Below are positions 1 to 64,000 of a DNA stretch of 64,000 nucleotides, in pieces. Made by a program: the position numbers and the translations under genes. How positions within the stretch are numbered: position 1 is the stretch's first letter; each line of letters opens with the position of its first letter. Source of the DNA: an uncultured Phycisphaerae bacterium (GTDB lineage: Bacteria; Planctomycetota; Phycisphaerae; UBA1845; Fen-1342); assembly GCA_937928595.1 (NCBI GenBank), contig CALGJV010000013.1, forward strand, positions 1 through 64,000, read 5' to 3'. Under the pieces are notes generated by a model. That model was not told the DNA's origin, made no database searches, and saw only the letters and a program-made list of their open reading frames with translations.

Positions 1-135
1 GCGCTTCGCCGCGGCCTGGTCGCGCATCTGGGGCGTTGGAGGCGCTTCTGGGCAGCGCACTGCCGCCCAACGCTCACGAATCGCTTCGGTCACGTAGCCG
101 CGTGAAACCCGCCCGAAATCGACTTCTGCGGCGGA

Positions 136-549
136 GTGCTACGCGCGGGAGCCGAGGGGCAGCTCGATCCCGCCGTTGAGCTCTTGCTGCAGCTCGTTGC
201 CGGACGGGCGGACGCGGCCGCTTACCGACCTTTTCGTCTCTCGGAACAACAGTTCGTGGCCCTCGCGCCCGCCGAGCGGGAAGCTCTACGTGACCAGATG
301 CTGACCACCCTGGATGGCATGCGCGCCGTGGCGCGGGAACTTGAGCGCCGGGCCCGCGACGCGCACCTTGCCGGCGACTCCGCCGGCGCCGCGCGGCACC
401 TGCACGCGATGAAGCAGCTCGGCGCGGCCAATCGCGAGCCGGAGGTGCCCCAGCTGGTCGATCTCGTCGGCAAAACGATCGCGGAGCGGGCCGACGCGGT
501 GCTGTCCGAGTTGACCGGGCCGGAGGCCGGGGGTGGCGCTCAACCGTGA
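136..549 (+). CDS. Hypothetical small helical protein
   Basis: This reads as a 137-residue protein of unknown function. It is Ala/Arg/Leu rich, looks mostly helical, and has no signal peptide, membrane segment or catalytic motif that I recognise. The GTG at 136 is the first possible start after the in-frame stop at 103-105, and only weak Shine-Dalgarno-like purines precede it. GC is concentrated in third codon positions, which supports coding. The same frame is open from base 1 to the stop at 103-105, so the tail of another gene may enter the window there, but 34 codons are too few to judge. It could be a small planctomycete-specific protein. Confidence 0.55.
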   Translation: MLRAGAEGQLDPAVELLLQLVAGRADAAAYRPFRLSEQQFVALAPAEREALRDQMLTTLDGMRAVARELERRARDAHLAGDSAGAARHLHAMKQLGAANREPEVPQLVDLVGKTIAERADAVLSELTGPEAGGGAQP

Positions 550-624
550 AACAAGCCGGCTTGAAATGAGGCGCATGTCCGGCGGCGCTCGGCGCCTGGA
601 GCGGGGCCCACGGTGATCGGGCGG

Positions 625-1055
625 TCACCGGGCACGATCAGCCTCCGTGACCGGGGCGGCGTCGGCCGCAGCCAACGCTTCCAGAACCGCGATCAACCGC
701 GGCCGGCTCACCGGGCCGGCGATGCGAATACACCGTCTGTCCGTCGACACGATCTCGGGTAGCGCAACGCCGTCACGCGCACCCGCCGCCTCCGAGTCAG
801 CGTCGTGCCCCGGATCCTCCGCCACGCGCACCGGCACCAACGAAACCGCTCGGCCGAGAGCCGCCAGCCGCGCCGGGGGCTTCCGCTCCGCGTCGCGCCG
901 CGCCCACGCAGTTCGAGCCAGACGATGATGGCCTTCGCCGGTTCCCGGAAATGCTCCAACTCGTCCGTGGCAACGCGGGAAGGCACGGCGGGAATTCGTG
1001 CCTTGTCGCTGGCCGAGCTATCCCGCGGCGTCGGATTGTCCGCCGCCGGCCGCAA
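625..1055 (-). pseudogene. Frame-disrupted small gene
   Basis: Two overlapping minus frames each look coding over different halves. From about 1055 to 906 one frame contains EHFREPAKAIIVWLEL. From about 906 to 625 another continues with WARRDAERKPPARLAALG and ends at a TGA at 625-627. Both halves have GC-rich third positions and neither has a credible start-to-stop gene of its own, so I infer one gene broken by a single-base shift near 900-910. It lies just downstream of tRNA-Ser. I do not recognise the product. A sequencing error or two unrelated spurious frames are alternatives. Confidence 0.35.
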
Positions 1056-1130
1056 CTTTGGATCTTGGATATGTTCGGTAAAGGGCGGGGGTGAAGATTA
1101 TGAGATTGGATTCTTCATGGAGCGCGCAGC

Positions 1131-1149
1131 AAAAACCCCCGCTCCGGGG
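1131..1149 (-). terminator. Intrinsic terminator after tRNA-Ser
   Basis: On the minus strand a CCCCG-GAG-CGGGG hairpin (1149-1137) is followed closely by TTTTT (1135-1131). It lies about 18 nt past the 3' end of tRNA-Ser. A second, imperfect inverted repeat (GTAAAC/GTTTAAC) lies between the two. This is a classic Rho-independent layout. Confidence 0.65.
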
Positions 1150-1166
1150 CCGTAAACGGGGTTTAA

Positions 1167-1256
1167 CGGAGAGGGCGGGATTCGAACCCGCGGTACCACT
1201 TTACGCGGTACGACGGTTTAGCAAACCGTTACCTTCAGCCACTCGGTCACCTCTCC
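1167..1256 (-). tRNA. tRNA-Ser(GCT)
   Basis: This 90-nt gene has acceptor arms GGAGAGG and CCTCTCC plus a G discriminator. The T-arm is GGGTTCGAATCCC-like, and the long variable arm is typical of class II tRNAs. The anticodon stem is ACGGT/ACCGT around the loop TTGCTAA, giving anticodon GCT (plus-strand agc at 1220-1222), which reads AGC/AGT serine codons. CCA is not encoded. Confidence 0.97.
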
Positions 1257-1340
1257 AGGGTCGCCGGCCGCGCAGCGCCGCGGGCGGCCGATACGGCCGC
1301 CCCGATCGTCCGTACGCCCCGATGCAACTCGCAACCAGGC

Positions 1341-1369
1341 AGTCTACTGCCGTTCTCGGCTCGGGGCAA
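1341..1369 (-). promoter_or_regulatory. Candidate promoter for tRNA-Ser
   Basis: The minus strand carries TTGCCC (1369-1364), a 17-bp spacer and TAGACT (1346-1341). Predicted initiation is near 1334, about 78 nt upstream of the tRNA 5' end. Spacing is ideal but the hexamers are only fair matches. I see nothing else of note in 1257-1511. Confidence 0.35.
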
Positions 1370-1511
1370 GCCGCGGTCGAGCAAAGCGGGATCCCGCGGC
1401 TTCAACCCCGCGACCGTACCGCGTTCCGACCGTAAACGTCACGCAGCGCTTCCCAAACGGCACCGCTCAGCGGCACGCTGAGCTGACAGGAACCGTCTAC
1501 GCCTGGAGGCT

Positions 1512-1535
1512 GCGGCCGGGTGTTGCCCCGGCCGC
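1512..1535. terminator. GC-only hairpin downstream of galM
   Basis: GCGGCCGGG (1512-1520) pairs perfectly with CCCGGCCGC (1527-1535) across a 6-nt loop. It starts about 48 nt past the galM stop. There is no T-tract, so it may be an RNA 3'-end stabiliser or a weak terminator. Confidence 0.4.
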
Positions 1536-1582
1536 CCTGCCCACCGACAAAGGCGCCGGCCGGGACTGGCGGCGGCCTTATC

Positions 1583-2680
1583 TCATTCGGCCCCGAAGCG
1601 GTGCACCATGACGTGCCGATACCGCTCGCCCGGCCGCAGCACCGCGGATGGGAACTCCGGGTGGTTCGGCGAGTCCGGAAAACGCTGCGTTTCGAGGCAC
1701 AGCCCCGCGTGCCGCCCGTACCGCACGCCGCTCTTGCCGGTGACGCGGCCGTCCAGGAAGTTCCCGCTGTAGAACTGCACCCCGGGCTGATCCGTGTACA
1801 GCTCGAGCCAGCGGCCGCTGCGCGGCTCGACCAGCCGGGCGGCCGGCCACAGCGTGTCTTTCCCAGCGGCGAGCGCGCCGGGATCGGCGTCGGCCCCGAC
1901 CGCCGCCCCCCGTGCCGATGCCCCGCGCAGCACGAAGTTGTGGTCGTATCCGCCGGGAACCTGCGCGATTCGCACGCCGACCGGCGTCGGTTGCGTGAAA
2001 TCCAGCGGCGTGCCGCGCACTGGGCGCAGCTCGCCCGTCGGGATCAGCTCGTCGTCGACGGCCGTGTACTCGTCGGCCGCCAGCCACAGCTCGTGTCCGA
2101 GGATGTCGCCCGCAGCGTGGCCCGCGAGGTTCCAGTAGGAGTGGTGGGCCAGGTTAACGACGGTCGGCCGGTCGGTCTCGGCCGTGAACTCAATCCGCAG
2201 CGTGCGGTCGGGCGTCAGCGTGTACACCACGGTCGCGTCGAGCTGCCCGGGGTACCCCTCCTCGCCGTCGGGGCTGCGGTACGTCAGGCGGACCGCCACG
2301 CGGTCGGCCGCCTGTATGGGCTCGGCCGTCCACAGGCGCTGGTCGAAACCCCGCCGCCCGCCGTGCAGGTGGTTCCGGCCGTCGTTGGTCGCGAGCGTGT
2401 ACGTGCGGCCGTCGAGGGTGAAGCGCCCGCGGGCGATGCGGTTGGCGTAGCGTCCGATGGTAGCGCCGAAGTACGGCGCGTTATGCTGCCATTGCTCGAG
2501 CGTGTCGTAGCCGAGCGTGACGTCCGCGACGCGGCCGGCCCGGTCGGGCAGCTCCACACTCACGACAATCGCCCCGTGGTCGGTCAGCCGCACGCGCAGG
2601 CCGTGCCCGTCGTCCAGCTCGAACAGCGTTGCGCGGCGACCGTCGGGCAGTGTACCGTAGGGCTGGTGCCGTACCTGCAT
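1583..2680 (-). CDS. galM: Aldose 1-epimerase (galactose mutarotase)
   Basis: GalM interconverts the alpha and beta anomers of galactose and related hexoses in the cytoplasm, the first step of the Leloir pathway. The 365-residue product is of normal length. It shows the family landmarks: GRYANRIARG, NHLHGG, a VNLAHHSYWNLAGH segment carrying the catalytic histidine, GYDHNFVL, and a C-terminal LETQRFPDSPNHPEFPS. The start chosen is the ATG at 2680, which has GGAGG nine bases upstream; an in-frame ATG at 2734 lacks this. It is the last gene of a minus-strand run behind aroA, 150 bp away, and may share its transcript. No other galactose genes are in view, so the physiological sugar is uncertain. 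Confidence 0.93.
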   Translation of the reverse strand: MQVRHQPYGTLPDGRRATLFELDDGHGLRVRLTDHGAIVVSVELPDRAGRVADVTLGYDTLEQWQHNAPYFGATIGRYANRIARGRFTLDGRTYTLATNDGRNHLHGGRRGFDQRLWTAEPIQAADRVAVRLTYRSPDGEEGYPGQLDATVVYTLTPDRTLRIEFTAETDRPTVVNLAHHSYWNLAGHAAGDILGHELWLAADEYTAVDDELIPTGELRPVRGTPLDFTQPTPVGVRIAQVPGGYDHNFVLRGASARGAAVGADADPGALAAGKDTLWPAARLVEPRSGRWLELYTDQPGVQFYSGNFLDGRVTGKSGVRYGRHAGLCLETQRFPDSPNHPEFPSAVLRPGERYRHVMVHRFGAE

Positions 2681-2830
2681 CTCCAGGTTCCTCCGCGTGT
2701 GGGGCCGGAGCGCGGTTCGCACCGGCCCGTTCATCGTACTCGCGCCGCCGCGGCGGCGGTCGCCGCGAGCGTTGCCGGCGCCCCACCGGCGGGGAACCGG
2801 CCGGGCGTGACCGGACCGACCACGCGCCGC

Positions 2831-4171
2831 CTACGCTCCTGTGGCGGCGGCCGGACCGCCGTTCGCGCCCGAGGCCACCTGCTCGAGAACGTCGAAGAAG
2901 CCGGGGAAGCTCTTGGACACGCAGCCCGCGTCGCGGATGACGATCCCGCCTGCCCGCAGGCCCGCGAGCGCGAAGCTCATCGCCATGCGGTGGTCGTCGT
3001 ACGTGTCGATCGCCGCGGGTACGACGCGCGCCGGCGGGTGGATCGTCAGTCCGTCGGCGCGCGCGATCACGCGCGCCCCCAGCCGCCCGAGCTCGGTGGC
3101 CAGCGCCGCGATCCGGTCCGTTTCCTTGATGCGGAGGTTCGCGACGTTCGTGATGTCCGTCGGACCGTCCGCGAAGAGCGCCGTCACCGCCAGCGTCTGC
3201 ACCGTATCCGGCATCTCGTTCAAGTCCACGGCGACGCCGCGCAGCCGACCGTCCGCGGGGGCCGCCACCGCGATGCCCTCGTCGGTCGCCCGCACCCGGC
3301 AGCCCATCTCTGCCAGCACGTCCACGAATCCCACGTCGCCTTGGCGGCTGACGCGGGTGAGGCCGCGCACCAGTACCTCGCCGCCCGTGATCGCCGCCGC
3401 GCTCCAGAAGTACGTGGCCGCGCTCGCGTCCGGCTCGATCGTGTACTCCCCTGCGCGGTAGCGCTGCGACGCCGCCACGACGAACCGCTGGTCGTCGCCC
3501 TCGAGTACCTCCACGCCCAGCGAGCGCATCGTCGCGATCGTCATGTCCACGTACGGTCGGCTCGTCAGCCGACCGTTGATGCTCAGCAGCACATCCTGCC
3601 GCGCGTACGGCGCGACCATCAGCAGAGCGCTGACGAACTGGCTCGACGGGGGCGTCTCGAACGCGACCTCGCCGCCCGCCAATCCGCGCGCATGCACCAC
3701 CAGCGGCGGGCAGCCCTCGGCGTCCTCGTACTCGACCAGCGCGCTCAGCGCTCGCAGCCCATCGACCAGCGGGCCGATGGGCCGCGCCCGCATGCGCGGC
3801 GTCCCGTCCAGTCGGTACCGGCCGTAGCCGAGCGCGACCAGGGCCGTCAGGAAGCGCATGGCCGTGCCGGCGTTGCCCACGTTCAGCTCGGCTTCGCCCT
3901 CCGGGATGTGGCCGCGGCAGCCCGCGACGGACAACGTCCCCGCCTCGTCCTCGACGACCGCGCGGATGCCGAGCGTCCCCAACGCCGTCAACATGGCGTG
4001 CGCGTCGTCCGAGAGCGACGCCCCGCGCAGTACGCTGCACCCGTCCGCCAGCGCCGTGCAGGCCAGGTAGCGGTTCGTCAGGCTCTTCGAGCCCGGCAGG
4101 CGCACGGTCCCGCGCAGCGGCCCGACCGGGTGCAGACGTATGTCGCGTCCCTCGCGCTCCACAAGCCCCAT
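2831..4171 (-). CDS. aroA: 3-phosphoshikimate 1-carboxyvinyltransferase (EPSP synthase)
   Basis: This enzyme joins phosphoenolpyruvate to shikimate 3-phosphate to form EPSP in the shikimate pathway to aromatic amino acids. The 446-residue product opens with RLHPVGPLRGTVRLPGSKS, which contains the LPGSKSLTNR phosphate-binding motif, followed by GNAGTAMRFL, LRIKETDRI and DDHRMAMSFALAGL near the C-terminus. All are hallmark AroA segments. ATG 4171 was chosen because the protein then begins as the family does, with GGAG about 10 nt upstream. A GTG at 4219 overlapping the upstream stop is an alternative. The gene follows a membrane-anchored unknown by 44 bp and is probably in the same operon. Confidence 0.96.
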   Translation of the reverse strand: MGLVEREGRDIRLHPVGPLRGTVRLPGSKSLTNRYLACTALADGCSVLRGASLSDDAHAMLTALGTLGIRAVVEDEAGTLSVAGCRGHIPEGEAELNVGNAGTAMRFLTALVALGYGRYRLDGTPRMRARPIGPLVDGLRALSALVEYEDAEGCPPLVVHARGLAGGEVAFETPPSSQFVSALLMVAPYARQDVLLSINGRLTSRPYVDMTIATMRSLGVEVLEGDDQRFVVAASQRYRAGEYTIEPDASAATYFWSAAAITGGEVLVRGLTRVSRQGDVGFVDVLAEMGCRVRATDEGIAVAAPADGRLRGVAVDLNEMPDTVQTLAVTALFADGPTDITNVANLRIKETDRIAALATELGRLGARVIARADGLTIHPPARVVPAAIDTYDDHRMAMSFALAGLRAGGIVIRDAGCVSKSFPGFFDVLEQVASGANGGPAAATGA

Positions 4172-4215
4172 CGCGCGGGTCTCCAACGCCTCGCTTTTCA
4201 CTCGGCGAGCCGGCG

Positions 4216-4929
4216 TCACGGGGCACGCGTGACGAACGGCTCCAGCACCAGGGTCCACTCGTCCGCGCCCGGCTGCAACGCGACCACGCGAAAGCGCCGC
4301 CGGCCGTTCGGCCACGTCAGGTCATTGGGCACCCAGACCTCGGACCCGATGGCCCGCCCCCCGGCATCGCGGACACCGGGCAGCCGCGCCAGTCCGTCGA
4401 CCAGCCACGCGGCGGGCACCGGGAGCGCTCCGATCGCCGCCTCGACGACGCGCAGCGCGATCTCGTCGACCCCGACCTGCACACCGATCCGGGCCGAGCC
4501 CACCACCCGCCAGCCGCGCCATTTCAGGACCGTCCCGATGCGCAGGCCGTCGGCCGTCAGTTCCACGCACGGCTCCTCGACCGGCAGCTCCGCCGCTTCC
4601 GGCCAGAGCTCGGCCCGCGCCGCCAGCCAGCGGTTGAGCTGCGCCGCCGTGAGCCGCACGGTCACGCGCTTGCCGCCGTTGAGCCCCGCGCTGATCTCGT
4701 CCTGCACGGTCGCCAGGGCCGCCTTGTCGTCCCGGAGCCGCGCGTGATCGATGGCCGGCGGCCGATACCAGTCGGGCCGCCACGCCGCGGCCGAACCCGC
4801 CAGCGTCATGCCGATCAGCAGCACGAGCCCGACGCCGAGCGCGACCACCCCCACGCGCACGCGACGCGTGCGACGCCCCGCACGAGTTGGCGCGTCGTGC
4901 TTCACGCGACACCGTCCCGGGCCAGTCAC
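4216..4929 (-). CDS. Membrane-anchored protein of unknown function
   Basis: The 237-residue product has a basic N-terminus, one hydrophobic segment at about residues 26-48 and an extracytoplasmic-looking domain after it. The domain includes a KRVTVRLTAAQLNRWLAAR stretch and several short beta-like segments. I recognise no enzymatic motif. The topology suggests an N-in anchored periplasmic domain. The GTG start at 4929 has GGAG five bases upstream; a second GTG at 4905 is possible. It lies 18 bp downstream of the FHA gene and 44 bp upstream of aroA, so co-transcription is likely. A functional link to aromatic biosynthesis is not evident. Confidence 0.75.
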   Translation of the reverse strand: MTGPGRCRVKHDAPTRAGRRTRRVRVGVVALGVGLVLLIGMTLAGSAAAWRPDWYRPPAIDHARLRDDKAALATVQDEISAGLNGGKRVTVRLTAAQLNRWLAARAELWPEAAELPVEEPCVELTADGLRIGTVLKWRGWRVVGSARIGVQVGVDEIALRVVEAAIGALPVPAAWLVDGLARLPGVRDAGGRAIGSEVWVPNDLTWPNGRRRFRVVALQPGADEWTLVLEPFVTRAP

Positions 4930-4947
4930 CCCCGCTCCGCCTGCGGG

Positions 4948-5445
4948 CTACGGCATGTCCTTCTCGTCGTCGTCCGTCAATTCTTCGAGCGCGTCGATCG
5001 GGTCGTCCAGCTCCAGCTCGACCTCCGAGAGGTCCAGCGTCTCCTCGTCATCACCGGGGGCCACAGCCGCCGCACCGGCCGCGCCCCTGGCGGGCGCCGC
5101 CGGCTTCTTGGCCGGGGCCTTGGGCTGCGCGTCGGCCGGGGTGATCTTCGCGGGCTGCCCGTCCACCTGCACCACGAACACCACGGGGCCGACCTGGAGC
5201 TTGTCGCCGGCCTTCAGCTTCGTTTCGGCCACGCGTTTGCCGTTGACGTACGTGCCGTTCGAGCTGCCGAGGTCCTTGACGGTCAGCTTGTTGCCCTGGA
5301 TGAGCACCGCACAGTGCTGGCGCGACACGTCCCGCGTCGGGATCCGCAGGCCGCAGTCCTGCCGCCGTCCCAGCACCGTCTTTTCCGCCGTCAGCGGAAA
5401 CTCACGGCGCTGCCCGTCCTTGAACATCACTAAGATGACTCGCAT
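4948..5445 (-). CDS. FHA-domain protein
   Basis: A forkhead-associated domain occupies residues 1-95 of 165. The phosphothreonine-binding residues are visible: LGRR (Gly-Arg), SRQH (Ser-His) and LGSSNGTYVNG. FHA domains bind phosphothreonine peptides, usually in Ser/Thr kinase signalling. The rest is an Ala/Pro/Lys linker and a strongly acidic tail (ETLDLSEVELELDDPIDAL) ending in DDDEKDMP. No kinase gene is nearby, so the partner is unknown. The ATG start has GAGG upstream. It is divergent from hemW with a 92-bp intergenic region. Confidence 0.9.
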   Translation of the reverse strand: MRVILVMFKDGQRREFPLTAEKTVLGRRQDCGLRIPTRDVSRQHCAVLIQGNKLTVKDLGSSNGTYVNGKRVAETKLKAGDKLQVGPVVFVVQVDGQPAKITPADAQPKAPAKKPAAPARGAAGAAAVAPGDDEETLDLSEVELELDDPIDALEELTDDDEKDMP

Positions 5446-5537
5446 GCGGGTCGATCCTCGCTCCGCCCGACGCAGCTCGGGTGGACGTGCGGTTCCGAAA
5501 GAACACGCAGCGGTATGCTATGCGAAGGAACCCCCCG

Positions 5538-6674
5538 GTGACAACGCCCGTGCGTGCGCTCTACGTCCACGTCCCGTTTTGCCGCACGCTGTGCGGCTAC
5601 TGCGATTTTTACAGCACGCGCTTCCGATCGGACCGGGTCGCCCCCCTCGTCGATGCCCTGCTGGCCGAGCTGCGGCGCTGGTCCGATGCCCGCCCCCTGC
5701 GGTTCGACACGCTGTTCGTCGGCGGCGGCACGCCCACCACGCTCCCCGCCGACGAGCTCGAGCGCCTGCTCGCGGCCCTGGCCGCGTTCCGCGATCCGGC
5801 CGCCGACGTCGAGTTCACGGTCGAGGCCAACCCCGCCACGCTGACGCCCGCCCGCGCCGCCGCGCTGGCCCGCTGCGGCGTCAACCGCGTGTCGCTCGGG
5901 GCCCAGTCGTTCGAGCCGCGCGAGCTGCGGGTGCTCGACCGTCGCCACCGTCCGGAGCAGGTCGCCGAAACCGTCGCCCTGTGCCGCGCCGCCGGTCTAA
6001 CGCGCCTCAGCCTCGACCTGATCTTCGGCGTCCCCGGCCAGACCTGCGAGAGCTGGGCCCGCAGCCTCGCCGCCGCCCTCGCGCTCGACCCCGAGCACCT
6101 CTCCTGCTACGGCCTGACCTACGAGGAGGGCACGCCCCTTACCGCCCGCCGCGATGCCGGCCGCCTCCGGCCGCTCGACGACGACACCGAGGCCGAGCAG
6201 TACGAGTACGCGATGGACGCGCTCGCGGCCGCCGGGCGCCCGCAGTACGAGCTCAGCAACTACGCCCGCCCCGGCCGCGAGTGCCGCCACAACCTCCGCT
6301 ACTGGCACAACGAGCCGTACCTGGGGCTCGGACCGTCCGCGGCGGGGTTCATCGACGAGGTGCGGTACAAGAACGTCGCCGACACGGCCGCGTACGTCGC
6401 CGCGATCCGCGCCGGCGGGTCGGCCCGCGTCGAGGAGGAAACGCTGCCGCCCGAGCGTCGGGCGCGCGAAACGGCGATGCTGGAGCTGCGCCTGGTCGCA
6501 GGCATCGACCGTCGGCGCTTCGCCGAGCGGTACGGAGCCGACCCGGCCGACCTGTTCGCAACCGCTATCGCGCGGCACACGGCCGCCGGCCTGCTCGAGG
6601 TCGATGAACGCGGCGTGCGGCTGACGCGCACCGGCCGGCTGCTGGCCAATCGCGTGATGGCGGATTTCGTGTAG
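5538..6674 (+). CDS. hemW: Radical SAM heme chaperone HemW (HemN-like)
   Basis: HemW-type radical SAM proteins bind heme and deliver it to target proteins; they resemble oxygen-independent coproporphyrinogen oxidase HemN. The 378-residue product has C15-x3-C19-x2-C22 within HVPFCRTLCGYCDFYS, which would bind the 4Fe-4S/SAM cluster, then FVGGGTPTTL, NRVSLGAQSF and LSLDLIFGVPGQT. The lack of the longer HemN C-terminus favours HemW. GTG 5538 is preferred because AAGGAA lies seven bases upstream. The in-frame ATG at 5520 has no such site, and a TATGCT -10-like hexamer at 5514-5519 would make it untranscribed. Its 3' end overlaps the convergent glycosidase frame. Confidence 0.88.
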   Translation: MTTPVRALYVHVPFCRTLCGYCDFYSTRFRSDRVAPLVDALLAELRRWSDARPLRFDTLFVGGGTPTTLPADELERLLAALAAFRDPAADVEFTVEANPATLTPARAAALARCGVNRVSLGAQSFEPRELRVLDRRHRPEQVAETVALCRAAGLTRLSLDLIFGVPGQTCESWARSLAAALALDPEHLSCYGLTYEEGTPLTARRDAGRLRPLDDDTEAEQYEYAMDALAAAGRPQYELSNYARPGRECRHNLRYWHNEPYLGLGPSAAGFIDEVRYKNVADTAAYVAAIRAGGSARVEEETLPPERRARETAMLELRLVAGIDRRRFAERYGADPADLFATAIARHTAAGLLEVDERGVRLTRTGRLLANRVMADFV

Positions 6675-7871
6675 GCCGCGCCGCACCAGCAGCACGGCGT
6701 TGCAGACGGCCCGCTCGCCGGTCTTGTCGCTCGGGGAGTTCCGCACGACGCCATCCACGACGAGCGTCGACGATCCGCCCCCGTCGAGATTGAGCGTTTC
6801 ATCCGCATGCAGTACGTCGGTCGCGAACGCGGCCATCTCCTCGAACGTCATCCCGACGCTGTGCTCCGGCTGCCGCCCATCGAGCACGACGAAGTACAGC
6901 GTGCTCGCGTTCCACGCGAGGAACGTCCGCGGATGCCGCCCGCGGAACGATTCGGGGTACTCATCCCATGCGGCGGTGTTCGCGCGCCCGGCGCGCACGA
7001 TCCAGCCCGCGCCCGTAATCGCGAAATCCGCCGTCTGCGCCGCCACGCAGTCCGTCGCGTAGCGCACACCGATGCGATCGCCCACCCGCACGCCGTCGGC
7101 CAGCGGCGCCGCCACGGTCCCCTGGGCGTACAGGACGAGCCCCCGCGCCGGCAGGGGCGTGTCGACCGCGGCGGTGCCGGTGCGCACGTCCACCACGCGG
7201 CCGGTGACCTCCACGTCGCTCCGCATCGGATACGTCACGTCGTCGACAATGACCGCGGTGCCCGGCCGCGTCGTGCCCGTGGTCAGGCCCCACCCGGTCG
7301 TATACGCGACCAATGCGTTCTCCGGGAGTTGCGCCGGCCGCCGGTTCAGGTGATCGAGTGCCAACACGCGGCCGTCGGCCAGCCGCACCGTGCCGTCGCG
7401 CGGCCGCACACCGGCCACGATGCGGAGCGTGCGGTCCGGCCCCCACAGCAGCGTCTCGCGAGCCGGTTCGCCGGGCTCGACGAGGATCTCGCCGTCGGTG
7501 GCCGTGAAGCCGATCACGTCCGGCGGCTTGCCGAAGAACGAGCCGTTGATGGCTGCGATAACGTCCGGTTCCGGATCACGGTCATACCGCGCCACGATCT
7601 CGCTTGTCCGTTCCCAGCGGGTGCAGTGGCGGCGGCCTTCCGGCCAGCCGATTCGCAGGCCGTACTCCGGCCGGGAGCGGTCCACGGCGATGACGAACAC
7701 CCGAACCGGGCCGGGCAGCGTGTGCTCGACGTATTCGACGCCCTCGGCGACCGGGCGGCGGTAGGTGATCTCGGCCGCGGAGCGGTACGCCGCGAGGCCG
7801 GCCACGAGGAGAACGAGGGCGGCACGCAGTACGGCAGCGGACGAGAGTTTATAAGGCGGGCGCGGCGACAT
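5997..7871 (-). CDS. Phosphodiester glycosidase family protein (NAGPA/DUF2233) with unusual C-terminal run-on
   Basis: An N-terminal hydrophobic segment (secretion signal or anchor) is followed by a phosphodiester glycosidase domain, marked by IAAINGSFF and LNLDGGGSSTLVVDG with PSDKTGERAVCNAVLLV at its end. The family includes enzymes that remove sugar-phosphate caps, and the protein is likely periplasmic. The domain finishes at about residue 395, close to base 6685. No stop follows there, and the frame stays open antisense to hemW for another 680 bases until a TAG at 5997-5999. That tail looks like the complement of hemW codons and is probably not a functional domain. ATG 7871 is preferred over 7880 because a -10-like CACAAT (7884-7879) covers the first ATG. 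No ribosome-binding site is visible. Confidence 0.72.
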   Translation of the reverse strand: MSPRPPYKLSSAAVLRAALVLLVAGLAAYRSAAEITYRRPVAEGVEYVEHTLPGPVRVFVIAVDRSRPEYGLRIGWPEGRRHCTRWERTSEIVARYDRDPEPDVIAAINGSFFGKPPDVIGFTATDGEILVEPGEPARETLLWGPDRTLRIVAGVRPRDGTVRLADGRVLALDHLNRRPAQLPENALVAYTTGWGLTTGTTRPGTAVIVDDVTYPMRSDVEVTGRVVDVRTGTAAVDTPLPARGLVLYAQGTVAAPLADGVRVGDRIGVRYATDCVAAQTADFAITGAGWIVRAGRANTAAWDEYPESFRGRHPRTFLAWNASTLYFVVLDGRQPEHSVGMTFEEMAAFATDVLHADETLNLDGGGSSTLVVDGVVRNSPSDKTGERAVCNAVLLVRRGLHEIRHHAIGQQPAGARQPHAAFIDLEQAGGRVPRDSGCEQVGRVGSVPLGEAPTVDACDQAQLQHRRFARPTLGRQRFLLDAGRPAGADRGDVRGRVGDVLVPHLVDEPRRGRSEPQVRLVVPVAEVVAALAAGAGVVAELVLRAPGGRERVHRVLVLLGLGVVVERPEAAGIAAGGKGRALLVGQAVAGEVLGVEREGGGEAAGPALAGLAGDAEDQVEAEAR

Positions 7872-7878
7872 GTGGGCC

Positions 7879-7908
7879 ATTGTGACGCGGCGGCAGGTCG
7901 GAGTCCAA
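7879..7908 (-). promoter_or_regulatory. Candidate leaderless promoter of the glycosidase gene
   Basis: TTGGAC (7908-7903), an 18-bp spacer and CACAAT (7884-7879) lie on the minus strand. The ATG at 7871 begins seven bases after the -10, at the expected transcription start. Confidence 0.35.
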
Positions 7909-8047
7909 AATGAGCAGCCGGCAGATAAGGCGGGCCGGGTTGAGTACCGATGCGTGAAGCAATGGACCGCGGACAGAACCGGTCAGCGGCGCGAGGCGCC
8001 ATCGGTTCGGGCCGCCAGGGTCCGACTCTACGCAAAGTGAGAAGACC

Positions 8048-9613
8048 ATGGGATTCCGGATGAAGGTCGTACTGGCGGGCGTGCTCGCCCTGGTGACTTT
8101 GGCCGGCGTGATGTTCGCGCTGTACGTGCAGGATTCGCGCGCGGCGGTCCAGAAGCAGTACGTGGAGAAGGCTCGCAGCGTGGTGCTGACGGTCGAGTCG
8201 GCCCGCGAGGAGATGGCCAAGAAGTGGCAGTCCGGGATCTTCTCGGCCGAGCAGTTGCGCGAGTGGGCCGCCGCCGGCCGGGTGGACAAGGTGCTCCAAG
8301 CCGTGCCGGTCGTGACGGCCTGGCACGCCGCGATGGCCAAGGCGGAGGAAGGCGGCTATCAGTTCCGCGTGCCGAAGTTCCAGCCGCGTAACCCGAAGAA
8401 CATGCCGGACGAGACCGAGAGCCGCGTGCTGAAGATGTTCGAATCCGGCACGGCCACCGAGCACTACGAAATTGACCTGGCCGCGAACGCGATCCGGTAC
8501 TTTCGTCCCATCCGGCTGACCGAGGACTGCCTGCTGTGCCACGGCGACCCCACGCAGTCGGCCACGTTGTGGGGCAACGACCAGGGACTGGATCCGACCG
8601 GCGCAAAAATGGAGAACTGGAAAGCCGGCGAGGTCCACGGGGCGTTCGAGGTGGTCCAGTCGCTGTCGGCGGCCGACCGGGCGCTGGCGGCCACGCTGTG
8701 GCGCGGCACGGGCATCGTCGCGGCGCTGGTCGGGCTGAGCGCCGTCGCGCTGTACCTGGTGGTGACGCGCGTGGTCGTGCGGAATCTGATCGCGCCGGTG
8801 CAGCAGATCGCGGGCGAGCTGGACGAGGGGGCCGAGCAGGTCCACGAGGCGTCGGCGCAGGTGGCCGGCGCGGCGAACATGCTCGCGCAGGGCGCGAGCG
8901 ATCAGGCGGCGGCGCTCCAGCAGGCCAGCAGCTCGCTGGAACAGGTGGCCTCGATGAGCCGCGACAACGCCCGGAACGCGGAGGACGTGAACCGGCTGAG
9001 CGGCGCGGCGCGGGAGACGGCGCAGGGCTGCGACCGGACCATGCAGCGGCTCGGCGTGGCGATGACGGCCATCAACGAGTCGGCCGGCGCCATTCACAAG
9101 ATCATCAAGGTGATCGAGGAGATCGCGTTCCAGACGAACCTCCTGGCGCTGAACGCGGCGGTCGAGGCGGCGCGGGCGGGCGACCACGGCAAGGGCTTCG
9201 CGGTCGTCGCGCAGGAGGTGCGTTCGCTGGCGCAGCGGGCGGCGCAGGCCGCCGGCGAAACAACCGGGCTGATCGAGGCGTCGGTGGCCCGCGCGAGAGA
9301 GGGCAGCCGGGTCGCGACGGAGGTCGCGTCGGGCATGTCGTCCATCGTGACGCACGTCACGCAGGTCTCGGACCTCGTCGGCAACATCTCCGCTGCCAGC
9401 CGCGACCAGGCCGAGGCGGTCGACCAGCTCAACAAGGCGGTCGCCCAGCTTAACACCGTCACGCAGCAGAACGCGTCGGCGTCCGAGGAATCGGCCTCCG
9501 CGTCGCAGCAGCTCTCCGCGCAGGCCGAGAGCGTGCGGAACACCGTCACGCGGTTGATGCAGGTGGCCGGCGCCCCCCCCGGACGCGGGAGTGAGGCGAA
9601 CCCGCGGGCGTGA
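8048..9613 (+). CDS. Methyl-accepting chemotaxis-type sensor with periplasmic c-type heme domain
   Basis: The 521-residue product has a membrane segment at residues 5-26, a periplasmic domain, and a second membrane segment near 217-240. A long coiled-coil signalling region follows, with the conserved hairpin tip [20 protein letters not shown]. The periplasmic part carries C161-L-L-C164-H165, the covalent heme c attachment motif, in a region resembling the DUF3365/Tll0287-like sensor fold. Redox potential or a gaseous ligand is therefore a plausible signal. A canonical HAMP motif is not obvious. No other che gene is in the window, so it works with a distant array or a non-chemotaxis pathway. 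Weak purines precede the ATG. Confidence 0.9.
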
Positions 9614-9698
9614 GGCACGGCGGCTTGCGAGACCAGCGGCGGCTGATGTAAGGCACCGCGGCGGTTCTCGGCCGCGCGCCGTGCCGACCTTGCGCCCT

Positions 9699-9860
9699 GA
9701 CGGCCGCCGTCCGAGCCCCGGCCGCAAGGCCGGGGTCCATCACTCGCCGCCCTGGACGAAACCCGGAGCTTGCGCTCCGGGCTCGGACGGCCGTCGCCCT
9801 GCCACCCTCCGGGCTCGGACGGCCGTCGCCCTGCCCAGCCTCCAGGTTCGGATGCCGCGC
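9699..9860. repeat. REP-like palindromic repeat modules
   Basis: The 507-bp gap between the sensor gene and efp holds several copies of one module: an 8-bp stem with a TTGC loop, then CTCGGACGGC. Copy 1 (9699-9735) is inverted, with stem CCCCGGCC/GGCCGGGG. Copy 2 (9762-9803) has stem CCCGGAGC/GCTCCGGG. A half copy at 9807-9835 repeats 9775-9803 exactly (29 bp, 32-bp period). A decayed copy starts near 9841. Stem bases differ between copies but remain paired. The rest of the gap shows a TATACT hexamer at 10020-10025 and nothing coding. Confidence 0.7.
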
Positions 9861-10120
9861 GCCGTGCCGGGCCGCGGCAACAAGGCTGCACGGCGCGGCG
9901 TGCCGGGCGCGGTGACGAGGTTGCCCGCTCACAAGGTGACAAAGAACCCGCCCCGTCCCCCGCCTGCGGCCGTTCGGCGGGGACCGCGGGCCCCCTCGCG
10001 GCGGGGCGGGGCGCCCGGCTATACTATCCCGTTTCAAGGGCGGCTGCGGGCGTCGTCGGGCGGGCGTGTTCCCGGTCCGCGGTGGTCGCGGCGGAAGCGG
10101 TTGGCGGCAAACGGTGCAGC

Positions 10121-10684
10121 ATGATCAAGGCGAGCGAACTGAAAAAGGGGAAGGTCGTTCAGCACGAGGGCGGCCTGTACTCGGTGAGCGACATCCAGCG
10201 GGTGTCCAAGGGGAACTGGCGGAGCTACCTCCAGGCCAAGTTCAAGTCGTTGAAGGACGGCCGGGTGATCGACGTCCGCCTGTCGGTGGACGATCGGATC
10301 GAGACGCCGTTCGTGGACACGAAGCCGTACCAGTACCTGTACAAGGACGGGGACAGCTTCGTGCTGATGGATGAGCAGACGTACGACCAGATCACGGTGT
10401 CGGCGGACGTGATGGGGGAGGCCGAATTGTATCTGCGCGGCAACGAGACGGTGACGGTGCAGATGATCGAGGGCAAGATCGTCGCGATCGAGCTGCCGAA
10501 CACGGTGCAGCTCAAGGTGGTCGACGCGCCGCCGGTCGTAAAGGGCGCGACCGCGACGAACCAGAGCAAGGAAGCGACGCTCGAGACCGGGCTGCGCGTG
10601 CGGGTCCCGCCGTTCATCGAGATCGGCGAGGAGCTGCGCATCGACACGCGGACGGGCGAGTACCTCGAACGGGCCAAGGAGTGA
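10121..10684 (+). CDS. efp: Translation elongation factor P
   Basis: EF-P binds between the P and E sites of stalled ribosomes and speeds peptide bond formation at polyproline stretches. The 187-residue product is full length, with the KOW-like N-terminal domain ([13 protein letters not shown]) and two OB-like domains ending in [19 protein letters not shown]. The loop tip reads [10 protein letters not shown], with K30 in the position that is modified in many bacteria. The surrounding SKGNW differs from the common PGKGGA, so its modification is uncertain. No strong ribosome-binding site precedes ATG 10121. A TATACT at 10020-10025 could be the -10 of a transcript with a leader of roughly 90 nt. 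Nothing was seen in 10685-10808. Confidence 0.95.
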
Positions 10685-10808
10685 GCGTGGCCGGGCTCCG
10701 GGCCCGGGCGGCGGGCCGCGTTCCGGAACGATCCGGGGCGCGGGGCGGCGCGGCCGGTCGGGGGCGGGTCGGACCGGACGACGGGCGGCGGGACCGAGAG
10801 TGAGTCCG

Positions 10809-13800
10809 ATGAATTGGCTCCTCTGCGTCGGTGACACGGACATCCTGCGGGACGCGACGAGCGCCGGCACGGTCTTCTGGTACCGCGCGCGGCGCGGGGG
10901 GATGGGGCTGGTCTGGGCCGGGGTGCTGACGGCCGTCGTCCTGCTGCTGGTCGTGCTGCTGGTGCTGGGGCCGGCGGGCACGGGGCTGGGGTGGCTGTCG
11001 CGGAACGGGGTGGCGCTCGCGCTGACGCTGGTGGGGCTGGGCTGGGCGGGGTACGTGGGGTGGCTGGCGTTTCAGTTTCTGCCGTCGCGCAACGACCGGG
11101 TCGTGCTGGCGCACCGTCGCTGGGTTCGGACGAGCGTGGACCCGCTGGAACCGGCGCTCCAAGCGCTGTCGGATGAGCAGCTTCAGGCGAAGACCGCGGA
11201 GTTCAAGGCCCGCTTGGCGGCGGGCGCGACGCTCGACGACCTTCGGGCGGAGGCGTACGCCTGCGTACGAGAGGCGTCGCGCCGGGCCCGCAACCACCGG
11301 CAGTTCGAGTGCCAGCTAATCGGCGGCAAAGTGCTTGAGGAGTGCAACGTCGCCGAGATGCGGACGGGCGAGGGCAAGACGATCGTTTGTTACATGGCCA
11401 ACTACCTGAAGGTCCTCCAGGGCCTGAAGGTGCACATGGTCACGGTGAACGATTACCTGGTGAAGCGCGACGCGGAGTTCTGCCGGCCGATCTTCGCGCT
11501 GCTGGGCGTCAGCGTGGGCTACATCACGGCGGACATGGAGACCTACGGGCCGGCGGCGGAGGAACGCCGCACGGCGTACGCCTGCGACATCACCTACGGC
11601 ACGAACAGCGAGTTCGGGTTCGACTATTTGCGCGACAACATGAAGATGTCCGTGCGGGACCAGGTGCAGGGCCGGCAGGACTACGTGGTCGTCGATGAGG
11701 TCGACAGCATCCTGATCGATGAGGCCCGCACGCCGTTGATCATCTCGGGGCCGGCCCGCGACGACGTGACGCAGTACCGCATGGCCGACGACGTCGCCCG
11801 CATGCTCGTCCAGAAGCAGGAGCAGGCCAACCGCGAGACGGCCGCGCGGCTGGCCGAGATCGAGGCCGACCCGGGGCGGTTCGGCCTGGACGGGGGGCAC
11901 CCGAAGTACCGCGAGGGGCTCAAGAAGTTCCGGGCGGACCCGTACTGGCTCTCGTCGGACGAGGCCGAGGCGATCGGCCACAAGCAGTACTTCGTGGTCG
12001 AGGCGGACCGCAAGTCGGTGCACATGACCGAGCACGGCGCCAAGGCGGCCCAGGGGTACCTCGGGATCGGGTCGTTCTACGACAGCCGGAACATGAACTG
12101 GCCGCACTACATCGACAACGCGCTGCGGGCCCACAAGGTTTACCAGCGCGACAAGGAGTACGTGGTCCAGAACGACCAGATCATCATCGTGGACGAGTTC
12201 ACGGGCCGGCTCATGCACGGCCGGCAGTGGTCCGACGGCCTGCACCAGGCGGTCGAGGCCAAGGAGCGCGTGACGATCAAGCAGGAGACCCAGACGCTCG
12301 CCACGATCACGCTCCAGAACCTGTTCAAGCTCTACCGGCAGCTCGCCGGCATGACCGGCACGGCCATGACCGAGGCCGACGAGTTCATGAAGATCTACAA
12401 GCTCGAGGTCATCGCGATCCCGACGAACAAACCGGTGCGGCGGATCGACTACAACGACAAGATCTACAAGTCGGTGGCCAGCAAGTTCGACGCGGTGGTC
12501 GAGGAGATCCGCTCGTACAGCCAGGAGGGCTACCCGGCCGACGCGTGGTCGCTGCACGACCTGCTCAAGCACGCGCGCCGCACGCTCGTCTCGGAGCAGG
12601 AACACGGCCGGGCCGACGCGGCCGTGCCGGCACAGCTCGCGGCGATTGACCGGGCCCTGGCGGCGTTCAACGGCGGCAAGGGCGACGAGGCGGCGCTGGC
12701 CGCCGGCTACCGCGAGCTGATGGGCGAGTGGGTCGGCGGGCGGCCGGTGCTGGTCGGCACGACCAGCGTTGAGGCGTCGGAGAAGCTGAGCGAGGCGCTG
12801 ACGCGGCGTTACGGCGTCGAGCACGAGGTGCTCAACGCGCGGCCGGACGCCGTGGCCCGCGAGTCGGAGATCGTGGCGAAGGCGGGGCGGCAGCACGAGC
12901 TGGTGCGGGGCAAGCAGAAGCGCATCGTGGGCAACGTGACGATCGCGACGAACATGGCCGGGCGCGGCACGGACATCGTGCTGGGCCCGGGCGTGGCGGC
13001 GCTGGGCGGGTTGCACGTGGTGGGCACGGAGCGTCACGAGAGCCGGCGGATCGACAACCAGCTCCGCGGACGGTGCGGCCGGCAGGGGGACCCGGGCAGC
13101 TCGCGCTTCTTCCTGAGCTTCGAGGACGACCTGCTGCGGCTGTTCATGGGGGAGTGGGTGCTGCGGATGCTCCAGATGCTGGGCTTCGAGGAGGGCATGG
13201 CCATCGAGGACCGGCGCGTGAACCGCGGCATCGAGAAGGCCCAGAAGAAGGTCGAGGAGCGGAACTTCGGGATCCGCAAGAACCTGCTCGAATACGACGA
13301 GGTGATGGACCACCAGCGCAAGACGTTCTACGCCCTGCGCCAGCGGATTCTGGAAGGACGCGGGCTGACCGAGCTGATCTGGGAGATGATCGACGACACG
13401 GTCAGCGACGCGGTGGAGCGTTACCTCGATCCGAAGTACCCGGCGCAGTGCGCGGCGGAATGGGCCGGGCAGCACCTCGGCGTGCCGCTGGAGGCGGGCA
13501 AGCTCGACACGCACGACCTGAAGGCTCTCCAGGACCAGGTGCGCGACCTGGCAGCGTACGAGGCCCGGCAGCTCATCCAGCGCATGATCGGCGAATACGT
13601 CGATCCGGACGTGCCGCCGGAGGAGTGGGACGTCCGCGGGCTGGCGGGCTGGGCCGCCCAGTACGGCGTCACGCTCTCCCAGAACCAGATGAAGAAGATG
13701 GCGCCGTCGGAGCTCCAGGAGCACATCATCGCGGCCGCCGAGGCCCGGATCGCCGCGGCCGACCTAACGCCGCTCGAGCAGTACGTCGATCCGCAATTCG

Positions 13801-14786
13801 CGCGCGGGCGGCTGGCGCGCTGGGCGAAGGACAAGTTCGACCTGGACATTCCGCCGGAGGAGCTGGCCGCGGCCTCCCGCGAGGACGCCGCGCGGCTCCT
13901 GACCGAGGCGATGCGGGCGGCCTACCGCCGCCGCGAGATCGAGTACCCGGTGGCGGCCGTGATCTCGTTCGCCCTCGAGCGCGGCGGCAGCAACGCCAAC
14001 GAGGTGGCGGGGCGGCTCGCGGCCTGGGCCGGCCGCAAGTACGGCCGCGACTGGACGTACGAGCACTTCGTGAACCGCGCGCCGGAGGACGTGTTCACGG
14101 AGCTGCGCGCGCTCAACGAGGATTTCCTGACGAACCGCCGGCTGGACGCCGAAGTGGACGCGGCCGTGGCGCAGCACTCCGGGGCGGCGCTGGAACAGTG
14201 GGCCCGGCAGCGGTTCGGGCCGGTGATGGACAGCCGCCCGCTGGACCTGGCGGGGGACGTGGCGGCGCAGCTCAAGCAGTGCGCGTACGAGATGCTGCGG
14301 TTCGAGCTGACCTGGCTCGAGCAGCAGATCCTGCTGTCGACGTTCGACGGGCTGTGGAAGGACCACATGTGGTCGATGGACCTTCTGCGGCACTCGATCG
14401 GCCTGCGCGGCTACGCGGAGCAGGATCCGAAGATCGCCTTCAAGCGCGAAGGCACGCGCATGTTCAACGAGCTGCTCGTGACGGCCCGCGAGCGCGTCAC
14501 GGACCTGATCTTCAAGGTGCGCGTCGCCGGCTACGGCGCGGGCGGCTACGGCGAGTCCGGCCCGGCGGCCCCGTCCGGCCCGGCCTATCAGCGCATGACC
14601 ACCAGCAAGGCGGACGCGACGGGCGCCGGGTTCTCGCAGGCCGATCAGGACGCCGCCCTGCGACAGCAGGGCGAGGGCGGCCTGACGAAGACCATTCGCC
14701 GCGAGGAGCCGCGCGTCGGTCGCAATGACCCGTGCCCGTGCGGCTCGGGCAAGAAATACAAGCAGTGCCACGGCCGCGGCCGGTGA
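10809..14786 (+). CDS. secA: Preprotein translocase ATPase SecA, membrane-anchored and repeat-expanded
   Basis: SecA drives ATP-dependent export through SecYEG. At 1325 residues this is far longer than the usual 850-900. Residues 32-54 and 65-89 are hydrophobic and predict two N-terminal membrane helices absent from classical SecA. The motor is intact: RTGEGKT near 187, [17 protein letters not shown] near 296, and [12 protein letters not shown] with [14 protein letters not shown] in the second nucleotide fold. In the helical scaffold, residues about 870-1150 hold up to five degenerate copies of a YVDP...LAxWAxxxFG unit. A SEC-C zinc motif ([13 protein letters not shown]) ends the protein. ATG 10809 is chosen over GTG 10800. 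Both have only a weak GAG-type site. Confidence 0.96.
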
Positions 14787-14825
14787 CCCCGCGCGGGGCG
14801 GGGCGGCCGGCCGAACCGCGGTGAA

Positions 14826-16124
14826 CTACCCTTCCCGCCGCGGGATGGTCTTCCCCTGCGGGTCGGCGGCGGGCCGGCCCAGGGTGCGGTCCAGCTCCTC
14901 GGCCAGCTCGTGGGCGTGCTCGAGGCGCTCGGCCTCGGCGTGCAGGTGGCGCTCGCTGGCGCCTTCCTGCGCGAGGTAGGTTTCCCAGAGCCGGTGGGCC
15001 CGCAGCATGTCCTGCGCGCGGGCGCGTCCGGCGGCGGTGAGGGTCGGCTCGGGTTGGCCGCGCGTCACGAGCCCGTCCCGCGCCAGGTCCTCCACTGCGC
15101 GGCCGATGGCGCGCGGGTCGGCCGGGGTGAGGGCCGCCGCCAGGCCCGCCGCGGCCCGCTGCGGGGTTTCCTCGAACCGGGCCAGCATCTTCAGCACGTC
15201 CTCCTCGAGGATGTGCCGCCGGATGCGTCGCCGGCGCAGTGCGACCGCCAGGAAGCCGCGCTCCGGCGCCAGCGCCATCGCCAGCAGGAACACGACGGTC
15301 GCGACCAGCACCATCATCGGGCCGGGCGGACTGTTGAACTGGAACGCGAGAAACATGCCGGCCGCGGCCGACAGCCCGCCGAGCACGGTGGACACCGTCA
15401 GCAGGAGCCAGAGCCGGTTCGTGAGCTGGTAGGCCGTGGCCGCGGGGGTCACGAGCATCGCCACCGCCATGATGACGCCGACGGAGCGCAGCGCGGCGAC
15501 GATGGTGGCCGAGAGCAGGATCATCAGCACGTAGTGCAGCAGGCTGGTGTTGAAGCCCATCGTGCGGGCGAGCACCGGGTCGAAGCTCAGCAGCTTCAGC
15601 GGGTGGAACAGCAGCAGGATCGTGCCCACGACGACGGGGGCGATCAGCAGGATGCTGTGCCAGTCGGTCTCCGTGATGGCCAGCGGGTCGCCGAACAGAA
15701 AGCATTTCAAGTCAAAGTGCGTGCCGGCGGGCAGGCGGCTGATCAGGATCACGCCCACGGCGAACATGGCCGTGAAGACAATGCCGATGGCCGCGTCCTC
15801 CTTCGCGCGGCTGAAGCGCGTCACGAGGCTGATGGCCACGGCGGTGACGACGCCGGCGGCCAGCGCGCCGACGAACAGGCCGGTCACGCCCGTGCTGACG
15901 AGCAGAAAGGCGATCACAACGCCCGGCAGGACGGCGTGCGCGATGGCGTCGCCGATCAATGCCATGCGGCGCAGCACGACGAACCCGCCCAGCAGCCCGA
16001 GCAGGGCGCCGACGACGACGCTGCACAGGAGCTGGAGGCGGTGGTCGATCAATGGGCTGAGCAGCCGCTCCTGCCACGTGATGAGATCGGCGGCCGACTG
16101 GGCCAGGAGCCGTTCAGCGGACAT
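14826..16124 (-). CDS. Metal ABC transporter permease fused to a DtxR/MntR-like repressor domain (YtgCR-like)
   Basis: Residues 1-295 form a polytopic manganese/zinc/iron-type ABC-3 permease, with GLLGGFVVLRRMALIGDAIAH near the N-terminus and LRSVGVIMAVAMLVTPAA in the second half. After a basic linker (RRRRIRRH, 297-304) residues 305-432 read as a winged-helix DtxR-family regulator with dimerisation helix. H377, E399, E402 and H403 have the spacing of MntR metal ligands H77, E99, E102 and H103, and the end LGRPAADPQGKTIP matches the family. In Chlamydia trachomatis YtgCR has this architecture and the repressor part is released by cleavage; whether that happens here is inference. It overlaps the ATPase gene by 11 nt. 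A conventional permease with a degenerate tail is the alternative. Confidence 0.9.
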   Translation of the reverse strand: MSAERLLAQSAADLITWQERLLSPLIDHRLQLLCSVVVGALLGLLGGFVVLRRMALIGDAIAHAVLPGVVIAFLLVSTGVTGLFVGALAAGVVTAVAISLVTRFSRAKEDAAIGIVFTAMFAVGVILISRLPAGTHFDLKCFLFGDPLAITETDWHSILLIAPVVVGTILLLFHPLKLLSFDPVLARTMGFNTSLLHYVLMILLSATIVAALRSVGVIMAVAMLVTPAATAYQLTNRLWLLLTVSTVLGGLSAAAGMFLAFQFNSPPGPMMVLVATVVFLLAMALAPERGFLAVALRRRRIRRHILEEDVLKMLARFEETPQRAAAGLAAALTPADPRAIGRAVEDLARDGLVTRGQPEPTLTAAGRARAQDMLRAHRLWETYLAQEGASERHLHAEAERLEHAHELAEELDRTLGRPAADPQGKTIPRREG

Positions 16125-16920
16125 CGGCCGGGCCCTCCTGCAACGCCCGCTCGGCCTCGTCCACGAAGCTCATGCGGCCGCCGTACAGCCGCCGCAGGTT
16201 GTCGGCGTGGACGACCTCCGCGGGCGGGCCGTACGCGACCACGACGCGGTTGAGCATCAGCACGGCGTCGAAGCGGTCGAGGATCTGGAGGTTGTGGTTC
16301 ACGACGATCAGCGTCTGACCGGCCTGCGAGAAGCGGTCCATCAGCTCGAAGATGGCCGCCTCGGTCCGCGCATCGACGCCGGCGAACGGCTCGTCCAGCA
16401 GCAGCACGCGAGCCTCCTGTGCCAGCGCCCGCGCGAGGAACACGCGCTGCTGCTGGCCGCCCGAGAGTTGCCGGATGTGACGGTCGGCGTACGCGGTCAT
16501 GCCGACGGTCTCGAGCGCGGCCGCCACGCGGGCGTGGTCGGCGGCCCGCGGGCGGCCGAAATAACCCAGGGCGCGGTAGCGGCCCATCAGCACGACCTCG
16601 CGGACGGTGATGGGGAAGTCCCAGTCGGCGCTGTCCGTCTGCGGCACGTAGGCGACGTGCTGGCGGGCCTGGGCGATGGGCCGGCCCAGGACGCGGATCT
16701 CGCCCGCGTCGATCGGCAGCAACCCGAGCACGGCTTTGAGCAGGGTGCTCTTGCCCGCGCCGTTCGGCCCGATGATCGCCACGAGCTGCCCCTCGGGCAC
16801 GGCGACGTCGACGTGCCGGAGCACGGGTTGCTGGCGATACGAGACCGTGAGCCCCGCGACCTCCAGCGCGGGCGCGGCCCCCAGCCGCGGCGGTTGGCGC
16901 AGGGACGCTTCAGCGGCCAT
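16114..16920 (-). CDS. Metal ABC transporter ATP-binding protein
   Basis: This 268-residue ATPase would energise uptake of Mn, Zn or Fe through the adjacent permease. The Walker A motif is GPNGAGKST, the signature LSGGQQQRVFLARAL, Walker B RVLLLDEPFAGVD, and the H-loop sits in LIVVNHN. A YVPQTDSADWDFPITV Q-loop segment is typical of ZnuC/MntB-type subunits. The gene overlaps the upstream binding-protein gene and the downstream permease gene by 11 nt each, both through the pattern ATG-N-CCGCTGA, which implies translational coupling. The metal cannot be told from the ATPase alone. Confidence 0.94.
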   Translation of the reverse strand: MAAEASLRQPPRLGAAPALEVAGLTVSYRQQPVLRHVDVAVPEGQLVAIIGPNGAGKSTLLKAVLGLLPIDAGEIRVLGRPIAQARQHVAYVPQTDSADWDFPITVREVVLMGRYRALGYFGRPRAADHARVAAALETVGMTAYADRHIRQLSGGQQQRVFLARALAQEARVLLLDEPFAGVDARTEAAIFELMDRFSQAGQTLIVVNHNLQILDRFDAVLMLNRVVVAYGPPAEVVHADNLRRLYGGRMSFVDEAERALQEGPADVR

Positions 16921-17941
16921 CCGGGGACTCCACGGGCGCGGTCGCCGATGCGGGCGAATCGCCGGTGCCTTGCAGGAACGGACCGACGTTTTCGCCGGCC
17001 AGGGCGCTCACGATGATGCGCGTGTTCTCCCGCAGCGCGCCGAGGTACGTGTCGGCCGGCCGGCCGGGCGCGTCCAGGCTGTCGCTGTACAGCGGCTCCG
17101 GCGGAATCACGACCGGCTGACCGTCCTTCGCGGCCTGCGCCATCACGCGGTTCACCAGCTCGTTGAGCGACGCGGAGACGGCGGTCTCGTGAAAAATGGC
17201 CGGGATGCGGTGCTGTACGACGAGACGCGCCAGCTCCTGCACCCGGAGCGGCAGCGGGCTCGCGTCCGTGCTCGTGCCCAGCACGGCATCCACCGTCAGG
17301 CCATAGGCCGCACCGTAATAGTAGAACGCGTCGTGGCTCGTGATCAGGTAGCGGCGCTCGGGCGGGATGCGCTCCACCGCCTGGCGGATTCGGCCATCGA
17401 GCGCCTCCAGTTCGGCGAGGTAGCGCGCGGCGTTGCGCCGGTAGGTGTCGCTCCCCTCGGGGTCGAGCGCGAGGAGCGCGTCGCGGGCCTTCTCGGTGAA
17501 CACCATGAAGTAGCGGGCGTTCCACCACACGTGCGGGTCGGGCGCGCCCTGCGGCCCCTCGGAAGCCCGGACGACGATGCGCGGGTCCTCCGCGAGCGCC
17601 ACGGCGCGCGGGCCGAGGCCCTCGAACATGTGCACCAGCTTGCCCTCGAGGTGCAGACCGTTGTAAAGGACCAGCCGGGCCTTCCGGAACAGGACGCTCG
17701 TATCGGGCGTGGGCTCGAATGTGTGCGGATTCAGGCCGGGCGGAATGACGCCCACAACCCGCACGCGGTCGCCCGCGAGCTGTCGGGCGAGGTCGGTGAT
17801 CATGGTCGTCGTGGTGACGACCAGCAGTCGGTCGTCGGCGGGCGCGGCCGGCGGCCGCTCGCACCCGCCGACGGCGAGCAATGCCAGGGCCAGTCCGGTC
17901 GCGGCGCGGTGCAGGCACCCTGGGGCGTGCGGGGCTCGCAT
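16910..17941 (-). CDS. Metal ABC transporter substrate-binding lipoprotein
   Basis: A cluster A-I metal-binding receptor of 343 residues. The signal peptide ends in LLAVGGC, a probable lipobox, so the protein should be membrane-tethered outside the cytoplasm. Candidate metal ligands are the histidines in LNPHTFEPTPD, PDPHVWWN and ITSHDAFYYYG plus a downstream acidic residue. The family binds Zn, Mn or Fe(II). There is no His-rich loop of the kind common in ZnuA, which favours a manganese/iron role like YtgA or TroA, but this is inference. ATG 17941 begins two bases after the serA stop. Confidence 0.92.
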   Translation of the reverse strand: MRAPHAPGCLHRAATGLALALLAVGGCERPPAAPADDRLLVVTTTTMITDLARQLAGDRVRVVGVIPPGLNPHTFEPTPDTSVLFRKARLVLYNGLHLEGKLVHMFEGLGPRAVALAEDPRIVVRASEGPQGAPDPHVWWNARYFMVFTEKARDALLALDPEGSDTYRRNAARYLAELEALDGRIRQAVERIPPERRYLITSHDAFYYYGAAYGLTVDAVLGTSTDASPLPLRVQELARLVVQHRIPAIFHETAVSASLNELVNRVMAQAAKDGQPVVIPPEPLYSDSLDAPGRPADTYLGALRENTRIIVSALAGENVGPFLQGTGDSPASATAPVESPDGR

Positions 17942-17943
17942 CG

Positions 17944-18903
17944 TCACGGGTTCACGCAGTTGCGCACCTTGCCGGTCTGCTGGAACTCGGCCACGATCCG
18001 CACGGTTTCCTCGGCCACGGCGCTTTGGGCCTGGTCGGTCGAGGCGCCGATGTGGTGCGTACCGTAGACGTTCGGGAGATCGGCCAGGGGCGAGGTGATC
18101 GTCTTCGCGTCGGCGGCGGGCTCGTTCTCGTAGACGTCGACGCAGGCCGCCCGGAGCCGTTTCTCCTTGAGGGCGACCACCAGGGCGGCCTCGTCGATCA
18201 CGGACGCGCGGCTTGTGTTCACGAGCACTGCGTGCGGCTGGAGCAGCGCCAGCCGCGCCGCGTTCACGAGATGCCGGGTGTCGCCGGTCCCGGGCACATG
18301 CAGCGTGATGTAGTCGCACGTCTGGAAGATCTCGTCCAGGCCGGCCGGGCGACAATCGGGGTGATCGACCGGCCGCAGGTCGGGAAGGATATCGTAGTAG
18401 CGGACATGCATGTCGAATGCCAGGGCGCGCTTCGCGACCTCGGTACCGATGCGCCCGACGCCGACGATGCCGAGCGTGGTGTCCTTGAGGCCGCGGGCCT
18501 TGCTGTATTCTTTCTTGTTCCACCGGTGCGCCCGCAGGTCGGCGACGTTGTCGGGGATGCGACGGTCGGCCGCCAGCAGCAGGCCGAAGACCAGTTCGGC
18601 CACGGCCACCGCGTTCATGCCGGGGCAGTTCGACACCTTGATGCCGCGCTGGGTCGCGTTGGCTACGTCGATTGTGTCGTAACCGGAGCCGGCGCGGATC
18701 ACGAGCTTCAGGCTCGGGCTGGCGGCCAGCGTGTCGGCCTTCACCTTGGTAGAACGCACGATCAGGATGGCCGGCGCGAAGTCGGCGACGCGGCGCGTGA
18801 GTGTCTCGTCCTGGAGCTCCGGCTCGCAGACGACGTCGGCGCCCAGTTTCTTCAGGCCCTCGATTCCGGCGGCTTCGAACTTGTCGGCGATCAGAATCTT
18901 CAT
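17944..18903 (-). CDS. serA: D-3-phosphoglycerate dehydrogenase-type 2-hydroxyacid dehydrogenase
   Basis: The short form (319 residues) lacks the C-terminal ACT domain of E. coli SerA. It has the N-terminal substrate half, the Rossmann motif LGIVGVGRIGTEVAKRAL, the catalytic arginine in VNTSRASVIDE, the glutamate in DVYENEP and the histidine in THHIGAST. The likely reaction is NAD-dependent oxidation of 3-phosphoglycerate toward serine; another 2-hydroxyacid substrate is possible. ATG 18903 has GGAG eight bases upstream, and a TGGGCA-17-TATAAT promoter lies at 19007-18979. It sits two bases ahead of the metal transporter genes, so it may share regulation with them. Confidence 0.88.
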   Translation of the reverse strand: MKILIADKFEAAGIEGLKKLGADVVCEPELQDETLTRRVADFAPAILIVRSTKVKADTLAASPSLKLVIRAGSGYDTIDVANATQRGIKVSNCPGMNAVAVAELVFGLLLAADRRIPDNVADLRAHRWNKKEYSKARGLKDTTLGIVGVGRIGTEVAKRALAFDMHVRYYDILPDLRPVDHPDCRPAGLDEIFQTCDYITLHVPGTGDTRHLVNAARLALLQPHAVLVNTSRASVIDEAALVVALKEKRLRAACVDVYENEPAADAKTITSPLADLPNVYGTHHIGASTDQAQSAVAEETVRIVAEFQQTGKVRNCVNP

Positions 18904-18978
18904 GGATGCGACTCCGGCGAGCCCGGCCCGCAGGCCGCTCCTGCCCAACGCGTGCCCGGGCGAGTCCGAGCGGGCGCG

Positions 18979-19007
18979 ATTATACGGCGGCGGCCCGAAC
19001 CTGCCCA
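18979..19007 (-). promoter_or_regulatory. Promoter of serA and the metal transporter genes
   Basis: On the minus strand TGGGCA (19007-19002), a 17-bp spacer and a perfect TATAAT (18984-18979) are present. The predicted leader is about 70 nt before serA. Confidence 0.6.
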
Positions 19008-19028
19008 CGCGCCGGGCCGCCGGACGCG

Positions 19029-19056
19029 TTGCACGGCACCGGTCGCCCCGGATAAT
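19029..19056 (+). promoter_or_regulatory. Promoter of the 552-residue unknown gene
   Basis: TTGCAC (19029-19034), a 16-bp spacer and GATAAT (19051-19056) lie about 42 bp upstream of the start at 19098. They are divergent from the serA promoter. Confidence 0.55.
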
Positions 19057-19097
19057 GCGCAGCCCCGGCGCGCGCCGCGCCGGCGCGAGGAGCCGTG

Positions 19098-20756
19098 ATG
19101 GCGCGACGGACCACCGCCCCGCCGGGGCCGACCGGCGGCATCTGCTCGGACGGACGGCTGCTCCGCGCCTGGCGCTGGCGCCCCGCCAACGGGGGGCTCG
19201 TCTCGGATCCGCTCCGCTGCCGCCGCGAGGCGTGGTATCTCGTGAACCTGCGCCTCGACCCCCAGTCGCTCTCGCCGTCGGGCCTGACCCTCACCTTCCT
19301 GGACGGTCCCCAGCCGGTGCAGCCGCGCGGACTCTGGCTCCATCCGGCCGGGCCGGACGCCGGCCAGCGGCTCGCGTGGGTCGCGGCGCCGGCGCTGGCC
19401 ACCCACGTGCAAGTGCGCTTGGCCGCGCCGCTGGTCGCGGTCACCCAGGCCCTGCACCTGCACGACGTGGCCGAACGCGATCCGAAATGCCACCCGCTCG
19501 CGGCGGTCCCGCGCTGGCGCACGTACCGCCCGCCGTTTCCGCTGACGCGCGTTGTGCTGCCCGCCGCGCTGTCCGCGCTGGCGCCGATGCTGCCGTGGCT
19601 GGAGGTCGAGCTGCTTGAGCGGCCGGCCTCGGTCGCGGCCCTGGCCGCGCGCGCGCGCCGCGCGGCCTGCATCATCGATCCGGCGTGGATCGCCGACCCG
19701 GGGCTCGATCTCGCGGACCTCGAGCGGCTCGCGGCCCAGGCGTGGGTGGTCGTCGACCTCGAGACGCTGGCGCGGCTGGTGGCATCGGCCGGGCAGGTCG
19801 AGACCCGCATCGTGACGCATGCGGCAACGCTCGGGATGATGTCGGCCCGCATCGTGTACGCGGATGTGCCGACGCGCGGCCTGGCGCTTCAGGATGTCGT
19901 CCCGTACGCGACGCGCGACGCCCGGGGGCGCTTCCGAACGCGCGTGCTGCGCGCCGATCGCGCCTGGCGCCGCTACGCCGCGGACACCGGTCTGGCGACG
20001 CTGCTCTCTTCGGAGACGCCCTGGGCCCGGCACCACGGCGACGTGTTGTCGGCGGCCCGGCCGATCGCCGGCGGCGAACTGCTTGCCACCGACTTGCCCT
20101 GGCTCGTCGCGGGGGCGTACGGACCGCTCGTCGCGCCGCACATCGCGACGCACCTGCTCCAGATGCACCTCGGCGGGCCGCTGGAGGACGCGCTCCAGTA
20201 TTGGACGCGCTGGGACGAGATGCCGGTCGTGGTGCGCGACATCGCCGACCTCGCGCGCCGCTTCGAGCCGCTCCGGCCCGTGCGCTGGCGAGCGGAGACC
20301 GCCGACGTTGCGCACCTCGGCCTCGCGCTCGAGATGCCGGGCCCGGCCCCGACCGCGGCCGTGCTGCTCCAGACCGGCCGCATGGACAACGCCGCGTTGC
20401 ATGACGGCCTGCCCCCCGAGCCGCTGATGATCCTCATGAAGATGCTGGCGCGCGAGGCGCGGGAACGCACGCCCTGGGCCGCGCGGCACCTGACCGGCAC
20501 GCTCGTGCTGTGGCAGTTCGATACCGCGGCCGGACTCAAGTACGCCACGGGCTATGCGGCCGCACCGCCGCTGCCGGAGCGGGTGCGGCGCGTGGTGGCG
20601 CGCCTGCGGGGTGGGGCTGTGGGCGAGGTGGCGACCGACCCGGCGGTGATCCGCCTGACGCTGTCCGATGAAGGTTTCTGCGGCGACCGGTCGATCCAGT
20701 TCCAGACGGAGCTGACCGCCCGCATCCGGCAGGCAATCGAGTCGGCACGGGGCTGA
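19098..20756 (+). CDS. Uncharacterised 552-residue protein
   Basis: I do not recognise this family. The protein appears soluble, with no signal peptide or membrane helix. The N-terminal 150 residues look beta-rich (GLTLTFLDGPQPVQPRGL), and the middle contains VVDLETLARLVASAG and a conserved-looking LASLLSSETPWARHHGD-type stretch. The C-terminus includes CGDRSIQFQTELTARIRQ. A DLETLA segment followed by alternating strands is weakly reminiscent of glutamine-amidotransferase-like Rossmann domains, but no catalytic triad is evident. ATG 19098 has GAGGAG five bases upstream, and a good promoter precedes it. It is monocistronic unless it reads into the 35-residue membrane protein gene. Confidence 0.8.
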   Translation: MARRTTAPPGPTGGICSDGRLLRAWRWRPANGGLVSDPLRCRREAWYLVNLRLDPQSLSPSGLTLTFLDGPQPVQPRGLWLHPAGPDAGQRLAWVAAPALATHVQVRLAAPLVAVTQALHLHDVAERDPKCHPLAAVPRWRTYRPPFPLTRVVLPAALSALAPMLPWLEVELLERPASVAALAARARRAACIIDPAWIADPGLDLADLERLAAQAWVVVDLETLARLVASAGQVETRIVTHAATLGMMSARIVYADVPTRGLALQDVVPYATRDARGRFRTRVLRADRAWRRYAADTGLATLLSSETPWARHHGDVLSAARPIAGGELLATDLPWLVAGAYGPLVAPHIATHLLQMHLGGPLEDALQYWTRWDEMPVVVRDIADLARRFEPLRPVRWRAETADVAHLGLALEMPGPAPTAAVLLQTGRMDNAALHDGLPPEPLMILMKMLAREARERTPWAARHLTGTLVLWQFDTAAGLKYATGYAAAPPLPERVRRVVARLRGGAVGEVATDPAVIRLTLSDEGFCGDRSIQFQTELTARIRQAIESARG

Positions 20757-20826
20757 GGACACCCCTTGCGACACCGACTTAGGATGAAAGTGTAGACGAC
20801 GAGCGGAATCGCCGATAAACAAAACC

Positions 20827-20846
20827 GGGGCGGCGGTCACCGCCCC
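20827..20846. promoter_or_regulatory. Hairpin in the leader of the small membrane protein
   Basis: GGGGCGG (20827-20833) pairs perfectly with CCGCCCC (20840-20846) around a 6-nt loop. It ends about 10 nt before the AGAGG ribosome-binding site. There is no T-tract, so an RNA-stability or translational role is as likely as termination of the preceding gene. Confidence 0.4.
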
Positions 20847-20864
20847 GACATGAGAGGTCGAACC

Positions 20865-20972
20865 ATGGGCAAGATCCTGCTTCCCGTTCTGATTGTTGGC
20901 GTCCTCGAGTTCGTCGCGCTGATCATTTTCTTCCTGATCGACCCGGCCCGGCAGTTCCTCGCGAACCAGTAG
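20865..20972 (+). CDS. 35-residue single-pass membrane protein
   Basis: A short frame encodes 35 residues: MGKILLPVLIV, then GVLEFVALIIFFL, then a polar tail IDPARQFLANQ. It predicts one membrane helix at about residues 5-24 with a Glu inside it. AGAGG sits seven bases before ATG 20865, a well-placed ribosome-binding site. The low share of Ala/Arg and the use of Ile/Phe codons make it unlike the random frames of this GC-rich DNA. An in-frame ATG at 20850 is poorer. It resembles regulatory small membrane proteins that modulate larger complexes, but its partner is unknown. Confidence 0.65.
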   Translation: MGKILLPVLIVGVLEFVALIIFFLIDPARQFLANQ

Positions 20973-21301
20973 CCTGCATGTTGAGCTGCGCGCCCGCGTC
21001 GGACCACCGACCCGCACGGTAGACCGAGGGGTGTGGTCTGCGCTAACCGCAACGCTTGTCGCGAGCGGCTGACATTATCAGACGTTTCCGTCTGTTCCGG
21101 TCTCACCTCCCTTCGTCTGGGCACCAACCTCAAGCCACGCGCAAAAAACCACCGATAAGAACTGCGCGGCGCACCGGCCGCGCCTCTCATGGTGACGCCC
21201 GCGCAAGCGGGAGAGGCTTGTCCGGCTGCGTGCAGCACGGTGTCCCCCCACACGCACCGGGCGGCACGCGCCGGACAACTTCATAGCAGGGTCCCGAAAA
21301 A
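20973..21301. other. Gap with no recognised gene
   Basis: This 330-bp stretch is visibly less GC-rich than its surroundings, especially near 21060-21170. I see no gene, RNA or clear promoter. It may contain the decayed 5' part of the PEP-CTERM gene whose tail follows. Confidence 0.4.
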
Positions 21302-21538
21302 ATGGAACCAGTGCCACGTGGCGGCGGCGGCCTGTTCTCAACCACCGGCCGGTGGCAGTACGTGGACTTCACCTCGTGGCTCGCCTCGAGCAAGTCGCTG
21401 GTCGCGGTCGGGATGTGGGGCTACGGCAGCGGCGGACCGGACGAACGGACGTACGTGGACGACGGGCGCGTCGCGGTGATCCCGGAGCCGGCCTCGCTCC
21501 TCTTGCTGGCGGCCACGGCGCTCCGGCGGCGACGCTGA
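21302..21538 (+). pseudogene. 3' fragment of a PEP-CTERM-type exported protein
   Basis: The 78 residues read like the end of a secreted protein: TGRWQYVDFTSWLASSK, a GxWGYGSGGPDE loop, a YVDDGRVAVIPEP segment, then a hydrophobic helix (ASLLLLAATAL) and RRRR. IPEP-helix-Arg is the PEP-CTERM sorting signal read by exosortases. No signal peptide, ribosome-binding site or N-terminal domain is present, and the frame is closed by a TAG at 21284. I infer a truncated remnant. No exosortase gene lies in the window. Confidence 0.6.
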
Positions 21539-21568
21539 GCGGCGGGGCCCTGGGTTCGCCCGTCGCGG

Positions 21569-22939
21569 CTACGTCCACCAGGCCGAGAACGCCAACACGG
21601 CGACGCCGAGCAACACGCGGTACACGGCGAACGGCGTGAAGCGGTACTTGCGCACGTAGCTCAGGAAGCCGGCGATCACAACCAGGGCGACGACGAACGC
21701 GGTGGCGCTCGCGACCAGCAGCAGCCCGGTCGCCTCACCGGTCAGCTCGTGGCGGTGCTTGACCAGCTTGAGCAGCGCCGCCCCGAGCATGGTCGGAATC
21801 GCGAGGTAGAACGAAAACTCCGTCGCCACCCGCGGCGTCAACCCCAGCGCCATGCCCCCGAGAATGGACGCCCCGGCCCGCGACACGCCCGGCCACATGC
21901 TCACGCACTGGATCACGCCGATCCAGAACGCCTGTCCGAGCGTCACGTCCTCGAGCTTCTGCGGCCGCTCCCGGCGGAACCGCCGGTCGATGAACTCCAT
22001 CAGGCCGGCACCGAGGATCAGCGCCCAGGCGACCGCGGCCGGGCTTCTCTCCAGCGGGTCGAGCAGCCCCTTGAACGGCAGCGCCAGACCGATCGTCGGG
22101 ACCATCGCGACCCCGACGCGGGTGAAGACGTGCCGCGGCCACGCCGCCGGCCGGAACGTCTTCGCCAGCCGCCACAGGTCGCGCCAGAAGTAGAGCACGA
22201 CCGCGAGAATCGCCGCGAACTGCGACACCCAGAGCACGACATTCCAGGGGGCGACGTCGGCCTGGACGCCGAGCACGGGCATGGCGATGACCATGTGCCC
22301 TGTGCTCGAAATTGGCAGAAATTCGGTCAGCCCCTCGATGACGCCCAACACGAGCGCCGCGAGAACGGGATGGTAGGACGCAGCGCCGGCGCCGGCTGCG
22401 GTTTCAACCGAGGGGCTGGCGAGCCAGCCCGCGACCGGTGGCAAGCGCCACAGAACCTGGCCGGCGAGGTTGGCGTACAGACCGGCCGCGAGGTCGTCAG
22501 CCAGGATCCCCCAACCGCCGGGCAGGCGTTCGAGCTCGCGGGCCGGCGTGGGCTTGAGCACGTCGAAGAAGCGGAAGAGCACGAACTGGCCGGCCAGCAC
22601 CGTGAGCAGCGGCGTGAGACCGGCATCGGTCCCGATCGGCAGGGCGAGCAGGGCGAGCCATTGCCCGGCCACTTCGTCCAGCGTGAACTGCTTCGGGTCC
22701 GGGCGGCGGTACCGGGTGATCGCCCACGGGCCGAAGCGGATGGCTACGACACAAGCCGCCGCCAGCGCGACGAGCAGCACGACTTCGTGCAGCAGGCGGG
22801 ACGTGCCGGCGGTCAGCCACCAACCCGCGAACAGGACGACCGCGACCAGCGAGCCCCAAGTCCCGGTCGGTCCAGGCAGGAGGCCGCTGCCGAGACCGGT
22901 CACGCAGGCGGTTTTGAACCGCTCGGGCCGAGACCTCAT
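21569..22939 (-). CDS. PgpA-UppP fusion: phosphatidylglycerophosphatase A plus undecaprenyl-diphosphatase
   Basis: Residues 1-168 match PgpA, which removes phosphate from phosphatidylglycerophosphate: GLGSGLLPGPTGTWGSL, FTLDEVAGQWLALL, FRFFDVLKPTPA and GGWGILADDLAAGL. After a short linker, residues 189-456 match UppP/BacA, which converts undecaprenyl diphosphate to the monophosphate: EGLTEFLPISSTGH at 202-215 and PGVSRAG at 350-356, in a polytopic protein. One frame encodes both, with no internal stop or start signal. ATG 22939 overlaps the pgsA stop as ATGA, so PGP synthase and PGP phosphatase are translationally coupled. Keeping both active-site sets suggests a bifunctional membrane enzyme. 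Confidence 0.92.
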   Translation of the reverse strand: MRSRPERFKTACVTGLGSGLLPGPTGTWGSLVAVVLFAGWWLTAGTSRLLHEVVLLVALAAACVVAIRFGPWAITRYRRPDPKQFTLDEVAGQWLALLALPIGTDAGLTPLLTVLAGQFVLFRFFDVLKPTPARELERLPGGWGILADDLAAGLYANLAGQVLWRLPPVAGWLASPSVETAAGAGAASYHPVLAALVLGVIEGLTEFLPISSTGHMVIAMPVLGVQADVAPWNVVLWVSQFAAILAVVLYFWRDLWRLAKTFRPAAWPRHVFTRVGVAMVPTIGLALPFKGLLDPLERSPAAVAWALILGAGLMEFIDRRFRRERPQKLEDVTLGQAFWIGVIQCVSMWPGVSRAGASILGGMALGLTPRVATEFSFYLAIPTMLGAALLKLVKHRHELTGEATGLLLVASATAFVVALVVIAGFLSYVRKYRFTPFAVYRVLLGVAVLAFSAWWT

Positions 22940-23589
22940 GCGGGAGATCCCGAGCTCGGTCCCGCCGGGGGCGGGGCCGGTTGCGCCGAGAGCGCCCGGC
23001 GGGAGAGCAGCAAGGCCCGCGCGCGATGGAGGTACACGGCGGCCGACAGCACCGTCAGGATCACGGTCGTCCAGACCGCGGCCTTGCGCAGGGGCGTGAC
23101 GCTGTCGAGGCGCCAAGCCAGCTCCCCGAGGATCAGGCACACCGTCGCGGACTGAACGAACATCTTGAGCTTGCCGACCCAGGACGCCGCGAACGCCCGG
23201 CCGCCGGCTTCGCTCTCGATCCGGACGGCGGAAACGAGCAGCTCCCGCCCGAGGATCACGACGACCATCCAGGGTGCGACGCCGGTGAGGTTGGCCTGGC
23301 CCGTCCAGAAGTGGGGGCTGGCGAACAGCACGAACGCGGCGCAGACGATGACCTTGTCGACAACCGGATCGACGATGCGTCCGAACGACGTGACCGAGTC
23401 GGTCAGGCGGGCCAGCAGCCCGTCGAGGACGTCCGTCACCGCCGCGATGAGAAAGACCCAGAACGCGATGTGCAGCAGCCAGCGCTGCTGCTCGAGCTTC
23501 TGGGCGTCGAACCCGGAAAGCAGCAGGACGAACACGACGGCCAGTCCGAGGCGGCCGAGCGTGAGTTGATTGGGGATGCTGATCGCCAT
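22936..23589 (-). CDS. pgsA: CDP-diacylglycerol-glycerol-3-phosphate 3-phosphatidyltransferase
   Basis: PgsA condenses CDP-diacylglycerol with glycerol 3-phosphate to phosphatidylglycerophosphate in the inner membrane. The 217-residue polytopic protein starts IPNQLTLGRLGLA and carries the CDP-alcohol phosphotransferase signature as TDVLDGLLAR followed by GRIVDPVVDKV. It lies between cdsA, which makes its substrate, and the pgpA-uppP fusion, which uses its product. ATG 23589 fits the family start. The upstream ribosome-binding site is weak. Confidence 0.93.
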   Translation of the reverse strand: MAISIPNQLTLGRLGLAVVFVLLLSGFDAQKLEQQRWLLHIAFWVFLIAAVTDVLDGLLARLTDSVTSFGRIVDPVVDKVIVCAAFVLFASPHFWTGQANLTGVAPWMVVVILGRELLVSAVRIESEAGGRAFAASWVGKLKMFVQSATVCLILGELAWRLDSVTPLRKAAVWTTVILTVLSAAVYLHRARALLLSRRALSAQPAPPPAGPSSGSPA

Positions 23590-23660
23590 GCGTTCCGGGT
23601 GTCCTGGCGCCGTGAAAGGCGGGAGTGTACCCGCCCGGTCCGTGCGGGGAAAGCCGACGG

Positions 23661-24602
23661 CTAACCGTGCACAACGCACAGTCGGGTCCAGAACAGCCAG
23701 ATGATGGGCGCCGCCAGCAGCGGTGAGTCCACGACGTCCAAAACGCCGCCCAGTCCCGGAAAGACGTGCCCGGAGTCCTTTACCGCGGCGTCGCGCTTGA
23801 GAAGCGAGGCCGCCAGATCGCCGGCCACGGACACCAGGCCGAGCAGCAGGCCGAGAAAAGCGAGCGCCGCCGACGAGGGGAGGAGTCGCCTTTCGAACTG
23901 CAGCCAGCCGGCGCCGATGAGCCAGTTCCCCAGCAGCACGGCGCACAGCACGGCGGTGGCCAGGCCGCCGAAGAAGCCCTCCCAGGTCTTCTTCGGGCTC
24001 AGCCACTCGACCAGCTTGTGCCGCCCGAACGCCCGCCCGACGAAATACGCTCCGGTGTCGGTGATCTTGACGATGAACATCGAGAACAGGAGGAGCGTCA
24101 CGCCGGTTTGGCCGCCGACCTCCATCCGCAGCTTCGTCATGAAGCCCGCCAGGCCGCCGGTGTAGAAGATGATGAAAATCGTGATGGCGAGGTTCTCCAT
24201 CGCGTTCTGCGTGCGATAGCGGGCGCTCTGCCGCAGGAACATGAACGCCAGCGCCAAGGCCAGCCAGAGCAGCCCCCACGACTCGTCGTAGCCGCCCGTG
24301 ACCGGGCTCAGGTTGTAGGACACGTACGGGCCGATCACCAGCGCGGCGGCGAAGAACTGGGCCGTGCCCGCAAACGGGCGGTAGCCCCGAACCCGCGCGA
24401 GGTGCACCAGCTCATGGACCGTCAAGAGCGTCAGAACGACGATCAAGGCGGTGCACAACGATCCGTTGCGCAGCCAGTCGCCGAGGTCCAGTCCGAACAC
24501 CGGCCAAGTGGGCGGAACCTGCGCGGCCAGGTGGCCGTCGAGCAACAGGATCCCGACGACCAGCAGGGCCAGGGCAGTGCCGATGAGGAGGCGCGTGCGC
24601 AT
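23661..24602 (-). CDS. cdsA: Phosphatidate cytidylyltransferase
   Basis: CdsA activates phosphatidic acid with CTP to CDP-diacylglycerol. The 313-residue protein has about eight hydrophobic segments and the C-terminal signature SLLKRDAAVKDSGHVFPGLG. Two signature positions differ from the textbook pattern: PGLGG where GHGG is common, and DVVD where DRxD is common. I take these as lineage variation because the Lys-Asp and final Asp residues remain. It follows uppS by 23 bp and precedes pgsA by 71 bp in one transcription unit. Confidence 0.92.
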   Translation of the reverse strand: MRTRLLIGTALALLVVGILLLDGHLAAQVPPTWPVFGLDLGDWLRNGSLCTALIVVLTLLTVHELVHLARVRGYRPFAGTAQFFAAALVIGPYVSYNLSPVTGGYDESWGLLWLALALAFMFLRQSARYRTQNAMENLAITIFIIFYTGGLAGFMTKLRMEVGGQTGVTLLLFSMFIVKITDTGAYFVGRAFGRHKLVEWLSPKKTWEGFFGGLATAVLCAVLLGNWLIGAGWLQFERRLLPSSAALAFLGLLLGLVSVAGDLAASLLKRDAAVKDSGHVFPGLGGVLDVVDSPLLAAPIIWLFWTRLCVVHG

Positions 24603-24625
24603 GGGAACCTGACGGGGCGCTCCGT

Positions 24626-25393
<768 letters not shown>

Positions 25394-25396
25394 GCG

Positions 25397-26707
25397 CTAC
25401 ACCCCATCCGCGACGAGAATCGTCTGTTCCCGGGCCGGGCCGACGCCGATCAGACGCACGGGTGCGCCGATCCGGTCCGCCAGGAACCGGACGTATGCCC
25501 GGGCCGCGGCCGGCAGGTCCTCCCAGCGGCGGCAGTCGCCGAGTTCCTCCGACCAGCCCGGCAACGACTCGTAGACGGGCTCGGCCTGCTCCAGCAGGTA
25601 CGTGTCAGACGGGAATTCGTTCACGATCTGTCCGCCGATCCGGTACGCCACGCAGACCCGCAGCTCCTCGAACCCGGACAGCGTATCGAGGTGCAGCAGC
25701 GCGAGGCCGGTCGGGCCGGTGAACAGCGCGGCGTACGACGCCGCCACCGCGTCGAACCACCCGCAGCGCCGCGGCCGGCCGGTGGTCGTGCCGAACTCGC
25801 GGCCGCGCTCGCGGATCCGGTCGCCCGTGGCGTCGTTCAGTTCGGTGGGCAACGGTCCGGCCCCGACGCGCGTCGTATAGGCCTTGATCACGCCGATGAC
25901 CGACCGCAGTGCCGCGAGCGGCACGCCCGCGCCGCTGGCGACCCCGCCGCCGCCCGAGTTCGAGCTCGTGACATACGGGTAGGTGCCGTGATCGACGTCA
26001 AGCAGGCTGCCCTGGGCCCCCTCGAACAGCATCTGCCGGCCCTCCCGCAGCAGCCGGTGCAGCAGCGTCGTCGTGTTGCAGATGAACGGCCGCAACTGCT
26101 CGGCGAAGGCCAGGTACTCATCGGCCAGGCGCGCCGCGTCGAACGTCTCGCGCTCCTCGAACACGCCCCGCAGGTACGCGTTCTTGTGTGCCACGACGGC
26201 GGCGAGTCGGGCGCGGAACCGGTCGGGCGCCAGCAGATCGCAGACCCGGATGGCCCAATGCCGGCCGTACTTGTCGGCGTAGCAGGGGCCGATCCCGCGG
26301 GCGGTCGTCCCGAGCTTCTCGCCGGCGCGGGCGGCGCGTTCGGCCAGCACGTCCTCGCGGCGGTGGTAGGGAAAGACCACGTGCGCCCGGTCGCTGATGC
26401 GCAGGTTGTCGCCGAGGGGCACGCCCCGCTGGCGCAGGGCCGCGATCTCGCCCAGCAGCACGGCCGGATCGATCACGGTGCCGCCGGCGATGACGTTCAG
26501 CGCGTTCGGGCGCAGCACGCCGCTGGGGAGCTGGTGCAACGCGAACTTCTCGCCGCCGACGACGATGGTGTGTCCCGCGTTGGCTCCGCCGCAGTAGCGC
26601 ACGACGACGTCGAAATCGGCCAACAGCAGGTCGACGACCTTGCCTTTGCCCTCGTCGCCCCATTGCAGGCCGATCACGCACGTGTTGCCCAAGCCGCGAA
26701 AGTCCAT
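25397..26707 (-). CDS. purA: Adenylosuccinate synthase
   Basis: PurA converts IMP, aspartate and GTP to adenylosuccinate in AMP synthesis. The 436-residue product is of normal length, with the P-loop-like GLQWGDEGKGKVVD, GGANAGHT, ARGIGPCYADK, EGAQGSLLDVDHGTYPYVT and RRCGWFD. ATG 26707 is the family start. No ribosome-binding site is evident. It is sandwiched between a surA-like gene and uppS. The link is probably operon convenience rather than shared function. Confidence 0.96.
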   Translation of the reverse strand: MDFRGLGNTCVIGLQWGDEGKGKVVDLLLADFDVVVRYCGGANAGHTIVVGGEKFALHQLPSGVLRPNALNVIAGGTVIDPAVLLGEIAALRQRGVPLGDNLRISDRAHVVFPYHRREDVLAERAARAGEKLGTTARGIGPCYADKYGRHWAIRVCDLLAPDRFRARLAAVVAHKNAYLRGVFEERETFDAARLADEYLAFAEQLRPFICNTTTLLHRLLREGRQMLFEGAQGSLLDVDHGTYPYVTSSNSGGGGVASGAGVPLAALRSVIGVIKAYTTRVGAGPLPTELNDATGDRIRERGREFGTTTGRPRRCGWFDAVAASYAALFTGPTGLALLHLDTLSGFEELRVCVAYRIGGQIVNEFPSDTYLLEQAEPVYESLPGWSEELGDCRRWEDLPAAARAYVRFLADRIGAPVRLIGVGPAREQTILVADGV

Positions 26708-26830
26708 GCGGTTGTCGCTGTCTGGTCGGCCCGCGAACGGACGGCGCGCAGCCTGCGCGCGGCCTCCGGGCCCCGTGTCTTGTAGCACGCCCGGCGGCGC
26801 GTGGCAAACGGCAGTGTTTCGGGGCCGGCC

Positions 26831-28120
26831 TCAGCGGGTGGCGGCCGCGCCGGCCGTCCGCCGCTCGGCCTCGCGCACCGCCGCGGTCAGAAAGGCGTCG
26901 AGGGACGAGATTGTCGCGTTCTGGGCGAGCTTCACGTAGTAGTCGGTCGAGAGCCGCACGAAGCGCCGCTCCATCAGGTCGCGCCGCAGCTCGTCCTGGA
27001 CTTCCGCGAACGTGCGGCTGACGGCGGGTTGAACGGTGCCGCACTTGACGAGGTACCAGCCGGTCGACGTCTCGATCGGGGCACTCACCCGGCCCGGCTC
27101 AAACTCGAAGATGAGGCGGCTGAGCTCGTCGTACGGCGGCTGAAGCGGCTTGCCGATCGCGCCGAACGAACCGCCCTTGGCCGCCGTCGGGCCGAAGGAG
27201 AACGCGCGGGCCACTTCCTCGAAGGGACGGGTCGCCAAGGCTTCCTCCGCCTCCCGGATCCGGCGGACCGCGGCCGCTTTCGCCTGAGCCCGCGCGGGGG
27301 CGGAGGCCCGCTCCCAGCTACCGCCGTCCGGCAACAGACGCGCGAACGGCACCTCGATCATCAGCAGCTCACGGGTTTCCGGCGTGGTAAACTCGGCTTG
27401 ACGCTCCCGGTACGCGGCGAGCAGTTCGTCGCGCCGCACCTGGATTTGCGGCCAGAGCTTCTCGCGCAGGTACTGGCGCGCGACCAACTCGCGCTCCATT
27501 CTCGTGCGGAACTGCTCGAGCGTCAGGCCCCGCTCGGCCAGGTGGGCTTCCAGCCGCGCGCCGCTCCCACCGAACTCCCGGTTGCGGACACTCTCGACCT
27601 CGCGATCCACGGCGGCTTTCAGCGCCTGGCGCTGGCCCTCCGCCAGCGACGCCCGACCCTCGGCGTACACGAGGAGCGCGCCGATGACCCGTGTCGACTC
27701 CTGCCGGATCAGCTGGCGCGCTCGCTCCCGGAACCCCACCAGGGTCTGGGTGCGGCGGATCTCGGCCAGGTCGGTCTCGAGCGGATACAGAATCTCGGCT
27801 ACGGTCAGCGTCTGATCATTTACGGTCAACAGCTCCGCCGCAATCGCGCCCGGCCCGGGCGTCAACGGCGGGGCAGGGGGCGGAGCCGGGGCCCGCGGCG
27901 GCCGTTCGAGGTCCAGCGTCGGGGCCGTCGTCGGCACGACCGCCCCCGTTTCGATGCGACTGCGCCGCTCCGCGGCGAGTTCGGCCTCTGACTTGATCAC
28001 GGGGCGACGGGCGTCCGGCGGGGGCGCGGGCGCGACGTCGGCGCGCCGGGCGCAGCCACCGCCGGCTGCGAGCGTGACGCAGAGCAGCCAGACGCTCTCA
28101 CGCAGTTTTCGCGATCGCAT
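26831..28120 (-). CDS. Parvulin-type peptidyl-prolyl isomerase (SurA/PrsA-like) lipoprotein
   Basis: This 429-residue exported foldase has a signal peptide ending LAAGGGC, a likely lipobox, followed by a long Pro-rich linker. A SurA-like helical N-domain comes next. The C-terminal parvulin domain is recognisable from FSFGPTAAKGGSFGAIGKP, SAPIETSTGWYLVKCG and the spacing between them. It would assist folding of secreted or outer-membrane proteins. The start is ATG 28120, which lies seven bases after a TATAGT -10 element. No ribosome-binding site is present, so the mRNA is probably leaderless. It is the first gene of the lipid-synthesis run. Confidence 0.85.
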   Translation of the reverse strand: MRSRKLRESVWLLCVTLAAGGGCARRADVAPAPPPDARRPVIKSEAELAAERRSRIETGAVVPTTAPTLDLERPPRAPAPPPAPPLTPGPGAIAAELLTVNDQTLTVAEILYPLETDLAEIRRTQTLVGFRERARQLIRQESTRVIGALLVYAEGRASLAEGQRQALKAAVDREVESVRNREFGGSGARLEAHLAERGLTLEQFRTRMERELVARQYLREKLWPQIQVRRDELLAAYRERQAEFTTPETRELLMIEVPFARLLPDGGSWERASAPARAQAKAAAVRRIREAEEALATRPFEEVARAFSFGPTAAKGGSFGAIGKPLQPPYDELSRLIFEFEPGRVSAPIETSTGWYLVKCGTVQPAVSRTFAEVQDELRRDLMERRFVRLSTDYYVKLAQNATISSLDAFLTAAVREAERRTAGAAATR

Positions 28121-28127
28121 GGGCGTC

Positions 28128-28156
28128 ACTATACCGAACGCGGGGGGGCGGCGCAA
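28128..28156 (-). promoter_or_regulatory. Leaderless promoter of the surA-like gene
   Basis: TTGCGC (28156-28151), a 17-bp spacer and TATAGT (28133-28128) lie on the minus strand. Only seven bases separate the -10 from ATG 28120, so the expected transcription start coincides with the start codon. Confidence 0.65.
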
Positions 28157-28233
28157 GGCTCGGCGGGGACCTCGGGCAGAAGCCACGGCCGGGGCGGCCC
28201 GGAAATGCCGGCGGGCACCCGCAGGTGCCCGCA

Positions 28234-28307
28234 CGCGCCGCAAGGGATTCGAACCCCTAACCTTCGGCTCCGTAGGCCGACGCTCTATCCAGTTGAGCTA
28301 GCAGCGC
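28234..28307 (-). tRNA. tRNA-Arg(ACG)
   Basis: This 74-nt gene has acceptor GCGCTGC pairing with GCGGCGC (one T-G wobble) and a G discriminator. The anticodon arm is TCGGC/GCCGA around CTACGGA, giving ACG (wobble inosine, reads CGU/CGC/CGA), and the T-loop is TTCGAAT. It lies 61 bp downstream of tRNA-Leu and appears to share its promoter. Confidence 0.97.
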
Positions 28308-28368
28308 TTCCGTTTCGTCGTCACTGCGGCCGCGATACCCGTCAGGCGGCGGCCGGCGGCGTTCGCAG

Positions 28369-28452
28369 TGCCCGGAACTGGATTCGAACCAGCACGGGTG
28401 TTACCCCACCAGGCCCTCAACCTGGCGCGTCTGCCAATTCCGCCATCCGGGC
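28369..28452 (-). tRNA. tRNA-Leu(GAG)
   Basis: This 84-nt class II tRNA has acceptor GCCCGGA/TCCGGGC and an A discriminator. The anticodon stem is CCAGG/CCTGG around TTGAGGG, giving anticodon GAG. A long variable arm and a standard T-arm are present. A strong promoter lies 31 bp upstream. Confidence 0.97.
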
Positions 28453-28482
28453 GTCCGGGCAACAGCGTCACCCGAGCCGTGT

Positions 28483-28511
28483 AGCGTAGAAACGTCCGCG
28501 CCGGGCGTCAA
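28483..28511 (-). promoter_or_regulatory. Promoter for tRNA-Leu and tRNA-Arg
   Basis: TTGACG (28511-28506), a 17-bp spacer and TACGCT (28488-28483) lie on the minus strand. Initiation is expected near 28476, 24 nt before the mature tRNA-Leu 5' end. Confidence 0.65.
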
Positions 28512-28537
28512 GTGCTTCCGTCGCCGGGGCCCGGGCG

Positions 28538-28999
28538 TCAGACGAGGCCCAGTTGCAGCCGGGCGGCCGGCGTGAGCCGGTCCTTCGTCCAGGGCGGATC
28601 CCAAACCAGTTCAACACGGACCTGACCGACGCCCGCGACGGCCCGGACCCGCTGCTCGACCTGGCCGGGCAACGAGCGGGCGACCGGGCAGGCGGGCGTC
28701 GTCAGCGTCATGCGGACCGTCACGTCGCCGGCGGGCGACACGTCCAGACCGTAGATGAGCCCGAGGTCGTAGATGTTGACCGGCAATTCCGGGTCCCGGA
28801 TTCGCCGCAGCACGTCGATGATTCGATCCTGGAGCGGGGAACCCGGGGCGGCCGGTGGGTGGGGGTCGGAAGCAGAACGGCTCTCGGGTTCGGTCGGCGA
28901 GTGGATGGGCGGTCCACCCGGCCGCATCACCGGCAGCCGCAGGCCCGACGCCAAGGCCGGATCGTTCGGGTTTTCGGCGCGGTTTCCGGCCGGCGTCAT
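28538..28999 (-). CDS. sufT: SufT/DUF59 (MIP18-like) iron-sulfur assembly protein
   Basis: The C-terminal 100 of 153 residues form a MIP18/DUF59 domain: LRRIRDPELPVNIYDLGLIY, MTLTTPACPVA with the conserved cysteine, and VELVWDPPWTKDRLT. Such proteins help mature Fe-S clusters, and family members are often encoded at the end of suf operons, as here. The N-terminal 50 residues are Pro/Ala-rich and probably disordered. ATG 28999 is favoured by GGGAGG eight bases upstream. An ATG at 29023 overlaps the sufU stop as ATGA and is an alternative. Confidence 0.88.
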   Translation of the reverse strand: MTPAGNRAENPNDPALASGLRLPVMRPGGPPIHSPTEPESRSASDPHPPAAPGSPLQDRIIDVLRRIRDPELPVNIYDLGLIYGLDVSPAGDVTVRMTLTTPACPVARSLPGQVEQRVRAVAGVGQVRVELVWDPPWTKDRLTPAARLQLGLV

Positions 29000-29019
29000 C
29001 GCGTTCGCCTCCCATGGGT

Positions 29020-29469
29020 TCATTCGGTCGAAACCGCTCCGGACCGCGTGTCCAGCGCGGCCCGCAACGTGTGCCATGCGAGCGTCGCGCACTTGACGCG
29101 GGCCGGGAACTCGGCGACGCCCGCGAACACCGCCAGCTTGCCGAGCGGGGCCGCCTCGGCGTCGGCCCGGCCGGTCACGACCTCGTGGAAGCGGTCGAAG
29201 AGCGACGTCACCTCCGAGACAGTGCGCCCTTTGAGCGCTTCGCTCATCATCGAGGCCGACGCGACCGAGATCGCGCAGCCTTGGCCCTCGACGCGGATGT
29301 CCGCCACGCGGTCGCCCTCCACCTGCACGTCGACGCTGAGCCGGTCGCCGCACAGCGGGTTGTGCCCGTCGGCGTGGCCGGTCGGCTGGGGGAGGCGCCC
29401 CCAGTTTCGTGGCCGCTTGTAGTGGTCGAGGATCACCTCCTGATACAGCGCCCGCAGCGCATCGCTCAT
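29020..29469 (-). CDS. sufU: Iron-sulfur cluster assembly sulfur acceptor SufU (NifU-like)
   Basis: The 149-residue product belongs to the IscU/SufU fold. Its conserved cysteines lie in HNPLCGDRLS, VEGQGCAISVASASMM and RVKCATLAWHTL, the three-Cys set of SufU, with the insertion typical of the Suf branch. It would accept sulfur from SufS, usually via zinc-dependent swapping. ATG 29469 overlaps the sufS stop as ATGA. Confidence 0.95.
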   Translation of the reverse strand: MSDALRALYQEVILDHYKRPRNWGRLPQPTGHADGHNPLCGDRLSVDVQVEGDRVADIRVEGQGCAISVASASMMSEALKGRTVSEVTSLFDRFHEVVTGRADAEAAPLGKLAVFAGVAEFPARVKCATLAWHTLRAALDTRSGAVSTE

Positions 29470-30734
29470 CGCAGCACCTCGATGGCCCGCCGCACCCCTT
29501 CCACGAGGGCGTCGAGCTCGGTGCGCGTATTGTAGAAGGCCAGGGAGGCCCGCACGGTCGCGGGGACGCCGAGGCGCTGCATGAGCGGCTGAGCGCAGTG
29601 GTGGCCGGCCCGCACGGCGACGCCCAGCTGGTCCAGCACGGTGCCGGCGTCGTGCGGATGAACGCCGTCGATCGTGAAGGAGATCACCGGCACCTTGTCC
29701 GCGGCGGTGCCCAGGAGCCGGACGCCCGGCAGGGCGGCCAGCCGGGCGGTGCCGTACGCCAGCAGGTCGTGCTCGTGCCGCGCCAGGCTTTCGGCGTCGA
29801 GCGAACGCAGGTAGTCGAGCGCCGCCGCCAGCCCGATTGCGCCCGCGATGTGGGGCGTGCCGGCTTCGAAGCGCTGGGGCGGGTCGGCGTAGGTCGTGCG
29901 CTCGAAAGACACCGTTCGGATCATGTCGCCGCCGCCCTGCCACGGCGGCATCTCTTCGAGCAGCGCGGCCTTGCCGTACAACACGCCGATGCCCGTCGGG
30001 CCGAAGACCTTGTGGCCGGAAAAGACGTAGAAGTCGCAGTCCAGTGCGCGGACGTCGACCGGCACGTGCGCCACGGCCTGCGCCCCGTCCAGCAGCACCG
30101 GCACGCCGTGCTGACGGGCCAGCGCCACAAGCTGCCGGACCGGATTCAGCGTCCCGAGGGCGTTGGAGGCGTGGGTCAGCGCGACGAGCCGCGTGCGCTC
30201 GGTCAGCAGGCGCTCGTACGAGTCGAGCCGCAGCTCGCCCGCGTCAGTGATCGGCACGACCCGCAGCCGCGCTCCGGTCTGCTCACACACGAGCTGCCAC
30301 GGCACGATGTTGGCGTGGTGCTCCAGCTCGGATACCAGGATCTCATCGCCGGCCCGGAGCCGCGGCCGCGCGAACGAGTACGCGACGAGGTTGATGGCCT
30401 CCGTCGCGCCACGGACAAAGACGATCTCCTCCGGTCGGGCGGCGTTGAGGAAGCGGGCGACCGTGGCCCGCGCCCCCTCGTACGCTTCCGTCGCCCGGAC
30501 GCTGAGCCGATGCACCCCGCGGTGGATGTTCGCGTTGTCGCGGCGGTAGAACCGGTCCAGCGCGGCGAGGACGGCGGCCGGCCGGTGGGTCGTCGCGGCG
30601 TTGTCCAGATAGGCCAGCGGGCGGCCGCCGACGTGCTGCCGCAGGGCGGGGAAATCGTCGCGCAAGCGCTCGACGTCCGGCGGCCAAGCCGCCGTGGGCG
30701 GGGTGTCGAGCACGCTGGCGCACCGTGGATTCAT
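29466..30734 (-). CDS. sufS: Cysteine desulfurase SufS
   Basis: SufS is a PLP enzyme that strips sulfur from cysteine for Fe-S assembly. The 422-residue protein has YLDNAATTHRP, RGATEAINLVA, SELEHHANIVPWQ, the PLP lysine in VFSGHKVFGPTG, and the catalytic cysteine in VAVRAGHHCAQPLM. The group II sequence pattern fits SufS rather than IscS. ATG 30734 overlaps the sufD stop as ATGA. Confidence 0.96.
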   Translation of the reverse strand: MNPRCASVLDTPPTAAWPPDVERLRDDFPALRQHVGGRPLAYLDNAATTHRPAAVLAALDRFYRRDNANIHRGVHRLSVRATEAYEGARATVARFLNAARPEEIVFVRGATEAINLVAYSFARPRLRAGDEILVSELEHHANIVPWQLVCEQTGARLRVVPITDAGELRLDSYERLLTERTRLVALTHASNALGTLNPVRQLVALARQHGVPVLLDGAQAVAHVPVDVRALDCDFYVFSGHKVFGPTGIGVLYGKAALLEEMPPWQGGGDMIRTVSFERTTYADPPQRFEAGTPHIAGAIGLAAALDYLRSLDAESLARHEHDLLAYGTARLAALPGVRLLGTAADKVPVISFTIDGVHPHDAGTVLDQLGVAVRAGHHCAQPLMQRLGVPATVRASLAFYNTRTELDALVEGVRRAIEVLR

Positions 30735-32056
30735 GGCGCGTCCCGCAGCAGCTCCCCGTGCGGCAGCCGGGCGAGCACCTCCGCCCGCACCTGGTCGTGC
30801 AGGTCCGCCGGGACCAGGCTCGCTACGCTTTCCTCCGCGAAGGCGTACACCAGCAGGCTGCGGGCGGCATCCGCCGGCAGGCCGCGCGACCGCAGGTAGA
30901 ACACCCCTTCCTCGTCGACCTGGCCGACGGTCGCGCCGTGCGTGCACTTCACGTCGTCGGCGTAGATTTCGAGCTGCGGGCGGCTGTCCGCCTGGGCCGT
31001 GCCCGACAGCAGCAGGCTCTTGTGGGTCTGCTTGGCGTCGGTTCGCTGCGCGCCCGGCCGGACGATGATCCGCCCCGTGAAGACGCCGTGGGCGCGGTCG
31101 TCCAGGATGCCGCGAATCAGCTCGCGGCTCGTGCCGTGCGGGGCCGCGTGCTCGACGCGCAAGTGGTGGTCCACGTGCTGCGTCCCGCGGCTGACGTGCA
31201 GGCCGTACAGGGCGCAGTCCGCGCCCGGCTCGGCCAGCACGGCGGTCAGGTTATGGCGCACGAGCCCGCCGCCCAGCGTGACGACATGCGCACTGACTTG
31301 CGTGTCGCGGCCCAGTGCAACGTGCAGCGCGCCGATGTGGTGAACGGTCTTTGCCTCGCGGACCAGCCGCGCGTACCGGACCCGCGCCGCGGGGCCCGCG
31401 ACGAGCTCGGTGACCGCATTCGTGCAGTGCTCCGCGCCGGCGCCGCCGACGAACTGCTCCACGATGTCCAGCGTGGCGCCCGCCTCGACCACGATCAGCG
31501 TACGCGGGAAGCTGACGGCCGGGGTCGGGCCGTCCGGCGCGACGTGGACGATGTGCAGGGGGGCTGCGCACGCCCCGCCGCGCGGCACGTACACGACCGC
31601 GCCGTCGTCCAGAAACGCCGTGTTGAGCGCGGCGAAAGCGTCGGCGCGGACGTCGGCATGGCGCGCGAGATGCGCACTCAGCCAGTCCGGCGCGGCCGCG
31701 CTCAGCTCGGCGAGACTTCCCAGCACGACGCCGGTCGGCAGGTCGCCGCGGACGCGCGCCGGCGCCGTCACGTAGCCGCCCCCGAGCGTGAGCCGGACCT
31801 CGCCCTCGAGCGGCGGCGGCGCGACGCCGGCCTGCACCAGCACCGACGCGTTCGTGAGCGCGTAGGCTGTCCGGGGGAGCGGGCCGAGCGGCGTATGCCG
31901 CCAGTCTTCGGCGCGCGTGGTGGGGAAGCCCAGGGCCTCGAACCGCTCGAACGCCGCCCGGCGGAGCCGAATGCGCTCGGGATCGCGGACGCGGGCCAGC
32001 CGCGCGTCGAGCTCGGCGGCGTAGTGGGCGGCGACGGAGTCCAGTTGCGTCGTCAT
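30731..32056 (-). CDS. sufD: Fe-S cluster scaffold subunit SufD
   Basis: SufD pairs with SufB and SufC in the SufBC2D scaffold. The 441-residue protein has the beta-helix core and the conserved C-terminal region GRIIVRPGAQRTDAKQTHK with CTHGATVGQVDEEGVFYL. The N-terminal helical part includes TTRAEDWRHTPLGPL, typical of SufD. It lies 13 bp after sufC and overlaps sufS. Confidence 0.95.
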   Translation of the reverse strand: MTTQLDSVAAHYAAELDARLARVRDPERIRLRRAAFERFEALGFPTTRAEDWRHTPLGPLPRTAYALTNASVLVQAGVAPPPLEGEVRLTLGGGYVTAPARVRGDLPTGVVLGSLAELSAAAPDWLSAHLARHADVRADAFAALNTAFLDDGAVVYVPRGGACAAPLHIVHVAPDGPTPAVSFPRTLIVVEAGATLDIVEQFVGGAGAEHCTNAVTELVAGPAARVRYARLVREAKTVHHIGALHVALGRDTQVSAHVVTLGGGLVRHNLTAVLAEPGADCALYGLHVSRGTQHVDHHLRVEHAAPHGTSRELIRGILDDRAHGVFTGRIIVRPGAQRTDAKQTHKSLLLSGTAQADSRPQLEIYADDVKCTHGATVGQVDEEGVFYLRSRGLPADAARSLLVYAFAEESVASLVPADLHDQVRAEVLARLPHGELLRDAP

Positions 32057-32069
32057 GGTCGGTACTCCG

Positions 32070-32840
32070 TCAGTGCGCCGCGGCGGCCGGGGCCGCCTCG
32101 AGCCACCCGTAGCCCTTCTGCTCCAGTTCCAGCGCGAGCGTGCGGTCCCCGGACCGGACGATCCGGCCGCCGACGAGCACGTGCACGAAGTCGGGCACGA
32201 TGTATTCGAGCAGCCGCTGGTAGTGCGTGACGACCAGGAACGAGCGCTGCGGGCTGCGCAGGCGGTTCACGCCGTCGGCCACGACGCGCAGCGCGTCGAT
32301 GTCGAGCCCCGAGTCGGTTTCGTCGAGGATCGCCAGGTGCGGCTCGAGCACGGCCATCTGGAACACCTCGTTCCGCTTCTTCTCGCCGCCGGAGAAACCC
32401 TCGTTGACGGCGCGGTTCAGCAGGCGCTCGTCGAGCTGCACGATCCGGGTCTTCTGCCGGACGAGCTCGAGGAACTCCACCGCGTCGAGCTCAGGCTGGC
32501 CGCGGTGCTTGCGGACGGCGTTCAGCGCCGCCTTGAGGAAGTAGCTCGTGTTCACGCCCGGGATCTCGACCGGATACTGGAACGCGAGGAACAGCCCCTC
32601 GCAGGCCCGCTCCTCGGGCGCCATCTCCAGCAGGTCCCGGCCGCGGTAGCGCACCGTGCCCTGCGTCACGGTGTACGTGTCGCGGCCGGCGAGCACTTGG
32701 GCGAGCGTGCTCTTGCCGGAGCCGTTCGGGCCCATGATCGAATGCACTTCGCCTGGGCGGATGGTCAGATCGATGCCGCGCAGAATGGGGTGGCCGTCCA
32801 CCTCGGCGTGCAGGTCGCGAATCTCGAGGATTGGTTCCAC
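32070..32840 (-). CDS. sufC: Fe-S cluster assembly ATPase SufC
   Basis: SufC is the ABC-type ATPase of the SufBC2D complex. The 256-residue product has Walker A GPNGSGKST, the signature GFSGGEKKRNEVFQM, and Walker B LAILDETDSGLDIDAL followed by VVTHYQRLL. These are SufC-specific forms of the ABC motifs. It is 42 bp downstream of sufB. Confidence 0.97.
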   Translation of the reverse strand: MEPILEIRDLHAEVDGHPILRGIDLTIRPGEVHSIMGPNGSGKSTLAQVLAGRDTYTVTQGTVRYRGRDLLEMAPEERACEGLFLAFQYPVEIPGVNTSYFLKAALNAVRKHRGQPELDAVEFLELVRQKTRIVQLDERLLNRAVNEGFSGGEKKRNEVFQMAVLEPHLAILDETDSGLDIDALRVVADGVNRLRSPQRSFLVVTHYQRLLEYIVPDFVHVLVGGRIVRSGDRTLALELEQKGYGWLEAAPAAAAH

Positions 32841-32882
32841 GGGTCTTGCTCCGTAGCGGGTCGCAGGGGCGGCGCGGGAGGC

Positions 32883-34331
<1,449 letters not shown>

Positions 34332-34336
34332 CAGGG

Positions 34337-35035
34337 TTACTCCGAGTGGTCCGGCGAGCCCGGCTCGTCGGCCGCCTGCGTCGCCGCGGGTCGCAACGCG
34401 ACCTGGAACTCGCAGCGGCTGTGCCCGCTCACCAGACACTGCGTGAGGCGCGCTTCGTGGCCCGTCAGTCGGCTCAGCGTCTCCCGTTCCAGCTCGCATA
34501 GCTCCACATGGTGATCGCTCAAACCGTGATACGGGCAAGTGTAGACGCTCAGCCGCACGCCGTCGTCCGTCGCGGTTGCGTCGGCGACCGTGCCGCGCTC
34601 CGCGAGCAGCGCCGCCAACCGCTGCACGCGCTCGGTCGCGTCGCCGGCGGTTCCGAGCCGACCGACCAGCTCGGCATTCAACCGGTCGAAGACGCGCTTG
34701 AGCAGGGCATGCACCTTCGCGGGCCCCTCGACCCGCGTCAGCTCGTCCAGCAGCAGCCGCGCGAAATCGCCGACGTCGCCGGCGAACAGCCGCCGCCCCT
34801 GCTCCGACAGCGACAGCACGTCGGCCGGCCGGCCGGGCCCCTTGTGACGCCGGCCGCGTTCGATCCAGCCCTCGTAGAGCAGGCGGTTGACCTGCTGCCG
34901 CACCGCAGTCGTCGTCACGCCCAGCTCGGCTCCTAACTCTGCGATGGTGAGGCTTCCGCGGCGGGCGAGCAGCGCGATGATCTGCCCGGCCCGCGAGTCC
35001 GATAGCACCCGTCTCCCGGACGGCAGCCCGTTCAC
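34337..35035 (-). CDS. sufR: SufR-type Fe-S-responsive transcriptional regulator
   Basis: The 232-residue product has an N-terminal winged helix ([20 protein letters not shown]) and a C-terminal sensor part with clustered cysteines. These are C-x12-C beginning at [10 protein letters not shown] and a later C-x7-C in [12 protein letters not shown]. SufR proteins bind an Fe-S cluster and repress suf operons when clusters are plentiful. The GTG at 35035 is chosen because the upstream in-frame ATG at 35080 lies inside the promoter -10 box. AAAGGTGG is placed near the GTG. It heads the operon, so autoregulation is expected. Confidence 0.88.
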
Positions 35036-35075
35036 AGCGCCCACCTTTCGCACTTTTCTCCGCGTGCGTGCCAAA

Positions 35076-35108
35076 AGCATAGTTTCGCAAGTTAAAAAAG
35101 TCAAAACT
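35076..35108 (-). promoter_or_regulatory. suf operon promoter with candidate operator
   Basis: TTGACT (35104-35099), a 17-bp spacer and TATGCT (35081-35076) lie on the minus strand. An inverted repeat CAAAACT (35102-35108) / AGTTTCG (35081-35087, one mismatch) spans the promoter, and AGTTAAAA/AGTCAAAA repeat directly with 9-bp spacing. These could be the SufR operator. Confidence 0.6.
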
Positions 35109-35268
35109 GGCTGCAACTACCCCTCTCAGACAGGATTGGGCTCCCGCTCGCACTCCGTTACCCGGTACCCGGTGCGACCGATAGAAGAAGTTGCCGACGT
35201 GCGCGGCGGACCTCGAATGACGCGCGCAATCCCGTTCGTGGGACGACGACGGCGACGAGGGTCGTGCA

Positions 35269-36387
35269 ATGGCTGATACGGTACGTTTGGAAGCGGGCCG
35301 CCTTCCAAGCGGTGTCGCGGTTTCGATCCCGGAAGGCGGTTCACCCGAGGCTTTCCCAAACGCGCGGCCAGACGACAGCGTTATGGGAGTGGTCCTGTTG
35401 GACTCCCGGCTGCGGATCTTCGGTTTCACGCCGGCGGCCGGCGCGCTTCTTCAGCTGAGACCGCCGGACGTGGGCGGGCCGGCCGACCGCATCTTCCGGC
35501 GACTCGACGGCGCGAGGTTCGAGGCGGAGTTGCGGACGGTGTTGGACGGTGGGCCCCCCACGCTGCGGGTGGTGACCACGGGGGACGGCGGCCGGCTGAA
35601 GGTGGCGTTTCTGCCGCTGCTAGGGCAGCCCGCCGGTGTCGTCGTCGCGGTGACGGGTGTGGGGGACTCTGCGCGTCCCGAGCAGGAGCCGGTGGAGCGC
35701 GCGTGGCGTGATGTGGATGAGACTGTGGCGATCGTCGCGCACGACCTGCGAGAGCCGCTGCGGACGATCCGGGGTTTTTGCCACATCCTGGAGCAACGGA
35801 GCGGCGAACGGCTCGATGCGGAGGGCCGTTCCTGTCTGGCGCGGATCGGGGCGGCCGCGCAGCGGACGCGGGTGCTGATCGACGGCCTGGTGCGGGTTTC
35901 GCGGGTCTGCGCGACACCGTTCGAGGGGCGTCCCGCGGACATGAACGCGCTCGTGGACGGCGTGGTGTCGGAGCTGCGCGAGACCATTGCGGCGTGCGGG
36001 GGGCAGGTGACCCGGGGTCAGCTTCCGACGGTGTGGGGCTCGGCCGCGCTCCTGCAGCAGCTCGTGCGAAATCTGGTGGAAAATGCGCTGGAGTACCAGA
36101 GCGCGGCGGCTCCGCGCGTCGAGATCACGGCGGCGCGCAGCGGTGCGGCGTGGCGGTTTGCCGTGCGGGACAATGGCAAGGGCATTGCGCAAGAACACCA
36201 CGCGCGGATCTTCGAGCTGTTCCGACGGCTGGACCCCGCTCGGTCTCCAGGCCGGTCGGGGGTCGGGTTGACGATCGCGAAGCGGGTGGTGGAGCGGCAC
36301 GGCGGGCGGATCTGGGTCGATTCGGCGCCGAGCGGCGGCAGCACGTTCTACTTCACGCTTGCGGCCGCCGGTCGAGACGAGGGTTGA
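35269..36387 (+). CDS. Sensor histidine kinase with N-terminal PAS-like domain
   Basis: The 372-residue product lacks membrane helices, so it is a cytoplasmic sensor. Residues about 35-130 look like a PAS-type sensory fold ([18 protein letters not shown]). The dimerisation helix has the phosphoacceptor near H157 in [13 protein letters not shown], a phytochrome-kinase style H-box. The ATPase domain follows with [10 protein letters not shown] (N), [11 protein letters not shown] (G1), FELFRRLD (F) and [10 protein letters not shown] (G2). No response regulator gene is adjacent. The start has GAGGGT upstream. It is divergent from the suf operon across 230 bp, but a link to Fe-S sensing is only positional. 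Confidence 0.9.
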
Positions 36388-37120
36388 GAATCGCCGGCCC
36401 GGAGAGGGGGGACTGGCGGGCACGAAATGTCTTTATGGAGTTTGTTGTCTTGAAAGGTGGGAGTCCGTTCGCGGTTACGGTCCCGAAAAGCGGCTTGCAT
36501 TCTGGCGGGGGGCGGTCATAATACGGGGCAAGGTGTGAGGTGGCCGCCGTCACCGACGTCGTCGGCGCGGGGTTGTGTCGAGGGCAGTAAGGGCCGAGAA
36601 CTCGTTTGTATTTTTCTGATAAGGATTTGCGCGCTTGGCGCGCGGGGCGTCCGAGAACGCGCGGTTGCGAAAGTCGTCCGATACGCGAATGCCGCAGCCC
36701 GCGAAAATCTTTGCGGATTTATGGGCAGGAGCGGTTCCAATGGCCCGAGAAAGTTGGTACAGTACGTGTGAAGCGGTTACGGAAGTCGCCGCTATGGGCG
36801 TGTTCGGAAGGACACAATGTTCAAGTATGGGCCGTGGGGCGAGAACCGCTACCTCGCGTATGGAAAACCGGTGACCTGCCTCGGCTCGTCGTGCGGAAGG
36901 GGAAGGATCCTCTGAAACACGCAGTAGATGGGCGGGGGAAGAAAGGAGGTGGCGGACCAACGAAGGCGTTGGCCCAGTCCTGAAGAAGCCGATAACGATC
37001 CGGTGTGCGGGTCGCTTCAGTGCTGCGGCCACTTTTTACTTCCCCCCCTTCTGGGGGACATGACTCGTCCGATTGTTCGTTTCTGTCTCTGGTTCGCAAA
37101 CGAAAGGAAGGGAACACGAA
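36388..37120. other. Long intergenic region of lower GC ahead of a secreted-protein gene
   Basis: This 733-bp stretch is lower in GC than neighbouring genes and no frame looks coding. It holds a TTGCAT-16-CATAAT promoter candidate (36495-36522), a GCGCGC-TTG-GCGCGC hairpin (36629-36643) and a second promoter candidate TTCCAA-17-TACAGT (36735-36763). A TCCCCC/GGGGGA hairpin (37041-37057) precedes a strong AAGGAAGGG ribosome-binding site. It may hold a long structured leader or an unrecognised small RNA. Confidence 0.4.
36495..36522 (+). promoter_or_regulatory. Candidate promoter
   Basis: TTGCAT (36495-36500), a 16-bp spacer and CATAAT (36517-36522). If active, it would give a transcript with a leader of about 590 nt before the gene at 37121. 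Confidence 0.4.
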
Positions 37121-38245
37121 ATGTCTCGCATTCTACTTGCTGGTTCGATGGTTGCGGCCCTGTGCGTGGCGGCGGCCACCGCTCAGGAGCGCGTGAGCGC
37201 GACGGAGAAGGGCAGCATCCTGATCTTCCCGAAGGTCGAGGTCCGCTACAACGCGGCGGGTGACCTGATCCAGGACACGTTCATTCAGATTTCGAACGAC
37301 TTCAACGAGCCGCGCTGGATCCTGCTGTATTTCGTCAGCGAGACCTGCACGAACGTTGACAACGACATCACCCTCACGCAGAACGAGCCGGCTTACTGGT
37401 CGGCTGCGACCGGCCTGCCGAAGGGCGTGTCGCCGTGGGGCGTCCTGGGCCAGCCGTATCCGGATCCGGAAGGCAGCACCGACCTGGTGTCGCGCGGCTA
37501 CGTGATAGCGATCGCGATCAACAGTGCCCACCAGCCGGTCCGTTGGAATCACCTGACGGGCGTGGCGACGATCGTCAACTACGCCAACGGCGACGCGTGG
37601 GAATACAACGCCTACGCGTTCCAGGCGATTGCCGGCAGCAACAACGGCCAGGTCCTGAACAGCACGGGTGAACTGTACCTCAACGGCTCGATGTACGACT
37701 ACGGCTTTAACCGCCTGGTGCTCGAGTACATCGCGAGCGGTTCGACGGCGTTCTCGGGCGGCGGCCAGGTTGTCACCCACGACACGGAGCTCGCGCTCAT
37801 GATCCTGGACCAGGATCTGCGTCAGGACTACGAGGGCCCGTTCCAGACCAAGGCGCGCTTCGAGATCTGGAATGAGAACGAGACCAGCTTCTCGGGCTCG
37901 GAATACTGCTTCACGAAGTGGGACCAGTCGCTGCTCAGCAGCAAGGGCCGCCACTTCCTGGTCGGCAACCTCCAGACGAACCGTGGCCGTGCCCGCATTG
38001 ACGGCATCGCCAGCCCGGTCGTTTGCGGTCAGGGTAGCCGCGCGTACTCGCTGCTCGGCGTGGCCGCGAAGATCTTGACGTTCTCGAGCGGTGACGTGGC
38101 GACGGCCGGCACGAACCTGGTCGGCGTCGGCACCGAGTCCGCGACGATCAAGTATGACCTGTGGAGCCAGCCGGAGGAGCTGAAGGCCAAGATGAACGGC
38201 TTCGGCGGCCTGCAGTCGGCTCCGGTGAACACGATGCCCCGCTAG
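37121..38245 (+). CDS. Secreted protein of unknown function, probably highly expressed
   Basis: The 374-residue product begins with a clear signal peptide (MSRILLAGSMVAALCVAAA, cleaved near TAQ-ER). The mature part is beta-rich and acidic, with aromatic/Asn/Gly-rich strands (GSILIFPKVEVRYNAAG, ITLTQNEPAYWSAATG) and four cysteines. I recognise no domain. Codon use is cleaner than in neighbours (mostly AAC, GAC, GGC, CTG), the ribosome-binding site AAGGAAGGG is strong, and two tandem hairpins follow, all suggesting an abundant exported or surface protein. It stands alone, with long gaps on both sides. Confidence 0.85.
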   Translation: MSRILLAGSMVAALCVAAATAQERVSATEKGSILIFPKVEVRYNAAGDLIQDTFIQISNDFNEPRWILLYFVSETCTNVDNDITLTQNEPAYWSAATGLPKGVSPWGVLGQPYPDPEGSTDLVSRGYVIAIAINSAHQPVRWNHLTGVATIVNYANGDAWEYNAYAFQAIAGSNNGQVLNSTGELYLNGSMYDYGFNRLVLEYIASGSTAFSGGGQVVTHDTELALMILDQDLRQDYEGPFQTKARFEIWNENETSFSGSEYCFTKWDQSLLSSKGRHFLVGNLQTNRGRARIDGIASPVVCGQGSRAYSLLGVAAKILTFSSGDVATAGTNLVGVGTESATIKYDLWSQPEELKAKMNGFGGLQSAPVNTMPR

Positions 38246-38285
38246 CTCCCTGAACTAGTTGAGCTCGGGTTCGTAGGAAGCATGC

Positions 38286-38326
38286 GACGGGAGCCGGGCA
38301 CGCCAACGGCGAGTTCGGCTCCCGTC
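38286..38326. terminator. Terminator-like hairpin 1 after the secreted-protein gene
   Basis: GACGGGAGCCG (38286-38296) pairs perfectly with CGGCTCCCGTC (38316-38326), giving an 11-bp stem 40 nt past the stop. No T-tract follows. Confidence 0.55.
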
Positions 38327-38344
38327 CAGCCTTATGTTCCGTAA

Positions 38345-38377
38345 TCCCTCCCGGCGACAGCATCGCCGGGTGAGGGA
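38345..38377. terminator. Terminator-like hairpin 2
   Basis: CCCGGCGA and TCGCCGGG form an 8-bp stem around CAGCA, extended by TCCCT/AGGGA beyond a two-base bulge. In tandem with the preceding hairpin it isolates the next gene, or protects the 3' end of an abundant mRNA. Confidence 0.5.
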
Positions 38378-38490
38378 GAAAGACGCTCCGACGAGTTCCG
38401 GCCGCTTGCGGGCGGCGGCGAGCCGCCGCACGATACATCTGCGGGTTTGGTTGCGGGCCTTTTCGGATCCACGCTGGACGTAGTGCAAAG

Positions 38491-39324
38491 ATGCGACAGA
38501 GTTGTCATAGCGTGCTGCTGGGGATCGGCGTATTGTTCCTGCTGGGGCTCGCCGCCGGGTGCATCAGTCCGGGTCCGGCCGTCGGGAAGCCGACCACGCA
38601 GCCCGCGCCGGGGCCCACCGCCGAACAGCTTCGCGCGCGGGCCGAGGTGCTCTGGTCGGCGCGGGTGCGCGAGGACTGGGCCGCGACGCTGGAATTTCAG
38701 CGGCCGGCGGAGCGCGAGAAGATCGATCGTGAGGAATGGGTCAACTGGCACAAGCAGAACGAGCCGCTGGTCATCCAGCGGTACGAGTTGGGGACGGTCG
38801 TGACGGAGGGGCCGCTCGGCTGGGTACAAGTGAAGTACACTTCCGGCGCCCGCAAGTTCCCGGGGATTGCCCCGCGCGAGGCGGAACGGTGGGAGAATTG
38901 GCGGGCCGTGGACGGCACCTGGTATCCGCTGGGGCCGCGCGAGGACGACACGATGCCGCGGGCCCCGGTACTGCGGAACGCCGCCGAGGAGCAGCGGCTA
39001 CGGAGTCGCTGGGAGGCCACGTGGGCGGCCCGTCAGGCGCGGGACTGGGCGGCGCTCTACGCGCTGACCGACCCCGCCGACCACGAAACGGTGACGCTCG
39101 AGATGCTGGCGAAAGACGAAGAAGCCTTCACGCACATCGCGGCGGACGTGCAGTGGGTCGAGGTCGTGGGGGAGCATGATCGCGGCCGCGTATGCGTGGT
39201 GTATCGCGCGAAGTTCAACGATCCGAGCCTTCAGAAAGCGTTGCCGCAGGAGTTTGTCCGAATCGAGCCGTGGGTGCGGCGCGACGGGCAGTGGTATCGG
39301 GAACTCGTGACGACGGGCAGGTGA
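38491..39324 (+). CDS. Lipoprotein with internally duplicated domain
   Basis: The 277-residue product has a lipobox (LGLAAGC). The mature part is two related units of about 100 residues: LRARAEVLWSARVREDWAA...YELGTVV...WRAVDGTWYPL, and LRSRWEATWAARQARDWAA...VQWVEVV...WVRRDGQWYREL. The fold per unit resembles small nuclear-transport-factor-2-like domains (helices then a curved sheet), but that is a guess. Function is unknown. It is followed after 13 bp by the FG-GAP lipoprotein gene and is probably co-transcribed with it. Confidence 0.82.
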   Translation: MRQSCHSVLLGIGVLFLLGLAAGCISPGPAVGKPTTQPAPGPTAEQLRARAEVLWSARVREDWAATLEFQRPAEREKIDREEWVNWHKQNEPLVIQRYELGTVVTEGPLGWVQVKYTSGARKFPGIAPREAERWENWRAVDGTWYPLGPREDDTMPRAPVLRNAAEEQRLRSRWEATWAARQARDWAALYALTDPADHETVTLEMLAKDEEAFTHIAADVQWVEVVGEHDRGRVCVVYRAKFNDPSLQKALPQEFVRIEPWVRRDGQWYRELVTTGR

Positions 39325-39337
39325 GCGAGGAGCGCTT

Positions 39338-40639
39338 GTGCAGCGGATCATGGGTCTGACATTACTGGGGCTGCTCATTGCGGGCTGCGGCGATCGCCGT
39401 GGCGGCGTCACGCCGAGCAAAAACCAGCCGTCGGCAGCGGTTCCGCCGTCGGTCGTGCGCTTCACGCTCTGCAACGGCGGTTTGCCGGACACGGGCAACT
39501 GGAAGTGCGACCCGCTGCTGGTCGACATGGGCGGGGGATCGCCGCTGGAACTGGTGGCCTTCGCGCGGCTGGGTGACGGGCCGCGGATCTGGCGCTATGC
39601 GGGTGACTGCCGGTGGGAGGAGCGCTCCGTCGGACTGGAATTCGAGGGGCAGAAGTCCTGCGGCGGCGGTCTGGCGCTCGCGGACGTCAACGGTGATGGG
39701 CAAGCCGACCTGGTGGTGGCGGACCACTGCCAGGGGTTGTTCGTCTTCCTGCGGGACGGCGACGGTTTTCGGGTGGGCGTGCGGAGTCTGTTCCACGAAC
39801 CGGTCGTTCGTCCGGGTGACGACAAGACGATGTACATCGGCGTCGAGGACGTCGCCGTCGGCGATATCAACGGCGACGGCCATGTGGACCTCGTTGCCTG
39901 CTCGAGCGACTCGGGCGGCATCTACGTTTACGCCGGCGACGGTTCGGGCACCAACTGGACCTGGCTGCAGACCAACCTGCCCAACACGGGCTGGGGGAAT
40001 CGAATCGCGCTGGCCGACGTGAACGGCGACGGGTTGCTCGATGTGGTCTGCACCTACAACGAAGGTCCGCGCGTGTGGCTCGGTGACGGCCGCGGCGGCT
40101 TCGCTGCGTCTTCGGTCGGCTTGCCGTCTCCGCCGATTTACGGCCTGTTCCACGGGCTTCAGGTCCGGGACGTGAACGAGGACGGGCGACCGGACCTCGT
40201 GATCGCGAACTGGGTGGACGGTCCCGAGGTCTACCTGCAGCGGCAGGACGGCGTCTGGCTGAAGCAGCCGGACGTGTTTCCCGAGCTGCTCGGCGGGGCG
40301 TTCGGCGTGGCGGTGGGCGACGTCGATCGCGATGGGCACGTCGACCTGGCGGTGACCGGCCGGCGGCTGGACCCGGACAAGGTGGGCTTTGTCTACGGCG
40401 TCTTCATCCTGAAAGGCGATGGTACCGGCACCGGCTGGCATTGGCTCCGCGACACGGGTCTGCCGGACGTCGGGTTGCCGTTCAACTGGGGCGCCGAGCT
40501 GGCGGACTTCGACGGGGACGGCGTGCTGGATCTGGTCGTCGGCAGCGGCGGCATCGTCGCGACCAGCATGGAGTATGACCGCCCGATCTTCAAAGCGGGC
40601 CTGCTCGTGTGGCGGGCGCAGTTGGCGGACAAGCGTTAG
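39338..40639 (+). CDS. FG-GAP/VCBS repeat beta-propeller lipoprotein
   Basis: The 433-residue protein has a signal peptide with lipobox LIAGC. The mature part carries about six repeats containing a Ca-binding DxNxDGxxDL loop, for example [56 protein letters not shown] and [14 protein letters not shown]. These build an integrin-like beta-propeller on the cell surface or periplasmic face, commonly for binding or carbohydrate recognition. GTG 39338 has GAGGAG just upstream. No catalytic residues are visible. Confidence 0.9.
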
Positions 40640-40785
40640 GCCGGCAGCCGGGCGCGGCGCGTGTTGGAGGCACGCGGCCGTGTGCGGCGGTCGGAGAGTT
40701 GATCCGGCGTCGGGCCGTGCGGCCGGCGTGCTGCCAATGGAGGAAGCGGCGGCCTCGGGCCGCGGTTGGGGAAAGGAGACGGACC

Positions 40786-42402
40786 ATGGGAAAGAAGCAG
40801 AGGACGCTGCGCGCGCCGATGTTGCTGGCGCTGGCGGCGGGTTGCGTGCTGGGGCTGACGCTCGGCGGTTGCCCGGCCGTGACCGACGGGAACACGATCA
40901 CAGATGGAACCGGCCTGACGGGGCCGCAAGGAAACACCAGCAGCACGGGCAACAACGGCTCGACCGGAGTGACCAGTGCGACCGGGGTCACCGGCGCGAC
41001 CGGGGCTACGGGTGCGCAGGGGCCGCAAGGTCCGGCCGGCGCGCCCGGCGAGACCGGGCCTGCCGGCCCGCCGGGCGAGACCGGTCCGGCCGGCGCCCAA
41101 GGCGAGGTGGGTCCGCAGGGTGAGACCGGCCCGCAAGGCGAGATGGGCCCGCCGGGGCCGCAGGGTCCGGCCGGTCCGCAGGGCGAGCCGGGGCCGATGG
41201 GGCCGGCAGGTCCAGCGGGCCCCATGGGTCCCATGGGGCCGATGGGGCCAGTGGGCCCGATGGGGCCGCAAGGGCCGGAAGGGCCGCCCGGCCCGCCGGG
41301 CTCGTCGGCGGACATCCAGGCGGGTCCGGGGCTCATGCGGGAGGGCGATGAGCTGTCGCTCGACACGGAGTTCACCGACGGACGGTACTGGACGCTGGGC
41401 GGGAACTTCACCGCGGCGACGCAGGTGCTGGGCACGCTGACCACGCAAGCGATCGAGCTGATCGTGGACGGCGTGCGTGCGCTGCGGATCGAGCCGAGCG
41501 CTCTCAGTCCGAACCTGATCGCCGGGTTCGCGGGCAATGCCGCGGACGCCGGCTTGTCCGGCGTGGCCGTCCTGGGCGGCGGAGCGGCGAGCGACGGCGC
41601 GGGCGGCAGCGGTGTGAACCGCGTGACAGATGACTACGGAGTGATCGTCGGCGGCCTCGGGAACCGGGCGGGCAGCGACAATGGCGACCCGGACGACGCG
41701 CCGTTCGCGGCGGTCCTGGGCGGAACGGGCAACCGCGCGGAAGGCGCCAACAGCGTCGTGCTGGGCGGTGCCGACAACCGCGCCAGCGGACCGTTCAGCC
41801 TCGCGGCCGGCCGGCGGGCGCGGGCGCAACACACCGGTTCTTTCGTGTGGGCGGACACGCTGGACGAGGACTTCGGCTCGGTGCGGGACAACGAGTTCCG
41901 CGTGCGGGCCGGCGGCGGCGCGACCTTCCAGCTCGGCGGCGTGAGCAAGTCGGTGTCGCTGCGGGCGACCGGCAACCGCCTGATCGACACGAGTGTGAAC
42001 GCGTTCCTCAGCCTCGGCGGGACGTGGACCAATGCCTGCGACCGCACGCTCAAGGACAACTTCGAGCAGGTCGACGGGCGGGTCGTGCTCGACCAGCTCG
42101 CGCGGGTGCCCATTCTGACCTGGAATTACAAGTCGGAGGACACACACATTCGGCACATGGGCCCGATGGCCCAGGACTTCTTTGGCACGTTCGGCGTGGG
42201 CTATGACGACACGTCGATCACGACCGTTGACGCCAACGGCGTCGCGCTGGCGGCGATCAAGGGGCTGCACCAGATCGTCAAGGAGCTGGACGCGCGGCTG
42301 ACGGTGCAGCAGCAGCAACTGACGCAGTTGCAGGCCCAGTTCGCGGCGCTCCAGGCCCGCGTGGAGGCGCTGGAAGCCGCGGCGAAGGCCGCGCCGAAGT
42401 AG
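40786..42402 (+). CDS. Collagen-like lipoprotein with YadA-like head and S74 chaperone domain
   Basis: The 538-residue product has a signal peptide with lipobox LGGC (C29). A collagen-like stretch of about 35 unbroken Gly-X-Y triplets runs from residue 67 to 170 ([19 protein letters not shown] style). Head repeats like those of trimeric YadA adhesins follow at about 275-370 ([14 protein letters not shown]), then an endosialidase-type S74 intramolecular chaperone near 417-510 ([35 protein letters not shown]). A coiled coil ([16 protein letters not shown]) ends it. The architecture predicts a trimeric surface fibre. S74 domains often self-cleave after assembly. AAAGGAG lies seven bases before ATG. 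Confidence 0.92.
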
Positions 42403-42757
42403 GAACCGTGTACCGCGCGGGCGCGGGTGCCGGCCGGACGTCGCCGGTAAGCCTGGCTGCCCGCCGCGGCAGGAACGAGGAAGGAGGACGCGACCCCGCG
42501 GCGACGCCCCCGCGGAACGCCCGGCTGGACCGGTGCGAAACGGAGCGGTAAGGTGCGCTCCGTCGGGCGTGTGGAGAGTTGTTCGGGTAAGGAGCGGGCG
42601 GGCCGGCCGGCCGGATGGGAAGTCCAGACAGCGCTTCCCGCGAGGTCGACCGGCCCCCGGGGCCGGACACCGGCCGCCGGGACGTCACCCGCTGGGACAG
42701 AAGCTTCCGGAAGGACGGGTCGGTTCGCGGAGCGGCCGGCCTGGGAGGACACGACAG
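42403..42757. other. Intergenic leader region
   Basis: This 355-bp stretch shows no convincing gene, RNA or terminator. It shares GGAGAGTTG (42573-42581), followed by TC and GG, with the leader of the preceding gene (40693-40701). A GGGAGG ribosome-binding site at its end serves the next gene. Confidence 0.4.
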
Positions 42758-44200
42758 ATGCGCGCAGTCTGCGTCTATTGTTTATGGGCCGCAGTGGTGC
42801 TGGCGGGGCGGGCGACGGGTCAGACCTGCACCATGCAATGGTCCAACCTGACCCCGACACCCAACCTGAGCGGCATTGTCCACGCCTTGACGGTGCACGA
42901 CGAGGATGCGACCGGACCCAAGCGGCAGTCGCTCTATGTGGGCGGCACGTTCCTGAACGCGGGGGGGCTTTCGGCGTCGCGGATCGCACGCTGGGACGGG
43001 TCGGCGTGGTACGCACTGGGGCTCGGCATCACCGGCGCCTCGGTGTTCTCGTTGCAGGAGTATGACGAGGACGGCACGGGCCCGAACAAGGCCCACCTGT
43101 TCGTGGGAGGCAACTTCACCCAGGCCGGCGGATTCGAGGCTTACAACATCGCCCGCTGGAACGGCACGGGCTGGACGGCCGTTGGAATCGGCCTCAACGG
43201 CCCCGCGTACGCGATGGTCGTCTACGACGAGGACGGCACCGGGCCCCAGAAGCCCAACCTGATCGTCGGCGGGCTCTTCACGCTGGCGGGCGGTTCGCCC
43301 GCGAACCGGATCGCCCGCTGGAACGGATCGGCCTGGTCGGCGCTGGGAGATGGGTTGAACGGCTATTGCGCCGCACTGGCCGTCTTCGACGAGGACGGCA
43401 CCGGCCCGCAGAAGCCGAACATGTTCGCGGGGGGCGGGTTCACGGTCGCCGGGGCCGGCATCGCCAGTCACGTGGCGCGCTGGAACGGCTCGGCGTGGTC
43501 CTCGCTGGTGGTCTTTCCGAACCCGGACGGCGTGGACGGCACGGTGTACAGTCTGCTGGCCGCCGACGACGACGGCAGCGGCCCGCGGCCGACCGCGTTG
43601 TTTGTGGGAGGCGCGTTCGGGCAGGCGGGCGGGATCACCGCGAGCAACATCGCGCGCTGGACGGGCACGCAGTGGACGACGGTCGGCAGCGGGCTGAACG
43701 CCCCGCCCTTCGCGATGTCCGTCTTCGATCCGGACGACGGCGGGTCGCAGCAGCCCGCCTTGTACGTGGCGGGTTCGTTCACGCAGGCGGGAGGGAGCTC
43801 GGCCAACCGCGTCGCACGGTGGAACGGGAGTACCTGGGCCGGGCTCGACACCGGCACGAACGGCGAGGTGCGGGCGACCGCAGTTTACGATGCCGACGGC
43901 ACGGGCCCCGACTTGTCGGGCCTCTACACCGGCGGGCAGTTCACGACCGCCGGCACGCGTACCGTCACCAACCTGGCACGCTGGATGTGCCTCCCGCCGG
44001 AGGGCCGCCCGGGCGACCTGAACTGCGACAACGTGGTGAACTTCGACGACATCGATCCGTTTGTGTTGGCGCTGTCGGGTCAGGCGGCGTACCAGGCCGC
44101 ATACCCTGCCTGTCGCTACCTGAACGCGGACTGCAACAACGACGGAGTTGTGGACTTCAATGATATCGACCCGTTCGTCGCGCTCCTCAGCGGCGGTTGA
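42758..44200 (+). CDS. Secreted seven-repeat beta-propeller protein with dockerin-like C-terminus
   Basis: A signal peptide (VYCLWAAVVLAGRATG) precedes seven repeats of about 50-55 residues with the core GGxFxxAGG...IARWNGSAW and linkers like YDEDGTGPQKPN. This suggests a seven-bladed propeller. Residues about 428-480 hold two Ca-binding dockerin-type loops, GDLNCDNVVNFDDIDPF and ADCNNDGVVDFNDIDPF, a frequent C-terminal module in Planctomycetota exported proteins. GGGAGG lies nine bases before ATG 42758. Function is unknown; surface display or attachment is plausible. Confidence 0.9.
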   Translation: MRAVCVYCLWAAVVLAGRATGQTCTMQWSNLTPTPNLSGIVHALTVHDEDATGPKRQSLYVGGTFLNAGGLSASRIARWDGSAWYALGLGITGASVFSLQEYDEDGTGPNKAHLFVGGNFTQAGGFEAYNIARWNGTGWTAVGIGLNGPAYAMVVYDEDGTGPQKPNLIVGGLFTLAGGSPANRIARWNGSAWSALGDGLNGYCAALAVFDEDGTGPQKPNMFAGGGFTVAGAGIASHVARWNGSAWSSLVVFPNPDGVDGTVYSLLAADDDGSGPRPTALFVGGAFGQAGGITASNIARWTGTQWTTVGSGLNAPPFAMSVFDPDDGGSQQPALYVAGSFTQAGGSSANRVARWNGSTWAGLDTGTNGEVRATAVYDADGTGPDLSGLYTGGQFTTAGTRTVTNLARWMCLPPEGRPGDLNCDNVVNFDDIDPFVLALSGQAAYQAAYPACRYLNADCNNDGVVDFNDIDPFVALLSGG

Positions 44201-44271
44201 GCGGCGGGCGGCGCGCGCGGACTTCGCGACGGGCCGGTTGGGCCGTGCGGCACGACCGGCCCGCCGTGCGC

Positions 44272-45105
44272 CTACTCCACGACGATCCGCAGGCTGATGT
44301 ACGCACTCCGCGTGGCGCTCATCGGGCGGTGCGCCCGCGCGGCCGACCGGCACTCGGCCGCGCCGAGGTGCCAGCAGCCGCCGCGCAGCACCCGCATGTA
44401 ATCCTGGGGGTTGTCGGTGGTCACGGGTCGGCCGTCCCCGGGCGCGCCCTCATAGCTGGGCCGCCACACGTCTTCGCACCATTCCCACGCGTTGCCGTGC
44501 ATGTGATAGAGCCCCCACGGATTGGGCTTGAGACTGTGGACCGACTGCACGCGCATCACGGCGTCCGGGCGCCGGAAGTACGCGTATTCCGGCAGCCGGC
44601 TGACATCGTTCCCGAAGCTGTACGCCGTTGTCGTGCCGGCGCGGCAGGCGTACTCCCACTCGGCCTCGCTCGGCAGGCGTGCGGTGCAGCCGATGCGGGC
44701 CGACAGGCGACGACAGAACTCCTGGCAGTCGTCCCAATTCACTTTCGTGACCGGCCAGTCGGCACCCTTGTGCCAGCTCGGGTTTTCGCCCATGACGGCC
44801 TGCCACTGGGCCTGCGTCACTTCGTACCGGCCGATCCAGAACGAGCGGGCGAACGTGACGAGGTGCTGCGGGCCCTCGTAATCCGTGCGACCGGGTTCGT
44901 CCGGCGGCGAGCCCATCAGGAACTGCCCGGCCGGGATTTCCACGAGCTCCAGCCGGACGCCGCCGCCGAGATCGAGGGCCCGCTGCGGGCGGGGGCCGGA
45001 AGCCGACGCAGGGGTGGGCGAGCGCGAGCCGGCCGCGGTGCAGCCGGCGGGCAGGCCGAAGCCGATCAGAACGAGGCCGAACGCGGTCGCGAGACGGGCG
45101 AACAT
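44272..45105 (-). CDS. Formylglycine-generating-enzyme-like (SUMF1/FGE-sulfatase) lipoprotein
   Basis: The 277-residue product has a lipobox (GLPAGC) and an FGE-sulfatase domain: IPAGQFLMGSPPDEPGR, FWIGRYEVTQAQWQAVMG, PVTKVNWDDCQEFCRRL, RLPSEAEWEYACRAGT, NAWEWCEDVW and RVLRGGCWHLGA. Such proteins either oxidise sulfatase cysteines or serve as non-catalytic binding modules. The active cysteine pair of true FGE cannot be assigned with confidence, and no sulfatase gene is near. GGAG is correctly placed before ATG 45105. It is convergent with the propeller gene. Confidence 0.88.
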   Translation of the reverse strand: MFARLATAFGLVLIGFGLPAGCTAAGSRSPTPASASGPRPQRALDLGGGVRLELVEIPAGQFLMGSPPDEPGRTDYEGPQHLVTFARSFWIGRYEVTQAQWQAVMGENPSWHKGADWPVTKVNWDDCQEFCRRLSARIGCTARLPSEAEWEYACRAGTTTAYSFGNDVSRLPEYAYFRRPDAVMRVQSVHSLKPNPWGLYHMHGNAWEWCEDVWRPSYEGAPGDGRPVTTDNPQDYMRVLRGGCWHLGAAECRSAARAHRPMSATRSAYISLRIVVE

Positions 45106-45214
45106 GGGGGCTCCCGTGGGGGTTTTTCCGGCTGCCCCCCAGTGTACCCGCGCGCTGCCGCGGTGGGTGCGGGCGGCCACACCGAAAAATCGGCCGCCGG
45201 CCCCGCGCCACCGG

Positions 45215-46258
45215 TCATTCGAGCAGCCAGCGCCGCATCCGCTCCACGTTCTCCCGCAGCCACCGAACCTTCCGCGCGACCATCTGGAGCACACCGAAGC
45301 CCGGAAGCCGTCCGAATGAGCCGGTCATCGCGATCGGCAGGGCGGCCTCCGCGACCAGCGACTCGATCATCAGCCACGGAATGACGCGGCGGTGATCGTC
45401 GGGCAGCGGCTGTCCGGCCAGGTACCCCGCCAGGAACCGCCGCATCCGTGTTTCGTCGAAGTACGCCGGCCATTCCTGCGGCCCCGCGGTGCCGCGCAGG
45501 ATGGAGAACTGGAGCATGCCGTACGCCACGTCGATGATCCGGGGTTGGTGCCGGGCGGCGTCGAAGTCCAGCAGCGCCACCACGCGCTGGTCGCGGAAGA
45601 GCATGTTTCCCGGGTGCCAGTCCCCGTGGATGATCGTCGCCGGCCACGCGGCGAGGCCCCCGTGTTCCACGCGCTCGGCCGCCTGGTCGTACAGCTCGTG
45701 CAGCTGCTGCGTGAGGTGCAGCAGTTCGGCCTCGTGTCCGACGACCGAATCGTGGCTGCCTGCCACGGTCGGAATCGCGTTCAGCCCGTTTCGGACGGAC
45801 GGCGCGTCGTGGTAGCTGCCCGTCGGCGGGTTCCACTCGGTGCGGAAGTCGGTGACCGCCCCGTGATACTCGGCCAGCGCCCGCCCGGCGTAGGTTGTCT
45901 CCTCGAGGGAGCCTGCGTAGCGCGTGCCCTCGACGTACTCGAAAAGCTCGTAGACGTGCCCGTGCAACTGGAGCAGCGAGTTGTGCTCGTCCCGCGTGCC
46001 GATGAGGGCCGGCACGGGAAACCGCCGCTCGCGCAGGTGTCCGACCAGCGCGTGGGAAAACGCGACCTTGAACGGATCGTCGCGGCCGACGGCACGGCGC
46101 TTGAGCAGAAACTTGCCCCGCGCGCTGGTCAGCAGCAGCTTGGGGGCGCGGCGCGAGCCCCTCAGAAACTCCTGAGCACTTTCGATGACGCCGAGGTCGT
46201 AGTGGCTGAGCACGACGGCCAGCTCGTCGGGGGCGAACCGTTCACGGTCCCCGCTCAT
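45215..46258 (-). CDS. APH/choline-kinase-family phosphotransferase
   Basis: The 347-residue product is a small-molecule kinase of the aminoglycoside phosphotransferase fold. A nucleotide-binding lysine lies in GKFLLKRR, the catalytic loop is IIHGDWHPGNMLF, and the metal-binding segment is VVALLDFDAAR. Substrates in this family range from homoserine and choline to sugars and antibiotics, and nothing here decides which. ATG 46258 is chosen because upstream in-frame ATGs at 46306 and 46309 overlap a TATGAT -10 element, and GGAAG lies just before 46258. Confidence 0.88.
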   Translation of the reverse strand: MSGDRERFAPDELAVVLSHYDLGVIESAQEFLRGSRRAPKLLLTSARGKFLLKRRAVGRDDPFKVAFSHALVGHLRERRFPVPALIGTRDEHNSLLQLHGHVYELFEYVEGTRYAGSLEETTYAGRALAEYHGAVTDFRTEWNPPTGSYHDAPSVRNGLNAIPTVAGSHDSVVGHEAELLHLTQQLHELYDQAAERVEHGGLAAWPATIIHGDWHPGNMLFRDQRVVALLDFDAARHQPRIIDVAYGMLQFSILRGTAGPQEWPAYFDETRMRRFLAGYLAGQPLPDDHRRVIPWLMIESLVAEAALPIAMTGSFGRLPGFGVLQMVARKVRWLRENVERMRRWLLE

Positions 46259-46304
46259 GCCGCTTCCGTTGGTTGCGCCCGTCACGTAGCCACCTGCGTC
46301 CGCC

Positions 46305-46332
46305 ATCATAGCGCGCCGCCGCCGTCCCGCAA
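46305..46332 (-). promoter_or_regulatory. Promoter of the phosphotransferase gene
   Basis: TTGCGG (46332-46327), a 16-bp spacer and TATGAT (46310-46305) lie on the minus strand. This gives a leader of about 40 nt before ATG 46258. Confidence 0.55.
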
Positions 46333-46505
46333 ACCGGTGGGGACCATCGGAACGTGATGGGCGTACCGGGCGGTCGCCGCCGGTGGGCGGCGGGAGTCCG
46401 CGGGTCTGCCCCGCGACGACGCGGAGGCGTAGAATCGGAGAGGCAGAGACCGGATAATCAGGGCCGCTACGGCTCGCTGCGTCGCTCGACCTTGGAGTTC
46501 GTGCC

Positions 46506-47618
46506 ATGGCACCCGGCACCGCCGCGTCCTCCCGTTCAGCCCGCCGGCGCGTTCTTACCCAGACGGCCGGAGGTCTCGCGCTTGCACTGGTCACGATCCT
46601 GTTGCTGTTGTGGCTCGCCGGCGTGTTCAAGCCGAAGATCGGCGGGCCGACCGCAACGTACACGGCGCGACCGCTGCCCGCGGACGCGCCGCGTGTCGCG
46701 GTCGAGCGGCTGCGCCGCCCGCGGGTCGAGACCGCGATCGGCACCATTCGCCCGGTGCACGAGACGGCCGTGGCGTCCAAGCTGCTGGCCAAGGTGCTCG
46801 AGGTGAACGTGCAGGCCGGGCAGCTCGTGAAGAAAGGCGACGTGCTCGTGCGTTTGCAGGATGACGACCTGCAAGCGGGGCTGCGGCAGGCCGAGGCCGT
46901 GCTGGCGGCCTCGCGGGTATCGCTGGAGCGGGCGCAGATCGAGTACGACCGCGTGAAGCCGCTGTACGAAGCCGGCAGCGCGTCGAAGAACGAGTTCGAC
47001 CAGGCCGACACCGCGCTGCGGGCGGCGCGGGCCCAGGTCGAGCGCGACACGCAGGCCCGCATCCAGGCCGAGACGCTGCTCGAGTACGCGACGGTGCGCA
47101 GCCCGATCGACGGCAAGATCATCGACAAGCGCACCGAGGTCGGCGACACCGCCCAGCCGGGCGGCGTGCTGCTCACGCTGTACGACCCGACACGCATGCA
47201 GCTCGTCGCGAGCGTGCGGGAGTCGCTCACGCAGCGGCTGGAGGTCGGCCAGACGATCGGGGTGCAGATCGAATCAATGGGCATGACGTGCGAAGGCCGC
47301 ATCAGCGAGATCGTCCCCGAAGCGCAATCGGCCAGCCGCACGTTCGCCGTGAAGGTCACCGGACCCTGTCCGCCGGGGATTTACCCGGGCATGTTCGGCC
47401 GGTTGCTGGTCCCGCTCGACGATGAGGACGTGCTGGTCGTGCCCGCGGCGGCCGTGCGCCGCGTCGGGCAGCTGGACCTGGTGGATGTCGTGGAGCGCGG
47501 CGCGTCCGGGGAGCAGACGCGACGCCGCGTGGTGCAGCTCGGGCGGACGTTCGACGACCGGGTCGAAGTGCTGTCCGGGCTGCGCGAAGGGGAGCAGGTG
47601 CTCCCGGCGGCGGGTTAG
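46506..47618 (+). CDS. RND-type efflux periplasmic adaptor (membrane fusion protein)
   Basis: The 370-residue product has one N-terminal membrane anchor (LALVTILLLLWLAGVF), a lipoyl-like domain (VNVQAGQLVKKGDVLVRL), a helical hairpin (residues about 120-190), a second lipoyl half (VRSPIDGKIIDKRTEVGD) and beta-barrel/proximal domains. These adaptors bridge an inner-membrane pump and an outer channel. No RND or ABC pump gene adjoins it, so it is an orphan here. GGAG lies nine bases before the ATG. Confidence 0.9.
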   Translation: MAPGTAASSRSARRRVLTQTAGGLALALVTILLLLWLAGVFKPKIGGPTATYTARPLPADAPRVAVERLRRPRVETAIGTIRPVHETAVASKLLAKVLEVNVQAGQLVKKGDVLVRLQDDDLQAGLRQAEAVLAASRVSLERAQIEYDRVKPLYEAGSASKNEFDQADTALRAARAQVERDTQARIQAETLLEYATVRSPIDGKIIDKRTEVGDTAQPGGVLLTLYDPTRMQLVASVRESLTQRLEVGQTIGVQIESMGMTCEGRISEIVPEAQSASRTFAVKVTGPCPPGIYPGMFGRLLVPLDDEDVLVVPAAAVRRVGQLDLVDVVERGASGEQTRRRVVQLGRTFDDRVEVLSGLREGEQVLPAAG

Positions 47619-47660
47619 GCCGCGGGCCGGCGGCCGCGGTGTGCCCGCGGCGCGCCGCGC

Positions 47661-47689
47661 TTGTTTGCGAGTCGGGGGCTTCGCATAAT
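47661..47689 (+). promoter_or_regulatory. Leaderless promoter of the TPR protein gene
   Basis: TTGTTT (47661-47666), a 17-bp spacer and CATAAT (47684-47689). Six bases separate the -10 from ATG 47696, so transcription should begin at or next to the start codon. No ribosome-binding site is present. Confidence 0.6.
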
Positions 47690-47695
47690 CGCGGC

Positions 47696-49807
47696 ATGCA
47701 GCGCCGCGACCGGTCCAGCCCGCCACCTTCCGCCGCGGCACGCCGGGCCGGGCCGGAGGCCACGGCGCCGGCGTGGTGGGGGGTGGCGCTGCTCGCACTC
47801 GGCGTGGCGGCCGGCGTGGCACTGGTCCATGCTCCGGTGCTCACGGCCCAGGCCCTCACCTTCGACGACGAGCAGTACCTGACGAACAACCGCCTGGTGC
47901 GCAACCCGAGCGGCGAATCCGTCCGCCGGTTCTTCGCCGAGGTGCTGCACCCCTCGACGGTCGAGGGCTACTACCAGCCGCTGACGATGGTCTCGTTGAT
48001 GCTCGATTGCGCCGCGGGCGCCGCACCGGAGAACCTGCGGCCGATCCACCGCACGAATCTCGTGCTCCACGCATTGGCGGCGGCACTGGTCGTCGTCCTG
48101 CTGCACCAGCTCTTCGGCCGGCCGTGGGTGGCAGCCGGTGTGGGACTGCTGTTCGGGCTCCACCCGTTGACGGTGGAGCCGGTGGCGTGGGTGACGGAGC
48201 GAAAGACGCTGCTGGCGGGCGTGTTCGCGCTGGCGAGCCTGTGCGCGTACGTGCGTTTCGCGCGGCGACGCGGTGCGGGCGCCTACGCCGCCACGCTCGC
48301 GTTCTTGCTGCTGGCGCTGCTGTCGAAACCGACGAGCACGCCGCTGCCGGCGGTGCTGCTGCTGTTGGACTGGTGGCCGCTGCGGCGCCTGTCGTGGCGG
48401 AGCGTGGGGGAGAAAGCACCGCACCTGGTGCTGGCGGTCGTGTTCGCGGTCATCACCGTCGTGTCGCAGGCGCGGGCGGGGGGGGTTACGCCGCCGACAG
48501 TCGGCGGCGCGCTACGCGTGCCGCTGACCATCGTGCACAACCTGGGCTACTATGCGCGGCAGCTCGTGTGGCCCAGCGGCCTGACCCTCTACAACCCCGC
48601 GCCGGAGCCGTTCGGTCTGTCGCAGCCGGCGGTGCTCTTCGGCTTGGTCGTAACCCTCGCGTTGCTGGTCGCGCTGCTTCTGTCCCTGCGCGGGACGCGC
48701 GCGGCCGCGACCGGCGCCGCCATTTTTCTGGTGCTGGTGTTTCCGACGCTGGGCGTGATTGGTTTCACCGGCATGCTCGTGTCGCCGAAGTACGCGTACC
48801 TGCCGATGGTGGGCGTGCTGATCGCGCTGGCCGCGGGGCTGGGGCGGCTGACCGCGTTGGGCCGGGGCGGTCGGGTGGGGGTCGCGGCGGCGGTGGCGGG
48901 ACTGGCGCTGGCGGGGGCGGTTCGAGTGCGCGCGGAAGTCGCGCACTGGCAGACCACGGTCGGGCTGTACCGGCACATGCTGTCGCTGGCGCCGGACGGA
49001 GGGCTTCTGCACAGCGACTTGGGTGCGCAGCTGGCGTCGCAGGCGCGGGCGGCGGAGGCGGCGGGCGACCTGCCGCGGGCCCGACAGTTGTTGACCGAGG
49101 CGGTGGACCATTTCCGGCGGGCGCTGCCAACGTCGCTGGGGGCCCACCTGCCGCGGTACAACCTGGCGTTGACGCTGGATCAACTGGGGCGGCGGGCCGA
49201 GGCGGAGCAGATGTTCGTCGAGGCGGTGCGGCTCAAGCCCGACCATGTGCCCTCGCGGGTCGGGCTGGGGCGCTGCCTGCTGGCCGGCGGACGCCCGCAG
49301 GAGGCGGAGGAGCATCTGCGCGCGGCGCTGCGGCACGATCCCGAGTTTGTGGCCGCGAGCGAGAGTCTCGCGCGCGCTTTGGCGGCTCAGGAACGATTTG
49401 AGGAGGCGTTGCCGTACTTTGAACGGGCGCTGCGCCTCAGCCCCAACGTAGCGGAGCTGCACAACGATCTGGCCCGCGTGCTGGCGCAGCTGCGGCGCTA
49501 TGAGGACGCCGTCCCGCACCTGCGCCGGGCAATCGCTCTGAAGCCGGACCTGGTGGAGGCCCAGGTCAATCTCGGCTCGGTCCTGGCTGAGCTGGGGCGT
49601 CCGGCGGAGGCGGAAGGGCCGCTGCGCGCCGCCGTCCGCCTGAAGCCGGATTTCGCGTACGCGCAGCGCAAGCTGGGCGAGGTGCTGCTGGCGCTGGGCC
49701 GCCGGGAGGAAGCACTGCGCGTGTACGAAGACGGCCTGCGGGCGGCGCCGGGCGATGCGGAACTGCGACAGGCGCTGGAGGCGGCCCGCGCGGGTGCGGC
49801 GCCCTAG
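47696..49807 (+). CDS. Polytopic membrane protein with C-terminal TPR repeats (TMTC-like)
   Basis: The 703-residue protein has an N-terminal half with about ten membrane helices, including FDDEQYLTNNRLVRNP and RPIHRTNLVLHALAAAL. These resemble the glycosyltransferase-C-like domain of TMTC/DUF1736 proteins, which includes an early acidic motif (here FDDEQY). The C-terminal half has about seven tetratricopeptide repeats, for example EAEQMFVEAVRLKPDHV and DAVPHLRRAIALKPDLV. Eukaryotic TMTCs are protein O-mannosyltransferases. A lipid-linked sugar transferase role is possible but unproven. The mRNA appears leaderless. It shares the plus strand with the efflux adaptor but has its own promoter. Confidence 0.87.
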   Translation: MQRRDRSSPPPSAAARRAGPEATAPAWWGVALLALGVAAGVALVHAPVLTAQALTFDDEQYLTNNRLVRNPSGESVRRFFAEVLHPSTVEGYYQPLTMVSLMLDCAAGAAPENLRPIHRTNLVLHALAAALVVVLLHQLFGRPWVAAGVGLLFGLHPLTVEPVAWVTERKTLLAGVFALASLCAYVRFARRRGAGAYAATLAFLLLALLSKPTSTPLPAVLLLLDWWPLRRLSWRSVGEKAPHLVLAVVFAVITVVSQARAGGVTPPTVGGALRVPLTIVHNLGYYARQLVWPSGLTLYNPAPEPFGLSQPAVLFGLVVTLALLVALLLSLRGTRAAATGAAIFLVLVFPTLGVIGFTGMLVSPKYAYLPMVGVLIALAAGLGRLTALGRGGRVGVAAAVAGLALAGAVRVRAEVAHWQTTVGLYRHMLSLAPDGGLLHSDLGAQLASQARAAEAAGDLPRARQLLTEAVDHFRRALPTSLGAHLPRYNLALTLDQLGRRAEAEQMFVEAVRLKPDHVPSRVGLGRCLLAGGRPQEAEEHLRAALRHDPEFVAASESLARALAAQERFEEALPYFERALRLSPNVAELHNDLARVLAQLRRYEDAVPHLRRAIALKPDLVEAQVNLGSVLAELGRPAEAEGPLRAAVRLKPDFAYAQRKLGEVLLALGRREEALRVYEDGLRAAPGDAELRQALEAARAGAAP

Positions 49808-49820
49808 CGCCGCGGGCGGG

Positions 49821-50759
49821 TCAGGTAATCAGCCGGCGACTCGGCGGGCCGTCGTCGCGGCGCGGACGCCGGCCGGGACCGGACGCGCTGCCGCGCGTCC
49901 GCGGGCGCGCCCCACGCGTGGGACGCTCCGGGCGCGGCGGCCGATCGCGGAACGCTTCGCGGTCGTAACCCCGGGGCCGCCGACGCGGCGGCCGGGCGCC
50001 GGACGTCGCGTACTGGGCTTCGGCCTCCGCGGCCGCGGCCCGCAGCGCGGCGACCTCCTTCGGGAGCAGGCGCCGGGCGGCGCCGACCGGCAGTTGCCGC
50101 AACGACAGCGGACCGAACTGCACGCGCTTCAGGTTGCGGACGGGGTGGCCGAGCCGCGCGAGCATGCGGCGGACCTGCCGGTTGCGGCCCTCGCGCAGCG
50201 TGATCATCAGGACCGATTTTTCGCGCTCGCTGTGAACGATCTCGACCTCGCTCGCATGGGCCCGGCCCTCGCTGAGCCACACGCCGCTCCGCAGACGATC
50301 GGTGAGATCGGGAGCCACGTGGCCGCGGACCTCGGCGCGGTAGGTCTTCGGCACGCCGAAGCGCGGGTGCGTGAGGCGCTCGGCCAGCTCGCCGTCATTG
50401 GTCATCAGGAGCAGGCCGGAGCTGTCGGCGTCGAGGCGGCCGACGGAGAACAGCCGGAAGCCCAGCTCGGGCAGCAGGTCGACCGCCCGCGGCCGCCCGG
50501 CGGGGTCCTTGTTGGTGCACACGACGCCCTTGGGCTTGTGGATGATCCAGTACTCGAGCCGCTGGGCGCGGACGCGTGCGCCGTTGACGAAGACACGATC
50601 CTGTTGCGGATCGACGAAGGCGGGCAGTTGCTCCACGACGACGTCGTTCACGACGACGCGGCCGGCGAGAATCAGCTCCTCCGCGTGCCGGCGCGAGGCG
50701 ACGCCGGCGTCCGAAAGGAACTTCTGCAAGCGCACGCGTGCGGGGCCCGGCGCGGTCAT
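49821..50759 (-). CDS. rluB: 23S rRNA pseudouridine synthase RluB-type
   Basis: RsuA/RluB-family enzymes isomerise uridine to pseudouridine in rRNA. The 312-residue product has an N-terminal S4 RNA-binding domain (RLQKFLSDAGVASRRHAEEL), the catalytic aspartate in GRLDADSSGLLLMTNDG, and REGRNRQVRRMLARLGHPV. It ends in about 70 basic Arg/Pro-rich residues, an extension common in RluB. The choice of RluB over RluE/RluF is by overall resemblance. ATG 50759 overlaps the upstream stop as ATGA. Confidence 0.92.
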   Translation of the reverse strand: MTAPGPARVRLQKFLSDAGVASRRHAEELILAGRVVVNDVVVEQLPAFVDPQQDRVFVNGARVRAQRLEYWIIHKPKGVVCTNKDPAGRPRAVDLLPELGFRLFSVGRLDADSSGLLLMTNDGELAERLTHPRFGVPKTYRAEVRGHVAPDLTDRLRSGVWLSEGRAHASEVEIVHSEREKSVLMITLREGRNRQVRRMLARLGHPVRNLKRVQFGPLSLRQLPVGAARRLLPKEVAALRAAAAEAEAQYATSGARPPRRRPRGYDREAFRDRPPRPERPTRGARPRTRGSASGPGRRPRRDDGPPSRRLIT

Positions 50760-52603
50760 CGGGCCCCCTTGGCGGCGTCGTGCTCCGGGCGGGCGGGCAG
50801 CAGCGGCTCGTCACGACCCGGCTCGGCCGGCGGGTTCGGCGTCGTGTTCGCGCCGGGCGGCGGCTGGCGGTCGGTCTCCGGGCGCTCGGGGGTGTCTTCC
50901 GGACCGAGGATGTCAGTCAGGCTGGTCTGCTCGACCACGAGGCGCGCGGGGATCGTGCCGTCTTCGCAGAGTTGTGCGAGGACCTGCACGACGCGCGAGT
51001 AGGGCAGTCCGAGGCCGCGCAGGCGGCCCGCGGCGTCGGGTTCCGGCACGTCGGCCAGGGCGCTCACCAGCTCGGAAACGCGCGGCGGAACCAGGATCTC
51101 GTCCGAGAGCTTCCGCCCCCAGCGGGCGAAGAGCTTGACGTCGGCCGTCTCCGCGGCACTGACCAGCGTGACCGACTCGTCCGGGTGGCGGTAGAACACG
51201 GGGGCGTGCACGGGCACCTGCCGGCCGAAGACCGCGATGCGCGGGGCGCGCGTGCGGCGCACGTAGACGAGCGCCGGGCCGTCGCACTCGACGAGGTCCA
51301 GGACACAGTTGAGCTGAGCGCGGTCCAGCACGCACCGGAACGGAAGCGAGCGAATCGCGGGGTGGTTGTGTTCCTGGAGCGCCAGGTAGGCGGCGATGCG
51401 GATTTCCTGGTCGGCATCGCTCAGGAGCGGCACGAGCGGCAGCGTGGCCTGCGGTGAGTTGCTCGCCCCCAGCTCGCGCACCGCCAGCAGCCGATGCGGG
51501 TCGCCGCGGGCCGCGGCGATTTCGGCCAGCACGGCCAGCGCGGCGCTGTCGCTCAGGCGCGCCCCGGCCCGCGCGGCATAGAACCGCACGCTCGCGTCGC
51601 CGGCCGCGTACAGCGGCTGAAGGCGCGGCAGGACGTTGCGGCCCAGCGCTTCCCAGGCGTACGCCACCGGCTCGAGTCGCACCTCTCCGGCGGTCGCCGC
51701 GCGGCTCAGCTCCTGCACTTTGCGCTCGACGAAGCCGGGCTGGTTGTCCAAGTACAGCCGCACGACGAGCCGCCGGAAGTGGTCGGGCTCCGCGGCGTAG
51801 GCCGGCGGCGTCTTGAGCGTCAGGAAACCGCGGCTGATCGCCTCCGCCACGCGCGGCTTCGGCCCGAACCGCTCGTTGATGCGGCGCTCCATCTGCTGCG
51901 CAAGCTGGTAGTTCGGCTGCACCAGGATCAGCCGGAGGGGACGGGCCTCGTTCACGCGCCCGCCCCCCAGCACGTAACCCTTGCGCGGATCCGCCGCCGC
52001 GAACGGACTCACGAACACCGGCCCGCCGGCGCGCGCCAGCACGTTGCCCTGGATCATGCCGCGCCCGGTGGCCGCGCGATCGAACAGCCGCAATTCCGTA
52101 GGCAGCAGCAGTCCGCCTTCGAGGGTCTGGGTACTCGAGCCGACGATGGCGCTGACCTGGAGATCGATCCGCATTCCGGCGGGCGCGCCCGCCGGCACGT
52201 ATCCGACCACCTCGACGACGGCGGTGTCCAGCGAGTCGATCAGCTCCTCCGGCGACAGCTTCGGTCGGCGTCCGCCGCCCTGCGGTGCGATTTGCTTGGT
52301 CAGGTATTCCGCGAGGTATTCCCGCACCACCGACGGGCAGTCGCTGCTGCCCTTGTCACCAAGACCGACGACCAGCCCGAACCCCCGCAGCGCCATCGGC
52401 TCGACGTCCGCCAGGTACGTCTGGGCCGCGATCGAGCCGGCGACTACCGCGTCCGTGGTGACGGCGGCGCGTTGCGGCGGGGCCGCTTCGGGGGGCGGCT
52501 TGGGCGGGCGGTCCCACTTGAAGTCTCCGCAGCCGGCCAGCACGGCCAGCGCGAGCGCAGGACACCAGGATGTACACACGGCGCGCGCGCGGGAGCCGAT
52601 CAT
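50756..52603 (-). CDS. FlgI-like (flagellar P-ring-type) lipoprotein with HEAT-like region
   Basis: The 615-residue product has a lipobox (LAVLAGC). Residues about 55-300 follow the FlgI pattern: RGFGLVVGLGDKG, VVEVVGYVPAGAPAGMRIDL, a LEGGLLLPTELR segment, GNVLARAGG and GGGRVNEARPLRL. FlgI forms the flagellar P-ring, but here the C-terminal half instead contains HEAT-like helical repeats (LAEIAAARGDPHRLLAVREL) and a variable tail. No other flagellar gene is in view. I infer a ring-forming or secretion-associated paralogue. GGAGAG lies nine bases before ATG 52603. It is coupled to rluB. Confidence 0.82.
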   Translation of the reverse strand: MIGSRARAVCTSWCPALALAVLAGCGDFKWDRPPKPPPEAAPPQRAAVTTDAVVAGSIAAQTYLADVEPMALRGFGLVVGLGDKGSSDCPSVVREYLAEYLTKQIAPQGGGRRPKLSPEELIDSLDTAVVEVVGYVPAGAPAGMRIDLQVSAIVGSSTQTLEGGLLLPTELRLFDRAATGRGMIQGNVLARAGGPVFVSPFAAADPRKGYVLGGGRVNEARPLRLILVQPNYQLAQQMERRINERFGPKPRVAEAISRGFLTLKTPPAYAAEPDHFRRLVVRLYLDNQPGFVERKVQELSRAATAGEVRLEPVAYAWEALGRNVLPRLQPLYAAGDASVRFYAARAGARLSDSAALAVLAEIAAARGDPHRLLAVRELGASNSPQATLPLVPLLSDADQEIRIAAYLALQEHNHPAIRSLPFRCVLDRAQLNCVLDLVECDGPALVYVRRTRAPRIAVFGRQVPVHAPVFYRHPDESVTLVSAAETADVKLFARWGRKLSDEILVPPRVSELVSALADVPEPDAAGRLRGLGLPYSRVVQVLAQLCEDGTIPARLVVEQTSLTDILGPEDTPERPETDRQPPPGANTTPNPPAEPGRDEPLLPARPEHDAAKGAR

Positions 52604-52701
52604 CCGCAGGTTCTCTCCGCCGGACGGAGCCGGGTGGGGTTCCCGGCACCGGCCGCACTGGCAGTCTACCGGGGCGGCGGTCGATCCGAAACGACGGCGG
52701 C

Positions 52702-53436
52702 CTACCACTGGGCCTCTTCGAACGCGCCCAGCGAGGGGCCGCGCGCCTTGCGGGCCATGTCCCTGAGCAGGGCGGCGGCCAGCGTCAGGTCACCCGGGGT
52801 CGTAATCTTGAGGTTGCGACGATCGGACTCGACGATCGCGACGGGATGGCCGCTGCGCTCGACGATCTCCGCGTCGTCCGTGGGGTGGAAGTCCGCGGGC
52901 CGCGCGGCATAGGCCTTCCGCAGCACGTCCTTGCGGAAGACCTGCGGCGTCTGGGCCTCGTAGAGCCCCGCCCGCGGCACCGTGGCGTCGATCACGCCCG
53001 AGCCCGCCACCCGCTTGATCGTGCCCGTCAGCGGGGCGGCCAGGATCGCGGCCCCGGTCTTGCCGGCTTCGTCGAAGACCTTGTCGATCCAGGCATCCAG
53101 CACGCACGGGCGGACGGCGTCGTGCACGCACACGAGCTCGGCCTCGTCGGCCACCTGCTCGAGCGCCCGCTGCACCGACTCGTAGCGTTCGCGGCCGCCC
53201 TGCACCAGCTTGAGCCCCATGATCATGATGTTGGCGGCGTACTTCTCCTTGACGACCTCGTAATCCTCGGGCGCGACGGTCAGGATGGTCTGGCAGACGT
53301 CGGGTCGGTTGAGGAAGAGCTCGAGTGCACGGATGAAAACCGGGCGGTTGTCGAGCTGGGCAAAAGGCTTCTTGACGTCGCCGCCGAAGCGCTTGCCCGC
53401 CCCAGCGGCAGGGATGATGACCGCGACCTTCGTCAT
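52702..53436 (-). CDS. ispD: 2-C-methyl-D-erythritol 4-phosphate cytidylyltransferase
   Basis: IspD transfers CMP to MEP in the non-mevalonate isoprenoid pathway, which ultimately feeds UppS. The 244-residue product has IIPAAGAGKRFGGDVKKPF, QGGRERYESVQRAL, VCVHDAVRPCV, PLTGTIKRV and TPQVFRKDVL, with TDDAEIVERSG near the end. The normal family length and all substrate-binding motifs are present. ATG 53436 has GAGGAG seven bases upstream. Confidence 0.95.
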   Translation of the reverse strand: MTKVAVIIPAAGAGKRFGGDVKKPFAQLDNRPVFIRALELFLNRPDVCQTILTVAPEDYEVVKEKYAANIMIMGLKLVQGGRERYESVQRALEQVADEAELVCVHDAVRPCVLDAWIDKVFDEAGKTGAAILAAPLTGTIKRVAGSGVIDATVPRAGLYEAQTPQVFRKDVLRKAYAARPADFHPTDDAEIVERSGHPVAIVESDRRNLKITTPGDLTLAAALLRDMARKARGPSLGAFEEAQW

Positions 53437-53646
53437 GGGCGCTCTCCTCGGGCCGACGGCCGGCCGGTGGTAGGGTGTCACGCGAGCGCGACAGGGTCAA
53501 GGGCGCGGCGGGAACGCGCTCATCCGCCGCGCCAGTGGTCCGTGCGGCCCCAAGAGGGAGATTCTCGGGCGGGCGCGGACCGCATTGGGGCGGGGTGGTA
53601 TTCGCACGTCGCAGCAGCTACACTGGTGTACGAGGAAGAGAAGTTT

Positions 53647-53672
53647 GACTTGCGTTTTCAGCAACGCAAGTC
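53647..53672. promoter_or_regulatory. Perfect 10-bp inverted repeat ahead of a lipoprotein gene
   Basis: GACTTGCGTT (53647-53656) and AACGCAAGTC (53663-53672) flank a 6-nt loop, 57 bp before the next start codon. The surrounding stretch is less GC-rich than its neighbours. It could be an operator or an attenuator-like hairpin. Confidence 0.5.
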
Positions 53673-53728
53673 GGCCCGGCGCTTGAAGTTGTGTCATCAC
53701 GGGCGCGAGCTCTGTTCGGTCGTACCGC

Positions 53729-54688
53729 GTGCGCGATTGGCTGACATGCTGGTGGAGTCAAGGGGCCGTCGGCGGTCTGTGTACGGCCGCCGCGCTGGCG
53801 GTAGCCCTCACGACGGGCTGCCAGTCCGGCGGCGCTTCGGCTTGGCCATCGGTGCTCGCCCCGTCTCCCGCCCCGTCCGACCCCCCGAACGATTCCCCGA
53901 AAGACGTGCCGCCGCTGCTGGTGGCCGCGCCGCCGCGCGAGGTGGCGCCCACGGCGGCCGCGCGCCAGGTGCAGATCGTGCTCACGTTACTGCACGTGGA
54001 GGTGCCGCAGGCGAATCGCACGCAGACCGAGCCGCTGTGGAACCACCTGCGCGAGGACGTGGTTGACCACGCGACGCGTCAGCGTCTGCGGGACAACGGC
54101 GTACGGATCGGCGTGGGACACACGCAATGGTGGGACGCGGTCAAGGCGGTTCTCGATGGCATCGCGGACGTGCGCTCGACCGCGCTGGATCCGGTGCGCC
54201 TCCCGGAGGACTACCCGCTCGCGCTGGAGATGGATCCGGAGCCGCGGGATCAGACGGTGTTTTTCGTGGGTGATGACGGCATTCTGACGGGTGAGACCTG
54301 GCCCGGGAGCCGCATGGTGCTGCGGGTGACTTGTGCGGTGCCGTTGGATCAGCCCGACCGGCTGCGACTGACGGCGGTGCCCGAGGTACGGCAGCGGCTC
54401 AGCGGCTTCCGCTGGGTCCGGACGGAGGCGGGGCTGTATCAGGAGCCGCGGTACAACGCGCGGACGCTGCCCGCCGCCGGCTTCGTGGTCGATCTGGGTC
54501 CCGGCGAGTTCCTGCTCGTGGCGCCGGGCGAGCGGTCCGGCTTGTACGGTATTCCCGGCGGCTTGCTGCTGCGGCGCGCGGATGGGGCCCTGCGTCGCGA
54601 CTCGTTCGTTTTCGTGCGGGCTGAGTTGCGCGAGGTGGGGGCCACGGCCGGTCCGGTGGGCCTGGCCATCAACCGCCGGCCAGAGTGA
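53729..54688 (+). CDS. Lipoprotein of unknown function
   Basis: The 319-residue product begins with a signal peptide and probable lipobox (VALTTGC), then a Pro/Ser-rich linker. The mature domain starts QVQIVLTLLHVEVPQ and includes VVDLGPGEFLLVAPG and LLLRRADGALRRDSFVFVRA. It is beta-rich with no catalytic motif I recognise. The QIVLTLLHVEVP opening recalls secretin-type N-domains, but only weakly. GTG 53729 has no clear ribosome-binding site. A sensor kinase gene follows four bases later, so the two may form a signalling unit. Confidence 0.75.
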   Translation: MRDWLTCWWSQGAVGGLCTAAALAVALTTGCQSGGASAWPSVLAPSPAPSDPPNDSPKDVPPLLVAAPPREVAPTAAARQVQIVLTLLHVEVPQANRTQTEPLWNHLREDVVDHATRQRLRDNGVRIGVGHTQWWDAVKAVLDGIADVRSTALDPVRLPEDYPLALEMDPEPRDQTVFFVGDDGILTGETWPGSRMVLRVTCAVPLDQPDRLRLTAVPEVRQRLSGFRWVRTEAGLYQEPRYNARTLPAAGFVVDLGPGEFLLVAPGERSGLYGIPGGLLLRRADGALRRDSFVFVRAELREVGATAGPVGLAINRRPE

Positions 54689-54692
54689 GCGT

Positions 54693-55799
54693 ATGGCACC
54701 TGCGACGTCCAACCGACCGTCTGCGACGCGGCTCGACGCCGATTACCTGGAGGCGCTCTTCCAGGGGGCCGGGTTCGCGATCGTGGCCTGTCAGCCCGAC
54801 GGGGAGGTCGTGACGGGCAACGTCGCCGCGGCGCGGTTGTTCGGTTCGCTGGCGGGCTTGACGGGCCAGCCGGCCAGCGCCCTGTTCCGGGAGTCGGAGC
54901 GGGCGGAGGTCGACCGGCTGCTCGAGCAGGTGCGCACGACGCTCGAGCCGTACGAGTACCGGACGCGGCTGGGCACCGCCGGCGAGCCGCTCGAGTACGC
55001 GGTGTGGCTGATGCCGGTGCTGGACAGCGACGAGAACGTGCGCGGCCTGTCGCTCTGGTTCCGGGACATCACCGAGCGGATGCGCCTGCGGCGCGCACTT
55101 CAGAAGCGCGAGCGTCTTCAGTCGCTCGGGGGACTGTCCGGGGCCGTCGCGCACCACTACAACAACCTGCTTTGCTGCATCGCGACCAGCGTCGAGTACG
55201 CGTTGAACATGAACACGCTCACCGCGATGCGGCGCGCGCTCCAGCGGACGGCCGAGGCGGTCGGACGCGCGGCGCACATCACGCGGCAGCTGCTCGCGTT
55301 CGCGCAGGCGGATCATCACGAAAGCGACCTGGCGGACCTGACCGAGACGGTTCTGTACTACTTCGACGAGAACGAGGAGCGCCTGGCACGGTTGCACGTG
55401 AAGCTTGAGGTGGACTGGCAGCTCGTGCCGATCATCCCGGTTCGCCGCCGGCAGCTCCTGATCGTCCTTGAGAACATCGTGCAGAACGCGGTCGAGGCCA
55501 TGCCCGCGGGCGGCACGCTGCACGTGACGCTCGCGCGCCGCGACCTGACGAGCGTGAGCCTCTCGATCACGGATACGGGCGGCGGCATCAACCCCGAGCT
55601 CATGGAGCGTCTGTTCGAGCCCTTCTTCACGACCAAGGGCGAGCTGGGCAGCGGCACCGGGCGGAATGCGGGCATGGGGCTGGCCGTCGCGCACGGGCTG
55701 GTCGGCGAGATGGACGGCACGATCACGGCGGCGAACGTGCCCGGCCGCGGCGCACGGTTCGACATCGTGATTCCCATTCACCGGGAAGCGGGGCCCTGA
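54693..55799 (+). CDS. PAS-domain sensor histidine kinase (NtrB-like)
   Basis: The 368-residue kinase is soluble. A PAS domain occupies about residues 18-130 (FAIVACQPDGEVVTGN, RGLSLWFRDITERMRL). The H-box is LGGLSGAVAHHYNNLL with the phosphoacceptor at H154 or H155, of the HxxNNLL class. ATPase motifs follow: ENIVQNAVEAMP (N), DTGGGI (G1), LFEPFFTTK (F) and GMGLAVAHG (G2). It starts four bases after a lipoprotein gene. No response regulator gene is adjacent. Confidence 0.9.
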   Translation: MAPATSNRPSATRLDADYLEALFQGAGFAIVACQPDGEVVTGNVAAARLFGSLAGLTGQPASALFRESERAEVDRLLEQVRTTLEPYEYRTRLGTAGEPLEYAVWLMPVLDSDENVRGLSLWFRDITERMRLRRALQKRERLQSLGGLSGAVAHHYNNLLCCIATSVEYALNMNTLTAMRRALQRTAEAVGRAAHITRQLLAFAQADHHESDLADLTETVLYYFDENEERLARLHVKLEVDWQLVPIIPVRRRQLLIVLENIVQNAVEAMPAGGTLHVTLARRDLTSVSLSITDTGGGINPELMERLFEPFFTTKGELGSGTGRNAGMGLAVAHGLVGEMDGTITAANVPGRGARFDIVIPIHREAGP

Positions 55800-55839
55800 G
55801 GGCCGGCCATCCAATCCGGGGTCGGCGGGCCGGCGGCGC

Positions 55840-56121
55840 TCAGAGGAACCGGAACACCAGCCGGTGCAGGCCGTAGAAGCCCGCGGCGATCAGCAGCATG
55901 CCGACGAGGATGTTGATGAACGTGAGCAGCGTCGCCAAGGGCAACTCGCGCACGTGACGGGCGCGGGACGCCCGGTACACCGTCGCCACGCACAGCAGCA
56001 GCGGCAGCAGCATCCACAGCCGCGCCCCGGACGGCAGCGGCAGCGGGTTCACGAACAGCATCGCCAGCAGACCGCCCGGCGGCCCCGCGTTGACCAGCGC
56101 TGTCAGGAGAAGCGCGCTCAT
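55840..56121 (-). CDS. Small membrane protein
   Basis: The 93-residue product has two or three hydrophobic segments: MSALLLTALVNAGPPGGLLAM, then LWMLLPLLLCVATVY, then LLTFINILVGMLLIAAGFYG. The loop between segments two and three is basic. I recognise no family. ATG 56121 overlaps the stop of the upstream membrane-protein gene as ATGA, so both are probably made together and may interact. Confidence 0.75.
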   Translation of the reverse strand: MSALLLTALVNAGPPGGLLAMLFVNPLPLPSGARLWMLLPLLLCVATVYRASRARHVRELPLATLLTFINILVGMLLIAAGFYGLHRLVFRFL

Positions 56122-56600
56122 GCGGCCGGGGGCTCCTCCGGCGCCGGGCGGCGGTCGCGGTGAAAGGTCGGCTCCCCGTACTGGGCCCGCGACAGGGCGT
56201 CCAGAATCGCCAGGATGTTGAGCAGGCCGGCCGTCGCGAGGTAGATCTGCGCGACGTCGGCGGCGGGGAAGTACGCGACGTACTCGGTCAGGTCGATCGT
56301 TTCGCCGCGCTGTCGGCGGGCCTCGATGCGGCGGTCGAGCGTCGTGCTGAGGAGGTAGGCGGGCATCGTATAGCCGCCGATGGGCAGCTCGGCGACGAAC
56401 AGCCAGCGGTTGGCCGTCGGGCTGGCAAAGCTCTTAGCGCCGCCGATCGCCAGTCCGACCGCGTACGGGAACGTGATCGCGATGCAGAACACGGCGGCCA
56501 GTCCCTTCTGGCCGACGGCGTAGTGGCCGGCGCCGGGGATCAGCCAAGCGAGCAGGCCGACCTGCACCAGCCGGGACGTTGAGGGCTCCTGCTGCGGCAC
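56118..56600 (-). CDS. Membrane protein of unknown function (DUF6677-type?)
   Basis: The 160-residue product begins LVQVGLLAWLIPGAGHYAVG, a motif seen in small proteins annotated as TM2-like or DUF6677, and has three or four hydrophobic segments. A polar loop around residues 85-105 and a Pro/Glu-rich tail complete it. Function is unknown. The GTG at 56600 has GAGG six bases upstream. It is coupled to the downstream 93-residue membrane protein and follows fmdB by 21 bp. Confidence 0.78.
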   Translation of the reverse strand: MPQQEPSTSRLVQVGLLAWLIPGAGHYAVGQKGLAAVFCIAITFPYAVGLAIGGAKSFASPTANRWLFVAELPIGGYTMPAYLLSTTLDRRIEARRQRGETIDLTEYVAYFPAADVAQIYLATAGLLNILAILDALSRAQYGEPTFHRDRRPAPEEPPAA

Positions 56601-56621
56601 GCGAACCTCGCCCTTCGGGCC

Positions 56622-56849
56622 TCAGGGTTTGAACGGGCAGGCCGCGCCGGGTCCGCCGCACTGCCCACAGCCGCCGGGGGGCGGCGTCGGGGCGGAGGCG
56701 GCCGCGCGGGCCGCGAAAACGCTGAGCTGGCGCGCCACCTTCCGCGCGCCGCATTTCGGACACTTCAGCGACCGCTCGTCACGCTCGCTGCGCAGCAGCT
56801 CTTCAAACCGATGACCGCACTGGTCGCAGGCGTACTCGTAGATCGGCAT
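56622..56849 (-). CDS. FmdB-family zinc-ribbon protein
   Basis: The 75-residue product starts MPIYEYACDQCGHRFEEL and continues to LKCPKCGARKVARQL, giving two CxxC pairs for one zinc, the FmdB regulatory-protein pattern. The tail GGCGQCGGPGAACPF adds more cysteines. The family's role is poorly defined. GGAG lies eight bases before ATG 56849. Confidence 0.9.
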   Translation of the reverse strand: MPIYEYACDQCGHRFEELLRSERDERSLKCPKCGARKVARQLSVFAARAAASAPTPPPGGCGQCGGPGAACPFKP

Positions 56850-56873
56850 ACGGGCCACTCCGCTCGCCGCCGC

Positions 56874-56903
56874 AGTATAGAAGCCGCGGCCGGGGGACCG
56901 CAA
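56874..56903 (-). promoter_or_regulatory. Promoter of fmdB-type gene
   Basis: TTGCGG (56903-56898), an 18-bp spacer and TATACT (56879-56874) lie on the minus strand. A CTATACTGCG core is also found upstream of dut (62905-62914). Confidence 0.5.
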
Positions 56904-56969
56904 CGCGACGAAGCGCCGCGTGCCGCCGCCCCGCCCGCCCGACGGGGCATCGCCGCGCGGACCGCCCGG

Positions 56970-58073
56970 TCAGCGCAGCACCCGCGCGGCCGCGACCAGC
57001 GGCTCGATCACGCGCAGGGCCGCGGCAACCTCGTCGTCGCCGCCGCATACGGTCACGTGGCCGAGCTTGCGCCCGGGCCGCGGCTCCTTGCCGTACAAGT
57101 GGACGCGGACGCCGCGCGTGGCCAGCAGCTCGGTGACCGGCGGCACGCCGCCGATGAGATTCAGCATCGCGGCGCTGCCGCGCGGCTGCGGGTCGCCGAG
57201 CGGCCAGCCGGCGACGGCGCGCAGGTGATTCTCGAACTGGCTGGTGCCGCCGGCGTCGATCGACCAGTGCCCGCTGTTGTGGACGCGCGCGGCCAGCTCG
57301 TTGGCCCACAGACGCCCCTGCACCTCGAACATCTCGAGCGTCAGCACGCCGACGTAATCGAGGGCGTGCAGCAGACGTTCGATCTTGCGCGCCGCCCGGG
57401 CGCGCAGGTCGTCCGTCGTGTGCGGGGCCGGCGCCAGCGAGCGGATCAGTACGCTGCGCTCGTGCCGGTTTTCGACCAGCGGGTACACCGCCGTCTCGCC
57501 GGTGCGGCCGCGGGCGGCCAGCACGGAAACCTCGCGATCGAAGGGAACGCGGCCTTCGACGATGAGCGGACGACCGGCCAGCGTCGCAAACGCGGCGTCG
57601 GCGTCCGCGGCCGTGTGAATCACGACCTGGCCGAGGCCGTCGTAGCCGTGGTGCCGTGTCTTGAGAATGGCGGGCAGACCGACATGATCCAGCGCGCGGG
57701 TCAGGTCGGCCAAGCTGTCGGAAGGGGCGAACTCGGCGGTCGGGATGTCGAGCGTGCGGAACAGGGTCTTTTCGGCGAGGCGGTCCTGCGAACACGCCAG
57801 GGCGCGCGGGGGCGGGTAGACCTTCGCCCGCTCGGCGAGGTACTCGAGCGCGGCCGCCGGGACGTTCTCGAATTCGTACGTGATGACATCGAGCCCGTCG
57901 GCGAAGCGCTCCAGCGCGGCGCGGTCGTCGTACGCGCCGGTAACCAGCTCGGCCACCTGACCGGCCGCGGCGTCCGGCTGCGGGTCGAACATGCGGAAGC
58001 GCAGACCGAGCGGGTAGCCGGCCAGCGCCAGCATGCGCCCGAGCTGCCCGCCGCCGAGCACGCCGATCTTCAC
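56970..58073 (-). CDS. purK: N5-carboxyaminoimidazole ribonucleotide synthase
   Basis: PurK uses ATP and bicarbonate to carboxylate AIR to N5-CAIR in purine synthesis. The 367-residue ATP-grasp protein starts [17 protein letters not shown] and shows [59 protein letters not shown] and [11 protein letters not shown]-like segments. Normal family length. The GTG at 58073 overlaps the purE stop as GTGA, so the enzymes acting in sequence are translated together. Confidence 0.95.
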
Positions 58074-58588
58074 GGCGCACCTCCGGTCGGCGGCGTGCTC
58101 CGCGGGTCGGGCTGCGCCAGCACCGCCGCCGTCTGGCGGGCGCGGTAGTTCTTGAGCGCGGCGCGGACGGCGGGGTCGTGCAGCGCGAGGATCGCCGCCG
58201 CCAGCAGCGCCGCGTTGACGGCACCGGACCGGCCGATCGCGAGCGTGCCGACCGGGACGCCGGCCGGCATCTGGACGATCGAGAGCAGTGCATCCACGCC
58301 TTGAAGCATGCCGGACGGCACGGGCACCCCGAGCACCGGCAGCGACGTCTTGGCCGAGAGCATGCCGGGCAGATGCGCCGCGCCGCCGGCGCCCGCGATG
58401 AGCACGCGCAGCCCGCGGGCCTCGGCCCCGGCGGCGTATTCGAACAGCAGATCCGGCGTGCGATGGGCGGACACGACGCGCACCTCGTGCGGCACGCGCA
58501 GCTCGGTCAGTGTGGCCGCGGCATGCTGGAGCGTCTCCCAGTCACTGCGGCTGCCCATCACGATCCCGACGTGCGGCGCGTCGCCCAT
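58070..58588 (-). CDS. purE: N5-CAIR mutase
   Basis: PurE rearranges N5-CAIR to CAIR. The 172-residue product has [58 protein letters not shown] and a typical C-terminal VPVGTLAIG. This is class I PurE, consistent with the adjacent purK. GGAG lies eight bases before ATG 58588. Confidence 0.95.
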
Positions 58589-58620
58589 GTCCGTGCTCCG
58601 GTGAAGCAGGTGTGACGATT

Positions 58621-58983
58621 CTAGGGCGACGCGGCCGGAGGCGGGGATGGATGGCTCCCGGGGTCCGCCGCCCGCCGCGCCCGCATGCGGGCGAAGCCTG
58701 CGCGAATCTCCGTTTCGGTCAGTCCCAGGTCTTCCAGCGGCACCGTGAAGCCGCGCAGCACACCGCACTCCGGGCAGCGGGGCAGATCGAGACCCCGCAG
58801 GTCGTATCCGCAACGGACGCAGAACGAGATGCCGTCGCGGACCCGCCGGGCGGCCCGCCAGCGCCGCGCCGCGCGGGCCAGCGCCACGAGGAACAGCAGG
58901 CCGAACGGCAGCAACACGAAGACCAGGAAGGCCCCGAACACCGCCAGCCACGGTGAGTTGAACCACGTGTACGCCGTCGGCAT
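58621..58983 (-). CDS. Small membrane protein with C4 zinc ribbon
   Basis: The 120-residue product has a hydrophobic N-terminal segment ([21 protein letters not shown]), a basic turn, and a zinc ribbon [11 protein letters not shown]...RCPECG followed by a [10 protein letters not shown] stretch. [11 protein letters not shown]...CPECG membrane proteins are numerous in Planctomycetota and mostly uncharacterised. GGAGG sits nine bases before ATG 58983. A TATGCT -10-like element at 59065-59060 would exclude a longer start at 59064. It lies 32 bp upstream of purE. Confidence 0.82.
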
Positions 58984-59231
58984 GTCCCACTTCCTCCGGG
59001 CGGCCTCCGCGGCCGAAAACCCAGCGATTACCCGGGCCGTTGTCCCCGCGACGGCCAACAGCATAACGCCGCGCCGGGGATAGACTCAGCGACGACCGGC
59101 TGGTTCCGTGTACGCGGAAGAGCCCGGCGGGTTCACGACCAGTGCGCGGTCCCGCCGTCGCAGGGGCAGGGTACAGCGTGGGTTGGTTCTGAGTCCTCGC
59201 CGGCAAAGGCGCCGTGGCGGGAGTGGGGCGG

Positions 59232-59276
59232 AAAAAGCCCGCACGGATGCCGGCGTCGACGCCGACACCCGTGCGG
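59232..59276 (-). terminator. Intrinsic terminator of the PQQ/dockerin operon
   Basis: On the minus strand CCGCACGG and CCGTGCGG (59276-59269 and 59246-59239) form the base of a hairpin whose interior is itself palindromic (CGGCGTCGACGCCG). GGGC and then TTTTT (59236-59232) follow. This is the clearest intrinsic terminator in the window. Nothing else is evident in 58984-59332. Confidence 0.85.
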
Positions 59277-59332
59277 AATCTCACGACCGGCCGCTGTGTG
59301 CGGCCGCGAGTCGGGGCTGCGGTCGCCGCGGC

Positions 59333-60751
59333 TCAGCGGGGGCCGGTGAAGCTCTGCTGGACGATGGCGAAGTCGGCTAGATCGACATCGAGATCGCCGT
59401 CGAGGTCGGCCTCGGCGCAGCCGGCGCTCGCCGGGATCTCGGGCCCGGTCCAGCAGTCGCGCAGCAGCGTCACGTCGGCCAGGTCGACGTCGACGTCGTT
59501 GTCGAGGTTGCCGCCGCGGACACTGCGCCAGGCGCGCTGGCCGTAGGCCCGGATGGCCACCGCGAGCTTGTGCAGGTGGCACAGGTCGGCGATGCACATG
59601 GGCGCGTCGACGTACGTGCGAAGGTCTTCCGCGCTGTCGCCGTAGACGTACGCGCGCAGCAGGAAGAACGTCCAGGCGAAATCCGGCGTGTTGTACGCGT
59701 TCTCGCCGCCCTGCCAGTCGTTGTTCCAGCTGGGGATTTCGCCGCCCTTGTAGATGTAACCGGCGTCGCAGAACTGCCCGCGCAGTGCCATCCAGCCCGG
59801 CTGGCTGGCCCGCCCGTGGCTGTGACGGCCCGGCCCGCCGATGCGCGGGCCGGCGTGCGCGATCGCCGCGGCCGGGTTCTTGTCGGCGATCAGCCGGCCG
59901 ATCTCGGGGCCGAACATGACGGCCACCGCCGGCTCGCTGCGATACTCGTGGAAGACCGGATAGCACCAGTCGTGCTCGCCGCGCGTCAGCTCGGTCTGAC
60001 GGGCGTTGACCCAGGTCACATAGTCGGCCGCGGCGATGGCCGCGGTCGCCCGCGTCACGGCGTCGTCGCGCCAGGTCCGCAGGCCCTCGTGCTCGGCGAT
60101 GCGGGCGGCGCCGATGAGCCCGAGCACCTCACCGTAGTGGGACGGCGTGCCGTCGTAGGTGTTGTAGAGCGCCTGAAGCGCCGGCAGCCGGGCCCGCAGG
60201 TAGGCCCAGTCGCCGGTGGAGTCGGCATAGCGCCACAGCGCGTAGAGGGCGCTGAGGGGGACTTCCGGCGGGGGCCAGAGGTTCACGCCGGTGGACGGCA
60301 TGGGGTAGAACTCGCGCCGGTTGCGCTCCATGAGGGTGTAGCCCCAGAAGCCGGTGCCGTGGACGAAGGTCCGCTCCAGCGGGGGATACGTTTCCAGCAG
60401 CGTGACGAGGTAGGCGGCGAGCTGGGTGCGGACCGGCGGGCTGAGCAGCGGCAGAACGTCGCTGAGGAACAGCACCGATTCGGCGGGAGCGCCGTACAGC
60501 AGCGATTCGCCGGCGAGGCCCGGCCGGAAGAGCGCCGGTTGCAGCATGCCGTTGTCGATGGCGGGGTTGCCCGTCGCCATCATCTCCTGGACGAGAGCTT
60601 CGAGCTCGGCCCGCAGGTCGTCGGCGGCGGGGGCGATGTTCTGAACGGACTCGGTACGCCACAGGTACGTCGTCGCCGGCTGAGCCTGGGCGATGCCCCC
60701 AACGCCGAGGGCGACGATCGCAATCGTGATGACCAGGAAGCGGTATCGCAT
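59333..60751 (-). CDS. Secreted helical protein with dockerin-like C-terminus
   Basis: The 472-residue product has a signal peptide (VITIAIVALGVGGIAQA). The body, residues about 40-400, is helical with repeated aromatic motifs (HGTGFWGYTLMERNRREFY, YALWRYADSTGDWAYL, IYKGGEIPSWNNDW). This recalls alpha/alpha-toroid glycoside hydrolases or polysaccharide lyases, but no catalytic pair is assigned. The C-terminus has two dockerin-type loops (LDNDVDVDLADVTLL and LDGDLDVDLADFAIV). GAGGAG lies nine bases before the ATG. It is 21 bp downstream of the PQQ-repeat gene and ends at a strong terminator. Confidence 0.85.
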   Translation of the reverse strand: MRYRFLVITIAIVALGVGGIAQAQPATTYLWRTESVQNIAPAADDLRAELEALVQEMMATGNPAIDNGMLQPALFRPGLAGESLLYGAPAESVLFLSDVLPLLSPPVRTQLAAYLVTLLETYPPLERTFVHGTGFWGYTLMERNRREFYPMPSTGVNLWPPPEVPLSALYALWRYADSTGDWAYLRARLPALQALYNTYDGTPSHYGEVLGLIGAARIAEHEGLRTWRDDAVTRATAAIAAADYVTWVNARQTELTRGEHDWCYPVFHEYRSEPAVAVMFGPEIGRLIADKNPAAAIAHAGPRIGGPGRHSHGRASQPGWMALRGQFCDAGYIYKGGEIPSWNNDWQGGENAYNTPDFAWTFFLLRAYVYGDSAEDLRTYVDAPMCIADLCHLHKLAVAIRAYGQRAWRSVRGGNLDNDVDVDLADVTLLRDCWTGPEIPASAGCAEADLDGDLDVDLADFAIVQQSFTGPR

Positions 60752-60772
60752 GACGAGGTGCTCCTCGATGAA

Positions 60773-62236
60773 TCAGTCGCGTTCCACACGGACCAGCAGG
60801 CCGTAACGGGCGAACCAGAAGAGCGCGTTGTCGGCGACGGCGGCCCCGGCGATGACGCCGCCCCCCGCGCCGCCGCCGGCGTTGATCGAGAAATACGGGA
60901 ACTGGGGCGTCCCGTACGCCAGCGGCGAGTCGGGATGGGCGTAATCGTCGATCGCCGTCGGCACGCTCGACACAATGTGCTGCGCGGTCTCGGGGCTGTG
61001 CCGGATGTAGCCGAGCGTCCCACGGCCCGACACCAGCAGCCCGTAGTTGTCGGCCGTCAGCAAAGACGTCTCGTCACCGATCATGTGCACGCCCGAGCCG
61101 CGGGTCGCGTGCGTGGACAACAGCGTGGTGTCGCCGGTCAGCGGATCGAACCGCATCGGCTCGCACCCGTAGGCCCGCACGAACGAAATGCTGTCCCACC
61201 GGGCGTACCGGCTGCGGCCGATGAGCCACGCCCGGCCGGTGGCCGGGTCGTAGATCGGCGGGACCGGCGTGGTGTTGCCGCCGGCGGTCATGAGGACGGG
61301 CGCGACGTAACGCTGACTGCCGTCGGCGGTGTTAAGGGCCCAGAACGTCTGTCGGTCGGGGTTGGCGGTCAGGTAGTTGCGGATCGCCTGCCGCTCGGCC
61401 GCGTGCTGCGCCGGCGTGCCGTCCTGCTCGACCGGGTTCCCGCCGCCCAACAAGTCGTCTCCGTCGTTCAGCATGTCGTGAAAGCCGAACGCGGCCTGCG
61501 TGCGGTAGAAGACGGTGTTGGTCGAGGGCATCACAACGGGCCAGTAGCCGAACATGCTTTGTCCCCGCAGCCGGACCCGCCATAGCAGGCTGCCGTCGGC
61601 GGCGTTCAGAGCGAAGGCGTACAGGCCCTCATCGCCGCAGTACACCCGGCCGTTCGCGTAAGCGGCGCTGATTTCGATGGGCCGGCCGGCTTCGTATGTC
61701 CAGGCGACAGTGCCGTCGGCGGCGTTGATTGCCAGGAAGCGGCCGCGCGAGTTGCCGATAAACACGCGGTTTTCCGCCAGACAAGGCGCGTTGTGGACGG
61801 CCCGCCCCGTGTTGACGACCCACGCCAGCGAGCCGTCGCCGACGCGCAGGGCATAGACGCGGCCGTCCTGGGACCCGAAGTAGACGTGCTGGGCGTCGAT
61901 TGCCGCGGTGTGATGAATCGCCCCGCCCGCCTGAAACACCCAGCGCGTTTGCCCGGTGGCGGCGTCGAGGCCGAACATGCGGCCGTCGAGGAAACCGACG
62001 CACAGCAGACCGTTGCGGACCACGGGCTGCACGCGGCCCGCGACGCTCGTGACGCGGTCGGGATGCCAACGCCAGACGATCTGGGCGTCGCCGGCCGGCG
62101 GCAGCCCGACGTTTTCCGGCGAGAACCCGGAACGAGCTGCGTCGTGCTGCAACTGCGGCCAGTCGTCGCCGCACGCGACGGGGGCGAGCAGCAAGACACC
62201 GGCGGCCAGCGCCGCCACCCATGGGGTCTTACGCAT
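60773..62236 (-). CDS. Exported PQQ-like (BamB-type) beta-propeller protein
   Basis: A signal peptide precedes DDWPQLQHDAARSGFSPENV, the usual opening of PQQ-repeat proteins. Several propeller blades follow with tryptophan-docking motifs such as DAATGQTRWVFQAGG, VGDGSLAWVVNTGR, AADGTVAWTYEAGR and AADGSLLWRVRLRG. The 487-residue product lacks residues for PQQ binding and is more likely a scaffold or binding protein than a dehydrogenase. AAAGGAG lies seven bases before ATG 62236, and an AT-rich promoter precedes it. It is co-transcribed with the dockerin-tailed protein gene. Confidence 0.88.
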   Translation of the reverse strand: MRKTPWVAALAAGVLLLAPVACGDDWPQLQHDAARSGFSPENVGLPPAGDAQIVWRWHPDRVTSVAGRVQPVVRNGLLCVGFLDGRMFGLDAATGQTRWVFQAGGAIHHTAAIDAQHVYFGSQDGRVYALRVGDGSLAWVVNTGRAVHNAPCLAENRVFIGNSRGRFLAINAADGTVAWTYEAGRPIEISAAYANGRVYCGDEGLYAFALNAADGSLLWRVRLRGQSMFGYWPVVMPSTNTVFYRTQAAFGFHDMLNDGDDLLGGGNPVEQDGTPAQHAAERQAIRNYLTANPDRQTFWALNTADGSQRYVAPVLMTAGGNTTPVPPIYDPATGRAWLIGRSRYARWDSISFVRAYGCEPMRFDPLTGDTTLLSTHATRGSGVHMIGDETSLLTADNYGLLVSGRGTLGYIRHSPETAQHIVSSVPTAIDDYAHPDSPLAYGTPQFPYFSINAGGGAGGGVIAGAAVADNALFWFARYGLLVRVERD

Positions 62237-62292
62237 CCGATACTCCTTTCCAGATGGCAATGACGAGGTGCGCACCTTCTCAGCGCCCCCAA

Positions 62293-62322
62293 TAATAACA
62301 CTCCGACCCACCGGCAATTCAA
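62293..62322 (-). promoter_or_regulatory. Promoter of the PQQ/dockerin operon
   Basis: TTGAAT (62322-62317), an 18-bp spacer and TTATTA (62298-62293) stand out as an AT-rich patch. The leader then contains a perfect palindrome AGGTGCGCACCT (62266-62277), a possible operator. Confidence 0.45.
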
Positions 62323-62412
62323 GGTTAGTGTTGCGCAAGGCGGCCTCGGTCACCCGAGCGGGCGGCCTTGCGACGGCGGCAGGGCGTCGCGGGGGCGATA
62401 CCCCCGTGGGCC

Positions 62413-62859
62413 TCAGTGGCCGGTGTGCCCGAATCCGCCGGTTCCCCGGGTGCTGGCCTGCAACTCGTCCACGATCTCTACCCGGACGTGCGCGACCGGC
62501 GCGATCACGAGCTGCGCGAACCGCATGCCGCGCGTGATGGTGTACGGCCCGCGGCCGCAGTTGCCGAGGATGACCTGAAGCTCGCCGCGGTAGTCCGCGT
62601 CGATGGTCCCGGGACTGTTGGGCAGCATCAGGCCGTGTCGCAGCGCCAACCCGCTGCGGGCCCGCACCTGGCCCTCGTAGCCGACGGGGATCTCCAGATA
62701 GAGTCCCGTTGGAATGAGCTTGATCTCGCCGGGTGCGATCGTGATCGGCTCGTGGTTGGCCGCGTGCAGGTCGAGGCCGGCGGCGTGCTCGCTCATGTAC
62801 TGCGGCAGGGGCAGGTCCTCGGTGCCGGCGCGACGACGGATCTTCAGCACGGGCGGCAT
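62413..62859 (-). CDS. dut: dUTP diphosphatase
   Basis: Dut hydrolyses dUTP to dUMP and keeps uracil out of DNA. The 148-residue trimeric-type enzyme has all five motifs: AAGLDLHA (1), ARSGLAL (2), GTIDADYRGEL (3), RFAQLVIAPV (4) and TRGTGGFGHTG (5). GGAGG is six bases before ATG 62859. A TATACT hexamer at 62914-62909 is the likely -10, with a poor -35. It diverges from the DUF2892-type gene. Confidence 0.97.
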   Translation of the reverse strand: MPPVLKIRRRAGTEDLPLPQYMSEHAAGLDLHAANHEPITIAPGEIKLIPTGLYLEIPVGYEGQVRARSGLALRHGLMLPNSPGTIDADYRGELQVILGNCGRGPYTITRGMRFAQLVIAPVAHVRVEIVDELQASTRGTGGFGHTGH

Positions 62860-62967
62860 GCTCTTCCTCCACGGCGGCGCGCAGCGCGCATCCGGCCGTC
62901 GCTGTCGCAGTATAGCGAACGCCCGGGCGGCCCCGCTAAGATGCCCACGGGATCCAGGAGGCCGACC

Positions 62968-63195
62968 ATGTGCATGGAGCGGTGGATCCGGCTGATCGCC
63001 GGGACTTTCGTGCTCGTGAGCGTGGGGCTGGCGCACTTTCACAGCCCGTACTGGCTCTGGTTTACCGCGTTCGTCGGGGCGAACCTGTTTCAGTCGGCGC
63101 TGACGCGGTGGTGCCTGATGGAGGACATCCTCCGGAAAGTCGGCGTGCCCCCTTGTGAGCACGGGCAAACGGCTGTGAAGCCCCCGACGGCCTGA
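62968..63195 (+). CDS. DUF2892-family small membrane protein (YgaP-like)
   Basis: The 75-residue product has two hydrophobic segments (WIRLIAGTFVLVSVGLAHF and WLWFTAFVGANLFQSALTRWC) and continues CLMEDILRKVGVPPC. This matches the DUF2892/YgaP membrane module, here without a rhodanese domain. A role in sulfur or redox biology is only suggested by relatives. AGGAGG lies about seven bases before ATG 62968. The mannose-1-phosphate guanylyltransferase gene follows 38 bp later. Confidence 0.85.
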   Translation: MCMERWIRLIAGTFVLVSVGLAHFHSPYWLWFTAFVGANLFQSALTRWCLMEDILRKVGVPPCEHGQTAVKPPTA

Positions 63196-63233
63196 AACGG
63201 ACCGCACGCGGCACGGCCGCGGGAGGCGCCGGC

Positions 63234-64000
63234 ATGCGGCACGCAGTCATCATGGCGGGCGGGTCCGGTACGCGACTGTGGCCGCTCAGCCGCCGCCGCC
63301 GGCCCAAGCAGCTCCTGCGGCTGTTCGGCGGGGCGTCGTTGCTCCAGTTGGCACGGCTGCGACTGGCTGGTCTCTTCGAGCCGCGGCAGGTGTGGGTCAT
63401 CACGTCGGCGTCCTACTTGGACCAGGTGGCGGCCGAACTGCCCGATTTGCCGCGTGACAACCTGATCGGCGAGCCGATGGGCCGCGACACGGCCAACGCG
63501 ATCGGCCTGGCCGCCGAGCTGATCGGCCGGCGGGATGCCGACGCGACCATGGCGGTGTTCACCGCCGACCACGTGATCGAGCCGCAGAATGCCTTCGCGG
63601 CCGCGATTCGCGCAGGGTGCGAGGCGGCCGAGCGCTATCCGACGGCACTCGTGACGTTCGGTATCCGGCCCACGCACGCCGCGACCGGGTACGGCTACAT
63701 CCGCCTCGGCCCCGCCCTTGACGCGGGCGTCCACCGGGTGGCCGAGTTTCGCGAGAAGCCGACGCGGGAAGTCGCGGAGGCGTATCTGCGGTCGGGCGAG
63801 TACGTCTGGAACAGCGGGATGTTCGCCTGGCGGCTGGACGCGATCCGCGCGGAGTTGGCCCGCAGTCTGCCGGAGAACGCCGCGCAGCTCGCGCGCCTGG
63901 CGGCCGGGTGGGAATCGGCGGATCCGGCGGCGCGGGCGGCGACCTTCGAACGGCTCCGGCGGATCTCGATCGACTACGGCGTGCTGGAGCAGGCCCGCGA
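63234..64000 (+). CDS. manC: Mannose-1-phosphate guanylyltransferase (3' end beyond window)
   Basis: The first 255 residues of a GDP-mannose pyrophosphorylase are present; the gene runs off the window end. MRHAVIMAGGSGTRLWPLSR with RPKQLL is the nucleotide-binding signature, followed by IGEPMGRDTANAIGLAA, FTADHVIEP, ATGYGYIRLG, FREKPTREVAEAYL and YVWNSGMFAW. It makes GDP-mannose for glycans and exopolysaccharides. Whether it has the C-terminal isomerase domain of bifunctional ManC cannot be seen, so the symbol is tentative. GGGAGG lies seven bases before ATG 63234. Confidence 0.93.
   Translation, partial: MRHAVIMAGGSGTRLWPLSRRRRPKQLLRLFGGASLLQLARLRLAGLFEPRQVWVITSASYLDQVAAELPDLPRDNLIGEPMGRDTANAIGLAAELIGRRDADATMAVFTADHVIEPQNAFAAAIRAGCEAAERYPTALVTFGIRPTHAATGYGYIRLGPALDAGVHRVAEFREKPTREVAEAYLRSGEYVWNSGMFAWRLDAIRAELARSLPENAAQLARLAAGWESADPAARAATFERLRRISIDYGVLEQAR

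Follow-up and report, generated by a model that had tools for sequence, protein, structure and literature searches.

A dispersed family of REPIN-like hairpin pairs in a Phycisphaerae genome, probably mobilized by a class 3 HUH/Y1 protein

The inverted pair of hairpins at positions 9706–9791 of the window (the whole 64,000-nt stretch of DNA analysed here) is one copy of a REPIN-like family dispersed through the genome that contains it (G000), and we consider it probable that this family was moved by a HUH/Y1 protein of class 3. REP-type small repeats are thought to be moved around bacterial genomes by a transposase that cuts single strands, and the foot of the REPs of Pseudomonas fluorescens SBW25 is of the GT[AG]G type. 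The units described here have a different frame, in which a 5′ CNGA(G) foot is followed by a hairpin with arms of 8 nt and a GCNA loop. They lie mostly outside predicted genes, and relatives have the same frame, built with different stems, around class 3 genes.

The locus lies between a chemotaxis receptor gene (8048–9613, MCPsignal), which ends 93 nt before the window copy, and the elongation factor P gene (10121–10684), with secA further on. As an earlier note on this DNA had described, two full hairpins with different, fully paired stems are present, both perfect and of 8 bp: hairpin B at 9716–9735, CCCCGGCC[GCAA]GGCCGGGG, and hairpin A at 9762–9781, CCCGGAGC[TTGC]GCTCCGGG. The TTGC loop and CTCGGACGGC tail ascribed to both are shared only when the first hairpin is read on the minus strand, where its tail is 9706–9715, the tail of the second being 9782–9791 on the plus strand; the units thus form an inverted pair with the tails outward, an arrangement that the earlier description did not contain. 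The 36-nt arms of this pair are 78% complementary and stand 24 nt apart. The features of the locus are listed below, with bit scores from covariance models of the whole dimer (R1) and of the single unit (R2).

9706..9737, plus (foot orientation): REP unit B, with foot GCCGTCCGAG at 9706–9715, stem 9716–9723 / 9728–9735 and loop GCAA at 9724–9727; R2 52 bits, in training set
9738..9759, no strand: linker, the third short arm in the minus-strand RNA fold
9760..9791, minus (foot orientation): REP unit A, with foot GCCGTCCGAG from 9791 down to 9782, stem 9774–9781 / 9762–9769 and loop TTGC on the plus strand, GCAA on the minus strand; R2 53 bits, in training set
9706..9791, minus: whole A-linker-B dimer, REPIN-like, feet outward; R1 99.3 bits, in training set
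9775..9803, plus: half unit (3′ arm of hairpin A, foot and flank)
9807..9835, plus: second half unit, exact copy 32 nt on
9840..9868, plus: third half unit, 72% identical, with a tail TTCGGATGCCGCGC that resembles the A foot of other copies
9671..9686 and 9854..9869, plus: 16-nt direct repeat GCCGCGCGCCGTGCCG, either side of the region

The 29-bp half copy with a 32-bp period was correctly read in the earlier note, the 29-mer being exact at both places, and local slippage or template switching is the probable origin of this array. The decayed copy said to follow it also exists, but it ends in TTCGGATGCCGCGC, as does the A foot of several copies elsewhere, so that it may represent the original outer end of the element rather than a decayed copy. 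The tail sequence CTCGGACGGC at up to one mismatch is unremarkable in the window (28 matches against 23.7 expected), and its exact matches number three, all at the locus. In the linker alignment, TTYCGTCCGGGTCGGCGACCGATGGA or a near version of it is common to the long-linker copies. The composite as a whole does stand out. Fold predictions for the window copy gave −65.2 kcal/mol (z −5.8) for the minus-strand RNA, in which the two feet can pair and close an outer stem around three arms, while the DNA fold (z −4.5) prefers a single long hairpin.

Dispersal was assessed in the G000 assembly, a 3.69-Mb draft of 46 contigs that is 97.86% complete. A pattern search with three mismatches gave totals near background (60 + 57 matches against 51 + 45 in a reversed control), with only its 3 exact and 10 one-mismatch matches looking clearly informative, and covariance models were therefore used instead. 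Twelve composites could be aligned and gave R1, which has 40 matches in G000 at E ≤ 1, among them several that repeat a site on its other strand, and 15 distinct sites at E ≤ 1.4e-10; three of these sites lie outside the training set, with 62.6–77.5 bits and E from 1.4e-10 to 4.7e-14. The single-unit model R2, trained on 23 units, gave at least 51 matches at E ≤ 1 and at least 47 units at E ≤ 0.02 among the best 150 of 11353 first-look candidates scored in G000. Since the model searches scored the best 109 or 150 such candidates per genome, all these counts are lower bounds. Of our sequence sets, A1 contains composite C24 and A2 does not, and A5 omits one B half of C7 that carries a deletion. 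The earlier note had proposed dispersed, REP-like modules, to be sought genome-wide and with a covariance model, and had named a purely local duplication as the outcome that would speak against them; the further copies dispose of that outcome.

Thirty of the 47 units belong to 15 feet-outward A/B dimers, whose linkers occur in long, short and odd-length forms, and the other 17 are single or otherwise arranged; two units lie near contig ends (C6 and C12). No predicted ORF was overlapped at 18 of 22 R1 sites examined, the window itself being predicted 83% coding by our home-made ORF caller. The gene neighbours at these 18 extragenic sites are divergent in five cases, convergent in four, codirectional in eight and one-sided in one. 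When other genome contigs were scanned (a set that perhaps leaves G000 outside), the B hairpin appeared in three stretches, two in a Phycisphaeraceae MAG (Planctomycetota) and one in a Coriobacteriaceae MAG, with the A hairpin there missing or unpaired. Units are concentrated on contigs C4 and C25 (11 and 9 of 47, against 2.05 and 2.01 expected from length), an excess that the dimers inflate.

The constant parts of the unit are its foot and loop. Among the 23 aligned halves of G000, the loop is GC[ACG]A in all 23 and the foot CNGA in 21 (19 CCGA and 2 CGGA), the two remaining feet being CCGG and ACGA. Both window units have CCGA (window foot CCGAG), and a GTAG or GTGG foot is absent from them. 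Paired stem changes had been taken in the earlier note to imply selection on structure. The difference between the A and B stems is by itself no proof of this, because the two belong to separate unit types and each type keeps its own stem genome-wide, and covariation within G000 is modest, with both-sided changes in 2 of 22 pairs. Across genera, the case that stems differ yet stay paired looks stronger. In A6, a gapless alignment of nineteen single units from eight genera, the C.GA foot is invariant and the GCNA loop occurs in 16 of 19, with both-sided changes in 7 of 8 stem pairs, 99.3% of cells paired and a score that falls from 0.865 to 0.05–0.17 in a sliding-partner control. The class 3 rows of A6 (12 used) came out of a search for hairpins with a CNGA foot and a perfect stem of at least 7, in which neither the loop nor the 8-nt length was prescribed, and 5-nt-loop units of G015 were left out; the pairing of 99.3% and the covariation are inflated, because rows were picked for folding.

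Since the rows had partly been picked for folding, the frame was tested again with no pairing requirement, by searching around 24 class 3 and 61 other Y1 genes for CNGAG + n nt + GCNA + n nt. With n = 8, the class 3 flanks contain 45 such places, and 21 of them have at least 7 of 8 pairs, representing 9 stems at 4 loci. For n = 5, 6, 7, 9, 10 and 11 there are 11–28 places in these flanks, none nearly paired, and at the 61 other Y1 loci the 24 places with n = 8 likewise include none nearly paired. Units of the CNGAG-8-GCNA-8 form with mismatched arms occur at the class 3 loci L169, L170, L172, L174, L179 and L184, one example being CCCGGAGC/GCGACGGG, whose 5′ arm is that of window unit A; full pairing is thus not universal.

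The class 3 proteins share a consensus, LTWTTYGTWLHGDERGSVD, and a Y----Q motif, and the protein on contig C119 of G016 ends before that motif. Together with the feet, these genes fit the 'class 3' TnpA-Y1 described by Quentin et al. (2018, PMC6006769), for which a Y----Q motif, a CnGA foot, several flanking hairpins and prominence in Planctomycetes are reported. Profile matches of at least 130 bits, a cut of our own, number 25 and fall in 18 of 41 genomes; 24 came with a locus and make up the class 3 locus set. Stop codons were seen within three of the 25 genes (TAG in two and TGA in one; G010, G016 C119 and G014). Among nine aligned members, the NCBIfam IS200 family was matched by all nine and the RAYT family by seven at E ≤ 0.001; in the member for which bit scores were displayed, these were 20.6 against a cut-off of 55 and 19.4 against a cut-off of 80. 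A class 3 protein also matches a solved transposase chain, 2f4f, weakly (E 0.00037).

Hairpins with a CNGA foot flank class 3 genes in the relatives G001, G016, G021 and G039, and their density is 0.518 per kb near class 3 genes (41 hairpins, 8 of 24 loci) against 0.105 per kb near other Y1 genes (20 hairpins, 15 of 61 loci). For GT[AG]G feet the order is reversed, 0.076 against 0.388 per kb, each foot being the commonest of those tested in its own setting. Loops of the CNGA-footed hairpins are GCNA or GCCAA in 28 of 41 near class 3 genes, 11 of them from one array in G015, and in 3 of 20 near other Y1 genes. In G039, G021, G001 and G016, low-scoring Y1 genes lie between such hairpins, the loop in G016 being TCCT. 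On contigs C93, C206, C214 and C254 of G001, units of the class 3 type stand in tandem arrays with 32–76 nt spacing, which recall the 32-nt half-copy array of the window.

The dimer model was also compared with class 3 presence across genomes: among the 41 drafts including G000, none other of the same genus, R1 has matches in nine (G000 among them), class 3 genes occur in 18 and both in five, with no clear association, and a stem-free model (R3) was therefore built. At E ≤ 0.01, R3 has 44 matches in 9 of the 24 class 3 loci and 5 matches in 4 of the 61 others; like A6, it was partly built from hairpins picked for folding and is partly circular, while three of the nine positive loci (in G010, G011 and G015) gave no training rows, and the other 15 class 3 loci have no match at this threshold. 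At least two R3 matches and a strong class 3 match coincide in 11 genomes, against 3 with R3 alone, 7 with class 3 alone and 20 with neither (p = 0.0023, phylogeny ignored). Without the 8 training genomes, the same comparison gives 5, 1, 7 and 20 (p = 0.016, phylogeny again ignored). The association weakens to p = 0.046 if four weaker class 3-like matches (95–107 bits) are counted as positive; when a single R3 match suffices, it has p = 0.005, weakening to p = 0.044 without training genomes. The exceptions run both ways, since G000, G005 and G019 have at least two R3 matches and lack a strong class 3 match, and 7 of the 18 genomes with such a match have fewer than two R3 matches.

In TnpA-REP systems, the foot is needed for cutting, and in some of them particular loop positions and a mismatch-free stem outweigh the stem sequence (PMC8266576). 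By analogy, we picture the class 3 protein as binding single-stranded DNA in its folded form at the foot and loop, probably recognizing these rather than the sequence of the stem; it would then cleave close to the foot and join the strand to a new site, with no duplication of the target. Such a protein is the likely mobilizer of the A/B units. A class 3 gene was not found in the G000 draft by profile search (the best score, 31.8 bits, belongs to a RAYT gene on contig C8), so the pairing of this protein with the G000 family is drawn by analogy with other genera, and the copies are probably left over from earlier activity.

The family appears to be a further member of a kind of hairpin already known for class 3. 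Like the hairpins of Quentin et al. (PMC6006769), it has a 5′ CnGA foot at the hairpin base and dispersed copies; unlike them, it lacks a gene found in its genome, and its units are mostly A/B heterodimers. The GCNA loop and the fixed 8-nt arm seen here are not mentioned for class 3 in the available part of that paper, which proposes class 3 Y1 proteins as possible intermediates between IS200-type and REP transposases and calls for further experiments. With the SBW25 REPINs (Bertels and Rainey 2011, PMC3116915) the family shares inverted REPs with a spacer, dispersal, extragenic location and folding as one structure, and it differs from them in its CNGA foot, its two different stems per dimer and the lack of a cognate RAYT found in G000. 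It also resembles the GTAG- and CGTC-tagged REPs (Di Nocera et al. 2013, PMC3733652), short tagged palindromes that form dimers, including heterodimers, and are reported in Planctomycetes; the tag here is neither GTAG nor CGTC.

A rather unlikely alternative is that the units are inner parts of MITEs, which a cut-and-paste transposase would mobilize through their outer inverted repeats, with the hairpins as passengers. This is suggested by G021, where 40 stretches (L220–L259) were read and an element of about 160 bp with inverted ends of about 21 bp (GGGTGTAGTCCAAAACTGTGG and its complement) was found, both ends being present around the dimer in 17 of the 40; the remainder run into contig ends, carry altered ends or lack ends altogether. 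The target duplication in G021 fits best at 8 bp; in 15 copies taken together, 84 of 120 bases agree, and two of the copies are perfect. The permutation count was 0 of 10000 at that chosen offset, and it was 0 of 2000 in a scan corrected for having picked the offset, for which the 15 copies were not quite the same. Given the inverted ends and decayed 8-bp duplications, a good part of the G021 copies apparently spread as MITEs, a second route in that genome, and their core is similar to that of our family. In G000 these marks were not detected: by eye, the copies share no outer inverted repeat outside the feet, which are themselves inverted, and the 15 composites show no clear duplication in a test of limited power (132, 183, 126 and 187 of 2000 permutations at k = 4, 6, 8 and 10). 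Units also occur singly, as tandem halves and in dimers whose linkers vary in length, which speaks against the MITE reading as well. In G021, L245 and partly L246, L248 and L251 have different inverted ends and another core by eye.

The earlier note had suggested a RAYT-type transposase as mobilizer and a search for a linked Y1/RAYT gene. It was right about the kind of protein, a Y1 protein, and wrong in the detail. The sole Y1_Tnp match in G000 (C8:53754–53987) belongs to a RAYT that narrowly passes the cut-off of the NCBIfam REP transposase family (81.8 against 80 bits), which speaks for this class 2 RAYT as mobilizer of the A/B units. Its flanks carry other palindromes, GCGTCGGAC..GTCCGACGC, with exact matches in G000 only there, and CNGA feet go with class 3 genes and GT[AG]G feet with other Y1 genes, so we regard it as quite improbable as the mobilizer. 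A second dispersed family, GTAG-CGTCCGAC-loop-GTCGGACG, with sites on C1, C3, C9, C10, C26, C27, C30 and other contigs (L197–L219), suits this RAYT better and is likely to represent REPs of the class 2 RAYT type. At up to three mismatches it gives 25 forward and 26 reverse matches against 0 and 1 in a reversed control, many sites being counted on both strands and the two RAYT-flanking palindromes being included, and GTAG feet were found in 9 of the 23 feet read. By eye, the sequence common to L052 (C26) and L054 (C7) extends past the A foot and takes in a GTAG-type palindrome, so that the two REP families there adjoin as a mosaic.

It is very unlikely that the copies are cis-acting RNA elements (terminators, protectors of mRNA 3′ ends or structured RNAs) under host selection, with a secondary likeness to REPs. 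The RNA fold is very stable and the window copy lies just downstream of the receptor gene, yet Rfam at the gathering threshold gave no match at the element (in the window, it matched three tRNAs only), no intrinsic terminator (a G+C hairpin followed by a T run) was found in 9500–10200, the neighbours of the extragenic sites have mixed orientations, and the same frame flanks Y1 genes in relatives. Least credible is the proposal that the compensating stem changes come from hairpin self-templating (template switching) instead of selection: the perfect stems, the half-copy array and the exchanged foot of the window copy have that look, and the constant foot, loop and 8-nt arms across genera are left unexplained by it, although both processes may act.

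With a class 3 protein as the preferred mobilizer, the CNGAG foot, variable 8-nt arms and GCNA loop amount to a well-defined substrate prediction open to in vitro testing. A wider and distinctly more tentative reading is that class 3 REP units are modular recognition cassettes independent of stem sequence: with the CNGA foot and the GCNA loop read by the HUH protein across a constant spacing of 8 nt, the stem would be free to drift. On this reading, MITEs have taken up such dimers as their cores, perhaps repeatedly, and with two routes, single-strand HUH and cut-and-paste, such repeats may outlive their own transposase, as in G000. The orphan state of the G000 family and the MITE-nested copies of its relative bear on how repeats persist without a transposase of their own. 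A literature search found no later study of class 3 repeats and no title naming REPINs within MITEs, and we claim nothing wider from it.

Elsewhere in the window, the stretches 40997–41301 and 43048–43953 show short-period repeats of collagen-like appearance and six 81-nt repeats mostly spaced at 162 nt.
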